A stretch of DNA of 64,000 nt from Deltaproteobacteria bacterium (lineage in GTDB: Bacteria; Myxococcota; Myxococcia; Myxococcales; Anaeromyxobacteraceae), in the NCBI GenBank assembly GCA_016214955.1, contig JACRMN010000013.1:124001-188000 (forward strand), read 5' to 3'. Position numbers and translations under genes: made by a program. Under the pieces are notes generated by a model. It was not told where the DNA came from and ran no database searches. It was given only the letters and a program-made list of their open reading frames with translations. Below, one piece after another: positions 1-64,000 of the stretch (positions are counted from its first letter, which is position 1; each line of letters starts with the position of its first letter).

Positions 1-630
1 GGCGGCCTGGATCACCTCGCCCATGTTGTGGGGCGGGATGTTGGTGGCCATGCCCACCGCGATGCCCGAGGAGCCGTTCACCAGCAGGTTGGGGAAGCGG
101 GCCGGGAGGACGGTGGGCTCGACGGTGGAGTCGTCGAAGTTGGGAACCCACTCCACCGTCTCCTTGTCGATGTCGGCCAGGAGGTAGTCGGCGAGCCTCT
201 CGAGGCGCGACTCGGTGTACCGGTAGGCCGCCGCCGGGTCGCCGTCCACCGAGCCGAAGTTGCCCTGGCCGTCGATGAGCGGGTAGCGGAGGTTCCACTC
301 CTGGGCCAGGCGGACCAGGGCGTCGTAGACGGCGGCGTCGCCGTGGGGGTGGTACTTCTTCAGCACCTCGCCGACCACGCCGGCGCACTTGGAGTAACGC
401 TTGTTGTGGTGCAGCCCCTCGGTGTGCATCGCGTAGAGGATGCGGCGGTGCACCGGCTTCAGGCCGTCGCGCACGTCGGGCAGCGCCCGCCCGATGATGA
501 CCGACATCGAGTAGTCGAGGTACGAGCGCCGCATCTCGTCCTCGATGCTGATCTGGGCGCGGTGCGGCTCGCCGCCGGGCGGCGGCGGGGGCTCGTTGGG
601 CGGGGCGGGCGGGAGCGTCTCGTCGGACAT
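1..630 (-). CDS. gyrA: DNA gyrase subunit A, N-terminal part (runs off the window)
   Basis: This is the breakage-reunion subunit of the type II topoisomerase that introduces negative supercoils. Only the first 210 codons are present; the rest lies beyond position 1. After a Pro-rich leader of about 20 residues, the frame shows the canonical GyrA core: [17 protein letters not shown], then [18 protein letters not shown], then the active-site tyrosine in AYRYTESRL and the [11 protein letters not shown] segment. The residue matching E. coli Ser83 is Ala, while Asp87 is kept. The start is ATG at 630; the Shine-Dalgarno match is weak. It follows the atp operon on the same strand, 233 bases downstream of atpC. 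The partner gyrB is 19 kb away. ParC is the alternative, but the motifs fit GyrA better. Confidence 0.95.
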
Positions 631-665
631 GGAGGCTGGGCCGGAGGGGTCTCCGAGGAGCCTGT

Positions 666-694
666 TACTTAGCCGAGAATCCCAGGATTTTCAA
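666..694 (-). promoter_or_regulatory. candidate gyrA promoter
   Basis: On the minus strand a TTGAAA (689-694) lies 17 bases from TAAGTA (666-671), 36 bases upstream of the gyrA ATG. The -35 is good and the -10 is poor (TAnnnn), but this is the most AT-rich patch between atpC and gyrA. It is suggested by sequence only. Confidence 0.3.
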
Positions 695-812
695 TGAGTT
701 TGGCCTCGTCCGGCACCCGGAGTCGGAGGCGGAAAAGGCCCGTGATCCCGGGCCTGAGGAGGCCGCGGCGCAGGCCTCGCCTTGACTCGCGGTGAGGCTC
801 CCGGAAGCGCGA

Positions 813-836
813 GAGGGAGGCCCGGCGGCCTCCCTC
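813..836 (-). terminator. GC-rich hairpin after the atp operon
   Basis: A perfect 10-bp stem with a CGGC loop lies 28 bases beyond the atpC stop. No T-run follows on the minus strand, so it would be a Rho-assisted or 3'-stabilising hairpin rather than a classical intrinsic terminator. It separates the atp operon from gyrA. Confidence 0.5.
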
Positions 837-863
837 CCGGTGCCGGCGCGGAGGCGCGGCGGC

Positions 864-1259
864 CTAGCCGGCGACGGTGATCCGGGCCGTGGCCCGCTTC
901 ACCCGGGCCGCCTCCAGCGCGTAGTTCCCGTCCTGCTCGGTGAGGCTGCGGAGCCTGTCGCTGGCGTCCTGGAAGGCGCGCCGGGCCCGCTCGACGTCGA
1001 TCTCGTCCCTGGCCTCGGCGGTGTCGGCGAGCACGATCACCTTGTCGTCGGCCACCTGCAGGAAGCCGCCGCCGATGGCGTAGTGGGTCTCCTGGCCGCC
1101 GGCGACGGCGGTGAGCCGCCCCGGCTCCAGCGCCGACAGGAACGGCGTGTGGCCCTTGCGGATGCCGAAGCCACCCAGGCTGCCCGGCGCCCGCACCTCG
1201 TCGCACTCCAGCCTGGCGACGCGCTTCTCCGGCGTGACGATCTCGAGGGTGAGGGCCAT
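864..1259 (-). CDS. atpC: F1 ATP synthase epsilon subunit
   Basis: Epsilon links the gamma shaft to the c-ring and restrains ATP hydrolysis. At 131 aa it has the usual length, opens with the beta-sandwich pattern MALTLEIVTPEKRV, and keeps the GFGIRKGHTPFLSAL stretch typical of the N-terminal barrel. The C-terminal half is the Ala/Arg-rich helical hairpin. The ATG start lies 3 bases after the atpD stop, which supports translational coupling. It is the last gene of an atpH-A-G-D-C operon transcribed leftward. Confidence 0.95.
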   Translation of the reverse strand: MALTLEIVTPEKRVARLECDEVRAPGSLGGFGIRKGHTPFLSALEPGRLTAVAGGQETHYAIGGGFLQVADDKVIVLADTAEARDEIDVERARRAFQDASDRLRSLTEQDGNYALEAARVKRATARITVAG

Positions 1260-1262
1260 GCG

Positions 1263-2729
<1,467 letters not shown>

Positions 2730-3599
2730 CTACTTGAGCGACTCGGCGCCGCTGACGATCTCCGAGAGCTCCTTGGTGATGTAGGCCTGGCGCGCGCGGT
2801 TGTACTGGAGCGAGAGCATCGCGATCATGTCGGTGGCGTTCTTGGTCGCCGACTCCATCGCCGTCATCCGCGCGCCGTGCTCGCTGGCGGCGGAGTCGAG
2901 CAGCGCCCGGAACACCTGGACGTCCAGGTGGCGCGGGACCAGCTGCTCCAGGAGCTCCTTGCGGGCCGGCTCGTAGAGGAAGTCGATGCCGGCCGAGTCC
3001 TCCGCCGGGCCGGTCTCCACCGGCAGCAGCTGCTTCACGGCCACCTTCTGCGAGATGGCGCTCTTGAACTCGTTGAACACCAGGAACACGGCGTCGAGCT
3101 CGCCGGAGAGGAAGCGCTCGCCGTACTCGCGGGCGATCTCCTGCGCCTTGTCGGCGCTGAGCTTCTGGTGGATGCCGGTGTAGTCCTTGCGGATGGAGAC
3201 GTGGCGGGCCCGGAAGAAGTCGCGGCCCTTCTTGCCGATGGTCGAGATCAGGATCTTCTCGTACCTGTCGGCGTTCTCCACCAGGAAGCGCTGGACGCGG
3301 CGGCCGATGTTGGAGTTGAAGCCGCCGGCCAGGCCGCGGTCGGAGGTGATGACGACGAGCTCCACCACCTTGACCGGCCGGGCGGCCAGCAGCGGGTGGC
3401 CGGCGCCGCCCTCGGAGGCGGCGCGCTGGGCGATGCGCACCAGGGCCTGCTCCAGGAGCGTGGCGTAGGGCCGCGCCTTGGTGATGGCTTCCTGGGCGCG
3501 ACGCAGCTTGGCCGCGGCCACCATCTTCATGGCCTTGGTGATCTGCTGCGTGCTCTTCACCGAGCCGATGCGGCGGCGGATGTCGCGAAGGGAGGGCAC
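2730..3599 (-). CDS. atpG: F1 ATP synthase gamma subunit
   Basis: Gamma forms the rotating central shaft. The protein is 289 aa, a normal length. The N-terminal helix has the family pattern [21 protein letters not shown], the middle has [15 protein letters not shown], and the C-terminus has [15 protein letters not shown] followed by the [16 protein letters not shown] helix. It lies between atpA and atpD with 21-base gaps on each side, the standard F1 order. Confidence 0.97.
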
Positions 3600-3620
3600 G
3601 AGAGTCCTCGAACGCCTTTC

Positions 3621-5156
<1,536 letters not shown>

Positions 5157-5200
5157 TTCGTTCTATCTCCGATTCGGTCGAGGAAGGGGGAAGGGCGGGG

Positions 5201-5740
5201 CTACTGCTTCATGCTCCGGCGCAGGGCCTCGAGCTGGGCGCGCAGCGAGCCGTCGTAGACCAGGCTGCCCACCTGGGCGACGACGCCGCCGAGCAGCGCC
5301 GGGTCGACGGCACGCTCCAGCAGCACCTGGGCGCCGGTGGCGGCGGCCAGCCTCTGGGAGAGGGCCTGGGCCTCGCCGTCGGCGAGCGGGACCGCGCTCG
5401 TGACCCTGGCGCGCACCCGGCCGAGCTTCCTGTCGGCGAGCTGGCCGAAGGTGTCGGCGATCCCGGACAGGTAGGCGAGCCGGTTCCGCTCGGCCAGCAG
5501 CGCCAGGAGGTGCGTGGGCTGCAGATCGAGCGAGAGGGCCGCGGCGAGCTTCCCGGCCACCGCCTGGCGCTGCTCCTTGGCGTAGACCGGGTTCTCGAGC
5601 AGGTCCTTCAGCTCGGGGGAGGAGGCCACGGCCTTCTGGAGGGCGGAAAGCCCCTCGGCCCAGGCCTCGACACGGCCCGCCTCGACCGCGAGGTCGAAGA
5701 GCGCCTTGGCGTAGCGCCGCGCGATGGATCCGACGATCAT
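5201..5740 (-). CDS. atpH: F1 ATP synthase delta subunit
   Basis: Delta is the peripheral-stalk connector on top of F1. I place the start at the ATG of MIVGSIARRYAKALFDLA (179 aa), since the SIARRYAKALF pattern normally sits within ten residues of the start; a GTG 21 bases upstream would add seven residues. The C-terminal half carries VDPALLGGVVAQVGSLVYDGSL, the best-conserved delta segment. It is the first gene of the leftward operon and is divergent from the Hsp20 gene. The F0 genes atpB, atpE and atpF are not next to it and not anywhere in the window. Confidence 0.93.
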   Translation of the reverse strand: MIVGSIARRYAKALFDLAVEAGRVEAWAEGLSALQKAVASSPELKDLLENPVYAKEQRQAVAGKLAAALSLDLQPTHLLALLAERNRLAYLSGIADTFGQLADRKLGRVRARVTSAVPLADGEAQALSQRLAAATGAQVLLERAVDPALLGGVVAQVGSLVYDGSLRAQLEALRRSMKQ

Positions 5741-5828
5741 AAGGGGGGCCCCGCTTAGCACGCTGGTGATATGCGGTCAAGTGGGACCGCCGGCCAATCC
5801 CTCGTTTCTACCGGCACTTGGGCACGAT

Positions 5829-5856
5829 TTGACAGCCTGGAGGGCGGCCTTACGTT
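5829..5856 (+). promoter_or_regulatory. promoter of the Hsp20 gene
   Basis: A perfect -35 TTGACA (5829-5834) is followed after 16 bases by TACGTT (5851-5856), with the ATG 42 bases downstream. The -10 matches only TAnnnT. No sigma-32-like CCCCAT box and no clear CIRCE repeat is visible, so any heat control would act by another route. Confidence 0.5.
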
Positions 5857-5897
5857 GGCCGTGCCCGAGAAGACGGGCCAAAAACGGAGGAAAGATC

Positions 5898-6335
5898 ATG
5901 GCGATGCTGACGCGGTGGGACCCCTGGCGCGAGCTCAACAGGATGCAGGACGACATGGCCCGCCTGTTCGACGACCGGCTCGCGAGCCGGGGCGGCGAGT
6001 CGCTGGGCTGGAGCCCGGCAGTGGACATCTACGAGGACGCGGAGGGGCTGTCCCTCCGGTTCGACCTGGCGGGCGTCGAGCCCAAGGACGTGGACATCCG
6101 CTTCGAGAACGGCGTGCTCACCATCAAGGGCGAGCGCCGCCTGGAGAAGGAGGAGCAGAAGGAGAACTACCACCGGGTGGAGCTCTCCTACGGCAGCTTC
6201 AACCGCTCCTTCTCGCTCCCGGCCACGGTGAACCCCGACCTCATCAAGGCCGAGGCCAAGAACGGGATCCTCGCGGTGCACCTCCCCAAGAAGCCGGAGG
6301 CCAAGCCCAAGAGCATCCAGGTGAAGGTGAGCTGA
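5898..6335 (+). CDS. Hsp20/alpha-crystallin small heat-shock protein
   Basis: This ATP-independent holdase binds unfolding proteins in the cytoplasm. It has 145 aa from ATG 5898, chosen because CGGAGGA lies seven bases upstream and the WDPWRELNRMQDDMARLF motif typically opens bacterial Hsp20 proteins. The alpha-crystallin domain spans roughly residues 38-138, with DLAGVEPKDVDIRFENGVL and the late conserved KAEAKNGILAVHLPK. The C-terminal tail has no clear I/V-x-I/V motif; it ends KSIQVKVS, where IQV may serve. It is monocistronic, divergent from atpH and closed by a strong hairpin. Confidence 0.93.
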   Translation: MAMLTRWDPWRELNRMQDDMARLFDDRLASRGGESLGWSPAVDIYEDAEGLSLRFDLAGVEPKDVDIRFENGVLTIKGERRLEKEEQKENYHRVELSYGSFNRSFSLPATVNPDLIKAEAKNGILAVHLPKKPEAKPKSIQVKVS

Positions 6336-6374
6336 TCCACCAGGGGCGACGTCACCATTGGTGAAGCAACGACG

Positions 6375-6396
6375 AGGCCCCGGGCGACCGGGGCCT
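6375..6396. terminator. bidirectional hairpin between convergent genes
   Basis: A perfect 9-bp stem with a GCGA (GNRA-type) tetraloop lies between the Hsp20 gene (+) and the bactofilin gene (-). A short pyrimidine run with CTTT follows on the plus strand. It can serve both converging transcripts. Confidence 0.7.
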
Positions 6397-6422
6397 TCGC
6401 CTTTCCTGGCGGTGAAGGTCGG

Positions 6423-6821
6423 CTAGACCGGCTGCAGCCCCGGCTTCTGGGCGCCGATGCCCTCCATCTTGCACTGGCCCTCGAAGATCACGCCCTTCTC
6501 GATCATCAGGGCCGGGGTCTCGAGGTTGCCGCGGACGCGGGCGGGCTGGTGCAGCTCGATGAGGACCTTGGCGCGGACGTTGCCCTGCACCTCGCCGTGG
6601 ACGATGAGGGTGCCACAGGTGATCTCGGCGGAGACCTTGGCCCCCTCGCCGACCACCAGGACGTCGTTGGTGACGATGGTGCCGGTGAACTTGCCGTCGA
6701 TGCGGACCGTGCCCTCGAAGGTCAGCTTGCCGTCGAACTCCGAGCCGCGGCCCAGCAGGGCGTTGAGCTCGCTCTGGCCGCCGATGGGGGTGGGCATCTC
6801 GTCTCGCTTGAGCATGGCCAT
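6423..6821 (-). CDS. bactofilin family cytoskeletal protein
   Basis: Bactofilins polymerise without nucleotide into beta-helical filaments that scaffold polar and cell-shape proteins. The 132-aa protein has a short disordered N-terminus and then right-handed beta-helix repeats with regularly spaced Gly/Val, for example FDGKLTFEGTVRIDGKFTG and CGTLIVHGEVQGNVRA (about residues 28-125). A short tail follows (GAQKPGLQPV). The length fits the family. It lies 111 bases downstream of parB on the same strand. In Myxococcus, bactofilins organise the ParABS machinery (family knowledge), so a role in positioning the segregation apparatus is plausible here but inferred. Confidence 0.9.
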   Translation of the reverse strand: MAMLKRDEMPTPIGGQSELNALLGRGSEFDGKLTFEGTVRIDGKFTGTIVTNDVLVVGEGAKVSAEITCGTLIVHGEVQGNVRAKVLIELHQPARVRGNLETPALMIEKGVIFEGQCKMEGIGAQKPGLQPV

Positions 6822-6932
6822 GGGCGTGGGTCTCCTCGGGTGAAGGCCGCCGGCCTGGGGCGGGGAGCCCCCGGCGTGGCGGCGCGTGTGTGCCCTCCGG
6901 CGCGGAGGTGCGTGGCCGGGAAGCGGCGCCGC

Positions 6933-7805
6933 TCAGGCGCCGATGCGCTCCAGGATCCCGTCCAGCTCCTCGAGGGAGGTGTACTCGATCTCGAGGCGGC
7001 CGGCCACCTTGGTTCGCGGCAGCACCCGGCAGCGGCAGCCGAGGCGGCGCGAGAGGCGGGCCGCGAGATCGCGCGTGCCCGGCGTCTCGGCGGGCGCGGC
7101 CTTCCGGGGCTTGCCCTGCCCGAGGAGATCGCGCACCAGCGCCTCGGTGGCCCGCACCGAGAGCGACTCCTTCAGCACCCGCTGCGTGGCGCGCCGGATG
7201 GCGTCGGCCTGCTCCAGGCCCAGCAGCGCCCGGGCGTGGCCCATCTCCAGCTGGCCGGTGCGCACCGCGTCGCGCACGTCGCCGGGCAGCCGCAAGAGGC
7301 GCAGCGCGTTGGCCACGGTGGAGCGCTCCTTGCCCACCCGCCCGGCGAGCTGCTCCTGGGTGAGGTCGTGCTCCTTGGCCAGCACCTCGTAGGCCTCGGC
7401 CTCCTCGATGGCGTTCAGGTCGGCGCGCTGCAGGTTCTCCACCAGCGCCAGCTCGAAGGCCTCCTGGTCGGTGGCCTCGCGGACGATGGCCGGGATCTCC
7501 TTGAGGCCGGCCCGCTGCGCCGCGCGCCAGCGCCGCTCGCCGGCGACGATGCGGTAGCGGCTGCCGCTGCGCCGCACCAGGATGGGCTCGACGACCCCGT
7601 GGGCCTGGATGGAGGCGGCCAGCTCCGCCAGGCGCGCCTCGTCGAAGCGCTTGCGCGGCTGGCGGGCGCTGCGCTCCACCGCCTCGATGGGGAGCTGGAG
7701 CAGGCCGCGGCCGGAGACGGCGGGCGCCGCCGGGGCCGGGGCGTTGCCCAGCAGGGCGGCCATGCCGCGGCCCAGGGCCGGGCGCCGGCGATCGGCGAGG
7801 CTCAC
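6933..7805 (-). CDS. parB: ParB chromosome-partitioning CTPase, parS-binding
   Basis: ParB binds parS, spreads as a CTP-dependent clamp and loads SMC. The start is GTG 7805, overlapping the parA stop as GTGA; it gives the usual N-terminal RRRPALGRGMAALL motif that stimulates ParA ATPase. The 290-aa protein has the CTP-binding GERRWRAAQRAG (residues 89-100) and ENLQR (123-127). It then has a helix-turn-helix around EQLAGRVGKERSTVANALRLL and a C-terminal dimerisation region. Three parS sites lie within 2.1 kb upstream. Other in-frame upstream codons overlap parA and are not used. Confidence 0.95.
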   Translation of the reverse strand: MSLADRRRPALGRGMAALLGNAPAPAAPAVSGRGLLQLPIEAVERSARQPRKRFDEARLAELAASIQAHGVVEPILVRRSGSRYRIVAGERRWRAAQRAGLKEIPAIVREATDQEAFELALVENLQRADLNAIEEAEAYEVLAKEHDLTQEQLAGRVGKERSTVANALRLLRLPGDVRDAVRTGQLEMGHARALLGLEQADAIRRATQRVLKESLSVRATEALVRDLLGQGKPRKAAPAETPGTRDLAARLSRRLGCRCRVLPRTKVAGRLEIEYTSLEELDGILERIGA

Positions 7806-8584
7806 GCCGCCCTCCCGAGCTTCTCGGCCCGCTTCACCACCTCGCGGGCCAGCGCCAGGTAGCTCTGGCAGCCCTTGGAGGCCACGTCGTAGAGCAGCAC
7901 CGGCTTGCCGTGGGAGGGGCTCTCCGAGAGCCGCACGTTGCGCGGGATGACGGTCTGGAAGACCTCCTTCTTGAAGTGGCTCCGGATCTCGTCGGTGACC
8001 TGGGTGGCCAGGTTGTTCTGCGCGTACATGGTGAGGACGATGCCGTCGACGTGGAGCCTGGGGTTGGGCCCCTCGCGCACCAGGTCGATGGTGCGGAGCA
8101 CGTCGGCCAGCCCCTCGAGGGCGAAGTACTCGCACTGGATGGGGATGAGCACGCCCTGGGCGGCGACCAGGCCGTTGAGGGTGAGGAGGCCGAGGGAGGG
8201 CGGGCAGTCGATGACGATCCACTCGTACTCCCGCTGCACCTCGCGGAGCGCCTCCCGCAGCCTGGACTCGCGCCGCTCGGTGCCGGCCAGCTCCAGCTCG
8301 GCTCCCACCAGGTGGCGGCTGGCGGGGACGAGGTCGAGGAACTTGAGCTCGGTGGAGCGGACCACCTCCGAGACGGGCCGGCCGTCGAGGAGCACCTCGT
8401 AGAGGCTCTGCCCCTCCACCTCGTCGCGGGCGACCCCCACGGCGGAGCCGGCGTTGCCCTGGGGGTCGATGTCCACGAGCAGGGTCCGGCGCTCGGAGGC
8501 GGCCAGGCTGGCGGCCAGGTTCACGGCGGTGGTGGTCTTCCCGACCCCGCCCTTCTGGTTCGCGATGGTGAGGATGCGCGGCAT
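7802..8584 (-). CDS. parA: ParA chromosome-partitioning ATPase
   Basis: ParA is a deviant Walker ATPase that moves ParB-parS complexes along the nucleoid. The 260-aa protein begins at ATG 8584, preceded by GGGGGAAAG. The Walker A loop KGGVGKTT is at residues 11-18, the LLVDIDPQGN motif follows, and the Walker B CPPSLGLLTLN is central. An in-frame ATG 60 bases upstream exists but would put the P-loop unusually deep. It is translationally coupled to parB. Confidence 0.95.
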   Translation of the reverse strand: MPRILTIANQKGGVGKTTTAVNLAASLAASERRTLLVDIDPQGNAGSAVGVARDEVEGQSLYEVLLDGRPVSEVVRSTELKFLDLVPASRHLVGAELELAGTERRESRLREALREVQREYEWIVIDCPPSLGLLTLNGLVAAQGVLIPIQCEYFALEGLADVLRTIDLVREGPNPRLHVDGIVLTMYAQNNLATQVTDEIRSHFKKEVFQTVIPRNVRLSESPSHGKPVLLYDVASKGCQSYLALAREVVKRAEKLGRAA

Positions 8585-8718
8585 CTTTCCCCCAGTCTTC
8601 GCGGATCTACCGCCTTCGAGGGCGCGGAGCTTGGAGCGAGTCATGTCATGTCCTGTCACGGCACGCCAGGGTGCGGCCTGGCCCGGGGAGGCCGCATCCT
8701 GGATCGGGGATCTGACAG

Positions 8719-8734
8719 TGTTCCACGTGGAACG
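8719..8734. promoter_or_regulatory. parS site 1
   Basis: The sequence TGTTCCACGTGGAACG contains the perfect 14-bp palindrome GTTCCACGTGGAAC (8720-8733). It is one base short of the full 16-bp ParB site and lies 135 bases upstream of the parA start. Confidence 0.93.
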
Positions 8735-8789
8735 TGCGGGGCGGCCCGGGAACCTCCAGGGCCCCCTCGTCGTCCGCGGAGGCCCGCGA

Positions 8790-8805
8790 TGTTCCACGTG
8801 GAACC
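8790..8805. promoter_or_regulatory. parS site 2
   Basis: TGTTCCACGTGGAACC has the same perfect 14-bp core (8791-8804), with one outer base differing from the 16-bp palindrome. It lies 71 bases from site 1, close enough for joint occupancy. Confidence 0.93.
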
Positions 8806-9381
8806 GTCCGACCTCGACCCCGCGCTCCCGGGATCCTCCGGTCGCTCCTCGAGTAGCGCAGCGCCGGCTCCCGGGCCTCTCGTCTCCGTCTTCGGGCCGC
8901 GGCTAGCATGGTTGCTGAATCGGGCCCCGGGAGTGGGCGGTGCGGGTCCTGGCGGCTTCGCCCGGGGCGCCGGCCGCGGCGGTCCTCGCCGCGCGGGCGG
9001 CCGCTTGAACGTGGGTTGCCTGAGCTTCGGGGGCGTCGGTACCGAGGCGGAGGTGCCGGCGCAGCGGGGCCGAACGCCGCCCGCAGATTCGGCTGCAGAG
9101 AAGGGGACGTCGGCGCCCCGGAACGACCGGGACAGGCATCCCGCGGCTCCGGTCCGGCGCGTCGGGCCCCGGACTTCGCCGCCACCCGCACCGCCCCGCG
9201 CGCGAGCAGGCCCGGGGATCGACCAGGGAGCTCCGCCCATGTACTTCGCCCTCGGCGGGGTGGCGATGCAGGGTGAGCGGCAGCAGCAAGAGGCGCTGAT
9301 GAGCCTGAAGCGGGCACGGACCGAGCCTTCCATCCGGCGCATCCAGGAGCTGGCCGACAGCGAGCTCGGGCGGCTCTCGCC

Positions 9382-9544
9382 GCCCCGACGCTTGCGAGAC
9401 GCCCCGGCGGCCAGCGTTCGCGCGGCCGGGAGGCGCGCCGGGAACGGAGGACGGGCGGCCGAGGACGGCATCACCGGCGAGGCGCCGACGAAGCACCGGC
9501 CCATTGCGGCCCCTCCGGAGGCGTCGCCCAGCGCCGGGATGGGG
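9382..9544. repeat. direct repeat, copy A
   Basis: This segment of about 163 bases recurs in the same orientation at 9715-9877. The ends are best conserved: both start GCCCCGACGCTTGCGAGACG and both end near CGCCGGGATG, with a shared GACGAAGCACCGGCCC in the middle. The interior has diverged. It shows no coding constraint that I can see. It might be a dispersed intergenic repeat family. Confidence 0.75.
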
Positions 9545-9714
9545 GCCTCCTCCTTCCGGTGGAACAGTCCACGGAGCCGCGCAGCCGGCGCGCCGGCCGG
9601 AGCCGCCTTCCGGAGCGAGCCTGGTGCACAGGGGGCTCGCGCGGCCGAGAAGATGGACCGCGTCGAGCAACCGTTCGTGGGCGCGGCAACGGCGAGCCGC
9701 GCCCTGTCGTCCGC

Positions 9715-9877
9715 GCCCCGACGCTTGCGAGACGCCTCGGCGACCAGCGTTCGCGCGGCCGGGAACAGCGCTGCGAGCGGAGGACCAGCGGCGGAGGCCG
9801 GCGTCGCCCGCGAAGCGGCGACGAAGCACCGGCCCGCTGCGGCCCTCGGGAGGCGTTCGTCGAGCGCCGGGATGCGG
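9715..9877. repeat. direct repeat, copy B
   Basis: This is the second copy of the element at 9382-9544, same orientation and similar length. It ends only 13 bases before parS site 3, so that site may have been placed or kept together with the repeat. Confidence 0.75.
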
Positions 9878-9888
9878 GCGCGCTTCCA

Positions 9889-9904
9889 CGTTCCACGTGG
9901 AACA
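9889..9904. promoter_or_regulatory. parS site 3
   Basis: CGTTCCACGTGGAACA contains the same perfect 14-bp palindrome (9890-9903). It lies 40 bases upstream of the tautomerase start, so ParB spreading could cover that promoter. Confidence 0.93.
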
Positions 9905-9944
9905 TCGCCCCGGCCAGGCCGGCCTCTCGGCTACCATCGCCCCC

Positions 9945-10328
9945 ATGCCCCTCGTCCACGTCCACCTGGCCCGCGGTCGCACCGCCACCGCGCGCGCCGC
10001 CATCCTCGACGGCGTCCACGCCGCGCTCGTCGAGGCGTTCCGCCTCCCGGCCGACGACCGCAACCAGATCCTCCACCAGCACGAGCCCGAGGACTTCCAG
10101 GCCCGCCGCGGCAACGGCGCGGTCTTCGTGGAGATCACCGCCTTCCCCGGCCGCTCGCCGGCCGCCAAGAAGGCGCTCTTCGCCGCCGTGGTCCGCAACC
10201 TGGCGGCCGCTGGCGTCGAGCCGGCCGCGGTCCTCACCGTCATCCACGAGCCGCCGCTGGAGAGCTGGGGCATCCGCGGCGGGCTCCCGGCGAGCGAGGT
10301 CGACCTCGGCTTCACCACACGGGTCTGA
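9945..10328 (+). CDS. tautomerase-superfamily protein
   Basis: The product is 127 aa and starts MPLVHVHL, which leaves the N-terminal proline (Pro1 after Met removal) that acts as catalytic base in 4-oxalocrotonate tautomerase relatives. Two beta-alpha-beta halves are visible: residues 1-60, with NQILHQHEPEDFQARRG, and residues 60-127, with VFVEITAFPGRSPAAKKALFAAV and ESWGIRGGLPASEV. The length fits the fused or long-chain subgroup. The substrate is unknown. It stands alone as a rightward gene inside a leftward block, next to parS site 3 and two decayed genes, suggesting an inserted accessory gene. Confidence 0.85.
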   Translation: MPLVHVHLARGRTATARAAILDGVHAALVEAFRLPADDRNQILHQHEPEDFQARRGNGAVFVEITAFPGRSPAAKKALFAAVVRNLAAAGVEPAAVLTVIHEPPLESWGIRGGLPASEVDLGFTTRV

Positions 10329-10329
10329 C

Positions 10330-10713
10330 CCCGCCCCCGACCGCCGCCCTCTCCAACCCTCCAGGAACCGGGCCCCCGGCCCCATACCCGCTCGGCCGAC
10401 TCCCGGTCGTTGTCGGGCAGCTCGGGATCGGTGAAGAGGTGACCGCCGCGGTGGAAATGGAGCTCCACCCGAGCCCCCAGCCCCACCAGCCCGCGCCGCC
10501 ACGCCCAAACCTCCTCGCGCGGCTCCCACGGGTCACCCTCGGCGAGATGGGCCTCCACCCTCCACGGCACCGGCAGGGCCGCCGCCACCTCCGCAACTCC
10601 GTGCAGCAGCAGCAGCCGCGAGAACCGGCCGCCGCCGGCCGCCAGCGCGCCGCGGCCGCCAGGTCCGCCGCCCGCAGCCCGTATGCCGAGTGGAGCAGCA
10701 CCACCTCCGCCAG
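10330..10713 (-). pseudogene. dienelactone-hydrolase-like remnant
   Basis: The right end reads AEVVLLHSAYGLRAADLAAA, matching the start of small dienelactone hydrolase family proteins, with CTG where a start would be. After about 20 codons the homology jumps and continues in another frame: LLLLHGVAEV, PWRVEAHLAEGDPWEP, then ARVELHFHRGGHLFTDPELP, the C-terminal catalytic-His region of that family. The central part with the nucleophile elbow is missing. The two pieces are therefore joined by an internal deletion plus a frame change. The family assignment is from motif recognition. Confidence 0.65.
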
Positions 10714-10769
10714 CGCGCCTCCCTGCGCCCGCCCTCGCGGCCCGTCGGGTCCCCCAACCGGCCGCTCCC

Positions 10770-11087
10770 GCCCGGCGCCAGCTGGATGAGCGCCACGCCC
10801 GCCACCACCACCGCCATGCCGGCCAGGCGCCAGCCGCCGAGCGCCTCGCCGAAGAGCAGCCACCCGGCCACCGCCGCCCCGGCCGTGCCCAGGCCCGACC
10901 AGACGGCCTAGGCGGCGCCCACCGGCATGGACCGCAGCACCACCGAGAGCAGGTAGAAGGCCGCCCCGTACCCCGCAACCACCACGGTACCGGGGCCAAC
11001 CCGCGTGAACCCGTCCGACGCCCTGAGGGCGGTGGTCCCGGCCACCTCGCAGGCGATGGCCGCCAGCAGCAGGAGGAACGTGGTCAT
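10770..11087 (-). pseudogene. SMR-family efflux pump gene interrupted by TAG at codon 60
   Basis: From ATG 11087 the frame reads LLLLAAIACEVAGTTALR, with the essential membrane Glu of small multidrug resistance pumps, then GFTRVGPG and SMPVGAA. TAG follows at 10908-10910, exactly codon 60, where EmrE has conserved Tyr60. The same frame resumes with AVWSGLGTAGAAVAGWLLFGE and GMAVVVAGVALIQLAP, so four transmembrane segments would be complete without the amber codon. No stop follows the expected C-terminus; the frame runs on into the neighbouring remnant. A TAC-to-TAG change explains the interruption. The missing terminal stop suggests further decay. Confidence 0.85.
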
Positions 11088-11137
11088 CCGTCCATCGCAT
11101 CACGATGGGTGACGTCCGGCAACGCCCACCCGCGCGC

Positions 11138-11785
11138 TCACGAGGCGTGGAACACCGCGTTCGCCCGCGCGGCCCCGGAGCGCGGCAGGCTGAACCGGTC
11201 CAGCCTCCCCAGCCGCAGGCCGGAGGCCGCCCCGAGCGCGGCCAGCGCCGCCTCGTCGGTCTCGCGCCCCAGCATCGCCACCAGCGCGCCGCCCTCGGCC
11301 AGGTACGCGGCGCCGAGCGGCAGCCAGCGAGCCGGGTCGGCGAGGGCCCGCGACACCACCACCTGGGCGCGCGGCAGTCCCTCGCGCTCCGGCTTCCCCC
11401 CGGCCCGCGCCGCCACCCCGCGCACCGGGAGGTCGAGCGCGGCGGCGGCGGCCTTCACGAAGGCCACCTTCTTCGCCACCGCGTCGCAGCAGGTGACCGC
11501 CAGCCCGGGCCGGGCGATGGCCAGCGGGATGCCCGGCAGGCCGGCGCCGCTCCCCACGTCGAGCAGCGTCTCCGCCGGCCCCAGCACGCGCAGCAGCGCC
11601 AGGCTGTCGAGGAGGTGAAGCTCCGCCACCTCGGCCGCGCCGGTCACCGCCGTCAGGTTGACCTTCCGGTTCCAGTGCAGCAGCAGGTCGGCGTACTGCT
11701 CCAGCCTCCCCGCGGCGCCCTCCGGCAGCGCCAGGCCCAGGGCCGGCAGTCCCACCGCCAGCACCTCGCGGAAGAGCGGGCCCAC
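11138..11785 (-). CDS. rsmG: 16S rRNA (guanine-527-N7) methyltransferase RsmG
   Basis: RsmG methylates G527 of 16S rRNA using S-adenosylmethionine. The 215-aa protein starts with GTG 11785. It shows the family pattern [13 protein letters not shown], the HLLDSLALL segment, SAM motif [18 protein letters not shown], and [14 protein letters not shown]. The length is normal. It lies 5 bases after the upstream small frame and ends the leftward rpmH-rnpA-yidD-yidC-jag group. Confidence 0.93.
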
Positions 11786-11790
11786 CGGCC

Positions 11791-12003
11791 TCAGGCCTTC
11801 CCGCGCCCGATGGCGGCGTCGACCCGCACCCCGTGCTGGCCCAGGTAGGCGCTCACCTCGTCGTCGGTGAGCCCCAGGTCGCGCAGCACGCCGTCGTAGA
11901 CCGGCTGCAGCGCCGCCTTGTGCTCCTCGCCGCGCAGCTCCAGCGATCGGCGCAGGACCGCGGCGCCGAAGAGCTTCTCCTCGCGGCTCCGCGCCCTCGC
12001 CAA
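11791..12003 (-). CDS. small hypothetical protein between jag and rsmG
   Basis: This short frame begins at TTG 12003, one base after the jag stop, and encodes 70 aa rich in Arg, Leu and Glu. It includes [19 protein letters not shown] and the acidic [17 protein letters not shown] do not recognise the family. The tight spacing on both sides and the plausible helical composition argue that it is translated. It occupies the place where mnmE and mnmG often lie. It has no signal peptide or membrane segment. Confidence 0.5.
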
Positions 12004-12004
12004 G

Positions 12005-12505
12005 CTAGCTCCCCGAGTCCTTGCCCGGCACCACCAGCAGGGTGCGGAAGAGCCCCTCGCCTTCACTGTGCGTGGACACGCCCTCGGCGTCCTGCAGGGC
12101 CAGGTGCACCTGGCGCCGTTCGCGCGCGCTCATGGGCGCGATGGCCAGCACCTGGCCGCTGCGCCGCGCCGCCGCCGCCAGCCGCTCGGCCATGGCCTTC
12201 ACCGCCGGGTCGGCGTCGTCGCGGAAGCCGCCCACCTCCAGGTTCACCCACTTCCGCGCCTCGCCCGAGGGGTTCACCACGCGGTTGGCCAGCACCTGGG
12301 CCGCCTCCACCAGCGCCGAGCTCAGCTCGACCGCGTTGCCCTCCTCGGGCCGCAGGGCGACGCCGATGGCCTCGGCGGTCTCCTGCACCTCCACCCTCAC
12401 CCGGGCACCGAGCCGCTCGAAGAGCCCCTGGCAGAAGGCCTGGGCCGCGGCCACCTTCTCCGGTGCCTGGGCCGGTGGCGGCGCCCCCTCGCGCGGCTCG
12501 CTCAC
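12005..12505 (-). CDS. jag: Jag/KhpB RNA-binding protein, KH and R3H domains
   Basis: Jag-type proteins bind RNA and are usually co-encoded with YidC. The start is GTG 12505, overlapping the yidC stop as GTGA, giving 166 aa. A KH-like domain covers about residues 20-90 (EKVAAAQAFCQGLFERLG) and an R3H domain follows with PMSARERRQVHLAL (RxxxH). The N-terminal Jag_N module seen in many Firmicutes proteins is absent, so this is the short form. It lies between yidC and the small frame in one operon. Confidence 0.9.
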   Translation of the reverse strand: MSEPREGAPPPAQAPEKVAAAQAFCQGLFERLGARVRVEVQETAEAIGVALRPEEGNAVELSSALVEAAQVLANRVVNPSGEARKWVNLEVGGFRDDADPAVKAMAERLAAAARRSGQVLAIAPMSARERRQVHLALQDAEGVSTHSEGEGLFRTLLVVPGKDSGS

Positions 12506-14145
12506 GACTTGCCTCCCGCCGGCGCCGGCATGGGCGAGCGCCGGTTCATGATCTGCTGCTGGATGATGGAGAGCACGTTGTTCACCACCGAGTAGAGCGC
12601 CAGGCCGGCGGGGAGCTGGAACATGATGAAGGTGAAGAAGATGGGCATGAACCACAGCAGCATCTTCGCCTGGGTGGAGTCGGCCGGCTGCGGCGAGAGC
12701 TTCTGCATCAGGAACATCGAGCCGCCCATCACCAGCGGCAGCACGTAGATGGGGTCGTGCAGCGAGAGGTCCTGGATCCAGAGGAACGGCTCCCGGTACA
12801 GCTCCACCGAGGTCTGCAGGGCCGCCCAGAGCGCGAAGAAGATGGGCATCTGCAGGAGCAGCGGCAGGCACCCGCCCAGCGGGTTCACCTTGTGCTCCTG
12901 GTACATCTTCATCACCGCGATGTTGAGCTGCTCCTTGTCGTCCTTGAACTTCTCGCGCAGCTTGTCGATCTCGGGCTGCAGCTTGCGCATCTCGTTCATC
13001 GACTGCATCGACTTCACCGTCAGCGGCAGCAGCACCAGCTTGACGGTGAGGGTGAGCAGCATGATGGCGATGCCCCAGTTGTGCACGAAGCCGGCGAACC
13101 ACTTCATCAGCTTCATGAGCAGCTGGGCGAAGAAGGCGAAGTAGCGGGTGATGGGGCCGTAGTCGATGGCCTGCTCCAGGCTGCGGTCGTAGGCCTTGAG
13201 GAGCTCGGCCTGCTTGGGGCCGACCACCAGCGTGAGCCGGGTGTCGAGGGTGCGCTCCACCGGCAGCCGCACAGCGGTGGCCAGCTCTCCCTTCACCGGG
13301 CCGTGGAGGAAGGTGCACTCTCCGCCGACCTTCTCCGGCAGCATCACCGCCAGGAAGTAGAACTGCTCCAGCCCGGCCCACTGCACCGCGCCCGGGACCT
13401 TCACCTCGCCCTTGTCGTCGGAGAGCCGCTCGGTCTTGCCGTCGGCGCGGCAGATGGGGCGCAGGTAGTCCACGAAGGCGCCGCCGGAGAAGAAGCCGGG
13501 CTTGGGCGCGTCCTGCGGCAGGAAGCCGGTGCCCAGCACCGAGACGGCGCCGACGCGGTCGCCCTCGACCTTGAGCCGCAGGCCGAGCTCGAAGGGCCTG
13601 TCACCCACCGCGAACGTCTTCGTCAGCTTCGCCGCTCCGGCGGTCCCCTCGAAGGTGACGCTCTTGCCGTCGCGCGCGGCGACGCGCATGGGCGCGCGGC
13701 CGCTCGCCTCCTCGAAGAGCGAGCCGCTCCCGCCCAGCTCGGGCGAGGCCGCCACCGCGTAGGGGTAGGGCGACCCGCCGCCCACCCGCACCAGCTCGAT
13801 GGGCACGAGCTTGCCCTTCACCTCGTGCTGGTACTTCGGGTCCTTGAGGACGTAGCTCTTGAGCGCGCCGCCGTGGCTGGTGAAGGTGGCCCTGAAGTCG
13901 GCGGTCTCGAGCAGCACCAGCTCCTCGGGAGCCGAGGGCGCAGCCGGGGCAACGGCCGCCGCCGGAGAGGCGGGCGCCGGGGTGCCGGCCGGGGCGGCGG
14001 GCGGCGGCGTCTTCTGGGCCTCGGCCGCCGCCGGTTCGGCCGGCTTGGGCGCCGGCTTCGGCGGCGGGAAGAGGAGCTGCCAGACGAGCAGGATGGCCAC
14101 CGAGACCACGGCGGCCACCAGGATGCGGCGGTTGTCGGTTCCCAC
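12502..14145 (-). CDS. yidC: membrane protein insertase YidC
   Basis: YidC inserts and folds inner-membrane proteins alone or with SecYEG. The 547-aa protein has an N-terminal membrane anchor (about residues 8-27). It then has a Pro/Ala-rich linker, a large periplasmic domain to about residue 330, and the conserved Oxa1-type core. Core motifs include MQSMNEMRKLQPEIDKL, NPLGGCLPLLLQMPIFFALW and a C-terminal MPIFFTFIMFQLPAGLALY. It ends in a short basic tail. The start, ATG 14145, is 5 bases beyond the yidD stop. Confidence 0.97.
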   Translation of the reverse strand: MGTDNRRILVAAVVSVAILLVWQLLFPPPKPAPKPAEPAAAEAQKTPPPAAPAGTPAPASPAAAVAPAAPSAPEELVLLETADFRATFTSHGGALKSYVLKDPKYQHEVKGKLVPIELVRVGGGSPYPYAVAASPELGGSGSLFEEASGRAPMRVAARDGKSVTFEGTAGAAKLTKTFAVGDRPFELGLRLKVEGDRVGAVSVLGTGFLPQDAPKPGFFSGGAFVDYLRPICRADGKTERLSDDKGEVKVPGAVQWAGLEQFYFLAVMLPEKVGGECTFLHGPVKGELATAVRLPVERTLDTRLTLVVGPKQAELLKAYDRSLEQAIDYGPITRYFAFFAQLLMKLMKWFAGFVHNWGIAIMLLTLTVKLVLLPLTVKSMQSMNEMRKLQPEIDKLREKFKDDKEQLNIAVMKMYQEHKVNPLGGCLPLLLQMPIFFALWAALQTSVELYREPFLWIQDLSLHDPIYVLPLVMGGSMFLMQKLSPQPADSTQAKMLLWFMPIFFTFIMFQLPAGLALYSVVNNVLSIIQQQIMNRRSPMPAPAGGKS

Positions 14146-14150
14146 GGTCG

Positions 14151-14366
14151 TTACCTCTCAGGCACGGGATCGATCCCGCCCTCGCAGAATGGATGGCAGC
14201 GCGCCAGGCGGCGGGCGGTGAGCCAGGAGCCGCGCGCGGCGCCGTGGCGCGTCAGCGCCTCGAGCGCATAGGCCGAGCAGCTGGGGTGGAACCGGCAGGA
14301 CGGCGGCAGGAGCGGCGAGAGCAGCGCCCGGTAGAGTCGCACCACGCCCATGAGCAGCCAGCGCAT
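14151..14366 (-). CDS. yidD: membrane protein insertion efficiency factor YidD
   Basis: This small membrane-associated factor assists YidC/Sec insertion. It has 71 aa from ATG 14366, overlapping the rnpA stop as ATGA. It has the family signatures [20 protein letters not shown] and [15 protein letters not shown], with three conserved cysteines and an amphipathic N-terminal helix. The position between rnpA and yidC is the standard one. Confidence 0.95.
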
Positions 14367-14707
14367 CAGCGGACCTCCCCGCCCAGCGCCTGGAGCGCCT
14401 GCCGCAGCGCCAGCCGCGCTCCGTCGATGCCGGCTGCCGGTGCCCCGCGCCGGGCGATCACCACCAGGTCCACCGGCGGCAGATCGCTCCCCACCTCGCG
14501 AAAGGCCTCGCGGACCCAGCGCTTCACCCGGTTCCGCATCACCGCGTTCGCCACCTTCGAGGAGACCGTCACCCCTAGCCTGGGGTTCCTGCCGTCGTTG
14601 TCGAGCGCGAGGACCGCGTAGTCGCTGGCGGGGAGACGCCGTCCCCGATCCTGCACCGCGAGGAACTCGCGGCGGAGTCGGAGCCGGGACGCCTTCCCCA
14701 ACCGCAC
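14366..14707 (-). CDS. rnpA: ribonuclease P protein component
   Basis: This is the basic protein cofactor of RNase P, which matures tRNA 5' ends. It has 113 aa from GTG 14707, with [14 protein letters not shown] near the start and the RNR signature [17 protein letters not shown] around residues 53-70. It lies 12 bases downstream of rpmH and overlaps yidD by 4 bases. Confidence 0.95.
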
Positions 14708-14719
14708 CTGCCGGCGGCC

Positions 14720-14869
14720 CTACTTCTTGGGCGCCGAGACGGCCAGGCGCTTGCGACCCTTGGCCCGCCGCCGCTTCAGGACGTTGCGGCCGGCGACCGT
14801 CCGGTTGCGGCGCCGGAAGCCGTGCTTGCGATTCCTCTTCACCTTCTTGGGCTGGTAAGTCCGCTTCAT
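14720..14869 (-). CDS. rpmH: 50S ribosomal protein L34
   Basis: This 49-aa, highly basic protein reads [18 protein letters not shown] and ends RLAVSAPKK. It carries the L34 signature with the Arg-rich centre [17 protein letters not shown]. The start is ATG 14869. It is the first gene of the leftward operon and is divergent from dnaA, a classic origin arrangement. A TTGACA lies upstream on the minus strand (14901-14906), but I find no matching -10 at normal spacing. Confidence 0.97.
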
Positions 14870-15006
14870 GGCGCGGCACCCTTGCCGATCATCCGCGTTC
14901 TGTCAAGGATCCCGGGCGCATGCCCCCGCGATCGGCAGCGGCCCCGCGGAGCTACGTTGGGGGCGTGCACAAAAGCGGTCTCGTTACGCCTCGGTGAACG
15001 ACGCGC

Positions 15007-15036
15007 TTGATTCCGCCGCGGAAGCTTGGCTAGAAA
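15007..15036 (+). promoter_or_regulatory. candidate dnaA promoter
   Basis: TTGATT (15007-15012) and TAGAAA (15031-15036) are separated by 18 bases in the rpmH-dnaA spacer (14870-15169). Both hexamers match four of six positions. The rest of this spacer shows no DnaA boxes of good quality and no other gene. Confidence 0.35.
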
Positions 15037-15169
15037 GCCGACTCGTAACCGATCAGCCGGGTGGCATCCTGCGGCCCGACCATCGAATCCGGACGACAGC
15101 CATGGCCGCCCGCGCGTGAGCGCCGGCGAGGTGGGAAGCGGCCCGCTTCCCGGGGGAGCCTCTTCTCGG

Positions 15170-16543
15170 ATGGAATCGAGCGCGCGTGAGGTGCGGCGCG
15201 GAGCGCCGGAGCAGTGGTCCCGGATCGACGAGTACCTCCGGTCCCGGCTGCGCCCCGACCTCTACGACCGGTGGTTCGCGGCCCTGCGTCCCCTCTCCCT
15301 CGACGGCGACCAGCTCGAGCTGGCGGCGCCCTCCAAGTTCCACCGCGACTTCGTCGACGACAACTACCGCGAGTGGTTCGAGGAGTTCCTGCCCCCGCTC
15401 CTCGGCCGCAAGCTCACCGTCCGGATCGTGGTGGACGAGCGGCCCCGCGACCGCGAGGAGGCCTCCGACCTGCTTCCCGACCCGGCCTCCCTGCCGCCGC
15501 CGCCGGAGCCATCGCCCCTCGGTGACGCCCGACCCAACCCGCGCTACACCTTCGGGAGCTTCGTGGTGGGCGAGTCGAACCGCTTCGCCTTCGCCACCTG
15601 CCAGGCCGTGGCCGGCAAGCCCGGCACCGCCTGGAACCCGGTGTTCCTCCACGGCGACTCGGGGCTGGGGAAGACCCACCTGCTCCACGCCATCGCCAAC
15701 GCCATCATGGCCGAGCGGCCCGGCACCCGCGTGGCCATCGTCTCCTCGGAGAAGTACACCAACGACTTCGTCGACGCGCTCTCGCGCAACACCATGGCCG
15801 ACTTCCGGCACAAGTACCGGGAGTGCGGCGCCCTGCTGGTGGACGACGTGCAGTTCTTCGCCGGGCGCGACAAGACCGCGGAGGAGTTCTTCCACACCTT
15901 CAACGAGCTGCACAACCGGCACGTCCAGATCGTGCTCTCCAGCGATCGCTCCCCCAAGGAGCTGAAGGGGCTGGAGGACCGGCTGGTGACCCGCTTCATG
16001 TGGGGCATGCGGGTGCAGATCGACGTCCCCGAGTTCGAGACCCGAGCCGCCATCCTCAAGAAGAAGGCGGAGATCGAGCGCATCGAGCTGCCCGACCCGG
16101 TGGCCGCGCTCCTCGCCACCCACATCAAGTCCAACGTCCGCGAGCTGGAGGGCGCGCTGATGCGCCTGGCCGCCTTTGCCTCGCTGAAGGGCGAGCCCAT
16201 CAGCGAGCCGCTGGCCCGCGACGTGCTGCGCGACCTCATCCCCCCGCCCGGCTACCGGCCCTCCATCGAGAAGATCCAGGAGGCGGTGGCGGCCCACTAC
16301 AACCTCACCGTCGCCAAGCTCACCTCCAGCTCCCGCGAGCAGAAGGTGGCGCTCCCCCGGCAGGTGGCCATGTACCTCTGCCGCAAGCTGGCGGAGGAGA
16401 CGCTCCAGACCATCGCCGAGAAGTTCAACAAGAAGGACCACACCACCGTCATCGCCGCAGTGGACCGCATCGACGAGCTCATGGCCGGCGACGGGAAGCT
16501 GCGCGGCGAGGTCGAGGTGCTGACCTCGCGCCTCGCCCCCTGA
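15170..16543 (+). CDS. dnaA: chromosomal replication initiator DnaA
   Basis: DnaA is the AAA+ ATPase that unwinds oriC. I chose ATG 15170 (457 aa), with GGGGGAG upstream; a GTG at 15116 would add 18 residues. Domain I starts around WSRIDEYLRSRL. A Pro-rich linker covers about residues 95-120. The ATPase core has RYTFGSFVVGESNRFAFA, Walker A GDSGLGKTH (about 162-170) and Walker B LLVDDVQFFAG. The C-terminal DNA-binding signature KKDHTTVIAAVDRI is intact. It is the first rightward gene at the strand switch. Confidence 0.97.
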   Translation: MESSAREVRRGAPEQWSRIDEYLRSRLRPDLYDRWFAALRPLSLDGDQLELAAPSKFHRDFVDDNYREWFEEFLPPLLGRKLTVRIVVDERPRDREEASDLLPDPASLPPPPEPSPLGDARPNPRYTFGSFVVGESNRFAFATCQAVAGKPGTAWNPVFLHGDSGLGKTHLLHAIANAIMAERPGTRVAIVSSEKYTNDFVDALSRNTMADFRHKYRECGALLVDDVQFFAGRDKTAEEFFHTFNELHNRHVQIVLSSDRSPKELKGLEDRLVTRFMWGMRVQIDVPEFETRAAILKKKAEIERIELPDPVAALLATHIKSNVRELEGALMRLAAFASLKGEPISEPLARDVLRDLIPPPGYRPSIEKIQEAVAAHYNLTVAKLTSSSREQKVALPRQVAMYLCRKLAEETLQTIAEKFNKKDHTTVIAAVDRIDELMAGDGKLRGEVEVLTSRLAP

Positions 16544-16799
16544 GGCTCCCGGGGCGCCGCGCCGCGGTCTGCGGGAGAGCCCGTGGATCGGGCGCCGATC
16601 CGGGTGTGGAAAGGCTGTCGGCGGAGCGTTGACAGCCGGGATCGACGCGGGCAACGTAGCCGTGCACAGCCGGGCCGGGAGCTGATCCCGGCGCTCGTCC
16701 ACAGGGCTTTTCCCAGGCGTTCCGCGGACCCCAACCACTTCTCCACAGCCACCCCGCCCCTACGACTACGGCTGTACAAGAGAAAGAGGATCCCATTCC
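16544..16799. other. candidate oriC segment between dnaA and dnaN
   Basis: This 256-base spacer holds several DnaA-box-like nonamers: TTCTCCACA at 16739-16747 (8 of 9 to TTATCCACA), TCGTCCACA at 16695-16703 (7 of 9) and TGTGGAAAG at 16605-16613 (7 of 9 in the reverse sense). Further CCACAG/TGTGGA cores occur nearby. Its right end is the least GC-rich part (16772-16799), a possible unwinding region. A perfect -35 TTGACA for dnaN lies at 16629-16634 without a convincing -10. The assignment is inferred from the boxes and gene order. Confidence 0.5.
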
Positions 16800-17921
16800 A
16801 TGGAACTGAAGATCGGCGTCCCCGAGCTCGCGAAGGCCCTGGCCCGGTCACAGGGCATCGTCGAGAAGAAGACGACGATGCCCATCCTGTCCCATGTGCT
16901 CCTCGAGGCGAAGAAGGGCGGGAAGCTCCACGTCTCGGCCACCGACCTCGACGTCTCGGTCTCCGGCGAGCACGACTGCGAGGTCGCCCGCGAGGGCGCG
17001 GTGGCGGTGTCGGCCCGGCACCTCTACGACATCGTCAAGTCCCTTCCCGACGCCCAGGCCACCCTCAAGAAGGCCCAGAACAACTACCTGGAGATCACCT
17101 CCGGCTCCGCCGAGTTCCGCATCGTCGGCCTGCCCGCCGAGGACTTCCCGGCCCTGCCCAAGTTCGACAAGGTGAAGTTCGCCGCGGTCTCGCCCAAGGA
17201 TCTGCTGGCGATGATCGAGCTCACCTCCTTCGCCGTCTCCACCGACGAGACCCGCTACAACCTGAACGGCGTCTACTTCGAGCCGGCCGCCGGTGAGCTG
17301 CGGCTGGTGGCCACTGACGGCCACCGGCTCTCCCTGGCCCGCAAGGCCATCTCCGCCGACTTCGGCCTCAAGAAGGGCATCATCCTGCCGAAGAAGGGGC
17401 TCGCCGAGCTGCGCAAGCTCCTCCAGGAGTCGCTGGAGGGGGCCGAGGAGAACCCCGAGGTGAAGCTGGGCTTCGTGGAGTCGAGCGCGGTGGTGGCCCG
17501 GCCGCGGGTGACGCTGGTGATGCGGCTCATCGAGGGCGTCTTCCCCGACTACCGCCAGGTCATCCCCAAGCAGGGAGAGAAGGCGGTGAAGCTCGGCCGC
17601 CTCCGCTTCCTCGAGACCCTGCGCCGCGTCTCCCTGCTCTCCAGCGACAAGGCCCACGCGGTGAAGCTCGACCTCTCGCCGGGGCTCCTCAAGGTCCTGT
17701 CGCAGAACCCGGACCTGGGCGAGGCCAAGGAGGAAGTGCCGGTGGAGTACCAGGGCGAGCCCCTCCGCATCGGCTTCAACGCCCGCTACCTCACCGACGT
17801 GCTCCAGGCGGTCCCCGGCGACGACGTGCTGCTGGAGCTCGCCGACGACCTCTCCCCTGGCGTCCTGAAGCCGGTGGGCGACGACGGCTACACGGCCGTC
17901 ATCATGCCCATGCGGATCTGA
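16800..17921 (+). CDS. dnaN: DNA polymerase III beta sliding clamp
   Basis: The ring-shaped clamp tethers polymerase to DNA. The protein is 373 aa, normal length, with three similar clamp domains. Clear family stretches include LAKALARSQGIVEKKTTMPIL at the start, DETRYNLNGVYFE in the middle, and GVLKPVGDDGYTAVIMPMRI at the end, where PMRI is the canonical C-terminus. The ATG follows an AGAGG-type ribosome site. It lies between dnaA and recF in the usual order. Confidence 0.97.
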   Translation: MELKIGVPELAKALARSQGIVEKKTTMPILSHVLLEAKKGGKLHVSATDLDVSVSGEHDCEVAREGAVAVSARHLYDIVKSLPDAQATLKKAQNNYLEITSGSAEFRIVGLPAEDFPALPKFDKVKFAAVSPKDLLAMIELTSFAVSTDETRYNLNGVYFEPAAGELRLVATDGHRLSLARKAISADFGLKKGIILPKKGLAELRKLLQESLEGAEENPEVKLGFVESSAVVARPRVTLVMRLIEGVFPDYRQVIPKQGEKAVKLGRLRFLETLRRVSLLSSDKAHAVKLDLSPGLLKVLSQNPDLGEAKEEVPVEYQGEPLRIGFNARYLTDVLQAVPGDDVLLELADDLSPGVLKPVGDDGYTAVIMPMRI

Positions 17922-17956
17922 CCGGGGAGCCGCCCCGCCACGAGGGACAGCCCGCG

Positions 17957-19063
17957 GTGCGGCTCGCCGAGCTCCAGCTCCAGGACTTCCGCAACGTCGA
18001 GCAGGCGCAGCTCACCCTCTCGCCGCGCACCACCGTGCTCGCCGGGGAGAACGGGCAGGGCAAGACCAACCTCCTCGAGGCGGTCTACCTGCTGGCCACC
18101 CTGCGCCCGCTGCGGGCCAGCCGGTTGGCGGAGTTGGTGCGCTTCGGGGCCACGCGGGCCCGGGTGGAGGCGGCCGCCGACGGGCCGGGGGGGCTGCGCC
18201 GCCTGGCGGTGGAGGTGGCCGACGGCACCCGCCAGGCCTACCTCGACGGCAAGCCCATCGAGCGCCTCGACGACTACTTCCAGGGCCTGGCGGCGGTGTG
18301 CTTCTCGCCCGACGACCTCCTGCTGGTGAAGTCGGGCCCGGAGCTGCGCCGCCGCTTCCTCGACCGCGCCGCCTGGAGTCGCTGGCCGGCCGTGCTTGCC
18401 GAGGCCCGCGACTACCTGCGGGCGCTGCGGGCGCGCAACGCCGCCCTCCGGACCGAAAGCCGGGAGGTGGAGGAGAGCTTCCGCGGGCCGCTCCTGCGCA
18501 CGGCCGCCCGGCTGCTGCGCCGCCGCCACGACCTGCTCGAAGAGCTCGCGCCGCGGGTGGCGAGGGCCTTCGCCGAGATCTCCGGCCCCGGCGCCCCGCC
18601 CGCCGGCCTCCGCTACCGGCCTGCCTCGGGGATGCCCATGGCCGGGACCGAGGAGGAGCTGGCGGCGCGGCTCGGCGAGATCCTGGCCTTGCGCCTCGAG
18701 CGGGACAGGGAGAAGGGTTACACCTCGGCAGGGCCGCACATGGACGACCTCAGCCTCTCGCTGGGCGATCGCGGCGCCCGGACCTTCGCCAGCCAGGGGC
18801 AGCAGCGGGCGCTGGTGCTGGCCCTGAAGATCGCCGAGATCGACAACCTGACGGCGGTGCTGGGGCGGCCGCCGCTCCTGCTCCTCGACGACGTCTCCTC
18901 CGAGCTCGACCCGGCCAAGAACCGATACCTGCTCGAGTACCTGGCGCGCCTCCCCGGACAGGCCATCCTCACCACCACCGACCGCCACCTGCTCGAGCCG
19001 GCCGCGGGTCCCGGCGCGCTCTTCTACGAGGTGGTGCGCGGCAGGTTTACCCATCGGGAATAG
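17957..19063 (+). CDS. recF: DNA repair ATPase RecF
   Basis: RecF helps load RecA at gaps. It is an SMC-like ABC ATPase of 368 aa starting with GTG 17957, 35 bases after dnaN. It shows LQLQDFRNVEQAQLTLSP, Walker A GENGQGKTNLLEA near residue 32, GPHMDDLSLSLGDRGARTFASQGQQ (signature region) and Walker B LLLLDDVSSELD near residue 310. The start context is GCGGTG with no strong Shine-Dalgarno, consistent with read-on from dnaN. Confidence 0.95.
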   Translation: MRLAELQLQDFRNVEQAQLTLSPRTTVLAGENGQGKTNLLEAVYLLATLRPLRASRLAELVRFGATRARVEAAADGPGGLRRLAVEVADGTRQAYLDGKPIERLDDYFQGLAAVCFSPDDLLLVKSGPELRRRFLDRAAWSRWPAVLAEARDYLRALRARNAALRTESREVEESFRGPLLRTAARLLRRRHDLLEELAPRVARAFAEISGPGAPPAGLRYRPASGMPMAGTEEELAARLGEILALRLERDREKGYTSAGPHMDDLSLSLGDRGARTFASQGQQRALVLALKIAEIDNLTAVLGRPPLLLLDDVSSELDPAKNRYLLEYLARLPGQAILTTTDRHLLEPAAGPGALFYEVVRGRFTHRE

Positions 19064-22525
<3,462 letters not shown>

Positions 22526-22557
22526 CAGCCGTACCCTCGCACCGCCGGGAGGTCGCC

Positions 22558-23553
22558 ATGCCTCGCACCGTCATCGCCGCCCTGGGCACCTGCGTCCCGG
22601 ACCAGGTGATCACCAACGAGGAGCTGACGCGGCGGATGGAGACCAGCGACGAGTGGATCCGGCAACGCACCGGCATCCAGGAGCGGCGCTGGGTGAAGGA
22701 GGGGCAGGGGAACAGCGACCTGGCGCTCGAGGCCGCCCGGCGCGCCCTGGCCCGGGCGGGCTGGCAGGCCTCCGACGTCGAGGCCATCATCTACGCCACC
22801 CTCTCCACCGACCACATGTTCCCCGGCGACGGGTGCTTCCTCAACGCCAAGCTGGGCATCCCCGGCGTCCCGGCCCTCGACATCCGCAACCAGTGCTCCG
22901 GCTTCATCTACGGCCTCTCCATCGCCGACGCCTGGATCAAGAGCGGCCAGTACCGGCGCGTGCTGCTGGTGGGCTCGGAGGTGCACTCCACCGGCCTCGA
23001 CGTCACCACCCGCGGCCGCGACGTGGCGGTGATCTTCGGCGACGGCGCCGGGGCGGCGCTCCTGGAGGCCAGCGACGACCCGGCCAGGGGTGTGCTCTCC
23101 ACCCACCTGCACGCCGACGGCCGCTTCGCCAAGGAGCTCTGGACCGACGCGCCCGGCAGCATCTACCACCCGCGGGTACAGCCGCGGATGCTGGAGGACG
23201 CCTCGATCTTCCCCAGGATGGAGGGGCAGAAGGTCTTCAAGCACGCCATCACCAAGATGCCGGAGGTGGTCCGCGAGGCGCTCGGCAAGAACGGCGTCGC
23301 CACCAAGGACATCAAGGTGCTCATCCCCCACCAGGCCAACCTGCGCATCAGCGAGATGGTGCAGCGCTCGCTGGAGCTGCGCGACGACCAGGTGTGGAAC
23401 AACATCCAGAAGTACGGAAACACCACCGCTGCCTCGATCCCGCTGGCCCTGGAAGAGGCCGTCGGCGCCCTGGGCGTGCAGCGCGGCGACCTGGTGGCCC
23501 TGGCCGCCTTCGGGGCGGGCTTTACTTGGGCGAGCGCGCTGCTACGCTGGTGA
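22558..23553 (+). CDS. fabH: beta-ketoacyl-ACP synthase III family protein (FabH)
   Basis: FabH condenses an acyl-CoA starter with malonyl-ACP to begin fatty-acid synthesis. The 331-aa product starts at ATG 22558 after GGGAGG. The Cys-His-Asn triad is visible in IRNQCSGFIYGL (about residue 113), IPHQANLRI and YGNTTAASIPLAL. The C-terminus AAFGAGFTWASALLRW fits the family. The starter specificity (straight or branched chain) cannot be read here. It lies 32 bases after gyrB. No other fatty-acid genes are nearby, so a specialised thiolase-like role is possible. Confidence 0.9.
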   Translation: MPRTVIAALGTCVPDQVITNEELTRRMETSDEWIRQRTGIQERRWVKEGQGNSDLALEAARRALARAGWQASDVEAIIYATLSTDHMFPGDGCFLNAKLGIPGVPALDIRNQCSGFIYGLSIADAWIKSGQYRRVLLVGSEVHSTGLDVTTRGRDVAVIFGDGAGAALLEASDDPARGVLSTHLHADGRFAKELWTDAPGSIYHPRVQPRMLEDASIFPRMEGQKVFKHAITKMPEVVREALGKNGVATKDIKVLIPHQANLRISEMVQRSLELRDDQVWNNIQKYGNTTAASIPLALEEAVGALGVQRGDLVALAAFGAGFTWASALLRW

Positions 23554-23654
23554 CTAAACGCGTGGGTGGCCGTCTCCCGGCTTGGGACTGGGGGACCAGG
23601 GGCGGCCGGGTAGGTGATCGCCTTGGCGCGCATCCACAGCGAAGCTCGATCCAC

Positions 23655-23728
23655 TGAGGCGTCGTCTAACGGCAGGACCGCGGACTTTGGATCCGCCGAT
23701 GAAGGTTCGAATCCTTCCGCCTCAACCA
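23655..23728 (+). tRNA. tRNA-Gln (anticodon TTG), CCA encoded
   Basis: The acceptor stem TGAGGCG pairs with CGCCTCA, giving the U1-A72 pair typical of tRNA-Gln. The anticodon stem GCGGA/TCCGC holds the loop CTTTGGA with anticodon TTG. The T arm contains GGTTCGAATCC. The discriminator A and CCA (23726-23728) are encoded. A coding frame that runs through it is not real. Confidence 0.95.
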
Positions 23729-23796
23729 GACCGGCCGGCGGTCGCAACGCCAACCAGCGGGCGGAGCTCAGGCCCCTGGCGCTCCCGGGGCGGACC

Positions 23797-24315
23797 GTGC
23801 TCGTGCCCCTCGGACCCCTGCCGCGCGGCCTGCTCGAGGACGTCGCCCGCGAGCTCCAGGCGGTCTTTGGCCCGACGGCGGCCCTGGGCCAGCCCCAGCA
23901 GCGGCCGGTCTACGCCTTCAACAAGGACCGCGATCAGTACCACTCCACCGCCATCCTCCGGCGGCTGGCCCTCTCGCGGGGCGCCGGCGAGCCGGTGCCG
24001 GTGGTGGGGCTCACCGACGTGGACCTCTTCATCCCCGACATGCCCTTCGTCTTCGGCGAGGCCGACCGCGACGCCATGAGCGCGGTGGTCTCGGTGGCCC
24101 GGCTGCAGCACGGGCCCGACGGGCGGCAGGTCGAGCCCGAGCGGCTCCGCCGGCGGGCCCAGGTGGAGGCGGTCCACGAGCTGGGCCATCTGCTCGGCCT
24201 CTCCCACTGCCTCGACTCGCGCTGCGCCATGTACCTGTCGCACAAGCCCTCCGACTCCGACCGCAAGGGGCCGGGCGTGTGCGCCTCGTGCAAGGGGGCC
24301 CTCGGGCTCGCGTGA
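23797..24315 (+). CDS. archaemetzincin-type zinc metalloprotease
   Basis: The product has the double signature of archaemetzincins. A zinc site HELGHLLGLSHC (HExxHxxGxxH plus Cys) is followed by LDSR, CAM, 16 residues and CASC, a four-cysteine second zinc site. Upstream it has the family strands GLTDVDLFIPDMPFVFGEAD and VVSVARL. I place the start at GTG 23797 (172 aa), where VLVPLGPLPRGLLEDVA resembles the usual N-terminus; an earlier start cannot be excluded, but the tRNA ends at 23728. No signal peptide is visible, so it is probably cytoplasmic. Peptidase activity is inferred. It overlaps the next gene as TGATG. Confidence 0.88.
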   Translation: MLVPLGPLPRGLLEDVARELQAVFGPTAALGQPQQRPVYAFNKDRDQYHSTAILRRLALSRGAGEPVPVVGLTDVDLFIPDMPFVFGEADRDAMSAVVSVARLQHGPDGRQVEPERLRRRAQVEAVHELGHLLGLSHCLDSRCAMYLSHKPSDSDRKGPGVCASCKGALGLA

Positions 24316-25151
24316 TGCCGCTCTGCCAGCGGGCCGAGTCGAGCTGCGGCGCCTGCTGCGGCCTCTACAACCGGGCCGACCACTCCCGCGAGGCGCTGCA
24401 GGAGCTGCTCGACCGGCGCACCGACAGGGTGCGCGCCGCGCCGCGGACGGCGGCTGGCTTCGCCGAGGCGGCCGCAGACCTGGCGCGCCAGGGCGACGGC
24501 GAGCCGCTCTTCCCCACGGTGCGGATCTGCCCGCTCCTCGGCTGGCTCGACGAGTCCCGGACCCGCGTCGGCTGCCTGGCACACCCGGCGGTGTGCGGCC
24601 AGGATCTCCGGGACCAGGGCGCCTACGACGCCGGCATCTGCGAGACCTTCCTTTGCCCGAGCCACGGCCACTTCTCGGTGGAGGAGGCCGACCTCGTCGG
24701 CGCGGTCTGCGGCGCCGACCCGTACCTGTACGGCCTCACCGTCACCGACGTGGACTTCGTGCGAGCCTGCTTGCGGGCAGTGGCCCAGCTCTGCGGCGAC
24801 GAGGTGCGGGCCCGCCACCTGGCCCACGCCCCCTTCCGCGCGGCGCTGCGCCGGCTCTTCCAGCTCAAGGAGGAGCTGGCGCCGGGCTCCGACGGTCTCT
24901 ACGGTGCCTTCCGGCCCGGCGTCGACGGCGAGCCGGTGGACAGGCAGATCGACTACCAGGCGCTGGCGCGGCCGCGCTCGCCCCACGATCTCATCCTGCG
25001 CTGCATCGGCGCCGACCCGCGCTCGGGCAACGACCTCGACGCCATCGAGGAGACGCTGGGGCGGCGGCTGGACGGCTGCGTGGAGGCGTTTCCGGCCCCG
25101 GGCCCTTCGGCCCGCCCGGCGCCTTACCCCCCGGCCCCTTACCCAGAGTAA
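24315..25151 (+). CDS. Cys-rich protein coupled to the archaemetzincin
   Basis: I do not recognise a named function. The 278-aa protein begins at the ATG that overlaps the upstream stop (TGATG). The N-terminus has ESSCGACCGLYN, then ICPLLGWLDESRTRVGC, AVCG and ICETFLCPSHG, at least eight cysteines within the first 125 residues. This resembles the Cys clusters of YkgJ-like zinc or iron-sulfur proteins. The C-terminal half is helical without cysteines until LILRCIG and DGCVEAF, and it ends in a Pro/Ala tail. There is no signal peptide. Translational coupling suggests it works with the metalloprotease. Confidence 0.75.
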   Translation: MPLCQRAESSCGACCGLYNRADHSREALQELLDRRTDRVRAAPRTAAGFAEAAADLARQGDGEPLFPTVRICPLLGWLDESRTRVGCLAHPAVCGQDLRDQGAYDAGICETFLCPSHGHFSVEEADLVGAVCGADPYLYGLTVTDVDFVRACLRAVAQLCGDEVRARHLAHAPFRAALRRLFQLKEELAPGSDGLYGAFRPGVDGEPVDRQIDYQALARPRSPHDLILRCIGADPRSGNDLDAIEETLGRRLDGCVEAFPAPGPSARPAPYPPAPYPE

Positions 25152-25232
25152 TCGTGACGCGCTCCGCGGAGCCTGGCCCTGCGTCATGGGCCTGATTCCG
25201 GGGGGTTGAGCCCCAACTACTCTGGGTGGGGA
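25137..25232. terminator. long-arm inverted repeat between convergent genes
   Basis: CCCAGAGTA (25142-25150) is repeated inverted as TACTCTGGG (25219-25227), and pairing extends a few bases with G-T pairs. The left arm includes the stop of the Cys-rich gene. The loop holds further self-complementary GGGG/CCCC runs. Three GGGGATGACG-like repeats follow (25229-25265). It probably ends both converging transcripts. Confidence 0.5.
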
Positions 25233-25267
25233 TGACGGGGGATGACGCGCGCTGGGGATGACGCGCC

Positions 25268-25720
25268 CTACCGGCAGGCGCCGGCGTGCCGCCGGTGCCC
25301 CCCGCGCCGCAGGAGCTCCGCCAGCGCACGCCGCTGCCCCACGTCGAGTGCGCCGTGGACGCGGGTCACCGCCTCGGCGGCGCGGTGGCGGAGCGCCTCC
25401 AGCCGGGCAAGCCGGCCGGCGAGGGCGGCCTCCACCGCGGCCCTCTCGAGCGCAGGGCCCTCGAGCATCGCCGCCAGCTCCTCCCGCAGCCCGCGCCCCG
25501 CCTCGCGGAGCGCGCGGACCTCGGCTGCCAGGGCGTCCGCCTCGCCGCCGAGCACGGCCTCCTGCTCGGGCCGGGTGCCGAGCCTGCGGAACAGGCCGCG
25601 GAGCAGGAAGCGCGGCGGGCCGCCGAGGCGGGCCATGCGGCGCCAGCGCCGGCGGCGGGCGAGAGCGAAGAGGAACAGGGCGGCGACGGCGCCCAGGAAG
25701 CCGTACAGGAATGCGGACAC
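25268..25720 (-). CDS. membrane-anchored CpxP/heavy-metal-sensor-like protein
   Basis: The product is 150 aa from GTG 25720, with GGAGG five bases upstream. An N-terminal membrane helix (about residues 3-20) is followed by RRRRWRRMARLGG. A long helical region matches the pattern of Spy/CpxP-type periplasmic proteins in myxobacteria: GTRPEQEAVLGGEADAL, then a conserved end VHGALDVGQRRALAELLRRGG. The basic flank after the helix suggests the helical domain may be cytoplasmic, unlike CpxP. A metal or envelope stress role is a guess. Confidence 0.55.
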   Translation of the reverse strand: MSAFLYGFLGAVAALFLFALARRRRWRRMARLGGPPRFLLRGLFRRLGTRPEQEAVLGGEADALAAEVRALREAGRGLREELAAMLEGPALERAAVEAALAGRLARLEALRHRAAEAVTRVHGALDVGQRRALAELLRRGGHRRHAGACR

Positions 25721-25796
25721 GGGAACCTCCGGGTTCGAGTCATCCCGAACCTACGGTGGCCCCTTGTCCCGCCCGCTGCGCGAAGGTGAAGAAAGG

Positions 25797-27749
25797 TTAC
25801 GCGCCCGCCCTCTTCGGAAGCCCCAGCGCCACGATCTCGGCCACGTCGAGCACCTTCAGCTTCTCGTCGTTGCCGGTCTCGGCGGCGCCGTCCTTCAGCA
25901 TCGTCAGGCAGAAGGGGCAGCCCACCGCCACCACGCCGCCCTGGTCGCCGAGCGTGGCCGCCGCCTCGGCGACCCGGTTCTGGTTCACGCGGGTGCCGAG
26001 CTTCTCCTCCAGCCACATCCGCCCGCCGCCGGCGCCGCAGCAGAAGCCGGTGCGCCGGTTGCGCTCCATCTCGCGCACGCCCACGCCCACCGCGGCCAGC
26101 GCCTGGCGCGGCGCCTCGGTGACGCCGTTGTGGCGGGCGAGATAACACGGATCGTGGAAGGTGACGGCCTTGCCCTCCAGCTCGGCGGCCCGGCCGGGCT
26201 TGAGCCTCCCCTCGGCCACCAGCCGGCTGATGAGCTCCGCGTGGTGCACCACCTCGTAGTTGCCGCCGAACTGGGGCAGCTCGTTCTTGATGGTGTTGAG
26301 GCAGTGGGGGCACTGGGTGATGACCTTCTTCACCCCGTGGCCGTTCATGGTCTCGACGGTGGCGGCGGCCTGCATCTGGAAGAGGTACTCGTTGCCGAGC
26401 CGCCGGGCGGCGTCGCCGGTGCAGGTCTCCTCCTCGCCCAGGATGGCGAACTTCACCTGGGCCTCGCGCAGGATCTGGACGATGGCGCGCGACACCTTCT
26501 TCTGCCGGTCGTCGAAGGAGCCGGCGCAGCCCACGAAGAAGAGCCACTCGAAATCGCCGCCCTCGGAGGCCCGCGGCACGTTCAGGTCCTCGCACCACTC
26601 GGCCCGCTTGTTGGAGCCGATGCCCCAGGGGTTGCCCTGGGTCTCGATGTTCTTGAAGACCCGGGCCGCCTCGTCGGGCATGGCCGACTCGACCAGCACC
26701 TGCTGGCGCCGCAGGTCGATGAGCCGGGGGATGTTCTCGATGAGCACCGGGCAGGCGGTCTCGCACCAGCCGCAGGTGGTGCAGGCCCAGAAGGTGTCGG
26801 GCTCGACGACGCCGGCGGCCAGCGCCGGCAGCTCGCCCATCGCCGCCTCGCGAGCGGCCTTGTCGGCGATCCTCGCCAGGGCGGTGAGCTTGGGCCCCTG
26901 CTCGATGAGGTGGTGCTTCAGCGCGCCGTTCACCGCCTTGTGGCTGAGCGGCTTCCCGGTGACGTAGGTGGGGCAGTATGTCTGGCAGCGGCCGCACTCG
27001 GTGCAGCTGTAGACGTCGAGCGCCTCCTTCCAGGAGAGGTCGGCGATGGAGCGGGTGCCGAAGCTCGCCCCCTCGCTCTCCAGGTCGAGCTTGCGCAGCG
27101 CCGAGGAGGCCGGCGGCAGCGAGCGCAGGAAGACGTTGGGGAGCGCGGTGATGACGTGGAAGTGCTTCCCGAAGGGCAGGAAGTTGAGGAACAGGAGGAC
27201 GATGACCAGGTGGATCCAGAAGCAGGCGGCGCCGAGCGCGCTCGAGGCGCCGTAGTGGTCGAAGCCGATCTCGGTGACCATCAGGCCGGCGATGAAGCCC
27301 AGCACCAGGTTGCCCTCCCAGCTCTGCGTGAGCCGATCGGGCCTGGTCACCAGGCGCCGCCACAGGAAGCCGATCGAGGAGAGCAGCGCCCCCCAGACCA
27401 CCACGTCCTTGAGCCAGAGGTAGCCGCGCCCCAGCGCCGAGTCGGGCCCGAGCAGCGGGAAGTGGAAGCTCTCCGAGAAGCCCATGCCGAAGAGCGTGAC
27501 CGTGCGGAGGGCCAGCACCAGGAAGGCGGCGAAGAGCACCACGTGCAGCAGGCCCGGCAGGAACTCCTCGGGGTCGAGGAGCCGCTTCTGGCCGAACCCG
27601 AACCGCAGGAGCGCCTGGACCCGGTCGCCGATCCGGTCGAGGCGGTCGTCCCGCCGCAGCGCCAGCAGAGGCTGGAAGCGGCGCACGATCGTGTAGCCGA
27701 AGAAGCCGAGGGCAGCGGCGAGGAGGACGGCCGTCAGGAGGGGATTCAT
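25797..27749 (-). CDS. membrane-bound Fe-S oxidoreductase (EtfD/HdrD-like)
   Basis: This is likely a quinone-linked electron-transfer protein. The 650-aa product from ATG 27749 has an N-terminal membrane part of about six helices (to about residue 215), resembling a NarI-type domain. It then has two 4Fe-4S motifs, CTECGRCQTYCP and CTTCGWCETACP. Two CCG-type cysteine-rich domains follow (VGCAGSFDDRQ, QCPHCLNT; DPCYLARHNGV, GFCCGAGGGRMW). The same architecture is seen in EtfD-type proteins that pass electrons from flavoproteins to quinones (family knowledge). No ETF genes are in the window, so the electron donor is unknown. It is a single-gene unit. Confidence 0.88.
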   Translation of the reverse strand: MNPLLTAVLLAAALGFFGYTIVRRFQPLLALRRDDRLDRIGDRVQALLRFGFGQKRLLDPEEFLPGLLHVVLFAAFLVLALRTVTLFGMGFSESFHFPLLGPDSALGRGYLWLKDVVVWGALLSSIGFLWRRLVTRPDRLTQSWEGNLVLGFIAGLMVTEIGFDHYGASSALGAACFWIHLVIVLLFLNFLPFGKHFHVITALPNVFLRSLPPASSALRKLDLESEGASFGTRSIADLSWKEALDVYSCTECGRCQTYCPTYVTGKPLSHKAVNGALKHHLIEQGPKLTALARIADKAAREAAMGELPALAAGVVEPDTFWACTTCGWCETACPVLIENIPRLIDLRRQQVLVESAMPDEAARVFKNIETQGNPWGIGSNKRAEWCEDLNVPRASEGGDFEWLFFVGCAGSFDDRQKKVSRAIVQILREAQVKFAILGEEETCTGDAARRLGNEYLFQMQAAATVETMNGHGVKKVITQCPHCLNTIKNELPQFGGNYEVVHHAELISRLVAEGRLKPGRAAELEGKAVTFHDPCYLARHNGVTEAPRQALAAVGVGVREMERNRRTGFCCGAGGGRMWLEEKLGTRVNQNRVAEAAATLGDQGGVVAVGCPFCLTMLKDGAAETGNDEKLKVLDVAEIVALGLPKRAGA

Positions 27750-27870
27750 GTGCCCGGGACGGTATCCGCCCGGCCCGGGGGGCAGCAAGGAGAGACGGCC
27801 CCGCCCGCCGGAGCCCATGCAGAAAACTGCACGGGGTGGCGGGCGGGCGGTGCCGCGGCTCGAGGGCGGC

Positions 27871-29211
27871 CTACGTCGGCCGGCGGTTCCTCGGCTCCTT
27901 GTCCTCCTCGTCCTTGCCGCGCTTGGGCGGCGGCGGGGCGGGCTGCAGGCGGGGCGCCGGAGCGGGCGCGGCCGCGGGCGGAGTGGGTCGGGGCTGCGGC
28001 GCCGGTGTGGCCGCAGGGGGTGTCGGCCGGGGCTGCGGGGCCGGCGCGGCCGCGGGGGGCGTCGCCGGGTGCTGCATGCCGGGGCGGAGCGGCCGGGTGA
28101 GGCCCGGAGGCGTGCCACCCTGGCCGGGCGGCGTGCCGCCGTTGCCCGGGCCGACGCCGGGCCCCGGCTGCAGGCGCGGCTGGCCCGGCGCCGGCGCGGG
28201 TGTCGGCATCACCGGCGGCGGCTGCACCTGTCGAGGCTGCGGCGGGGGCGGCGCGATGCCGGGGCGGACGGGCTGCACGGGAGCCGGCTGCACCGGCGCC
28301 GGCTGCGGAGGCAGGAGGCCGGGCCGCACGGGCTGGCCGGGCTGCACGGGGGCGGGCTGCGGCGGGACGATGCCCGGGCGGACGGGCTGCACCGGCGCGG
28401 GAGCGGGTGGAGTGGCGATGGGGCGGACAGGCCGCGGCAGGACGCTCGGCGGGGCGGGCAGCGGCGCCTGCGGGCGCACCGGCGCGGGCCGGGCCCCGGG
28501 CGGCCGATAGGGAGGCGGCGCGGGCCGGACCCAGTAGGAGCGCGGCGGTGGGCGGCCGTAGCTGTAGGGGCCGCGGTAGACGTAGCCGTGGCCGGGGCGC
28601 CAGTACCAGTGGTCGTCGCGCGGCGGGTAGTAGTCGTGGTGGTGCGGGCCGACGATGCCGCACCAGCCGCCACCGGGGAGCGGGTGGCCGGCGAAGAAGC
28701 TGATCACCAGCGGCGCCGACCAGTAGTAGACGCCGTTGTGGACCGAGTAGCGGTCGTACAGGTCGGGGTAGTACGGGTGCTGGTGGTTGCCCTCCAGGTA
28801 GCACCAGCCGCCGCCCAGCGAGTCGGGCACGTGGTGTGGGCCGCCGTACCAGACCACCACCGGCGGCGGCGGCGCCGGGCGCACGAAGTAGTAGATGCCG
28901 TCGCGGAGCGCGAAGGCGTCGTGCGCGTCGGGGTAGTACGGGTGCTCGTGGATGCTCTCGATGTAGCACCAGCCACCGCCCCAGGCGTCGGCCGCCGGGT
29001 GCGAGCCGCCGTACCAGATCGAGGGCTGCGGGGGCGGCTGCGGCTCGTAGACGGGCTGCGGTGCGGGCGCAGGAGGCGCGGGCTGCGGCTCGTAGACCGG
29101 GGGCGGGGCGGGGGGCGGAGAGGCGTAGACGGGCTGCTGGGGCTGCACGGCCGGGACGACGCAGCCCGCGACCAGCGCGGCGAGCGGCAGCAACAGGGCG
29201 AGACGGCGCAT
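27871..29211 (-). CDS. repeat-containing lipoprotein with a Pro-rich tail
   Basis: I do not recognise a named family. The 446-aa product starts MRRLALLLPLAALVAGC, a clear lipoprotein signal. Three related modules follow at about residues 68-215, with the pattern WYGGxH, GGGWCYxE, HxHPYYPD and GxYY. The third module is degenerate (ISFFAGHPLPGGGWC). These modules are very rich in His, Tyr, Trp and Gly, each with one Cys. From about residue 220 the protein is low-complexity with Pro-Val-Arg-Pro-Gly and Pro-Gln repeats, and it ends KDEEDKEPRNRRPT. It looks like a surface or periplasmic binding protein; metal binding through the His-rich modules is possible. Confidence 0.75.
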   Translation of the reverse strand: MRRLALLLPLAALVAGCVVPAVQPQQPVYASPPPAPPPVYEPQPAPPAPAPQPVYEPQPPPQPSIWYGGSHPAADAWGGGWCYIESIHEHPYYPDAHDAFALRDGIYYFVRPAPPPPVVVWYGGPHHVPDSLGGGWCYLEGNHQHPYYPDLYDRYSVHNGVYYWSAPLVISFFAGHPLPGGGWCGIVGPHHHDYYPPRDDHWYWRPGHGYVYRGPYSYGRPPPRSYWVRPAPPPYRPPGARPAPVRPQAPLPAPPSVLPRPVRPIATPPAPAPVQPVRPGIVPPQPAPVQPGQPVRPGLLPPQPAPVQPAPVQPVRPGIAPPPPQPRQVQPPPVMPTPAPAPGQPRLQPGPGVGPGNGGTPPGQGGTPPGLTRPLRPGMQHPATPPAAAPAPQPRPTPPAATPAPQPRPTPPAAAPAPAPRLQPAPPPPKRGKDEEDKEPRNRRPT

Positions 29212-29322
29212 GGGACCCTCGAGGTGGCGCGGCGCGCGCCTGCAGGTGTGACGCGCGGAGGACATCGTGCATTCAAAGCGCCGGCGCCACAAGTGCGCGG
29301 ACGTGGACGCGGGCCTGCCGGA

Positions 29323-30294
29323 TCAGCCGAGGTGCGAGGGCGGCCCGGCGACGCGCTGCGCCAGCGCCAGCTCCACGGCGTGCTCCACGTACAGCCCGGC
29401 GATGTCGAGCCCGGTGGCCGCCTCCAGCCCCTCGAAGCCGGGCGAGGAGTTCACCTCCATCACCTTGGGCCCGGTGCGGCTCTCCAGCATGTCGACGCCC
29501 GCCACCTCGAGGCCGATGACGCGGGTGGCCTTCACCGCCACCTCGGCGTACTCGGCCGGGAGCTCCAGCGCCTGCCCCTCGCCGCCGCGGTGCAGGTTGG
29601 AGCGGAACTCGCCCGTGCGAGCGGTGCGCCGCATGGCCGCCACCACCCGGTCGCCGATCACCAGTGCCCGCAGGTCCCGCCCCAGCGACTCGCGGATGAG
29701 CTCCTGCAGGAGGATCTCCTGGCCCAGGCGCCAGAGGGTGTCGAGCATCCCCTGCACCTCGCCCATGGTGGAGGCGATCATCACTCCCACGCCCTGCGTG
29801 CCCTGCAGGAGCTTGATGATGCAAGGCAGGCCGCCCACCTGCTCCACCGCCTGGGGCACCTCGTCCCGGTAGCGGCACATGGCGGTGCGGGGGATGTCGA
29901 TGCCGAAGCGGCCCAGGAGCTGGAGCGCCCGCAGCTTGTCGCGGGAGCGGGCGATGGGGATGGCGTTGGCCAGCACCGGCACGCCCATCATGTCGAGCTG
30001 GTTCACCACCGCCAGGCCGTAGCCGGTGATGGAGGCGCCGATGCGCGGGATGACGACGTCGGGCCGCTGCACCTCCTTGCCCCTGTAGAAGAGGCGCGGC
30101 TCGTCGCGCGCCAGCAGCATGTTGCAGCGCAGGGTGTCGAGGACGCGGGTGCGGTGGCCGCGCGCCCGCGCCGCCTCCACCAGTCGCCGGGTGGAGTAGA
30201 GCCGGGCGTTGCGGGAGAGGAGCGCGATGCGGAGCCGCGGCCCCTGCCGCGCCGCGCGCGCCTTCTCCTCCCGCCCCGCTCGCTTGCCCGCCAT
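29323..30294 (-). CDS. RimK-family alpha-L-glutamate ligase (ATP-grasp)
   Basis: The 323-aa product adds an amino acid, typically glutamate, to a carboxylate using ATP; the acceptor is unknown (ribosomal protein S6 in E. coli RimK). After a basic leader it shows RIALLSRNARLYSTRRLVEAA, DVVIPRIGASITGYGLAVVNQ, ATP-grasp segments PCIIKLLQGTQGVGVMI and EILLQELI, and the metal-binding KVMEVNSSPGFEGLE. The motifs are complete. It is divergent from ileS, 174 bases away. Confidence 0.9.
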   Translation of the reverse strand: MAGKRAGREEKARAARQGPRLRIALLSRNARLYSTRRLVEAARARGHRTRVLDTLRCNMLLARDEPRLFYRGKEVQRPDVVIPRIGASITGYGLAVVNQLDMMGVPVLANAIPIARSRDKLRALQLLGRFGIDIPRTAMCRYRDEVPQAVEQVGGLPCIIKLLQGTQGVGVMIASTMGEVQGMLDTLWRLGQEILLQELIRESLGRDLRALVIGDRVVAAMRRTARTGEFRSNLHRGGEGQALELPAEYAEVAVKATRVIGLEVAGVDMLESRTGPKVMEVNSSPGFEGLEAATGLDIAGLYVEHAVELALAQRVAGPPSHLG

Positions 30295-30421
30295 GAGCGG
30301 TCGAGCCTAGACGGCCGGGCATGATTCGCAAACAGCGAAAGGGAGCCCTCGAATCGCGAACTCCGGCCCCGGCCCGCGGGGCGCGCCGGGGCGGGGAATC
30401 GCGGCGGCGCCGAAGGGTTCG

Positions 30422-30450
30422 TTGATCGCTTTCTCCCGCGCTGCTACAAA
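30422..30450 (+). promoter_or_regulatory. promoter of the ileS-lspA-lgt operon
   Basis: TTGATC (30422-30427), a 17-base spacer and TACAAA (30445-30450) with TGC before it make a good extended -10 promoter, 24 bases from the GTG start. The short leader leaves no room for a T-box. Confidence 0.55.
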
Positions 30451-30474
30451 CCCTGTCTTTCCGCAGGAGTGCGC

Positions 30475-33306
30475 GTGGACTACAAGGATACCGTCAACCT
30501 CCCCAGGACCGACTTCCCGATGAAGGCCAACCTCCCGCAGCGGGAGCCGGCCCACATCGCCGAGTGGGCCGAGCGCCGCATCTTCGAGCGGCTGGTGGAG
30601 CAGAACCGCGCCCGCGGCGGCAAGACCTTCGTGCTCCACGACGGCCCGCCGTACGCCAACGGCGACATCCACATCGGCCACGCCCTCAACAAGATCCTCA
30701 AGGACCTGATCGTCAAGTACCGGGCCATGAAGGGCGACGTGGCCGACTACGTCCCGGGCTGGGACTGCCACGGCCTGCCCATCGAGAAGAAGGTGGACCA
30801 GGAGCTGGGCGCCAGGAAGCGCGACATGAGCCGCGCCCAGGTGATCCAGGAGTGCCGGCGCTACGCCGCCCGCTGGGCCGAGAGGCAGAGCAAGAGCTTC
30901 CAGCGCCTCGGCATCTTCGGGCGCTGGGACGACCCCTACATGACGATGGCCAAGGGGTACGAGGCCGACATCGTCCGGGTGCTCGCCGACGCCGCCGAGC
31001 AGGGGTATCTCTACCGCGGCAAGAAGCCGGTCTACTGGTGCATCACCGACCGCACCGCGCTGGCCGAGGCCGAGGTGGAGTACGAGGACCACACCTCGCC
31101 CTCGATCCACGTGGCCTTCGACCTGCTCCGCGAGCTGCCGAAGGTCGGTGGCAGGAAGGCCCGCCTCGTCATCTGGACCACCACCCCCTGGACGCTGCCG
31201 GCCAACCTGGCGGTCTGCGTCCACCCCGACGTCACCTACGTTGCCTATGACCTCGGCCCCAGCGTGGCGGTGGTGGCCAAGGACCTCCTCCCGGCCTTCC
31301 TGGCCGCCTGCCTCCCGCACCACCTGGCCTCGGGCCAGCCGCCCCCGGCCCACTCGCCGGGCGCCCACGAGGCCTCCACCGGCGGCGCCGCCGTGGGGCC
31401 GGCCCACCTGGCCGAGCCGCAGCGGCTCCTCGCCTACTTCGAGGGCAAGGAGCTCGACGGGCTGACCTACAGGCACCCGTTCATGGAGCGGGACGGCAAG
31501 GTGATCCTGGGCAACCACGTCACCCTCGACGCCGGCACCGGCCTCGTCCACACCGCGCCCGGCCACGGCCAGGAGGACTACGTCGTCGGCCTGCAGAACG
31601 GCCTCGAGATCCTGAACCCGGTGGACGGCGCCGGCGTCTTCACCGCCGAGGCGGGCAAGTACGCCGGCCAGAAGATCATGGAGGCCAACAAGGCCATCGT
31701 CCACGACCTCCACGCCTCCGGCCACCTGCTCTCCGACCCCAAGGCCCACCTGCGCCACAGCTACCCGCACTGCTGGCGCTGCCACAACCCGGTGATCTTC
31801 CGGGCCACCGACCAGTGGTTCCTGTCGCTCGACAAGAACGAGCTGCGCCGGCGGACGCTGCAGGAGATCGACAAGGTGCAGTGGATCCCGCGCTGGGGGC
31901 GGGAGCGCATCTACAACATGATCGAGCACCGTCCCGACTGGTGCCTCTCGCGCCAGCGCACCTGGGGCGTGCCCATCCCGGTGTTCTACTGCGAGAGCTG
32001 CAGCGAGCCGCTGCTCTCGCCGCGCATCATGCGCAAGGTGGCCGACGCCTTCGACCAGGGGGGCATCGAGGCCTGGTACGAGCTGCCCATCGGCACGTTC
32101 ACCCACGGTGAGTCGTGCGACTCGTGCGGCAAGGGGGCCTTCCGCCGCGAGCAGGACATCCTCGACGTGTGGTGGGACTCGGGCGCCAGCTGGGCGGCGG
32201 TGGCCGGGCGGCGCGGCATGGGCTTCCCGGTGGACCTGTACCTGGAGGGCTCGGACCAGCACCGCGGCTGGTTCCACTCCTCGCTGCTGGCGGCCATGGC
32301 CACCCGCGGCCACGCCCCCTACCGCGCGGTGCTGACGCACGGCTTCGTCCTCGACGGCCAGGGCCGGGCCATGTCGAAGAGCCTGGGCAACACCGTGGCC
32401 CCGGAGAAGATCCAGGAGAAGTACGGCGCCGAGATCCTCCGGCTCTGGGTGGCGGCCAGCGACTACCGCGACGACGTCCGGGTCTCCGACGAGATCCTGA
32501 ACGGCCTGGCCGAGGGCTACCGGAAGATCCGCAATACCGTCCGCTGGGCGCTCGGCAACCTCCACGACTTCGACCCCGCCAGGGACGCGGTGCCGGAGGC
32601 GGAGATCCTGCCCATCGACCGCTGGGCCCTCTCGCGCCTGGCCGCCTGGGCCGAGAAGGTGCAGCAGGCCTACGCCGACTACGAGTTCCACGTGGCCTAC
32701 CACGCCACCATGCAGCTCTGCGCGGTGGAGCTGTCGTCGCTGTGGTTCGACATCGTCAAGGACCGGCTCTACACCGCCAGGAAGGACGGGAAGGCGCGGC
32801 GCAGCTGCCAGACGGTGCTGTACGCCGTGGCCGGCGACCTGCTGCGCATGCTGGCGCCCATCCTCTCCTTCACCGCCAGCGAGGCCTGGGCCTACCTGCC
32901 CGGCGCCCCGGCCGAGTCGGTCTTCCTGGCCGGGCTGCCGGTGCGGCCCCGCCCCGCCGGTGCCGACGAGGTCGAGGAGCGCTACGGGCGGCTCTTCCAC
33001 GTGCGCGAGGTGGTGCAGAAGGCGCTGGAGGTGGCCCGGCAGGCCAAGCTGATCGGCTCGGGCCTCGAGGCCCAGGTGGCGGTGCGCGCCGAGGGCGAGA
33101 CGCTGGCGCTCCTGCGCGCGTCGTCGGCCGAGCTTCCCGCCATCTTCATCGTCTCCCGGGTGACGCTGGCCGAGGGGCCGCTCTCGGCGGCGGTGGAGCG
33201 GGCGGCCGGGCAGAAGTGCCCGCGCTGCTGGGTCTACGACGAGGACGTCGGCAAGAGCGCCGCCCACCCCGCGCTGTGCCCCAAGTGCGCCGCCGCCCTG
33301 GCATGA
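30475..33306 (+). CDS. ileS: isoleucyl-tRNA synthetase
   Basis: It charges tRNA-Ile. I chose GTG 30475 (943 aa), five bases after AGGAG, giving the family-typical start [20 protein letters not shown]; a GTG six bases upstream overlaps the ribosome site. The HIGH motif is in [17 protein letters not shown] and the KMSKS loop is AMSKSLGN, with Ala for the first Lys. The C-terminal zinc module has CPRCW and CPKC. A Pro/Ala/His-rich stretch at about residues 280-318 interrupts the editing domain and looks like a lineage insertion. The lspA start overlaps its stop. Confidence 0.97.
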
Positions 33307-33893
33307 GGAGCGCCGCGTCCAAGTGGCGGCTCCTGGCCGCCGTCTTCCTCCTGGGCCTCCTCGCCGACCAGGCCACCAAGTTCCTGGCGGTCGACCGGCT
33401 CACCACCGCCTTCCAGCGGGCCGGGGCCCGCACCGCTGGCGAGAAGCTCCAGGCCTTCTGGACGCTGCGCCACCTGGAGCCGGTGGCCACCGAGCCCCAC
33501 TACGTCTTCCGCCCCTGGTGGCGGATGGCCTACGTGGAGAACCCCAACGCCGCCTTCGGGCTGGGGAGCTTCCTGCCACCGGGGCCGCGCTACGCGGTCT
33601 TCCTGCTCTTCGCCGCCGGCGCCCTGGGCGCCATCCTCTGGTTCTACCGGCGGCTGCAGCCGGGCCAGTGGCTGCACCAGGTGACCCTGGCGCTGGTCTT
33701 CACCGGTGCCACTGGCAACTTCGTGGACCGCCTGGCGCGCCGCTACGTCATCGACTTCATCGAGTGGTACTGGTGGAACCGGCCCGACCTGCGCTGGCCC
33801 ACCTTCAACCTGGCCGACTCCTACCTCTCGGTGGGCATCGTCCTGCTGCTGTTTCTGCCCCAGGGCAAACCGGCCCCCAAGAAGGCGGAATGA
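33303..33893 (+). CDS. lspA: lipoprotein signal peptidase II
   Basis: LspA cleaves signal peptides of prolipoproteins in the inner membrane. The 196-aa product starts at ATG 33303, overlapping the ileS stop as ATGA. It has four predicted membrane helices. The catalytic aspartates sit in [19 protein letters not shown] and [12 protein letters not shown], and the [13 protein letters not shown] motif is present. It is slightly longer than the E. coli enzyme because of a loop after helix 1 (about residues 30-72). Confidence 0.95.
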
Positions 33894-33926
33894 GCCGGCC
33901 GCGGCCGACCGTTCCAGGCTGAAGAC

Positions 33927-35000
33927 ATGCTCCCGACCCTGCTCCGCATCTCCATCCCCGCCGGCTGGGGCTTCCCCGTGGCCCTGGCGGTGGTCCTCCT
34001 CCTCGCCGTGGGGCGCGCCGTCGCCTACCGCCGCCGCCTGGTGCGCGAGGGCTCGAACACCACGTTCCTGGCTGCGCTCCTCGACGACAAGCTCACCATC
34101 GGCATCCTGCTGGTGGCCGCGGTCATCGCCTGGCGCTCGGGCATGCTCGAGGGGCCCATCTCGCTGCCGCTCCACACCTACGGCCTGCTCATCGCCACCG
34201 CCTTCGTGGTGGGCATCTGGCTGGCGCAGCGCGAGGGCAAGCGGCAGGGGCAGGACCCCGAGCGCATCGCCGACCTCTCCTTCTGGATCCTGGTGGCGGC
34301 GCTGGTGGGGAGCCGCGTCTACTTCATCTTCGTCAACTGGGGCGACTACTTCGGCCCCGGCTCCACCGTGGTGACCCGCTTCGGCCGCATCCCCCGGCTG
34401 CTGGCCCTGTGGGAGGGCGGCCTGGTGTTCTACGGGGGCTTCATCGGCGCGGCGCTGACCGCCTGGTGGTACATGCGGCGCAATCGCATGGCCTTCCTGC
34501 CCCACGCCGACACCCTCATCCCCTCGGTGGCCTTCGGCCACTTCCTGGGGCGGCTGGGCTGCTTCGCCGCCGGCTGCTGCTGGGGCCGGCCCTGCGACGC
34601 CGGCCTGCCCTGGGGGGCGAGCTTCCCGCCCGAGTCGCTGGCTTTCCAGAGCTTCGAGATGCGGGAGAACGGCGCCCGCTTCCTCTCCCACGACCACCTC
34701 TTCACGGTCCCGCTCCACCCCACCCAGCTCTACGAGGCAGGCGGCGAGCTCCTGCTCTTCGCGCTGCTGGTGCTCTGGGTGCGGCCGCAGAAGCGCTTCC
34801 ACGGCCAGGCGCTGGCCTTCTGGCTCATGGCCTACGCCGTGCTCCGCACCACCGTGGAGTCTTTCCGCGGCGACGTCGAGCGCGGCGTCGTTGCCGGGCT
34901 GGGCGTGGGGCAGTGGACCTCGATCGCCATCTTCGCCACCGGGGTGGCGGTGTGGGTGCTGGCCCGCAAGGGCGCGCGCGCCGCGCTGGCCGCGGCCTAG
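33927..35000 (+). CDS. lgt: phosphatidylglycerol-prolipoprotein diacylglyceryl transferase
   Basis: Lgt attaches diacylglycerol to the lipobox cysteine, the step before LspA. The 357-aa protein has the core from about residue 78 (LPLHTYGLLIATAFVVG), WEGGLVFYGGFIGA, FGHFLGRLGCFAAGCCWG and the late HPTQLYEAGG. An extra N-terminal 75 residues with two hydrophobic stretches precede the core, longer than the usual enzyme. It lies 33 bases after lspA, giving a compact lipoprotein-maturation unit behind ileS. Confidence 0.93.
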   Translation: MLPTLLRISIPAGWGFPVALAVVLLLAVGRAVAYRRRLVREGSNTTFLAALLDDKLTIGILLVAAVIAWRSGMLEGPISLPLHTYGLLIATAFVVGIWLAQREGKRQGQDPERIADLSFWILVAALVGSRVYFIFVNWGDYFGPGSTVVTRFGRIPRLLALWEGGLVFYGGFIGAALTAWWYMRRNRMAFLPHADTLIPSVAFGHFLGRLGCFAAGCCWGRPCDAGLPWGASFPPESLAFQSFEMRENGARFLSHDHLFTVPLHPTQLYEAGGELLLFALLVLWVRPQKRFHGQALAFWLMAYAVLRTTVESFRGDVERGVVAGLGVGQWTSIAIFATGVAVWVLARKGARAALAAA

Positions 35001-35047
35001 CCTCCCGCTCCGGGAGGCGCTGACGCCTCCGCCGGCCCGGTGCTACC

Positions 35048-35815
35048 ATGCCGCCCGTGGCGCCTCCGAACCAGAAGCCCGGCCAGAGGAGCGGCCCGGG
35101 TGCCGCCGGGCCCCTGGACCCGGTGGACGAGCGCCACCAGACCGACCAGCTCAACGACCAGGCGGCGCGGCTCGAGGAGGAGATGGAGCAGCTCCGGGCC
35201 CGCTACGAGATGTACTTCCTGGGCGTGGAGCGGCGCGAGCCCAAGCGCGACCGGGAGGAGATGAAGCGCCGCGTGGAGCGCATCAAGACCGCCTTCACCC
35301 GCAACACCGGCGTGAAGTTCCGCATCCAGACGCTGGCCGCCCGCTTCCTCAGCTACGAGCGCATGTGGACCCGCAGCGCCCGCGAGAAGGAGGAAGGCAC
35401 CTACAGGCGCGACCTGGTGCGCGCCCGCCGCCACGCCGAGGAGCGCAAGCAGCAGGAGACCCGCGCCGCCAGCGCCGCGCCGCCGCCCGAGGCCGCGGCG
35501 CCCGCGCCCGGGGAGCGCCCCCAGCTCGCCACCCCGCTGCCGCAGCTCCGCGCGCCCGAGCCGCTGCCGCCGCGGGCCGCACCGGTGCCGTCCGGCGCGG
35601 TGGGCGAGCCGCAGCTCCGCGCCCTCTACGACGCCTACATCGAGGCCAAGAAGCGCTGCAACGAGGACGTCTCGCGCCTCAGCTACGACGCGGTGGCGAG
35701 GAGCGTGCAGAAGCAGGTGCCCGAGCTGCTCACCCGCTACCGGGCCAGGTCGGTCGAGTTCAAGGTGGTCATCCAGGGCGGCAAGGCGCTCCTCAAGGCG
35801 GTCCCGAAGAGCTGA
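35048..35815 (+). CDS. coiled-coil protein, MXAN_5187-like C-terminus
   Basis: The 255-aa product has a charged coiled coil at about residues 28-145 (DQLNDQAARLEEEMEQLRARYEMYF...), a Pro/Ala linker to about 190, and a conserved-looking C-terminal domain LRALYDAYIEAKKRCNEDVS ending FKVVIQGGKALLKAVPK. I associate that end with the myxobacterial MXAN_5187 C-terminal family from memory. It has no signal peptide or membrane helix. It follows lgt by 47 bases and precedes twin hairpins. The function is unknown. Confidence 0.65.
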   Translation: MPPVAPPNQKPGQRSGPGAAGPLDPVDERHQTDQLNDQAARLEEEMEQLRARYEMYFLGVERREPKRDREEMKRRVERIKTAFTRNTGVKFRIQTLAARFLSYERMWTRSAREKEEGTYRRDLVRARRHAEERKQQETRAASAAPPPEAAAPAPGERPQLATPLPQLRAPEPLPPRAAPVPSGAVGEPQLRALYDAYIEAKKRCNEDVSRLSYDAVARSVQKQVPELLTRYRARSVEFKVVIQGGKALLKAVPKS

Positions 35816-35901
35816 GCGGAACGCCCCCTGCGCCCTGACGCGCAGTGGTTCTCGCGCGCCGGTATCCCGCCCTCTCCACACGCGCAGAACCGGCGAAGCG
35901 A

Positions 35902-35945
35902 TGCGCCGGTGACTCCACCGGCGCACCCGGAGTCCCCTGGACTCC
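35902..35945. terminator. twin perfect hairpins before the che operon
   Basis: A 10-bp perfect stem with an ACTC loop (35902-35925) is followed after three bases by a 7-bp stem with a CCT loop (35929-35945). No T-run follows. The pair separates the ileS-lspA-lgt group from the che operon. The remaining spacer (35946-36095) shows no clear promoter. Confidence 0.6.
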
Positions 35946-36095
35946 ATCCACTGCAGGTGAACGACGCCCGGGAAGCGGGCGGAGCGTCTGCGATCCGTGC
36001 GTCACCGGCACGAGGCGCGTCACTTGCACCGCACGAACAGGAGCTCGCCGCCCGGACGCACGCCGCGGCCGCCCATCCGCCCCGAAGAGGTCCCG

Positions 36096-36467
36096 ATGGC
36101 CCGCAAGAAGATCCTGCTCGTCGACGACTCCGCCACCGTCCTGATGATGGAGAAGATGCTGCTGGGCAAGCAGCCCTACGACCTGGTGGTGGCCAAGGAC
36201 GGCAGCGAGGGCCTGGCCAAGGCCCAGGCGGAGCGGCCGGACCTGATCCTCCTGGACGTCGTCATGCCGCGCATGGACGGCTTCGAGGCCCTGCGCCGCA
36301 TCCGCCAGGAGGAGGCGCTGCGGGCCACCCCGGTGATCATGGTCACCACCCGGGGCGAGCCGGTGAACGTCGAGCAGGGCTACGCCGCCGGTTGCAGCGA
36401 CTACATCACCAAGCCCATCGACGGCGTCGAGCTCCTCTCCAAGATCCGCACCTACCTGGGAGCCTGA
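36096..36467 (+). CDS. cheY: CheY-like single-domain response regulator
   Basis: This stand-alone receiver domain has 123 aa from ATG 36096 and GAAGAGG upstream. The acidic pair DD is in ILLVDDSATV, the phosphoacceptor is Asp54 in LILLDVVMPRMDGF, and Thr and Lys are in MVTTRGEP and YITKPIDG. It has no output domain. As the first gene of the chemosensory operon it is probably the soluble output of CheA, acting on motility or another target. Confidence 0.9.
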   Translation: MARKKILLVDDSATVLMMEKMLLGKQPYDLVVAKDGSEGLAKAQAERPDLILLDVVMPRMDGFEALRRIRQEEALRATPVIMVTTRGEPVNVEQGYAAGCSDYITKPIDGVELLSKIRTYLGA

Positions 36468-36475
36468 GGTCCGCC

Positions 36476-37246
36476 ATGGCCGGCTCCCCCACCATCCCCG
36501 AACCAGGCGCGGAGCAGCTCTCCGGGCGCGCCGCGAGCCTGAAGCAGGTGAGCAACAGGCTCTCCGAGATGATCGAGCTCCTCAAGGCCGACCGCGAGCG
36601 GCTCGACGCCCACCGCGCCGCCGCAGGCCTCGCCGATCCGCCCCCGCCCGGCGAGGTCCCGGCGACGGTGCGGGCCGAGCTCGCGAGCCTGCGCGAGGAG
36701 GAGGGCCGCCTGCGCAGCCGCCTCCAGGAGATCGAGCGGCTCCGGCAGAGCGCCTCCGACGAGCTGGTCGGGCTCCAGGAGCACATCGCCCACGCCATCG
36801 GCCTGCACGTGGCCCTGCGCCGCCTGCACGAGGCCGAGGACCGGGCCGCGGTGGTGGAGGCCATCCAGGACATCGTGGTCAACATCGTGGGCTCGGAGCA
36901 GATGGCGGTGCTGGCCCCCGGCCCGGGCGGAGGCCTGGAGCTGGCGGCGGGCATGGGCGAGGAGGGGCGGGTGGGCGGCCTCGACGGCCGGGCGCTGGCG
37001 GCGGCCCTGGAGCGCGGCGAGATCCTGGCCGGCGAGGGCTCGGAGCGGGCGCTGCCGGGCGCGCTGGCCTGCGTGCCGCTGCGGGCCCACGGCCAGCCGG
37101 CCGGCCTGCTGCTGCTCTTCGGCCTGCTGCCGCAGAAGGCGGCGCTCGGCCCCCAGGACCTGGAGGTGCTGGAGCTGCTCCAGGTGCACGGGGCGCTGGC
37201 CCTCCGCGCCGCGGCGGCCGAGGAGAGCCGGCATGGCACCGGGTGA
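36476..37246 (+). CDS. coiled-coil GAF-like protein of the che operon
   Basis: The 256-aa product (ATG 36476) has a long helical N-terminus (about residues 15-105, SLKQVSNRLSEMIELLKADRERL). A GAF-like domain with a weak match follows (about 110-250): AVVEAIQDIVVNIVGSEQMAVL and PAGLLLLFGLLPQK. A second protein of the same layout lies at the other end of the operon (43593-44372). Neither has a catalytic module. The gene starts 8 bases after cheY and overlaps cheD by 14 bases. It is likely a cytoplasmic sensing or adaptor subunit of the array. Confidence 0.65.
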   Translation: MAGSPTIPEPGAEQLSGRAASLKQVSNRLSEMIELLKADRERLDAHRAAAGLADPPPPGEVPATVRAELASLREEEGRLRSRLQEIERLRQSASDELVGLQEHIAHAIGLHVALRRLHEAEDRAAVVEAIQDIVVNIVGSEQMAVLAPGPGGGLELAAGMGEEGRVGGLDGRALAAALERGEILAGEGSERALPGALACVPLRAHGQPAGLLLLFGLLPQKAALGPQDLEVLELLQVHGALALRAAAAEESRHGTG

Positions 37247-37736
37247 CGCCGACCGACCCCTCCCGGGAGCCCCGCACGCCCATGGCCGCGCCTCCATCTA
37301 CCTCCAGCCCGGCAACGTCCACTCGGCCAGCGAGCCCACCGCCATCACCACGGTGCTGGGCTCCTGCGTCTCGGTCTGCCTCTACGACCCCAGGGCCCGG
37401 GTGGGCGGCATGAACCACTTCCTCCTGCCCAACCCGGTGAACCGGGAGCGCTCGGCCCGCTTCGGCAACGTGGCCATGGAGGAGCTGGTGGAGGCGGTGA
37501 CCCGCCTGGGCGCCAGCCTCGGCTCGCTGCGAGCCAAGGTGTTCGGCGGCGCGGCGGTGCTGGGCACCACCCGGCCGAGCAGCAAGCTCCACCTGGGCGA
37601 GGAGAACGCCCGCCTGGCGCTGGGCGCGCTCCTCGACCTCGGCATCCCGATGGTGGACGGCGACGTCGGCGGCAACCGCGGCCGCAAGGTCGTCTTCTTC
37701 ACCGACGACGGCACCGCCTGGATGCGGACGCTCTGA
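37233..37736 (+). CDS. cheD: chemoreceptor glutamine deamidase CheD
   Basis: CheD deamidates glutamines on methyl-accepting proteins. The 167-aa protein carries the catalytic Cys45 in TVLGSCVSVCLYD and His62 in GGMNHFLLP, plus KVFGGAAVLG and a late GDVGGNRGRKVVFF. The start (ATG 37233) lies inside the previous gene, 14 bases before its stop. Its usual partner CheC is absent here. Confidence 0.93.
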   Translation: MAPGDADRPLPGAPHAHGRASIYLQPGNVHSASEPTAITTVLGSCVSVCLYDPRARVGGMNHFLLPNPVNRERSARFGNVAMEELVEAVTRLGASLGSLRAKVFGGAAVLGTTRPSSKLHLGEENARLALGALLDLGIPMVDGDVGGNRGRKVVFFTDDGTAWMRTL

Positions 37737-37737
37737 C

Positions 37738-39390
37738 ATGGACGAGCTGGAGCTCGATCGCGAGGCGCTCATCGCCACCTTCACCGCCGAGGCGCGGGAC
37801 CTCCTCGACGAGATGGAGGGCAACCTGCTGGCGCTGGAGGAGGCGCCCGCCGATCCCGAGCGGCTCCACGCCGTCTTCCGCGCCGCCCACACGCTGAAGG
37901 GCGGGGCGGCCACCGTGGGCTTCGAGGGGCCGCGCGACCTGGCCCACGACCTGGAGAGCCTGCTGGACGGGCTCCGCTCCGGCGCGGCGCGCCCCACCCC
38001 GGAGGTCGTCACCCTGCTGCTCCAGGCGGTCGACCACCTGCGCCAGGCCATCCCCGCCGCCGCCGCCGGCCGCGACGACGCCGAGGCGCGCGAGGCCCTG
38101 CGGGCCCGCCTGGCCGCCCTCTCGGGCCGCGCCCCGGCCCGCCTGGCGCCGGAGCAGCGCCCGGCCGCCCCGCGCCCATCCCAGGCCCGGGCCCGCACGC
38201 TGCGGGTGGCGGTGGAGCGGCTCGACAGGATGATGGACCTGGCCGGGGAGATCGCCATCTCCCGCGGCCGCCTGGCCGACCTGCTGGAGCGCGGCGCCCA
38301 CGCCGGTCCCGAGGCGCTGCTGGAGGCTCACCGCGAGAGCGACAGACTCTTCCAGGACCTGCAGGAGCTGATCATGAAGGCCCGGATGGTGCCGCTCGGG
38401 CCGGTGTTCCAGCAGCAGCAGCGCACCGCCCGCGACGTGGCCGCGGCCACCGGCCGCCAGGTACGGCTGGCGATGGAGGGGGCCGACGTCGAGGTGGACA
38501 CCGCGGTGGTCGAGCTGGTCCGCGACCCGCTCACCCACCTGGTGCGCAACGCCGTGGACCACGGCATCGAGGCGCCCGAGGCGCGCGCCGCCGGCGGCAA
38601 GGAGCCCTGCGGGCGGGTGGTGCTGCGCGGCTACCGCGACACCGGCGGCATCGTCATCCAGGTCGAGGACGACGGCCGCGGCCTCGACCGCGGGCGCATC
38701 GCCGCCCGGGCGCAGGCCATGGGGCTCTCGCCAGGCGGCGCCGCCGAGGCCCGCGCCCACGAGCTGGTCTTCGAGCCCGGCCTCAGCACCAAGGGCGAGG
38801 TCACCGCCATCTCCGGCCGCGGCGTGGGCATGGACGTGGTGCGCCGCAACGTCGAGGCCCTGCGGGGCACCGCCTCGCTGGAGAGCACCCCGGGCCGCGG
38901 CACCACCGTGACCCTGCGGCTGCCCCTCACCCTGGCCATCATCCAGGGCTTCCGGGTGGCGGTGGCCGGCGAGACCTACGTGCTGCCGCTCGACGCGGTG
39001 GTCGAGTGCCTGGAGCTCCCGGCCCGCGAGCGGGGGAGCGAGGGCACCGGCGTCCTCGACCTGCGCGGCCAGCCGCTGCCCTACCTGCGCCTGCGCAGCC
39101 ACTTCGGGCTCGCGGGCGAGCCGCCCCGCCGCGAGAACGTGGTGGTGGTGCGCCAGGGCGAGGCCCGCGCCGGCCTGTGCGTCGACGCCCTGCTGGGCGA
39201 GAGCCAGACGGTGGTGAAGCCGCTGGGCCGGATGTTCCAGGGGGTCCCGGGCGTCTCGGGCTCCTCGATCCTCGGAGACGGCCGGGTGGCCCTGATCCTC
39301 GACGTCGCCGGACTGCTGCGGGAGGTCCTGCGGAAGGCCGCGGGCACCGGCCGGAGCGAAGCAGCACCCATGATGGGAGACGAACCATGA
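37738..39390 (+). CDS. cheA: chemotaxis histidine kinase CheA
   Basis: The 550-aa kinase has an Hpt domain with phospho-His51 in [16 protein letters not shown], a short linker with no obvious P2 domain (about residues 120-155), and dimerisation helices with [20 protein letters not shown]. The ATPase domain has [19 protein letters not shown] and GRGVGMDVV, and a C-terminal CheW-like domain starts near residue 405. Lack of P2 would slow transfer to CheY/CheB or rely on direct contact. It lies one base after the cheD stop, and its own stop overlaps the MCP start. Confidence 0.95.
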
Positions 39391-41054
39391 AGAACCTGCG
39401 GATCGGCGTGCGGCTCGGTGTCGCTTTCTTCCTCATGCTGCTGCTGGTGGGCGCGGTGGCCGCGGCCGGCTACTGGGGGATGCAGCAGGTGGCCCACGTC
39501 ACCCACGCCATGCTGGCCGGCGACGCCAAGATGACCCGGTTCGCCGACGACGCCGAGGCCCACGTCCTCAGCCTGCGCCGCTACGAGAAGGACTACTTCC
39601 TCAACATCGGCGACGAGGAGAAGGAGCGCGAGTACGAGCGGGCCTGGAAGGTCGAGCGCGAGGGCCTGGCGACCAACCTGCGCGACATGATGAAGCTGGC
39701 CGACCAGGAGCAGGACAGGAAGGCCATCGACACCGCCACCCGCGAGCTCGAGCTCTACGGCGCCGGCTTCCTCAAGGTGGTGGACCTGATCCGCGACCGC
39801 AAGGTGCAGACCCCGCAGCAGGCCAACCACGAGATGAACGCGGTCAAGGGGCCCATCCGCGCCCTGGCCGACTCGGTCGATCAGCTGGCCCTGCACCACG
39901 CCGAGGCCATGGCCAAGCAGGCCGACGTCATCAACGACGCCGTGGACCGGACCCGCTCCACGGTGGTGGCCATCGTGCTCCTGGCCATCCTGCTGGGCGT
40001 GGTGGTGAGCATCGTCATCACCCGGAGTGTCACCGCCCCCATCGAGAAGGTGGTGCGGGTGCTGGAGCAGGTGGCCGGCGGCGAGCTGCGCATCACCCCC
40101 GAGGCCGACCGCCGCGACGAGGTGGGCCGCCTCCAGGTGGCGCTGCGCGACATGATCGGCAAGCTCTCGCAGGTCATCGGCGAGGTGCGCAGCGGCGCCG
40201 ACGCCCTGGCCTCGGCCGCGGGCCAGGTCTCTTCCACCTCCCAGAGCATGTCGCAGGGCACCGGCGAGCAGGCCGCCTCGGTGGAGGAGACCACCTCCAG
40301 CCTGGAGCAGATGAGCGCCTCCATCACCCAGAACGCCCAGAACAGCCGCCAGAGCGAGCAGATGGCCAGCAAGGGCACCCAGGACGCCGAGGAGAGCGCC
40401 CGCGCGGTGCGGGAGACCGTCGAGGCCATGCGCTCCATCGCCGAGAAGATCTCCATCATCGAGGAGATGGCCTACCAGACCAACCTCCTGGCCCTGAACG
40501 CGGCCATCGAGGCGGCCCGCGCCGGCGAGCACGGCAAGGGCTTCGCGGTGGTGGCCACCGAGGTGCGCAAGCTCGCCGAGCGCGCCCAGAAGGCGGCCGG
40601 CGAGATCAGCGGCCTGGCGGTCTCCAGCGTCAAGGTGGCCGAGCGCTCGGGCACGCTCATCGCCGAGCTGGTGCCGGCCATCAAGAAGTCGGCCGACCTC
40701 GTCCAGGAGGTGGCCGCCGCCAGCCAGGAGCAGTCGAGCGGCGTGGCCCAGATCAACAAGGCCATGGCCCAGGTGGACCAGGTCACGCAGCGCAACGCCT
40801 CCGCCGCCGAGGAGCTGGCCTCCACCGCCGAGGAGATGAGCTCGCAGGCCGAGTCGCTGCAGCAGCTCATGGCCTTCTTCCAGGTGCGCGAGGGGCACCA
40901 CGCCGGCGCCACCGCCCAGCGCACCACGCCCTTCCAGCCGCCCGCGGTCGCCGCCGCGCCCCACGCCCCGCCCGCGCTCCACGCCGCGCCGCCGCGCCCG
41001 GCCGCGGCCCGGCCCAACGGGCACGGCGTCGACGCGGAGTTCCGTCGCTTCTAG
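39387..41054 (+). CDS. methyl-accepting chemotaxis protein
   Basis: The 555-aa receptor starts at ATG 39387 (ATGA overlap with cheA). TM1 spans about residues 9-29. A helical periplasmic sensor spans about 30-190, with [20 protein letters not shown] resembling the HBM/four-helix class. TM2 spans about 190-212 and a HAMP domain follows. The signalling hairpin tip has [21 protein letters not shown] and [20 protein letters not shown] Pro/Ala/His tail follows, with no NWETF-type tether. The ligand is unknown. Being inside the operon, it is probably the dedicated receptor of this system. Confidence 0.93.
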
Positions 41055-41067
41055 CGGAGGAGCCGCC

Positions 41068-41616
41068 ATGAGTTCCTCCGAGACCCTGGAGAAGCGCCAG
41101 TACCTCTCCTTCTCCCTGGCCGGCTCCGACTACGGCCTGGGCATCCTGCAGGTGAAGGAGATCCTGCAGTACGAGACCATCACCCGCGTCCCTTCGATGC
41201 CGCCCTCGGTGCGCGGGGTCATCAACCTGCGGGGCAGCGTGGTGCCGGTGCTGGACCTGGCCGTCAAGTTCGGCCTGCCCGCCACCGCCGTCACCAAGCG
41301 CACCTGCATCCTGGTGGTCGAGGGGGCCATCGACGGGCAGTCCACGGTGATGGGCATCATCGCCGACGCCGTCAGCGAGGTGCTGGAGCTGGCGCCCGGC
41401 GACGTGGAGCCGCCCCCGCCCTTCGGCACCCGCATCCGGGCCGACTTCCTGGTGGGCATGGGCAAGGTGGGCAGGGGGTTCGTGCTCCTCCTCGACCTGG
41501 CGCGGGTCCTCTCCGCCGGGGAGCGCGAGCTCCTCGCCGCCGCCGAGCCGCCCGCCGATCCCCGGGCCGCCGCCCTCGAGCTCGAGCCGCCCGCCGAGGC
41601 CCCCCCGGCGCCATGA
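41068..41616 (+). CDS. cheW: chemotaxis adaptor CheW
   Basis: CheW couples receptors to CheA. The 182-aa product has the CheW fold at residues 8-150: [52 protein letters not shown] and [14 protein letters not shown]. An Ala/Pro/Glu-rich tail (about 150-182) extends beyond the usual end. The cheR start overlaps its stop by four bases. Confidence 0.95.
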
Positions 41617-42497
41617 GCCCGCGCGCCGCCACCGCCCGCAGCCCCGCGCCGGCCCCGGCCGGCGTCAGCGACGGCGAGTTCGCGCGCTTCCAGGCCCTGG
41701 TGCACCGGGAGGCCGGCATCTGGCTCTCGCCGGCCAAGAAGGCCCTGCTCTGCGGGCGGCTGGCCCGGCGCGTCCGCGAGCTGGGCCTGGGCACGCTGGG
41801 GAGCTACGCCGAGGTGGTGGAGCGAGACCTGGCCGAGCGGGTCCACATGCTCGACTGCATCACCACCAACGAGACCCACTTCTTCCGCGAGCCGCGCCAC
41901 TTCGAGATCCTCGACCAGCACCTCTTCCCGGCCTGGCGCGCGGAGGGCGAGGCCGGGCGCCGCCCCCGCCGGGTCCGCCTCTGGAGCGCCGCCTGCTCCA
42001 CCGGCGAGGAGCCCTACAGCCTGGCCATGGCGCTGCTGCGCGCCTTCCCGCCCGGCAGCGGGTGGGAGCTGGAGGTGCTGGCCACCGACCTCTCCACCCG
42101 CGTGCTGGAGCGGGCCCGCCAGGCCACCTGGCCCATCGCCAAGCAGTCCGAGATCCCCCTCGCCGACCTGCGGGCCTTCATGCTCCGCGGCACCGGCAGC
42201 CAGGAGGGGCGGATGAAGGCCGGGCCCGAGCTCCGCGAGCTGGTGCGCTTCTCCCGCCTCAACCTCAACGACGCCATCTACCCGGTGGCGGGGAGCTTCG
42301 ACGCCATCTTCTGCCGCAATGTCCTCATCTACTTCGACGCTCCCACCAAGGCGGCGGTGGTGGAGCGGCTGCGCGGGCACCTCTCGCCCGGCGGCTACCT
42401 CTTCCTGGGCCACGCCGAGAGCCTGGGCGGGCGCGGCACCGGCCTCGTGCCGGTGTTCCCCACGGTCTACGCCCGCGCGCCGGGAGGCGGATCGTGA
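41613..42497 (+). CDS. cheR: chemoreceptor glutamate methyltransferase CheR
   Basis: CheR methylates receptor glutamates using SAM. The 294-aa product has an N-terminal helical domain with [20 protein letters not shown] and [19 protein letters not shown]. The SAM domain has [49 protein letters not shown] and [11 protein letters not shown]. The start overlaps the cheW stop (ATGA), and the cheB start overlaps its own (GTGA). Confidence 0.95.
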
Positions 42498-43576
42498 CCC
42501 TGCCCCTGGCCGGCTCCGCCTCGCGCCGCGCCCCGCCCCGGGTGCTGGTGGTCGACGACTCGGCGGTGGTGCGCCAGGCCCTCTCCCAGATCCTCGGCAG
42601 GTCCGGCATGGCGGTGAGCACCGCCTCCGACCCGCTCATCGCCATGGACAAGATGCGCGGCGAGCGGCCCGACGTGCTGGTGCTCGACCTGGAGATGCCG
42701 CGGATGGACGGGCTCACCTTCCTGCGCCGCATCATGGCCAGCGACGATCCCATCCCGGTGGTGATCTGCTCCGGCCTGGCCGGCCCCGGCACCGAGGCGG
42801 CGCTGCAGGCGCTGGAGGAGGGGGCGGTCGAGATCATCGCCAAGCCCAGCCTGGGCGTGAAGGGCTTCCTGCAGGAGTCGGCCGAGCGGCTGGCCGAGGC
42901 GGTGCGGGGCGCGGCCCGGGCCCGGGTGCAGCGGCCGGTGAGCGCCGAGAAGAAGCTGACCGCCGACGCGGTGCTGCCGGCGCCGCGCCGGCCGGCGCTG
43001 CGGGCCACCAGCAGCAAGGTGGTGGCGGTGGGCGCCTCGACAGGCGGCACCGAGGCGCTGCGCGAGCTGCTCGAGGCCATGCCGCCCGACGCCCCCGGCC
43101 TGGCCATCGTCCAGCACATGCCCGAGGTCTTCACCGCCGCCTTCGCCTCGCGGCTCTCCCTCACCTGCAAGATCGAGGTGAAGGAGGCGGCCGCCGACGA
43201 CCGGCTGGCCTCGGGGCGAGCCCTCATCGCCCCCGGCAACCGGCACCTGGCGGTGCGCCGCAGCGGGGCCCACTACTTCGTGGAGCTGCTCGACGGGCCG
43301 CCGGTGAGCCGCCACCGGCCCAGCGTCGACGTGCTCTTCCGCTCGGTGGCCCAGGCCGCCGGCCCCAACGCCGTGGGGGTGATCCTCACCGGCATGGGCG
43401 ACGACGGGGCGGCCGGGCTCCTGGAGATGAAGCAGGCCGGCGCCCACACCATGGCCCAGGACGAGGCCACCTCGGTGGTCTTCGGCATGCCCAAGGAGGC
43501 CATCCAGCGCGGCGCCGTGGACGAGGTGCTGCCCATGCCCCGCATCGCCGGGGCCATCCTGAAGCGCACCCTGTAG
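42494..43576 (+). CDS. cheB: chemoreceptor methylesterase/deamidase CheB
   Basis: The 360-aa product starts at GTG 42494. A receiver domain has Asp65 in [13 protein letters not shown]. The C-terminal esterase has the catalytic Ser182 in [11 protein letters not shown], His208 in IVQHMP and Asp304 in [10 protein letters not shown]. All catalytic residues are present. With CheR and CheD in the same operon, receptor adaptation is fully encoded. Confidence 0.96.
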
Positions 43577-43592
43577 GCGAGGAGAGGCGAGC

Positions 43593-44372
43593 ATGGAGCC
43601 GCGGAAGCCCGGGACCCACAGCGAGCAGCGCGCCGCGCCGGCCGCGCCGCCGGAGCCGGCCGCGCCCACGGTGGGGCTGCGGGCGGCGCTGGGCGACGCC
43701 GGGGACCTGGTGCGCATGGTGGCCGACAGCCTCTCCGCGGCCTCGTCGCGGGCCGCCACGGTGGAGCAGCGGCTCAGCGAGCTGGAGCGCCGGCTCGGCG
43801 AGGTGGAGGCCGACTCCGGCGAGCTCACCTCCCGGCTGGTGGCGGCCGAGCGCCAGTCGTCGCGGCTCATGAACCTGTACGTGGCCACCTACCAGCTCCA
43901 CTCCACCCTCGACCCCGCCGAGGTGAGGGCCACCATCGCCGAGATCGCCATCAACCTCCTGGGAGCCGAGCGCTTCGTGCTGCTCCTGCGGGTGGACCAG
44001 GGCGCCACCTGCGAGGTGGCGCTGGCCGAGGACCTCGACGCCGACCGGAGCGGCCTCTTCGCCAACGGGCGCTACACCGGCGGCGACCCCATGGTCGACG
44101 CCACCCTGGCCGACGGCCGCCTGCGGGTGGGGCCCATGCACGGCTCCCAGGCCCTGGCGGCGGTGCCGCTGGTGGTGCAGGACGCGGCGGTGGGCGTGCT
44201 GGTCATCCTCAAGCTCCTGGCCCACAAGGAGGAGCTGGAGGCGGAGGACCGCGACCTGCTCGACCTCCTGGCGGCCCACGCCGCGTCGGCGCTGTTCGCG
44301 GCCCAGGTCCACGCCTCGGCCGACAGGAAGATCCGCACCCTGGAGAGCTTGGTGAAGCTGGCCCGGAGATGA
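43593..44372 (+). CDS. coiled-coil GAF protein, second copy in the che operon
   Basis: The 259-aa product has a helical region (about residues 28-90, RMVADSLSAASSRAATVEQRL) then a GAF domain (about 95-240). The GAF domain has LYVATYQLHSTLDPAEVRAT, EIAINLLGAERFVLLLRV and AVPLVVQDAAVGVLVILKL. It is a clearer GAF match than the protein at 36476. It starts 16 bases after cheB. The bound ligand is unknown. Such GAF proteins without kinase domains probably tune CheA or act as adaptors. Confidence 0.75.
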   Translation: MEPRKPGTHSEQRAAPAAPPEPAAPTVGLRAALGDAGDLVRMVADSLSAASSRAATVEQRLSELERRLGEVEADSGELTSRLVAAERQSSRLMNLYVATYQLHSTLDPAEVRATIAEIAINLLGAERFVLLLRVDQGATCEVALAEDLDADRSGLFANGRYTGGDPMVDATLADGRLRVGPMHGSQALAAVPLVVQDAAVGVLVILKLLAHKEELEAEDRDLLDLLAAHAASALFAAQVHASADRKIRTLESLVKLARR

Positions 44373-44406
44373 TCATGGCGTCGCGGCGCGGGAAGGAGGA
44401 GCGGCG

Positions 44407-46041
44407 GTGAGCCTGGCGGGCAGCCTCCAGGACGTCTCGGTGGCCGACGTCCTCCAGTTCGTGCACCTGGGCGGCCGCTCGGGCACGCTGGCGCTCGCCT
44501 CCGAGGCGGGCAAGGCCGAGATCGGCTTCCACCGCGGGCGGATCATCAGCGCCCGCGGCCCCGGCTCGCCGCGGCTCGGCGAGCGCCTGGTGCAGGTGGG
44601 GGCCATCTCCCAGGCCCAGCTCGAGGCGGCGGTGCGCCAGCAGAAGAGGATGCAGGCGCCGCCGCCGCTGGGGCTCCTGCTGGTGCAGATGGGCGCGGTC
44701 TCGCAGGAGCGGCTCAAGGAGGTGGCCGAGCGGCACGTCGAGCAGGCCATCTACGACGTGGTCACCTGGTCGAGCGGCACCTTCGAGTTCGTGCTCGACG
44801 ACCTGAAGCCGGTGGACGACCTCGCCATCTCGCCCGGCGACATCCTCCCCGACATCCACATCAACACGCAGATGGTGCTCCTGGAGGCGGCGCGCATCTT
44901 CGACGAGCGCAACGGCAGGCCGGTGGAGCCTGGCGCCGCTGCGCCCGGGAGGCAGGCCGGCCTGGCCCCGTCGTCGCCGCCGATCGGCCCCGCGGCCGCG
45001 CCCCCTTCCGAGCCCGCCGCGGCCCCGCCCGCCCGGCCGGTCCCGGCGACCGCCGCCGCCCCGGGCCCCACGCCGCCGCGGCTCCAGATCCTCACCGAGG
45101 ACCAGGGCCTGGCCGAGGAGATCGAGCGGCTGCTGGCGCCGCAGCGCAGCGCGGTGGTGCGGGTCACGGCGCGCGACGCCGGCAACCCGCTGCCGGGCGA
45201 GCCCGCCCCGGTGGTGCTGGTGGACCTGGCCGCGGGCGGCACCTCGCAGGACGTGCTCCACACCCTGCGCCGCACCCGGCCCCACGCGGTGGCCATCGCG
45301 CTCGCCGGGGCCGAGGCCGCCACCCGGGCCTACGAGGCCGGCGCCGTGGCGGTGGTGCCGCGCGACGCCGCCGCCATCGCCGCCTGCTTCCGCAGCGTGG
45401 TGCGCCACCGCCACGACAGCTACACCGACCAGGCGGTGCGCGACGGCCTGCGGGCTGGCTTCGCCAAGCTGCGCCGCCTGCTGGGCGAGTTCCGCTCCGG
45501 GCTGGTGACCGCCACCGTCTCGCTCAACCTCATGAACATCATCTCCGAGTCGGTGGAGCGGGCCGTGCTCTTCGTGGTCCGCAAGCAGGACCTGATGGCG
45601 CTCGGCGCCTTCGGCCACAGCGCCGACGGCCGCTCGCTCGCCGAGCGCAGCCAGGGGCTGCGGCTCGACCTCGACGTGGCAGGCCCCCTGGCCGAGAGCG
45701 TGCGCGACGGCCGCTCCCGCACCCTGCGCTTCGACCAGGCCGGGCTGCCGGAGACCCTGGCTGCGCTGGTGGGGGCGCCGGCCTCGGGCGAGTGCGCCAT
45801 CTTCCCGGTGCTGGGCGGCAAGCGGGTCATCGCCACCGTCTACGCCGACAACGGGCGCAAGGCCCGGCCGGTCGACGACCTGGAGTTCCTGGAGCTGGCC
45901 ACCTCGCAGGTGGGCATGGCCTACGAGAACGAGCTGCTCCGCCGCAACCTGGGCGAGGCCCAGGCGGCCGGGCAGCCCAGGCCGGGCGCGCCCGCGCCCG
46001 CGGCGGCGCCGCCCAGGCGCTCCGGCACCGGCAGCGGGTAG
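44407..46041 (+). CDS. DUF4388 (PATAN) protein with receiver-like and GAF regions
   Basis: The 544-aa product starts at GTG 44407 after AAGGAGG. The N-terminal DUF4388/PATAN domain (about residues 1-175) begins SLAGSLQDVSVADVLQFVHL and RSGTLALASEAGKAEIGFHRG. A Pro/Ala linker follows, then a receiver-like region (about 220-335) that lacks a clear phospho-Asp context. A GAF-like domain (about 350-510) has RAVLFVVRKQDLMALGAFG and IATVYADNG. This layout is common in myxobacterial signalling proteins (family knowledge). It closes the operon and may be a downstream output. Confidence 0.8.
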   Translation: MSLAGSLQDVSVADVLQFVHLGGRSGTLALASEAGKAEIGFHRGRIISARGPGSPRLGERLVQVGAISQAQLEAAVRQQKRMQAPPPLGLLLVQMGAVSQERLKEVAERHVEQAIYDVVTWSSGTFEFVLDDLKPVDDLAISPGDILPDIHINTQMVLLEAARIFDERNGRPVEPGAAAPGRQAGLAPSSPPIGPAAAPPSEPAAAPPARPVPATAAAPGPTPPRLQILTEDQGLAEEIERLLAPQRSAVVRVTARDAGNPLPGEPAPVVLVDLAAGGTSQDVLHTLRRTRPHAVAIALAGAEAATRAYEAGAVAVVPRDAAAIAACFRSVVRHRHDSYTDQAVRDGLRAGFAKLRRLLGEFRSGLVTATVSLNLMNIISESVERAVLFVVRKQDLMALGAFGHSADGRSLAERSQGLRLDLDVAGPLAESVRDGRSRTLRFDQAGLPETLAALVGAPASGECAIFPVLGGKRVIATVYADNGRKARPVDDLEFLELATSQVGMAYENELLRRNLGEAQAAGQPRPGAPAPAAAPPRRSGTGSG

Positions 46042-46126
46042 GGAGGCGTGCGCAGGGCCGGTTCGGCCCGCGGCCGAAAGCTGGCCCGCTCGCCATCGCC
46101 CGATATCATGGCCGCGGAGGTCGTCC

Positions 46127-46666
46127 ATGCGCCGCGCCGTCATCGCCCTGCTCCTCGCCCCCATGCTCTCGCTCGCCCAGGCCCGCCCGGCGCGGGCCGC
46201 CGAACCCGAGGGGCGCTACCAGGCGCCCGTGGCCTATGGCGTCCGGCTCGGCGGTCTGCTGGCCTACGGCGCTCCCGCCGGCTCGGCCACCGCGGTGGGC
46301 GGCGGCGCCTACGCGCTCTTCGACCAGCGCTCGCTCCTCGCCGACGTGTCCGCCGACGCCTGGGGCGGCGACAAGGCCTTCCGCCTCGCCGGCGGGCTCG
46401 GCGTCTACTGGGCGGCACTGCCCCAGGCCAACCACTCGGTGTACCTGGGCGGCGGCGCGCGGCTCGCCTACACCAAGAACGGCGGCGAGGGGGCCTTCGG
46501 CCTCTCGCTCCACGGCGCCGTGGGCCTCCTGGCCAGCCGCCACTGGTCGCCGCACGTGCGGCTCGAGCTCGCCTGGTTCGTGGACACCATGGGCGAGCGG
46601 GAGAAGGGCAACGGCCCGCGCCACTACGCCAACGGCCCCATGGCCACCCTGGGGCTCGGATTCTAG
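46127..46666 (+). CDS. small outer-membrane beta-barrel-like protein
   Basis: The 179-aa product has a signal peptide ending ARPARA (about residue 24) and alternating Gly/aromatic strands such as VAYGVRLGGLLAYG, YLGGGARLAYTKN and HVRLELAWFVDTMGE. It ends in Phe (LGLGF), as barrel proteins do. No named family is recognised. It lies 85 bases after the che operon on the same strand and may be separate. Confidence 0.6.
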   Translation: MRRAVIALLLAPMLSLAQARPARAAEPEGRYQAPVAYGVRLGGLLAYGAPAGSATAVGGGAYALFDQRSLLADVSADAWGGDKAFRLAGGLGVYWAALPQANHSVYLGGGARLAYTKNGGEGAFGLSLHGAVGLLASRHWSPHVRLELAWFVDTMGEREKGNGPRHYANGPMATLGLGF

Positions 46667-46683
46667 GCGCGGCCTCGCCGGGG

Positions 46684-46712
46684 TTGCATCCCGACCCGGC
46701 CGATCGTAAAAC
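46684..46712 (+). promoter_or_regulatory. candidate tRNA-Phe promoter
   Basis: TTGCAT (46684-46689) and TAAAAC (46707-46712) are 17 bases apart, 38 bases before the tRNA. Matches are 3 of 6 and 4 of 6. Confidence 0.4.
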
Positions 46713-46750
46713 AGCCCCCCTCGCGGCGCCGGTCGGCCGCGGGACGGTTC

Positions 46751-46826
46751 GCCCGGGTAGCTCAGTCGGTAGAGCAGGGGACTGAAAATCCCCGTGTCGC
46801 TGGTTCGATTCCGGCCCCGGGCACCA
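46751..46826 (+). tRNA. tRNA-Phe (anticodon GAA), CCA encoded
   Basis: The acceptor stem GCCCGGG pairs with CCCGGGC. The anticodon stem GGGGA/TCCCC encloses CTGAAAA with anticodon GAA. The T arm has GGTTCGATTCC, and CCA ends at 46826. The 3' part from the anticodon loop onward is duplicated 2.27 kb downstream (49055-49099). Confidence 0.97.
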
Positions 46827-46955
46827 CTCCAACTCGCTCGTACACCGGCCCTCCAGGCTGCAAAGCCTGGGGGGCCAATGACTTTCGGGGGGACGCGGGC
46901 GCGACGGCCGCCGAAGCTGCGGCGGGAACGAGCCGCGTCGCCTCGCGGGCTTGCG
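46782..46955 (+). repeat. tRNA-Phe direct repeat, left copy
   Basis: This 174-base repeat starts in the anticodon loop (CTGAA), includes the 3' half of the tRNA, its terminator hairpin and about 80 further bases, and ends near GGGCTTGCG. The right copy (49055-49227) differs by about two substitutions and a one-base gap plus one linked change. It behaves like an attachment-site duplication. Confidence 0.9.
46851..46872 (+). terminator. tRNA-Phe terminator hairpin
   Basis: A 7-bp perfect stem (extended to 9 with a G-T pair) carries a GCAA tetraloop, 24 bases after the tRNA. An identical hairpin lies in the right repeat at 49124-49145. Confidence 0.65.
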
Positions 46956-47165
46956 CGAGCGAAGCGCGTCCCAAACCTGTCAGCCGGGTGATCCTCGATC
47001 CTGTCCATCTGACAGGGCACCCCGGCAGGCATGAACTCGTTCACGGACTGTCACAACGCCAGTGCGCGCGGCTTCCATGTCCGGCGCGGCAGAGTGAGTG
47101 CTTGGTCCGCGCGGAGCAGCGGGCCCATTCCCGCGAAGGCGTGCGATCACCCTGCTTGCTCCGAA

Positions 47166-47828
47166 TCAGCCCGCGCCGCGGAGTAGCGCAAAGGTGGCCA
47201 GTGCCGCAGTGAGGCAGAGGAGCACCTGGAGGGCCGCCGTCCGGACCGCCGGTCGCGCGAACCCGTCCTGGAGGAGCTCAGGTGGGCGAGTCCAGCCTTC
47301 CAGGATCAAGTGGCCGACGATGACCGGCGGAGCGACAAGGGGGGCGAGCAGAAGGACGACTGGCAGTGAGAGTAGAAGTGACGCCACTGGCATGACCGCC
47401 GCGAATCCCAGTGTCTTCGCACTTCCGAGGTCCCGCAGGTGAAGGTCCGACAGGGGCGGCACAGCCAGGACCGTGGCAGCGAGCAACCAGGGGCCCAGAG
47501 GTGAGAGAGCGAGCAGAACTGCGACTCGCCTCCTGATGGTCCCCCGCAGGCGCCACGCGAAGTAGCCGGCCAGCGCGCCGGCCATGGCGGCGCCGACCAC
47601 GTACAGCAGGCCAGGCCACGCGAGGGACCGAGCAAGGGGGGCCCCTGGTATCCGGAACAGCAAGAGATTCGGCAGGTCCGACCCCGTGAGCGGACCGGGT
47701 CCACGGCTAGGGTCCCCCAATGCAGACAACCAGGCCGCCGCGAGGCTCAAGATGTAGAAGGAAGCGAGGACCGCCAGGAGTGCGCCCCTGGAAACAGCCG
47801 AGGCCCGTGTGTGCGCGATCTGCGCCAT
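47166..47828 (-). CDS. hypothetical multi-pass membrane protein of the element
   Basis: I do not recognise a family. The 220-aa product (ATG 47828; a GTG 27 bases upstream is possible) has five or six hydrophobic segments: ALLAVLASFYILSLAAAWL, the WPGLLYVVGAAMAGALAGYF region, AVLLALSPLGPWLLAATVL, FAAVMPVASLLLSLPVVLLL and AALQVLLCLTAALATFALL. A basic stretch RLRGTIRRRV lies between helices 2 and 3. Codon use looks less GC-biased than the flanks. It could be an immunity or transport protein; nothing shows which. Confidence 0.55.
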   Translation of the reverse strand: MAQIAHTRASAVSRGALLAVLASFYILSLAAAWLSALGDPSRGPGPLTGSDLPNLLLFRIPGAPLARSLAWPGLLYVVGAAMAGALAGYFAWRLRGTIRRRVAVLLALSPLGPWLLAATVLAVPPLSDLHLRDLGSAKTLGFAAVMPVASLLLSLPVVLLLAPLVAPPVIVGHLILEGWTRPPELLQDGFARPAVRTAALQVLLCLTAALATFALLRGAG

Positions 47829-48081
47829 CCCGCCGGAGTCTAGAGGGTACCGCACGATCAGTGCTAGCGTCCCTGGAAGGGACAGCCACTATCGAACCGC
47901 CACAGGGGAGCCAAGAGCGATGTCTCGCCATGCCTCCACCGAGCCGTACATCGCTTTGTTCCGCCGACTCCTTGCGCCAGGCGCGGGGAGGTCGCGCTGA
48001 CCATGCGCCTCCTCCGCAGCTCGCCCTTCCGCGTCTACCCTGTCGCCCCCGCAGGCAGCACAGCCGGCAGCCACGGGGCCC

Positions 48082-48426
48082 TTACCGACGCGCCTGCCGC
48101 GCCGCCGTCCGGGGTGCTGCCTTCCGCCGCCCGCTCGCCGCCGCCGTCAACTTGAGCTCACCGCCGAGCGACCGCGCCAGGACGCTGATGGTCTCGAGCG
48201 TCGGGTTGGCCCGGCCGCCCTCGATCCGGCTGATCTCGGCCTGCTGGACGCCGGACTTCGCCGAGAGCTGCCGCTGGGTGAGCCCGCGCTTCTTGCGGAG
48301 GAGGATGAGCTCCGCGGCCAGCTTGAAGTGCGCCTTGAAGGCTTCCGCCTCGGCGACGGCCTTGGGTCCCTGGCGGCGGGTCTCCGCCTCGAGCTCCTTC
48401 ATGAAATCGCTGAACTTCCGGCTCAT
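48082..48426 (-). CDS. higA: HigA-type Xre antitoxin
   Basis: The 114-aa product has a helical N-terminus (FSDFMKELEAETRR) and an HTH_3 domain at about residues 38-92. The helix-turn-helix pattern is LTQRQLSAKSGVQQAEISRI and NPTLETISVLARSLGGEL. A basic tail follows (RRKAAPRTAARQARR). It lies 56 bases downstream of the toxin gene, the toxin-first order of higBA loci. A promoter with an internal palindrome precedes it. It probably neutralises the toxin and represses the locus. Confidence 0.85.
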   Translation of the reverse strand: MSRKFSDFMKELEAETRRQGPKAVAEAEAFKAHFKLAAELILLRKKRGLTQRQLSAKSGVQQAEISRIEGGRANPTLETISVLARSLGGELKLTAAASGRRKAAPRTAARQARR

Positions 48427-48457
48427 GCTGCGTCTCCCTGCGGTGTTCGACGACTAG

Positions 48458-48486
48458 AATATGTGCTCTATCACATCAGGTGTCAA
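48458..48486 (-). promoter_or_regulatory. higA promoter with operator-like palindrome
   Basis: On the minus strand TTGACA (48481-48486) and CATATT (48458-48463) are 17 bases apart. The -35 overlaps the toxin stop codon. The palindrome ATGTG-N6-CACAT (48461-48476) overlaps the -10 and spacer. It is the most AT-rich short stretch of the area. An antitoxin-specific promoter inside the operon would let antitoxin be made in excess. Confidence 0.7.
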
Positions 48487-48908
48487 CGGCGTCGCCTGGT
48501 CCCCGCCTGCCTCAGGCGCCAGTCGCCGAGCCGGGCGCGAGCGAGCTCGATCTCGGCGTTCTGGCGCCGGGGCGAGGGGTGCTCACCCTTGTCGTAGCCG
48601 CCCACGAGCAGGACAAGCTTGTCGCCATGAGCGTGGCAGAAGACGCGGAGCAGGATCTTGCCGGCCTCGGCCGCCACGACAGGTGCGATCTCGCTGAGGT
48701 CCCGCCGAAGCCGGAACTCGAACAGGCCGCCGCCGAGCTGCTTGCCGAACTCGGTGCCGCAGACTCCGACGCCGAGCTCCTGCAGGATCTCGCCCATCGC
48801 GTGCCCGAGTGCCCGCCGCTTCGCCGGTGACAGCTCCTCACGGAGCCACCGCAGCACAGGCTGGTCGCCGTTCGCGTCCTCGTAGAACTCCAGCTCGTAG
48901 CGGTCCAC
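48483..48908 (-). CDS. higB: HigB/RelE-type toxin (Gp49-like)
   Basis: The product resembles phage Gp49-like HigB toxins, ribosome-dependent mRNA endonucleases. It reads YELEFYEDANGDQPVLRWLR, ELSPAKRRALGHAM, then LFEFRLRRDLSEIAPVVAAE and ILLRVFCHAHGDKLVLLVGGYDKG, ending in an Arg-rich tail. I use GTG 48908 (141 aa); a GTG at 48926 would add six residues. The core strands and the basic LRRD region are intact. The C-terminal half is longer than usual. Confidence 0.85.
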   Translation of the reverse strand: MDRYELEFYEDANGDQPVLRWLREELSPAKRRALGHAMGEILQELGVGVCGTEFGKQLGGGLFEFRLRRDLSEIAPVVAAEAGKILLRVFCHAHGDKLVLLVGGYDKGEHPSPRRQNAEIELARARLGDWRLRQAGTRRRR

Positions 48909-49054
48909 GGGGTCGGATCCCAGCACGCGACCCTGTCACTCGGGGTCGAAGCGAAGGGTGAGCTGCGCCGGCTCCTGCAATTCTGCTACAGCGCCCATCC
49001 GCGTCCGACGTTTCTCCAGCGGATCCCGTAGCCTGGGCCAGCGCGTAGCGCGGC

Positions 49055-49227
49055 CTGAAGATCCCCGTGTCGCTGGTTCGATTCCGGCCCCGGGCACCAC
49101 TCCAACTCGCTCGTACACCGGCCCTCCAGGCTGCAAAGCCTGGGGGGCCAATGACCTTCGGGGGGACGCGGGCGCGACGGCCGCCGAGTTGCGGCGGGAA
49201 CGAGCCGCGTCGCCTCGCGGGCTTGCG
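49055..49227 (+). repeat. tRNA-Phe direct repeat, right copy
   Basis: This copy of 46782-46955 begins CTGAAGATCC, so the tRNA part (49055-49099) lacks the acceptor 5' strand, the D arm and the left side of the anticodon stem and cannot be a functional tRNA. The CCA and the GCAA-loop hairpin are kept. The sequence diverges from the left copy after GGGCTTGCG. The rest of the 48927-49299 gap shows no gene. Confidence 0.9.
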
Positions 49228-49299
49228 TCCGAGATGGGGCGAGCGGAAGAGCCAAGGGAGGCGAGCGGGAAAGGCAACCGGGGCCCCCGGGACGAAGGG

Positions 49300-49908
49300 C
49301 TATCGTGGTCGCTTCAGAATCTCCGCGGTGCCCTTGTTTCGGAGATCGTTGGCCAGCGGGCTGGCGCGGAACAGCCATTCGCACAGACCGACGAACGCTC
49401 GCAGCCCACGCCTGTCCGTCTCGGAACTCGGCGACCACCTTGCGACCACGTGATACTTGCCCAGCTCGGCCGCCTCCAGGATCCATTCGGACCCATCGTA
49501 GCCCCGGCCCGGATCGCCAAAGGCCATCTGCCAGAAACCGAGCTTCCCGTACAGAGACCGGAACTGGTTCATCTGGTCGGCGCTCAGCTGTAGCGAGCCC
49601 TGCTCCGCGAGCCGACCCGGCTCGTAGCCGCCTAACCCGTCGAGCCGCTTTGCCTCGATGGCCTCCGATCCGGTCTCGGCATGGAGCCGGACGGAGACAG
49701 GGTGCCCCCACGTCGGCAGGATGGTGAGCCGATAGACCTTGGCAGTAGTCGGTGCACGGGCAAGCGACGCCTCTCCCATTCGCCTCAGCGCCTTCGCGTA
49801 CCACTCGGCGTAGAACTCCGGCACCCGACCGCCGAAGTACGCACTAACATCGGACGGGGTCTGCGAAAGGGCGAGCGCAACGACCGGGACGAAGGCCACG
49901 AAACCCAT
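49300..49908 (-). CDS. hypothetical secreted protein
   Basis: I do not recognise it. The 202-aa product from ATG 49908 begins with a signal-like MGFVAFVPVVALALS. The mature part is soluble and mixed, with VSAYFGGRVPEFYAEWYAKAL, KVYRLTILPTWGHPVSVRL, DQMNQFRSLYGKLGFWQMAF and KYHVVARWSP. Composition is less extreme in GC than the core genes, suggesting acquisition. It is divergent from the leucine-rich-repeat gene and adjacent to the tRNA-repeat element. An upstream start would remove the signal-like N-terminus. Confidence 0.5.
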   Translation of the reverse strand: MGFVAFVPVVALALSQTPSDVSAYFGGRVPEFYAEWYAKALRRMGEASLARAPTTAKVYRLTILPTWGHPVSVRLHAETGSEAIEAKRLDGLGGYEPGRLAEQGSLQLSADQMNQFRSLYGKLGFWQMAFGDPGRGYDGSEWILEAAELGKYHVVARWSPSSETDRRGLRAFVGLCEWLFRASPLANDLRNKGTAEILKRPR

Positions 49909-50215
49909 GGACCGGAATGCTATCTCCACGACCGGTGAGGATGCTGGCTCCGCCCCAGGCGGGATCCGGTCAGCGCTTCCTCCTCGAGGAACGTGTGCCT
50001 CGCTCGCGGGCGGCTGCACCTCGACGTCCCGCGTGCCGTAGCCGCGAAGTCAACGTGACCCGGGCGCGAAGGGGTAATGGTCCGGCGCGCTCGCGGGGTC
50101 AGCCGTTCGAAGCGCCCAGCCGAGTGGAGGGTGACGAACCGCTCCTTCGTGGGCGATGACCATCCCTGCTACGGCCGAGATACACTCCCGGGAAAGCGCA
50201 CCAGGGGAGTCGAGG
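49909..50215. other. 307-base divergent spacer
   Basis: It lies between two divergent accessory genes. I see no RNA gene, repeat or convincing promoter. Short open frames crossing it lack ribosome sites. Confidence 0.5.
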
Positions 50216-51574
50216 ATGTCGAGGCTGAGACCGGTCATTGCCGCGCTGCTGGCAGCTTCGGGAACAACGGGAGATGCCCTCGAGGGGGCTCCTCCGGACC
50301 AGACCAGCACACTCACGGTCTCGATCGACGACATCGACGACCTGCGCTCGCGGCTCCCCAGTCTGGCTGGCCTGCGGGAGCTCAACATCGAGGCCAGCTG
50401 CAAGGGAGACAGGATCTCGGCCGTGCCGCTCCCCGACAACCTCGGCGACCTCACCGCACTGGAGGTCCTGCGCATCGGCTCCCCTGGTCGCCAGGACTGT
50501 GACATTCGCACGACGCTGCCGGCGAGCCTCGCGAGGCTGCGCAGGCTGCGAGTCCTCGAGATCGACGACGCCTTCGAGGCTGGTTACGAGCTACCGGCGT
50601 TCCTCGGCGAGCTCCGCAACCTCGAGGAGCTGCGCCTCTGGCGCTGCCACCTCAAAGCGGTGCCAGAGTTCGTTGGCCGGCTCACGAAGCTGCGGGAGCT
50701 CGACCTATCGTGGAACGAGGTCACACACCTCCCCGGGTGGCTCGCGAAGCTCGAGCACCTGGGGGTGATCGGCTTCCGGTGGAACGGAGTCCACTCCCTG
50801 CCCCCGGCCTTTGCGAAGGCGAGGGTCGGGACGGCCCTGTATCGCCTCGGCAACAACCGACTGAGCCAGCGCGACCGGGAGGCAATGGTGCGACTTCTGC
50901 CCCGGGCGCGCTTCGACTTCACGGCCGAGTACGACGAACCGGAGGAGCAAGTAGAAGAGCCGCAGGCGCTCGGGGAGCCCGACTCGCCCTACCTCCCATC
51001 ATGGTGCGAGCCCATGCGCCACGACGAGGCCGAGGTACGCTGCGAGAAACCGATCGGCGATGCCTCCCGGAGGGTGCTTGGGCTACGAGTCGAGCACACA
51101 CTGGTGGAGACGGCGGAGCGCTCTCTCGGGCCGTCGCCGCTTCACCGCCAGGGCGACGCAGGGGAGTCCCTCCGCTGGCGCTGCTGGGAGGCAGCCAACG
51201 GGGATGGCACGGTTCTGGTCATCGGCGCAGGAGAGGTTCACGGACTCCTGAGGATCGTCGGCCCGGACATGCCCTTCGGCCTGCGAGGATCGTGTCCGAA
51301 GTCCACGCGAGTGCATCGCCGGGTGGCCACCGCGAGCGGAGTCAGGCTGGGCCTTGCTCGCTCGGAGGTCGAGGCCAAGGTCGGGCCTGCGTCCAGGTCC
51401 GGGACCAACTGGTACGAGCGCGTCTGCATGACGCCCACGCGAATGACCGACGAGGAGGTCGTCCGGTTCCGGGCCCAGGGCCACCCCTACTTCACGAGTG
51501 GCCACGCGATTCGGGTCGTGGAGAGGAACGGGCGCGCGGCGGGGATCGAGATCACCTGGTCGGAGACGTACTGA
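50216..51574 (+). CDS. leucine-rich-repeat protein with signal-like N-terminus
   Basis: The 452-aa product (ATG 50216, GGGGAG upstream) starts MSRLRPVIAALLAASG, possibly a signal peptide. About six leucine-rich repeats span roughly residues 55-220, with LTALEVLRIGS, LRNLEELRLWRCHLKAVPEF, LTKLRELDLSWNEVTHLPGW and LEHLGVIGFRWNGVHSLPP. An acidic linker follows. The C-terminal region contains GVRLGLARSEVEAKVGPASR, resembling SmpA/OmlA-type modules, and four cysteines in the last 190 residues. The partner or target is unknown. GC content looks lower than in neighbours. Confidence 0.7.
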   Translation: MSRLRPVIAALLAASGTTGDALEGAPPDQTSTLTVSIDDIDDLRSRLPSLAGLRELNIEASCKGDRISAVPLPDNLGDLTALEVLRIGSPGRQDCDIRTTLPASLARLRRLRVLEIDDAFEAGYELPAFLGELRNLEELRLWRCHLKAVPEFVGRLTKLRELDLSWNEVTHLPGWLAKLEHLGVIGFRWNGVHSLPPAFAKARVGTALYRLGNNRLSQRDREAMVRLLPRARFDFTAEYDEPEEQVEEPQALGEPDSPYLPSWCEPMRHDEAEVRCEKPIGDASRRVLGLRVEHTLVETAERSLGPSPLHRQGDAGESLRWRCWEAANGDGTVLVIGAGEVHGLLRIVGPDMPFGLRGSCPKSTRVHRRVATASGVRLGLARSEVEAKVGPASRSGTNWYERVCMTPTRMTDEEVVRFRAQGHPYFTSGHAIRVVERNGRAAGIEITWSETY

Positions 51575-51691
51575 GATGGCCGCCCCCGAACGCTCGGCCA
51601 GGTGCTCGCACATCGGCCCGCCAGATCGACGAACCTGGCGGGCCTCCTGATTCCCGCGCGTGCCCGGGGTGCGCCCGGGCCCCGGGGGGGC

Positions 51692-52030
51692 TCACTCCGC
51701 CGACGGCAGCGACACCGGGGCAACGTGGAGACAGCGGAACGAGGCCGGGTCGACGACCCGGTCGAGCGCCGGCGCCACCGGCGAGCCGGGGTAGGCCGCC
51801 ATGGCGCGGGCGGCGTCGTCGGCCGAGCGCCACTCCACCTGGTCGAGCCAGGTCTCCTCGGCCGGGTCGTGGAAGAGCCGGCGGCCGAGGAAGCCGGGCT
51901 GGCCGGCGAGCCAGCGCGAGGCGGCGGCGAGGGCGCGGGTCACCTCCTCGGGGGCGAGGCCGGGGCGGGCGCGGAAGGTGGCCACCTCGACGCAGGCGGC
52001 GGAGGGGGCGGGGGCGGGGACTGCGGTCAT
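51692..52030 (-). CDS. dimeric alpha-beta-barrel (ABM-like) protein
   Basis: The 112-aa product (ATG 52030, AAGGAG nearby) fits small antibiotic-biosynthesis-monooxygenase-like barrels: CVEVATFRARPGLAPEEVTRA, QPGFLGRRLFHDPAEETWLDQVEW and DDAARAMAAYPGSPVAP. No cofactor residues can be named. It is divergent from the WYL regulator, and a palindrome lies between them, so it is probably its target. Confidence 0.7.
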   Translation of the reverse strand: MTAVPAPAPSAACVEVATFRARPGLAPEEVTRALAAASRWLAGQPGFLGRRLFHDPAEETWLDQVEWRSADDAARAMAAYPGSPVAPALDRVVDPASFRCLHVAPVSLPSAE

Positions 52031-52090
52031 GATGGGCTCCTTGGTTTCCGCCCGGCGACGCGCCGGCGCGGCAGGCGAGGTGATAGGCTG

Positions 52091-52111
52091 GACAGTGACG
52101 GAAACTGTCAC
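52091..52111. promoter_or_regulatory. palindromic operator between the ABM-like and WYL genes
   Basis: GACAGT (52091-52096) and ACTGTC (52104-52109) form an inverted repeat. A second, overlapping pair is GTGAC/GTCAC (52095-52099 and 52107-52111). It ends one base before the regulator start, so binding would block that gene and could control the divergent one. Confidence 0.65.
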
Positions 52112-52112
52112 C

Positions 52113-52841
52113 ATGCCGCGCACCGATCGGGTCATGGATCTCCTGGAGCTGCTCCGCGGCCGCGGCGCCGTGGGCGTGGGCGCGCTCGCGGACGAGCTGG
52201 GCGTGAGCCGCCGCACCATCCTCCGCGACCTCGCGACGCTGCGGGCGCGCGGCCTGCCGGTCACCGGCGAGGCCGGACCGGGCGGCGGCGTTCGGCTCGA
52301 GGCGGAGCGCGGCGTCACCGCCGTCCACCTCGCCCTCGACGAGGTGGTCTCGCTCTGGCTGGCCGCGCGCCTCTCCCGGGCCGCCAGCGACCTGCCCTGG
52401 GGCGACGCGGCCCGGCGCGGCCTCGCCAAGCTCCTCGCCAGCCTGCCGCGCGAGCGGGCGCGCGACCTGCGCGCCCTCTGCCGCCGCGTGGTGGTGGGGC
52501 CGCCCGCGAGCGAGCGGGTCCGCGGCGCCACCGGCCGGCCGCCCCCGGAGCTTCTCTCCCGGTTCGAGGCCGCCTTCCTCGGCGGCCGCGGCCTGGCCTT
52601 CGCCTACGTCGACGCCGCGGGCCGGCGGAGCGAGCGTCGCATCGAGCCCCACGGCCTGCTGGTGCAGCCTCCGGCCTGGTACCTGCTGGCGCGCGACCTC
52701 GACCGCGGCGAGCCCCGGACCTTCCGGATGGACCGGGTGTCCGCCCCGCGGCTGCTCGCCGAGGTCGCCTTCCGCCCCGACCCGGCGGTGGTGGCGGCCA
52801 ACCTCCCGGCGGGCGTCGACTGGCAGCCGCTCGGGACCTGA
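52113..52841 (+). CDS. WYL-domain transcriptional regulator
   Basis: The 242-aa product has an N-terminal winged helix (about residues 1-60) with ADELGVSRRTILRDLATLRARG and GGGVRLE. A WYL domain follows (about 135-215) with LAFAYVDAAGRRSERRIEPHGL and PPAWYLLARDLDRGEPRTFRMDRV. The usual C-terminal WCX extension is missing. WYL domains sense small ligands or nucleic acid ends. It probably represses itself and the divergent gene through the palindrome at 52091-52111. Confidence 0.85.
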   Translation: MPRTDRVMDLLELLRGRGAVGVGALADELGVSRRTILRDLATLRARGLPVTGEAGPGGGVRLEAERGVTAVHLALDEVVSLWLAARLSRAASDLPWGDAARRGLAKLLASLPRERARDLRALCRRVVVGPPASERVRGATGRPPPELLSRFEAAFLGGRGLAFAYVDAAGRRSERRIEPHGLLVQPPAWYLLARDLDRGEPRTFRMDRVSAPRLLAEVAFRPDPAVVAANLPAGVDWQPLGT

Positions 52842-52846
52842 GCCCG

Positions 52847-53686
52847 CTACCGCAGCCCGATGAGCGCGATGCCGGCGACGGCGAGCGCCAGCCCGAGGGC
52901 GCGCACCGGCGAGAGGTGCTCGCGGAAGAACACCCGGGCCAGGAGCACCGTGGGCGCCGGGTAGAGCGAGGCGACGAGGACGGCGAGGGAGAGCAGCCCG
53001 GCGCGCGTCGCCAGGAGGAAGAAGACGTTGGCCGCCATGTCGGCCACGCCGGCCACGAGCGTGGGTGGCGCCCCGGCCCGCGTCACCAGGAGCCGCTCGC
53101 GCCGCAGGGCGGCGGCGGTGGCGAGGAGCGCGATCGAGGCGCCGCGGGCGGCGAGCACCGGCCAGAGGCCGGAGCCGGAGGCGGTGCGCGCCAGGGCGAT
53201 GAAGAAGAGGCCGATGAAGGCGCCGGCCAGCAGCGCGTGGGCGAGCGCGGAACGCAGCGCGCGCCGGTCGGCGACGCCGCCCCGCTCCCAGGAGAGGAGG
53301 AGGATGGCCGGCAGGCACAGGGCCGAGCCCGCCAGCGCCGCTGGGCTGGGCCGCTCGCCGGAGAGGATGCCGAAGGCCACCGGGATGGCGGCGCCGACGA
53401 GGGCCGCCGCCGGCGAGACCACGGCGACGAGGCCGCCGGCGATGCCGCGGTACAGGAACGCCAGCCCGCCCGCGCCGGCGACGCCCGCCGCCGCGCCCCA
53501 GGCGAGATCGCGGCCTGCCGGCAGCGCCTCGCCGCTCGCCAGCACGAAGGCGAGCGCCAGCAGGGCCCCTGCCGCCTGCGAGGTGACGAGCACGGCCACG
53601 AGCGGGCTGCGCCGCGCGGCGTAGCCCCCCGAGAAGTCGGCGACGCCGTAGCAGAGGGCCGAAAGCGCGGCGAGGAGGACGCTCAT
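52847..53686 (-). CDS. EamA/DMT-family transporter
   Basis: The 279-aa membrane protein (ATG 53686) has about ten hydrophobic helices in two EamA halves. Each half carries typical features: LLAALSALCYGVADFSGGYAA near the start, FLYRGIAGGLVAVVSPAAALVG, and in the second half LLSLAVLVASLYPAPTVLLA. The substrate is unknown. It converges with the WYL gene with only five bases between stops. A second hypothetical gene lies 44 bases upstream. Confidence 0.85.
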   Translation of the reverse strand: MSVLLAALSALCYGVADFSGGYAARRSPLVAVLVTSQAAGALLALAFVLASGEALPAGRDLAWGAAAGVAGAGGLAFLYRGIAGGLVAVVSPAAALVGAAIPVAFGILSGERPSPAALAGSALCLPAILLLSWERGGVADRRALRSALAHALLAGAFIGLFFIALARTASGSGLWPVLAARGASIALLATAAALRRERLLVTRAGAPPTLVAGVADMAANVFFLLATRAGLLSLAVLVASLYPAPTVLLARVFFREHLSPVRALGLALAVAGIALIGLR

Positions 53687-53730
53687 CGAGGCGGCGAGTA
53701 TTGCCGCGGGGCCGGGGCGGCGCCAGGCGA

Positions 53731-54636
53731 TCAGGGCGCCGGCGGCGAGACCAGCTCGACGAAGGCCACGGCGCCGCAGTCGGTGCAGCCTGCCGCGCTC
53801 CCGCCGGCGAGCGGCGCCACCGCGGCGCGCAGGCGGTCCTCCAGGCAGCGGCCGGCGGCGCCGGTGGCGAGCGAGCCCGCCGACGCCACCGCGATGCCCT
53901 GCGTCCCGAGGTCCACGCGCGCCTGGTAGGAGCCCTTCTCGGCGTAGCCCCCGGTGCAGTCGGCCAGGGCCGACGAGGACTTGAAGGCCTGGACGAGGCG
54001 CCACAGCTCGGGGGAGAGCACGTCGGGCTCGTCCCGGACCTCGAGGTGGATCTGGCTCTCCACGTAGGTCTCGCCCGACAGCGGGTCGGTCCTGGGTGTG
54101 CCCACGGCGAGCTGGAGCCCTCGCACCCAGCGCCTGAAGTCGGCGTCGCCCTGGAAGGGCTGCTGCCAGGACCTGTCGTCGCTGGTGAGGATCTCCAGCC
54201 GGCAGACGCTCCCGCGGCAGGCCAGAGACCAGGCGCGGACGTCGGCGGCGCGGAGGGCGTGCTCGAGGTCCTGCCGAATGCGCGCCTCGGCCTCTGGCCC
54301 CCCGGTGCTCTTCTCGAAGCGCTCGTGAAGTGGCAGCGCCCGGAAGTGCTCCTTCTCGAGCCGGGCCACCTCCGCCTCGAGCGCCGCCACCCGGGCGGCC
54401 TCGGGACCCGCGGGCGCGCCGGCCGCGGGTCGCGGCGCGGGGACCGTGCCGCCGGGCAGGCCGCTGGAGCTGGCGTCGAGGCGGGGAGCGACGCCGGGCG
54501 TGGCGGCGGGAGCCGACCCGGCGGGCTGCGTCGCGCCCGGTGCGCCGGCGAACGCGCCTCGCGGGCTGCCGCGCAGGAGCAGCCATCCGTTGAGGACCAG
54601 GCTCAGCGCCAGCAGGGCCCAGGGGAGGCGACGCAT
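53731..54636 (-). CDS. hypothetical membrane-anchored protein
   Basis: I do not recognise it. The 301-aa product begins MRRLPWALLALSLVLNGWLLL, a single N-terminal anchor, followed by a Pro/Ala/Gly linker to about residue 80. A short coiled coil (about 80-105, ARVAALEAEVARLEKEHF) and a globular region follow. Cysteines occur as LACRGSVCRLEI, DCTGG, RCLED and GCTDCGAV. Paired cysteines in an exported domain suggest disulfides. It probably faces the periplasm. The 275-base spacer upstream shows no further gene. Confidence 0.55.
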   Translation of the reverse strand: MRRLPWALLALSLVLNGWLLLRGSPRGAFAGAPGATQPAGSAPAATPGVAPRLDASSSGLPGGTVPAPRPAAGAPAGPEAARVAALEAEVARLEKEHFRALPLHERFEKSTGGPEAEARIRQDLEHALRAADVRAWSLACRGSVCRLEILTSDDRSWQQPFQGDADFRRWVRGLQLAVGTPRTDPLSGETYVESQIHLEVRDEPDVLSPELWRLVQAFKSSSALADCTGGYAEKGSYQARVDLGTQGIAVASAGSLATGAAGRCLEDRLRAAVAPLAGGSAAGCTDCGAVAFVELVSPPAP

Positions 54637-54911
54637 CGCACGCGAAGTGTACTCCTCCGCCGGTGAAGGGGGTCACGAACCCCGGCGGGGCCACCAGGAA
54701 GGGAAGCCGCTGCCCCGTCATCGAACCGAGATCCAGCCCGCGCGACGCCCCCGACAGTGACCTTTCGTGAACCAGGCCCCGGCCACCGGGCCCCCCCATC
54801 CGCGACTTCTGCGCCGGATCCCGCGACCTTGGCCGCGGGGTGGCCCTCGCCCCGCGGGCGCGAGCGCCGCCCCCCTTGCGGCCGGCGACCCAGGTCCGAT
54901 CATGGCGGGTG

Positions 54912-55775
54912 ATGCAGCCCATCTCCGTGTCGACGGCGCTGGTCGTCGGGTTCGCCTTCCACCTCCTGGCCGCGGTCTCCCTCGTCGGCACCTGGCAGGC
55001 GGGCCGGGCCTACCCGGGCCTGCGCCAATGGGCCCTGGCGGCCATCCTCAGCACCGTGAGTGCCCCGCTGATCGCCGCCCGGCCGGTGCTCCCCCTGGCG
55101 CTCTCCGCCATCGGGGGGTCAGGCCTCTACGTGGCCGCCTCTGCGCTGGTGCTGGTGGGTCTGCACCGTTTCACGGGGTCCGGCCCCGCGCTGGGGCGGG
55201 GCTCGGCGCTGGTGCTCGCGGCGGCGGGTGGCGCCTTCCTCTACTTCGTCTTCGCGCGGCCCAGCGTCGGCGCGCGGGTGGTCCTCTTCAGCGCCTGCAC
55301 CGCCTGGCTCGCGGCCCGCACCTCCTGGCACTGCCTGCGCAAGCTGGGTGCCGCCTTCGGCGCGCCGGCTCGCTTCCTGGCGGCGCTGCTGGGCGCGCTC
55401 GCCGCGTGCCAGGCCGCGCGCCTGGTGGTCGCCGCCGCTGTGACCGCGGGCGGCGCCGATCCCGAGCTCTTCGCGCGCACCCAGGCGGAGTCGCTGCTCC
55501 TCCTCGCGACCATCGTCTTCTGGGCGGTGGTGCTGTTCGCCCTGCCGTCGCTCCAGCAGCGGCGGCTGATGCTCGACCTCGAGCGGTCCGATGCCCAGGT
55601 GCGCAAGCTGGAGGGCATCCTCCCCATCTGCATGCACTGCAAGCGCATCCGCGACGCCGGCGACAGCTGGCAGGTGCTGGAGGAGTACATCGGCGCCCAC
55701 AGCGGGGCGGCCTTCAGCCACTGCCTCTGCCCGGACTGCGTGGCCAGGTACTACCCGGACGCCGGGCTGCGCTAG
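54912..55775 (+). CDS. multi-pass membrane protein with C-terminal ICMHCKRIRD module
   Basis: The 287-aa product (ATG 54912) has six or seven hydrophobic helices to about residue 220. A short coiled region follows (QQRRLMLDLERSDAQVRKLE). The terminal module reads GILPICMHCKRIRD, WQVLEEYIGAHS, FSHCLCPDCVARYYP. This Cys module is otherwise met next to histidine kinases, receivers and GGDEF domains (family knowledge). No kinase or cyclase domain is attached here. The CxxC pairs suggest metal or redox sensing. Confidence 0.75.
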   Translation: MQPISVSTALVVGFAFHLLAAVSLVGTWQAGRAYPGLRQWALAAILSTVSAPLIAARPVLPLALSAIGGSGLYVAASALVLVGLHRFTGSGPALGRGSALVLAAAGGAFLYFVFARPSVGARVVLFSACTAWLAARTSWHCLRKLGAAFGAPARFLAALLGALAACQAARLVVAAAVTAGGADPELFARTQAESLLLLATIVFWAVVLFALPSLQQRRLMLDLERSDAQVRKLEGILPICMHCKRIRDAGDSWQVLEEYIGAHSGAAFSHCLCPDCVARYYPDAGLR

Positions 55776-56043
55776 CGCACCTCGCAGCCCCGGCCGCCGC
55801 GACGACATGCCCTGGAGCGCCTGGTGGGACGAGGTCCCGCGGCGGCCGCAGGGGCCGCACGACGGCAAGCCGCGCCACGGCTGAGCGAGGCGCCTGCGCC
55901 GGCCGCTCTCCCCCCAAAGTGGCCTTTTCCAGCGCACGCTCCAGATGGGCAAGCGACCGCTGAGCCGCGAACCAGCATGCTGACAGGCGGAAGCCTTTCA
56001 CCGCGAGCGGCCCCGGCCCAGCGCGCCGGGCAGGAGAACGGTC

Positions 56044-56445
56044 ATGAGCGAAGAGAATCGTCCCGGCGAGCAGAGCACGGTGGAGCAGGTCACCGAGAAG
56101 GTGAAGGAGATGGGCCAGACCATCGCCGCCGAGGCGCGGCAGGTGGCCGGCGAGGTGAGGGCCGAGGTGGCCCGCGCCCAGGAGGCGGTGGCCGAGAAGG
56201 CCGCCGCCGTGCAGGAGGCGGTGCAGGAGGGGACCGCCGCGGTGAAGCGGCAGGTGAAGCGCCGCGTCCGCGCCGCCAAGGCGAGCGCCAAGCGGACCGC
56301 GGCCCGGGCGAAGAAGGCGGTCGGCAAGGTCAGCGCCGCCGCCCGCAAGGCGGTGAAGGGCAAGAAGGCCGCGAAGAAGCCGGCCCGCAAGCCCGCCCGG
56401 AAGCCGGCGCGGAAGGCCCGGCCCGTCCGGCGGAAGAAGCGCTAG
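56044..56445 (+). CDS. histone-H1-like Lys/Ala-rich protein
   Basis: The 133-aa product (ATG 56044, GCAGGAGA upstream) has an acidic-basic helical N-terminus (about residues 10-75, with an Ala/Val/Glu heptad pattern like LEA or apolipoprotein helices). Its very basic C-terminus carries AKKAVGKV, KGKKAAKKPARKPARKPARK and RRKKR. The KPAR repeats resemble the tail of H1-like nucleoid proteins. DNA binding is likely; the helical half may oligomerise. It lies 198 bases before another Lys-rich gene. The 268-base spacer upstream contains nothing I can support. Confidence 0.65.
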   Translation: MSEENRPGEQSTVEQVTEKVKEMGQTIAAEARQVAGEVRAEVARAQEAVAEKAAAVQEAVQEGTAAVKRQVKRRVRAAKASAKRTAARAKKAVGKVSAAARKAVKGKKAAKKPARKPARKPARKARPVRRKKR

Positions 56446-56649
56446 CCGGCCCCTCGGGCGCGGTTGCCGCTGCGGCACGTCGGCGCAGGCCCCGGCGGCG
56501 CAACCGGTCATACTCCCTGCCTCTCCTCCGACGGCCGGCCGCCAGAAACGGCCGGCCCAGGGGGAGAGGAGCGCCTGGGAGGGAACCCATCCGGGCCCAC
56601 GGTGGCTCTCACCGGGCGCCCGTCTGCCCATCCCAGGAGGCAACACCTC

Positions 56650-56835
56650 ATGTCCTCGAAGCGTCTGCTCGCCATCGTCGCCGCCACCGCCTTCTCCACC
56701 GCCGCCGTGGCCGAGGAGGCCAGGAAGGAGGCCGCCAAGGTGGAGAAGAAGGAGGCCGCCAAGGAGAAGAAGGGCGAGAAGAAGGCGAAGGCCGAGCCGA
56801 AGAAGCCCCAGAAGCCGAAGCCCGAAGGCTGCTAG
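56650..56835 (+). CDS. small secreted Lys-rich peptide with C-terminal Cys
   Basis: The 61-aa product has a signal peptide (SSKRLLAIVAATAFSTAAVA) and a mature part of about 40 residues made almost only of Lys, Glu, Ala and Pro, ending KPKPEGC. A ribosome site (GGAGG) precedes the ATG. Twenty bases downstream begins the haem-motif rhodanese gene, so the two are probably co-transcribed. The single terminal Cys could be modified or linked. No family is recognised. Confidence 0.65.
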   Translation: MSSKRLLAIVAATAFSTAAVAEEARKEAAKVEKKEAAKEKKGEKKAKAEPKKPQKPKPEGC

Positions 56836-56855
56836 CCGCCAAGGAGGGGGAACCC

Positions 56856-58217
56856 ATGAACCGCATCGGAACCGGGGCGCTCGCGCTCGCCGCGGCGCTG
56901 GCCGCCACGGCCGCGTCCGCCGCCGAGAAGCCCGTCATCGCCAAGATCTGCACCAACTGCCACCAGCCCCAGGCCGGCAGCCTGCGCGGCTACTTCGACA
57001 GCGCGGCCTTCAAGTCGAGGTCCATCCAGATCCGCATGGACGACGCCGTCGAGATCGTCGCCTTCGACCCGGCCAGGCTCGAGGTGCTCGAGGGCGCCCG
57101 CAAGGAACCGGCCGAGTACCTGCGCCAGGTGAAGAAGAGCCACGAGATCCGCATCGCCTTCGAGGAGAAGGACGGCAAGAAGGTGGCCACGGCGGTGAGC
57201 CTCAAGCAGCCGATGAAGGTCCCCGCCGAGATGCTCATCACCACCGCCGAGCTCGAGAAGCTGGTGGCGCAGGGGCCGGAGAAGGGGGCCTACACCCTCA
57301 TCGACTCGCGGCCCCTGCCCCGCTTCCAGGAGGGCTTCATCCCCACCGCCCAGAACCTGCCCTTCCCGGCGTTCGACAAGCTCCAGGACAAGCTGCCCAC
57401 CGACAAGGCGCGCCTGCTCGTCTTCTACTGCGCCGGCCCCACCTGCTCCATGAGCCCGAAGTCGGCCGACAAGGCCAAGGCGCTGGGCTACACCAACGTG
57501 CGCGTCTACCACGAGGGCATGCCCGCCTGGTCGAAGGGCCACTTCGGCCTCCTCGCCGCCCAGCACCTCAAGGAGGCCTGGATCGACAAGGACATCCCGG
57601 CCGTGCTGCTCGACGTCCGCCCCGCCGACGAGGCCGAGAAGGGCTTCATCCAGGGCGCGGTGGGCATGCCCGCGGGCGCCCTCGCCAAGGGCCTCAGGAC
57701 CCTGCCGCCGGCCGACAAGAAGGCGCCCATCATCGTCTACGGCGCCGGCCAGGAGGCCGAGCAGGCGGCCGCCAGGATCATCGCCGCCGGGCAGTCGAAC
57801 GTGAAGGTGCTGGCGGGCGGCTTCGAGGCCTGGAAGTCGGCCGGCTACCCGGTGGCCACCGGCAAGCTGGGCAGGAAGGTGGCCTGGGCGCCGAAGCCGC
57901 GGCCGGGCGAGATCGCCTGGGACGAGTTCACCAGGCTGGCGAAGAAGATCCCGGCCGACACCCTGATCCTCGACGTCCGCAACGACGACGAGGCCCAGTC
58001 CGGCATGATCCACGGCGCCAGGCAGATCCCGGCCGAGGACCTGGAGAAGCGGCTCGCCGAGCTGCCCAGGGACAAGCGCATCGTGGCCCACTGCTCCACC
58101 GGCGTGCGGGCCGAGATGGCCTACCACCTGCTGAAGGAGAAGGGCTTCGAGAAGCTGGCCTTCCTCAACGGCAACATCGCCATCGACAACAGGGGGCGGT
58201 TCAAGCTCTCCAGGTAG
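56856..58217 (+). CDS. periplasmic haem-motif protein with three rhodanese domains
   Basis: The 453-aa product (ATG 56856, AAGGAGG upstream) has a signal peptide (residues 1-22) and a CxxCH haem-binding motif CTNCH at 32-36. A domain of unknown fold covers about 37-125. Three rhodanese-like domains follow. Domain 1 (about 130-230) has Cys192 in FYCAGPTCSM. Domain 2 (about 240-335) has IVYGAGQEAE, with no active Cys. Domain 3 (about 355-450) has VAHCSTGVRAEMAY with Cys. Periplasmic sulfur transfer coupled to electron transfer is suggested but not shown. A strong hairpin follows. Confidence 0.85.
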   Translation: MNRIGTGALALAAALAATAASAAEKPVIAKICTNCHQPQAGSLRGYFDSAAFKSRSIQIRMDDAVEIVAFDPARLEVLEGARKEPAEYLRQVKKSHEIRIAFEEKDGKKVATAVSLKQPMKVPAEMLITTAELEKLVAQGPEKGAYTLIDSRPLPRFQEGFIPTAQNLPFPAFDKLQDKLPTDKARLLVFYCAGPTCSMSPKSADKAKALGYTNVRVYHEGMPAWSKGHFGLLAAQHLKEAWIDKDIPAVLLDVRPADEAEKGFIQGAVGMPAGALAKGLRTLPPADKKAPIIVYGAGQEAEQAAARIIAAGQSNVKVLAGGFEAWKSAGYPVATGKLGRKVAWAPKPRPGEIAWDEFTRLAKKIPADTLILDVRNDDEAQSGMIHGARQIPAEDLEKRLAELPRDKRIVAHCSTGVRAEMAYHLLKEKGFEKLAFLNGNIAIDNRGRFKLSR

Positions 58218-58233
58218 CGAAGGTCCGCGGCGC

Positions 58234-58264
58234 GAGGGCCCGGGCGGCGAAAGCCCGGGCCCTC
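58234..58264. terminator. strong hairpin between convergent units
   Basis: A perfect 12-bp GC stem with a 7-base loop (GGCGAAA) lies 17 bases after the rhodanese gene and before the convergent gene fragment. There is no T-run. Confidence 0.7.
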
Positions 58265-58302
58265 CGCTCGACGCGTGTGTGGGGCCGATTCGTGCTCGGC
58301 CG

Positions 58303-58461
58303 TCAGAGCAGCTCGGCGCAGCCGTAGATCATGTCGTTGGTGTTGGACGACTGGCGCACCTCGCCGTTCACCCAGGTCTCGATCTTGAGCTGCTGCGGGT
58401 CTCCCACCAGGTCTGCCGACACCAGCCAGGGGCCCACGGGCGCGAAGCCGTCGCTCACCTT
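58303..58461 (-). pseudogene. fumarylacetoacetate-hydrolase-family fragment
   Basis: In one frame, minus strand, about 52 codons read KVSDGFAPVGPWLVSADLVG, then LKIETWVNGEVRQSSNTNDM and IYGCAELL before TGA. This is the central signature of FAH-family hydrolases/isomerases, normally in proteins of 200-300 aa. Both the catalytic N-terminal part and the C-terminal end are missing. The fragment abuts the stop of the oligopeptidase gene, so it is a truncated remnant. Confidence 0.8.
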
Positions 58462-58468
58462 GCCCGGC

Positions 58469-60592
58469 CTACCGGGTGATGCCCACCTGGGAGAGCAGGA
58501 AGGCAAGCTGCCAGGACCTGTCCCGCAGCGCGTCGTAGCGGCCGCTGGCGCCGCCGTGGCCGGCCGGCTCCATCCGCACCCGCAGGAGCAGCAGGCGCTC
58601 GTCGGTCTTGAGGGTCCGCAGCTTGGCCACGTACTTGGCCGGCTCCCAGTACATCACCTGGCTGTCGTTGAGGCTGGTGGTCACCAGCAGGGCCGGGTAG
58701 GCGGTGCGCTGCAGGTTGTCGTAGGGGCTGTAGGCGCGCATCACCGCGAAGGCGGCGGGGTCGCCGGGGTCGCCCCACTCCAGGTACTCGCCGACGGTGA
58801 GCGGCAGGGTCGCGTCCATCATGGTGTTGAGCACGTCCACGAAGGGCACCGCCAGGTGAACGGCGCGGAAGAGCTCGGGCCGCATGTTCACCACCGCGCC
58901 CATGAGCAGCCCTCCGGCGCTCCCGCCCTCGGCCACCAGCCGCGCCGGCGAGGTCCAGCGCTCCCGCACCAGCGCCTCGGCCACGTCCACGAAGTCGCGG
59001 AAGGTGTTGCGCTTCTCCAGCAGCATGCCGTCCTGGTGCCAGAGCTCGCCCATCTCGTCGCCGCCGCGCACGTGGGCGATGGCGAAGGCAACGCCGCGGT
59101 CGAGGAGCGCCAGCCGCTCGTGGCGGAAGCGGGCCGACTGGCCGTAGCCGTAGGAGCCGTAGCCGTAGAGCCACAGCGCCCCGCTGCCGTCGCGCGGGAA
59201 GCCCTTCTTGTAGACGATGCTCACCGGCACCTGGGCGCCGTCGCGGGCCTTCACCCAGAGCCGCTCCGTGGCGTAGGCGGCGGCGTCGAACCCGCCCAGC
59301 ACCGCCTCCTGCTTGCGCAGCACCTTGCGGCGCGCCGCCACCTGGTAGTCGAAGACCGCGGGCGGCGAGGCCAGCCCCTGCGCCTCGAAGCGGAAGGTGG
59401 GGCTGTCGGCGTCGGCGTTGCCGGTGGCCCGCGCGTCGTAGACCGCCTCGGCCATCTCCACGGTGTGCCACGTGCCCTTCGCGAACTCGTGGACCCGGAA
59501 GCGGGCCAGGCCTGCCTGTCGCTCGGTGACCACGGCGAAGTCGCGGTAGAGGTCGAGGCCGGCCGCCTTGCCGCCAGGGCCGGGCGTGAAGAAGGGCCTC
59601 CAGCGCGCCGGCGAGGCGTCGGCCACCGGCGCCGAGACCACGCGGAAGTCGCGGGCGTCGAGGTTGGTCCGCAGGTAGAAGCGGCCCTGCCGGTGCTCCA
59701 CCGTGTAGCGGTGCCCCTTGCGGCGCGGCAGCACCACCCGCAGGGCGCCGCCGGGCCGCCGGGCGTCGAGCACCCGCTGCTCCCAGGTGTCGGTGGAGCG
59801 GGAGGTGACGACCAGGTAGCGGCGGTCGCGGGTGCGGGAGAGCTCCACCGCGTAGAGCGCGTCCTTCTCCTCGTACACCTTGGCCGGCGGCCTGCCGGGC
59901 GAGAGGCGCCAGACGGTGTCGGAGCGCTTGGTCCGCTCGTCCTCGGTGACGTAGAAGACCGTGGCGCCGTCGGCCGCCCAGGCCACGCCCGTGACCCGCT
60001 CGGCCAGCGGCCCCTCGGCCGCCCCGCCGGGCAGCTCCCGGCGGAAGAGCCGGTACTGCCGGAAGCCGGTGGTGTCGGCGGTGTAGAGCAGCCGCCGGCC
60101 GTCGTCGCTCACCTCGACGTCGCCGAGACCCAGGTAGGGAAGGCCGGCCGCCAGCGCGTTCTGGTCGAGGAGCACCTCCTCGGGCGCACCGTCGTTCCAG
60201 GCGCCGCCCGGGCCGGCGGCCCTGCGGCAGAGGAGCGGGTACTGCTGCCCCTCCACGGTGCGCCGGTAGTAGAAGAAGCGGCCGCGCCGCTCCGGCACGG
60301 AGAGGTCGGTCTGCTGGATGCGGGCCAGGGTCTCGTCGTAGAGCGCCCGGGCGAAGGGCTCCTGGGCGCGGGTCATCTCGGCGGCGTACCGGTTCTCGGC
60401 CTCGAGGTAGGCGCGGACCTCGGGGTTCTCCTTCTCCCGTAGCCAGAACCAGGGGTCGCTGAACTCCTCGCCGTGCCAGACGGTGCGGTGCTCCTTCCGC
60501 GGCGCGACGGGAGGGACCGGGCCCTCGGCCGCCGCGCCCAGCGGCAAGGCGGCGAGGGCGATGGCGATAAGGCGAGCGGCGGTGCGGGACAT
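58469..60592 (-). CDS. ptrB: oligopeptidase B (prolyl oligopeptidase family), exported
   Basis: This serine peptidase cleaves short peptides after basic residues. The 707-aa product (ATG 60592) has a signal peptide ending LGAAAEG. A beta-propeller follows (about residues 60-430; for example DPWFWLREKENPEV and EVSDDGRRLLYTAD). The hydrolase domain has YGYGSYGYG, VRGGDEMGELWHQDG, the catalytic Ser in EGGSAGGLLMG, Asp in TSLNDSQVMYWEP and His in PAGHGGASGRYD. The specificity is taken from the family. The leader suggests periplasmic action. It follows terC on the same strand after about 100 bases. Confidence 0.93.
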   Translation of the reverse strand: MSRTAARLIAIALAALPLGAAAEGPVPPVAPRKEHRTVWHGEEFSDPWFWLREKENPEVRAYLEAENRYAAEMTRAQEPFARALYDETLARIQQTDLSVPERRGRFFYYRRTVEGQQYPLLCRRAAGPGGAWNDGAPEEVLLDQNALAAGLPYLGLGDVEVSDDGRRLLYTADTTGFRQYRLFRRELPGGAAEGPLAERVTGVAWAADGATVFYVTEDERTKRSDTVWRLSPGRPPAKVYEEKDALYAVELSRTRDRRYLVVTSRSTDTWEQRVLDARRPGGALRVVLPRRKGHRYTVEHRQGRFYLRTNLDARDFRVVSAPVADASPARWRPFFTPGPGGKAAGLDLYRDFAVVTERQAGLARFRVHEFAKGTWHTVEMAEAVYDARATGNADADSPTFRFEAQGLASPPAVFDYQVAARRKVLRKQEAVLGGFDAAAYATERLWVKARDGAQVPVSIVYKKGFPRDGSGALWLYGYGSYGYGQSARFRHERLALLDRGVAFAIAHVRGGDEMGELWHQDGMLLEKRNTFRDFVDVAEALVRERWTSPARLVAEGGSAGGLLMGAVVNMRPELFRAVHLAVPFVDVLNTMMDATLPLTVGEYLEWGDPGDPAAFAVMRAYSPYDNLQRTAYPALLVTTSLNDSQVMYWEPAKYVAKLRTLKTDERLLLLRVRMEPAGHGGASGRYDALRDRSWQLAFLLSQVGITR

Positions 60593-60695
60593 GCGGGGCT
60601 CTCCGCCGGCGGGGCGAGAGCGCGCGCCTCGCGGGCGACGCAGCCTGTCACCGGGAGGCGATCCGGGCAAGCGCCCGGCCGGGCGGCCCCGCCGG

Positions 60696-61667
60696 TCAGC
60701 GGCCGCGGGCAGGGGCCGGGGCGTTCCCGGCAGCGGTCGCCCGCTCCTTCCGCGAGACCCAGAGCGAGGCCCCCACCGCCGTGCCGAGGATGCCGAGCAC
60801 CACCAGCAGCGAGGCCAGCGGCGGCACCTTGTACACGTCGATGAGCGTCATCTTGGCGCCCACGAAGACCAGCACCGCCGAGAGCCCGACCTTGAGGTAG
60901 CGGAAGCGGTCCACCATGCCGGCCAGCAGGAAGAAGAGGGAGCGCAGGCCGAGGATGGCGAAGATGTTGGAGGTGAAGACGATGAAGGGGTCGAGGGTGA
61001 TGGCGAAGATGGCGGGGATGGAGTCCACCGCGAAGATGACGTCGGTCACCTCGACAAGCAGGAGCGCCAGGAAGAGCGGCGTCGCCAACCACCGCCCCTG
61101 CTCGCGGGTGAAGAAGTGCTCGCCGTCGAGCTTGTTGGTGGTGGGAAGCACCCGCCGGACCAGCCGCAGGAACGCCCCGTCCTCGGGGTGCTGCTCCTTG
61201 CCGCGCTGCAGGTAGAGCTTCACCCCGGTGAGCACCAGGAAACCGCCGAAGAGGTAGATGAGCCAGTGGAAGCGGGAGAGCAGCGCCGAGCCGGCGAAGA
61301 TCATCGCCGCCCGCATCGCCAGGGCCGAGACGATGCCCCAGAACAGGACCCGGTGCTGGTAGAGCGAGGGGATGCCCAGCGCCCCGAAGATGACGACGAA
61401 GACGAAGACGTTGTCGATGGAGAGCGACTTCTCGATGAGGTAGCCGGTGAGGAACTCGAGGCCGCGCTCGGGGCCGAACCAGTGCCAGACTCCCAGGTTG
61501 AAGAGCAGCGCCAGCCCCACCCAGACGGCGCTCCAGGCCAGCGCCTCCTTCACGCCCACCACGTGGGCCTTGCGGTGGAAGACGCCCAGGTCGAGGGCCA
61601 GCATCGCCAGCACGAAGGCGACGAAGCCGATCCACAGGGCGGGGCTGCCGATCGATTCCAGGTTCAT
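60696..61667 (-). CDS. TerC/Alx-family membrane protein
   Basis: The 323-aa product (ATG 61667) has about nine hydrophobic helices and the family motifs SLSIDNVFVFVVIF and LLVEVTDVIFAVDSIPAIFA, with acidic residues inside helices, plus FTSNIFAILGLRSLFF. Alx/TerC proteins take part in manganese export or metallation of exported proteins (family knowledge). No yybP-ykoY-type riboswitch can be recognised in the 180-base leader, so control differs from the E. coli case. Confidence 0.9.
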   Translation of the reverse strand: MNLESIGSPALWIGFVAFVLAMLALDLGVFHRKAHVVGVKEALAWSAVWVGLALLFNLGVWHWFGPERGLEFLTGYLIEKSLSIDNVFVFVVIFGALGIPSLYQHRVLFWGIVSALAMRAAMIFAGSALLSRFHWLIYLFGGFLVLTGVKLYLQRGKEQHPEDGAFLRLVRRVLPTTNKLDGEHFFTREQGRWLATPLFLALLLVEVTDVIFAVDSIPAIFAITLDPFIVFTSNIFAILGLRSLFFLLAGMVDRFRYLKVGLSAVLVFVGAKMTLIDVYKVPPLASLLVVLGILGTAVGASLWVSRKERATAAGNAPAPARGR

Positions 61668-61848
61668 TCTCCGCGTTCCTCCGTCGTCCGTCTCGCTTCG
61701 GGCAGATCTAGTGAGCCGGATGTCACTTCGGTAGCCTGAAAGTTTCCATCCATCACTTTTCTTTTCTGACGTTCCGCATCGCACCCGCAGGGGGGTCCCT
61801 GGCCGGGGAGGGATGTGCCGGCCGGGCCGGAGCCGCTACCGTCGAGCC

Positions 61849-63075
61849 ATGCCCCGGTCCGCGCCCGCCTCGCCGCACTACCGCTGGGTGATCGTGGCCA
61901 CCGGGACGCTCTCGATCTTCGCCTGCCTGGGACTGGGCCGCTTCGCGCTGGGCATGCTCCTGCCCTCGATGTCGTCGGGGCTGGGGCTCTCCTACGCCGC
62001 CCAGGGCACGGTGGGCACCGCCAACTTCCTCGGCTACCTGGCGGCAGTGCTGGCCGCCGGCCCCATCGCCGCGCGCACCGGGCCGCGGCCGCTCATCGTG
62101 GCGGCGCTGGCGCTGGTGTCGGGCACCATGCTGCTCGTCTCCCGCGCCGAGAGCCTGGCGATGCTGGTGGTGCTCTACGCCCTCACCGGCTTCGGCTCCG
62201 GCGCCACCAACGTGCCGATGATGGGGCTCATCGCCCGCTGGTTCGACGCCGGCACCCGCGGGCGCGCCGCCGGCTTCGCCTCCATCGGCTCGGGGTTCGC
62301 CATCGTCGCCTCCGGGTGGCTCATCCCCGCCGTGAACCGCGCCCGCGGCGCCGACGGCTGGCGCACCAACTGGCTCATCCTGGCGGTCGCCGTGGCCGCC
62401 ATCGCGGTGGTGGCGGCGCTCCTGCTCCGCGACCCGCCGGCCGCCCCCGCGCTCGCCGCCGGCCCGGCGCGGCCCGCGCTGCCGGCCGGCCGGCCGCGCG
62501 CCGTGTACGTGCTGGGCCTGGCCTACGCCGCCTTCGGATACACCTACGCCATCTACGTCACCTTCATCGTCACTGCGCTGGTGCGGGAGCGCGGCTTCCC
62601 CGAGGCCACCGCCGGGCGCTTCTGGTCGGCGGTGGGGCTGCTCTCGCTCCTCTCCGGCCCGGTGTTCGGCGCCCTCTCCGACAGGCGCGGGCGCCGCTTC
62701 GGCCTGACGCTGGTCTTCGCCCTGCAGATGGTGGCCTACCTGCTGGCGGCCGGGAGCGGCCTGCCGCGCCCGTTCCTCTACCTCTCCATCGGCCTCTTCG
62801 GCGTGGCCGCCTGGTCGGTGCCCACCATCATGATCGCCGCCGTGGCCGACCACGTCGGGCCGGAGCGGGCGCTGCCGGCGTTCGGCTTCATCACCTTCTT
62901 CTTCGGCGTGGGGCAGGTGGCCGGGCCGGCGGTGGCCGGGCTCCTGGCCGAGCGCACCGGCAGCTTCTCCATCGCCTTCCTCATGGCCGCGGCGCTGGCG
63001 GCGGCCGCCATCCTGGTGGTGGGCATGCTGCGCGCCCCCGGGGCCCGGGTGGCCGAGCCGCAGCCGGGGGCCTGA
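61849..63075 (+). CDS. MFS transporter, YbfB/YjiJ-like
   Basis: The 408-aa product (ATG 61849) has twelve predicted helices in two halves. Helix 1 has the subfamily pattern HYRWVIVATGTLSIFACLGL followed by GRFALGMLLPSM. The loop 8-9 motif is GALSDRRGRRFG, and a central loop is Ala/Pro-rich. The substrate is unknown. The following AraC-type gene lies 67 bases downstream on the same strand and may control it. Confidence 0.88.
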   Translation: MPRSAPASPHYRWVIVATGTLSIFACLGLGRFALGMLLPSMSSGLGLSYAAQGTVGTANFLGYLAAVLAAGPIAARTGPRPLIVAALALVSGTMLLVSRAESLAMLVVLYALTGFGSGATNVPMMGLIARWFDAGTRGRAAGFASIGSGFAIVASGWLIPAVNRARGADGWRTNWLILAVAVAAIAVVAALLLRDPPAAPALAAGPARPALPAGRPRAVYVLGLAYAAFGYTYAIYVTFIVTALVRERGFPEATAGRFWSAVGLLSLLSGPVFGALSDRRGRRFGLTLVFALQMVAYLLAAGSGLPRPFLYLSIGLFGVAAWSVPTIMIAAVADHVGPERALPAFGFITFFFGVGQVAGPAVAGLLAERTGSFSIAFLMAAALAAAAILVVGMLRAPGARVAEPQPGA

Positions 63076-63142
63076 GTCCCCGGTGGGGCGCGCAACTTTC
63101 TCCAAGTCGGCGCCGGGCGCCGGCGTTACCACCCGGTCTCCC

Positions 63143-64000
63143 ATGGGCGGCGAGCCAGAGCCCACCTCCGAAGCCGGCGGCGCGCCGATGCAGGTCGCGG
63201 TGCTGCACCGCAGCCGCGCCATGTCGGTCTTCGACTTCCGCTGCCGCGCCCGGCCCGGCGACCCCACCTTCGACGAGCGGCACGAGCGCTTCTCGGTCTC
63301 CTACGTGCGCCGCGGCAGCTTCGGCTACGCCTCGCAGGGCGTCCGCCACGAGCTGGTGCCGGGCGCGCTGCTGGTGGGCCGCCGCGGCCAGGAGTTCCGC
63401 TGCAGCCACGAGCACCACCAGGCCGGCGACGAGTGCCTCTCGGTCCACCTCTCCGACGAGCTGGCCGAGGAGACGGGTGCGTCGCGCACGGCGCGCCAGG
63501 CGGCTGCCCTGCCGCCGGTCCCGGCGCTGGCGGTCCTGGGAGAGCTGGCGCAGCAGACGGCCTGCGGCCGCACCGGCCTGGGGCTCGACGAGGTGGCGCT
63601 GCGCCTGGTGGCCGGCTTCGTGGCGACGGCCGAGGGCGCGCCGCCTGCGCCGGTGCGGGTGGGGGCGCGGGACAGGCGCAGGGCCGTGGAGGCGGCGCTG
63701 TTCCTGGAGGCGCGCTGCCCGGAGCCGCTCCACCTCGAGGACGGCGCCGCGGTGGCCGGCCTCAGCCCCTTCCACTTCCTGCGGGCCTTCCGCGCCGTGC
63801 TCGGCGTCACGCCCCACCAGTTCCTGCTGCGGGCGCGGCTGCGCCGGGCGGTGGCGATGCTGGCCGGTGGCGCCCCGGTGACCGAGGCGGCCTTCGCCTG
63901 TGGCTTCGGCGACCTCTCCAACTTCGTCCGCACCTTCCGGCGCGCGGCGGGCGCCTCGCCGGGCGCCTTCCGCGCCGCCTCCGGTGGGGCGCGCAGGATT
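63143..64000 (+). CDS. AraC-family transcriptional regulator (runs off the window)
   Basis: The 286 codons visible from ATG 63143 contain an N-terminal cupin-like sensing region (FSVSYVRRGSFGYASQGVRH, SVHLSDE). The complete double helix-turn-helix of AraC proteins follows near residues 190-280: LHLEDGAAVAGLSPFHFLRAF and VTEAAFACGFGDLSNFVRTF, then SPGAF. The stop lies beyond 64000 but only a few residues are likely missing. The cysteines in QEFRCSHEHH and DECLS suggest possible metal or redox input. Confidence 0.9.
   Translation, partial: MGGEPEPTSEAGGAPMQVAVLHRSRAMSVFDFRCRARPGDPTFDERHERFSVSYVRRGSFGYASQGVRHELVPGALLVGRRGQEFRCSHEHHQAGDECLSVHLSDELAEETGASRTARQAAALPPVPALAVLGELAQQTACGRTGLGLDEVALRLVAGFVATAEGAPPAPVRVGARDRRRAVEAALFLEARCPEPLHLEDGAAVAGLSPFHFLRAFRAVLGVTPHQFLLRARLRRAVAMLAGGAPVTEAAFACGFGDLSNFVRTFRRAAGASPGAFRAASGGARRI

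Follow-up and report, generated by a model that had tools for sequence, protein, structure and literature searches.

In the window, the 64,000-nucleotide stretch of Anaeromyxobacteraceae DNA analysed here (contig JACRMN010000013.1), a small Lys-rich peptide with a C-terminal Gly-Cys is encoded directly upstream of an exported protein that combines a CxxCH motif, a predicted OB-fold domain and three rhodanese domains. Comparison of the homologous loci supports the Cys-ended peptide as a recurring partner of this rhodanese family, in which the second cysteine of the first rhodanese loop is replaced by probable selenocysteine in many members.

Of the three consecutive rightward ORFs described in an earlier note on this DNA, all are present: an H1-like protein (56044-56445, + strand, 133 aa, Lys/Arg/Ala-rich, signal peptide absent), the Cys-ended peptide and the CxxCH-triple-rhodanese protein (Table 1). 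The peptide is rich in Lys and Glu (25% Lys), has an N-terminus that looks signal-like by eye (SKRLLAIVAATAFSTAAVA/EE), contains its sole Cys as residue 61 in the C-terminal sequence PEGC, and gave no match to any Pfam family. The rhodanese gene starts 20 nt 3' of the peptide stop, and AGGAGG precedes both ATGs, with a spacing of 9 nt for the peptide gene. Judging by their sequences, both proteins are probably exported. A promoter and terminator scan of the region found nothing, and gene recognition beside the pair revealed no sulfur-related, porin or multihaem neighbour. The three genes had been taken for one unit. In another Anaeromyxobacteraceae genome (locus L031), a 68%-identical protein is preceded by a 70-aa Lys-rich peptide ending in EGC; the search for the gene order in other genomes thus recovered the peptide-rhodanese pair. 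In L031 nothing H1-like stands ahead of the pair, and on this ground the gene was excluded from the unit. Features described below that had not been noted before are the selenocysteine form, an OB fold and additional Gly-Cys-ended scaffolds.

Table 1 Positions of the features of the peptide-rhodanese pair within the window.
Feature	Position	Strand	Basis
Shine-Dalgarno-like AGGAGG, peptide gene	56635..56640	+	sequence
Exported Lys/Glu-rich peptide, 61 aa, lone terminal Cys (...PEGC)	56650..56835	+	sequence; counterpart in L031
Signal-peptide-like N-terminus, peptide residues 1-21, AVA/EE	56650..56712	+	by eye
Gly60-Cys61 codons, proposed carrier arm	56827..56832	+	GC ends recur in relatives
Shine-Dalgarno-like AGGAGG, rhodanese gene	56842..56847	+	sequence
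Exported CxxCH-OB-triple-rhodanese protein, 453 aa	56856..58217	+	sequence, Pfam, AlphaFold2
CTNCH, residues 32-36, probable haem c attachment motif	56949..56963	+	99/99 aligned full-length homologs
Predicted OB-fold domain, residues 41-117	56976..57206	+	AlphaFold2 order b1-b2-b3-a-b4-b5
Rhodanese domain 1, about residues 129-229	57240..57542	+	Pfam, AlphaFold2, structure comparison
CAGPTC loop, C192-C197; second Cys is Sec in 39 homologs	57429..57446	+	homolog alignment
Rhodanese domain 2, about residues 236-337, loop without Cys	57561..57866	+	Pfam, sequence
Rhodanese domain 3, about residues 354-446	57915..58193	+	Pfam, structure comparison
C413, catalytic-type Cys of domain 3 (HCSTGVRAEM)	58092..58094	+	invariant 99/99

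The Pfam Rhodanese family (PF00581) was recognised in three stretches of the larger protein (E 9.9e-47, 158 bits against a gathering score of 22.2). The corresponding loops read CAGPTC, IVYGAGQ and HCSTGVRAEM, with a loop Cys in domains 1 and 3 and none in domain 2, and the rhodanese domain that had been described as devoid of a catalytic Cys is evidently the middle one. In the AlphaFold2 model (17 sequences; mean pLDDT 83.8, pTM 0.66) an OB-like strand order was predicted at about residues 42-116, followed by the rhodanese folds; residues 1-30 have a pLDDT below 50, and the block 31-40 with the CTNCH region averages 63. The top structural neighbours, in a comparison which bears little on residues 1-124, include EanB, YnjE and PA 1yt8.

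C32, C35 and H36 of the haem motif were each found in 99/99 aligned full-length homologs. Among the 12 rows that the class counts did not include or the CxxCH script had missed, 9 carry CX4CH instead (L165, L168, L172-L174, L180, L181, L184 and L185) and 3 carry CxxCH. Both spacings are known from c-type cytochromes. The features of an exported c-type cytochrome are present as far as the motif (CTNCH) and the signal peptide, as judged by eye, are concerned; a second axial Met or His conserved within the haem domain was not found across the 99 aligned rows, H96 occurring in 55/99 and K53 in 95/99. Since CxxCH is invariant and the CX2CH and CX4CH spacings alternate, haem c is favoured, and the haem binding claimed at the outset can be retained as likely on this comparative evidence. 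That the motif is a CxxC redox pair or a metal site with an incidental His and without haem would agree with the variable second axial ligand and with the position of the motif in a low-confidence part of the model; against the invariance of the His (99/99) and the CX2CH/CX4CH alternation we consider it distinctly improbable.

The alignment of the window protein with 16 full-length homologs gave identities of 50-68%; these homologs originate from MAGs labelled Anaeromyxobacter, Nitrospirae, Geobacteraceae/Desulfuromonadales, Deltaproteobacteria, Burkholderiales and Oligoflexia. The search of 60 genomes returned a single near full-length homolog, in genome G023 of the same family as the window genome. 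The rhodanese family was found in Desulfuromonadia and Nitrospirota and rarely in Myxococcota and others. The haem-domain profile A3 matched 63/277 genomes of the class of G069, 46/295 of the phylum of G062, 16/297 of the phylum of G074 (including three already contained in the first set) and 2/195 Myxococcota genomes. Furthermore, one match each was obtained in the order of G072 (1/300) and the phylum of G073 (1/191), where the family must be rare because the single matches are the seed genomes themselves. With the 68%-identical counterpart including its peptide, and with a family that recurs over several phyla, the pair in the window is not a product of chance.

For the class counts 108 unique rows were used, comprising 51 Cys-type, 39 Sec-type, 11 other and 7 left out for length (L106, L154, L165, L170, L172, L173 and L174); five loci in which the CxxCH script found no motif (L168, L180, L181, L184 and L185) were uncounted, and the incomplete sequences L084 and L142 were left out of the 99-row motif alignment. 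The loci read are a part of the matches from the 60-genome, ExtJ and phylum-of-G062 searches. All counts refer to sampled genomes, many of them MAGs, with home-made ORF calling and with signal peptides assigned visually or with a crude script. Two deviating groups were seen. L136-L140 stand apart as a subfamily in which the CxxCH motif reads CAGCH, the loop of domain 1 is shortened to CVGGC and the upstream Gly-Cys partner is absent; L101 (CTGPTD) and L127 (no loop) have lost the CxGxxC of domain 1 and retain an upstream partner ending in FKKTAGC.

The catalytic-type C413 is invariant in the 99 aligned rows and C192 is present in 97/99. The position of C197 is occupied by Cys in 50 rows and by Sec in 39, and the Sec-type, 39/90 of the classed members, has TGA in frame where the second Cys of CxGxxC would be encoded (L032-L035, L045, L123-L126, L128-L131, L133, L134 and others). 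Among the first 16 homologs five had TGA at this position, and selB scored above the cut-off in all five genomes. The window has TGC rather than TGA at C197; its genome nonetheless contains selB. A hairpin was located about 17 nt 3' of the TGA, and the predicted folding of the Sec stretches was slightly more stable than that of the Cys stretches, with a median z of -0.69 vs -0.35 (Mann-Whitney p 0.008) in a home-made shuffle that is not SECIS-specific. The TGA-containing homologs are likely the selenocysteine form of the haem-bearing rhodanese. In L154, which is outside the counts because of its length, two in-frame TGAs give a loop, UGGYHU, that resembles the UxxxxU of TsoB.

Within 400 nt upstream of the rhodanese gene an ORF ending in Gly-Cys (GC) was found for 34/51 Cys-type and 0/39 Sec-type rows, compared to a background of 13/1294 among the ORFs elsewhere in the same loci. 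When loci with wide flanks were considered, a GC-ended exported protein or tail was present in 21/25 Cys-type vs 0/9 Sec-type loci, the 21 including L044, where the tail belongs to the rhodanese itself, and L199 and L200 with proteins of the ExtJ type (L199 above the ExtJ cut-off); Fisher's test, which ignores ancestry, gave p 1.4e-5. Three hits of this wide-flank scan are likely false positives (an antisense ORF in L046 and one each in L199 and L200), and the Cys-type loci without a GC-ended protein are L043, L194, L201 and L204.

The GC ends were observed on four scaffolds, namely Lys-rich peptides, OB-fold proteins, ExtJ, and a tail fused to the rhodanese, the last being represented by L044 with its Lys-rich ...KKRARSEGC end. 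These scaffolds may be convergent or unrelated. Most Geobacteria homologs have an exported protein of ~107 aa ending in FKKTAGC directly upstream, an end that is invariant in set A2 (7/7) and shared by all OB-GC ends listed in the upstream scan except that of L110 (FKKSAGC). Its model shows an OB fold (pLDDT 74), for which Foldseek returned no match under 0.001 and OB folds including CcmE as best neighbours; when aligned with the OB domain of the haem-bearing rhodanese by hhalign, the probability was 21% and E 0.001 over 24 columns, with the same predicted strand order. For the Lys-rich exported ORFs, a search blind to the C-terminus revealed that 12/13 in rhodanese loci end in GC and contain a single Cys, and an additional Lys-rich GC end was found in the Burkholderiales PhsA locus L225. 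The two ORFs fetched for likeness to the window peptide (L226 and L227) both end in K and lack Cys; the former (bases 5566-5733) is a further Lys-rich exported peptide of the window genome, on contig C27. In L203 (bases 10600-11250) a Lys-rich start and a KEAAGC end lie in different frames, perhaps owing to an assembly error, for which reason this locus was not counted as Lys-GC; it was counted for OB-GC.

On a quick tree, Sec and Cys change 4 times and the GC partner 7 times, leaving 2-4 independent pairs and a sign test p of 1, numbers at which such a test is powerless. With so few independent contrasts the association of Cys or Sec with the carrier was rejected as proof, and as Sec/Cys changes just 4 times on the tree, the link between Sec and the carrier may be one of ancestry.

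In Geobacteria the rhodanese genes occur with a PhsA-like molybdoenzyme, NrfD, FeS, c7 and octahaem cytochromes, and a DUF3373 porin, and the neighbours include octahaem tetrathionate-reductase-family genes. The orientation varies, being convergent for example in L196 and L197. Immediately beyond the FeS or c7 gene of this operon, a Lys-rich GC peptide is encoded in L038-L040, L193, L195-L198 and L202; likewise, a Burkholderiales genome with the rhodanese has a Lys-rich ...KKGGC peptide ~2 kb past the FeS gene of its PhsA locus. A PsrA/PhsA-FeS-NrfD operon adjoins the rhodanese in several Geobacteria loci and is absent at the window pair, the window genome having a PhsA homolog (48% identical) on a different contig. 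No informative gene was seen beside the Nitrospirota copies. Co-occurrence with PhsA within Anaeromyxobacteraceae was considered and rejected, since PhsA is found in 15/24 family genomes and the rhodanese in two, corresponding to 2/195 genomes of the phylum. The sulfur handling coupled to electron flow that the earlier note had suggested gains plausibility from the Geobacteria gene context; selenium or tellurium would be an alternative substrate in view of ExtJ.

We give an even chance to an extracytoplasmic relay for sulfane sulfur (or selenium) in which the rhodanese loads the Cys-ended carrier and the haem provides the link to electron flow. The comparison shows the domain architecture, the invariance of the motifs, the Sec/Cys exchange at the sequence level and the repeated occurrence of Cys-type enzymes with GC-ended exported proteins; from export and haem attachment to the persulfide transfer, the partners, the acceptor and the direction of flow, the scheme that follows is inferred. 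Domain 1, domain 3 or both would be charged with sulfane sulfur by thiosulfate, polysulfide or a persulfide. The small exported peptide would receive this sulfur on its terminal Gly-Cys arm and, as a flexible thiol carrier, bring it to the enzyme that accepts it. In domain 1, the CxGxxC pair (in many relatives CxGxxSec) would release or reduce the bound sulfur by closing into a disulfide or, with Sec, a selenosulfide. Electrons would be exchanged with the periplasmic cytochrome pool through the haem, which would be carried by the N-terminal OB domain. The sulfur or thiol carrier role already suspected for the peptide is strengthened by the recurring association and by the fused ...EGC tail of L044, and is still to be regarded as putative.

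An unlikely reading, though one to be reckoned with, is the handling of selenite and tellurite or of soft metals, in which the rhodanese and the GC proteins would act in the periplasm on Se/Te oxyanions or thiophilic metals, by binding or by reduction, as in the ext system of Geobacter. It draws on ExtJ of the ext cluster being one of the GC-ended scaffolds (5/5 members above the cut-off end in -GC), on L199, where ExtJ and the rhodanese lie within the same 16 kb, and on ExtI having been tied to selenite/tellurite reduction in the parts of the report consulted (PMC5877670). The window rhodanese is, however, not ExtH and the window peptide is unmatched by ExtJ, and the Geobacteria neighbours (PhsA/NrfD/FeS and octahaem tetrathionate-reductase-family genes) point elsewhere.

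Still less probable is a thiol-disulfide redox or repair pair, with the CxGxxC/U rhodanese reducing persulfides, S-sulfonates or disulfides and the GC peptide serving as thiol reductant. The Sec/Cys exchange at the second loop residue, of a kind typical of redox sites, and a weak likeness to the rhodanese/DsbD selenoprotein TsoB (82.9 bits, cut-off 805) would be explained by such a pair, but domain 3 keeps its sulfurtransferase-type Cys loop in 99/99 rows, and a single Cys per peptide fits carriage better than dithiol reduction. We would be more surprised yet if the Lys-rich peptide were an unrelated structural or acid-stress-type basic peptide with an incidental Cys end, leaving the rhodanese to act alone. 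Weak Asr-like matches of Lys-rich low-complexity peptides, the Cys-less Lys-rich exported peptide in the same genome (L226) and the Cys-type loci lacking any GC protein are in line with this; the GC ends on four scaffolds beside one enzyme family, against the background of 13/1294, and the 12/13 of the search blind to the C-terminus argue against it.

Going further than the relay itself, we tentatively put forward, as a possibility that we would not yet bet on, an unnamed class of extracytoplasmic chalcogen carriers, in which scaffolds of unrelated build, namely disordered Lys-rich chains, OB folds, small ExtJ-type proteins and a tail of the enzyme, would have a single Gly-Cys at the C-terminus in common and would receive their load from haem-bearing rhodaneses, the Sec-rhodanese lineages being without carrier. 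If true, the 'hypothetical' ExtJ-like and Lys-rich proteins that metal- and sulfur-reducing bacteria export would acquire a concrete and testable role, and a haem-wired periplasmic sulfur/selenium carrier system would be gained together with a natural Sec/Cys experiment within one family. If the carrier idea fails, a haem-OB-rhodanese family with Sec/Cys exchange remains as an uncharacterised redox enzyme (63/277 and 46/295 sampled genomes).

In the open-access literature we recognised no haem-rhodanese fusion, no Cys-ended Lys-rich carrier and no haem/Sec rhodanese. The multi-rhodanese sulfurtransferases EanB, YnjE and PA 1yt8 share the tandem rhodanese domains with the window protein; to our knowledge, neither a haem motif nor an OB domain has been described for them. 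In the table rows seen of PMC13188914, a predicted rhodanese selenoprotein 'form 1' (UxxS) and TsoB (UxxxxU) are listed. Form 1 has Sec at the loop position equivalent to C197 followed by xxS, as in the Sec-type relatives; the rows, by which alone the two were compared, do not mention haem, an OB domain or three rhodaneses, and the window has Cys. Against the TsoB model the window rhodanese reached 82.9 bits, far from the cut-off of 805.

The extHIJ genes of Geobacter resemble the window pair in that an exported rhodanese stands beside a small exported protein, and differ in the porin gene, which was not recognised beside the window pair; in the parts seen of PMC5877670, extH-extI-extJ correspond to rhodanese, porin and small protein. 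ExtH is a lipoprotein and ExtJ is periplasmic. Identification of the window proteins as ExtH and ExtJ was rejected by the model scores: 11.9 bits for ExtH (NF040901, cut-off 200), and the peptide not among the ExtJ matches at E 0.1 (NF040942, cut-off 52.5 bits). According to the sections consulted of Otero et al. (PMC6148476), other rhodaneses, <40% identical to ExtH, accompany extIJKL in 10/18 clusters. The ExtJ members above the cut-off that were read (L047-L050 and L199) all end in -GC, a feature on which the ext papers, as far as seen, do not remark.

SoxY, according to the part seen of PMC6067878, carries sulfur on the Cys of a Gly-flanked C-terminal arm, GGCGG. The window peptide, in contrast, ends in PEGC, and its counterparts likewise stop at -GC, in place of GGCGG. 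In the Geobacteria members, the rhodanese family adjoins an operon of the PsrA/PhsA-FeS-NrfD type, which recalls Sud and PsrABC. Sud of Wolinella is a periplasmic rhodanese-type sulfur carrier that feeds the PsrA/PhsA-FeS-NrfD reductase (PsrABC); it has one rhodanese domain and is not known to possess a haem motif or a Cys-ended peptide. The proposed relay from the rhodanese to a Cys-ended carrier would operate in the manner of SoxY, with its Gly-flanked Cys arm, and of Sud with PsrABC.
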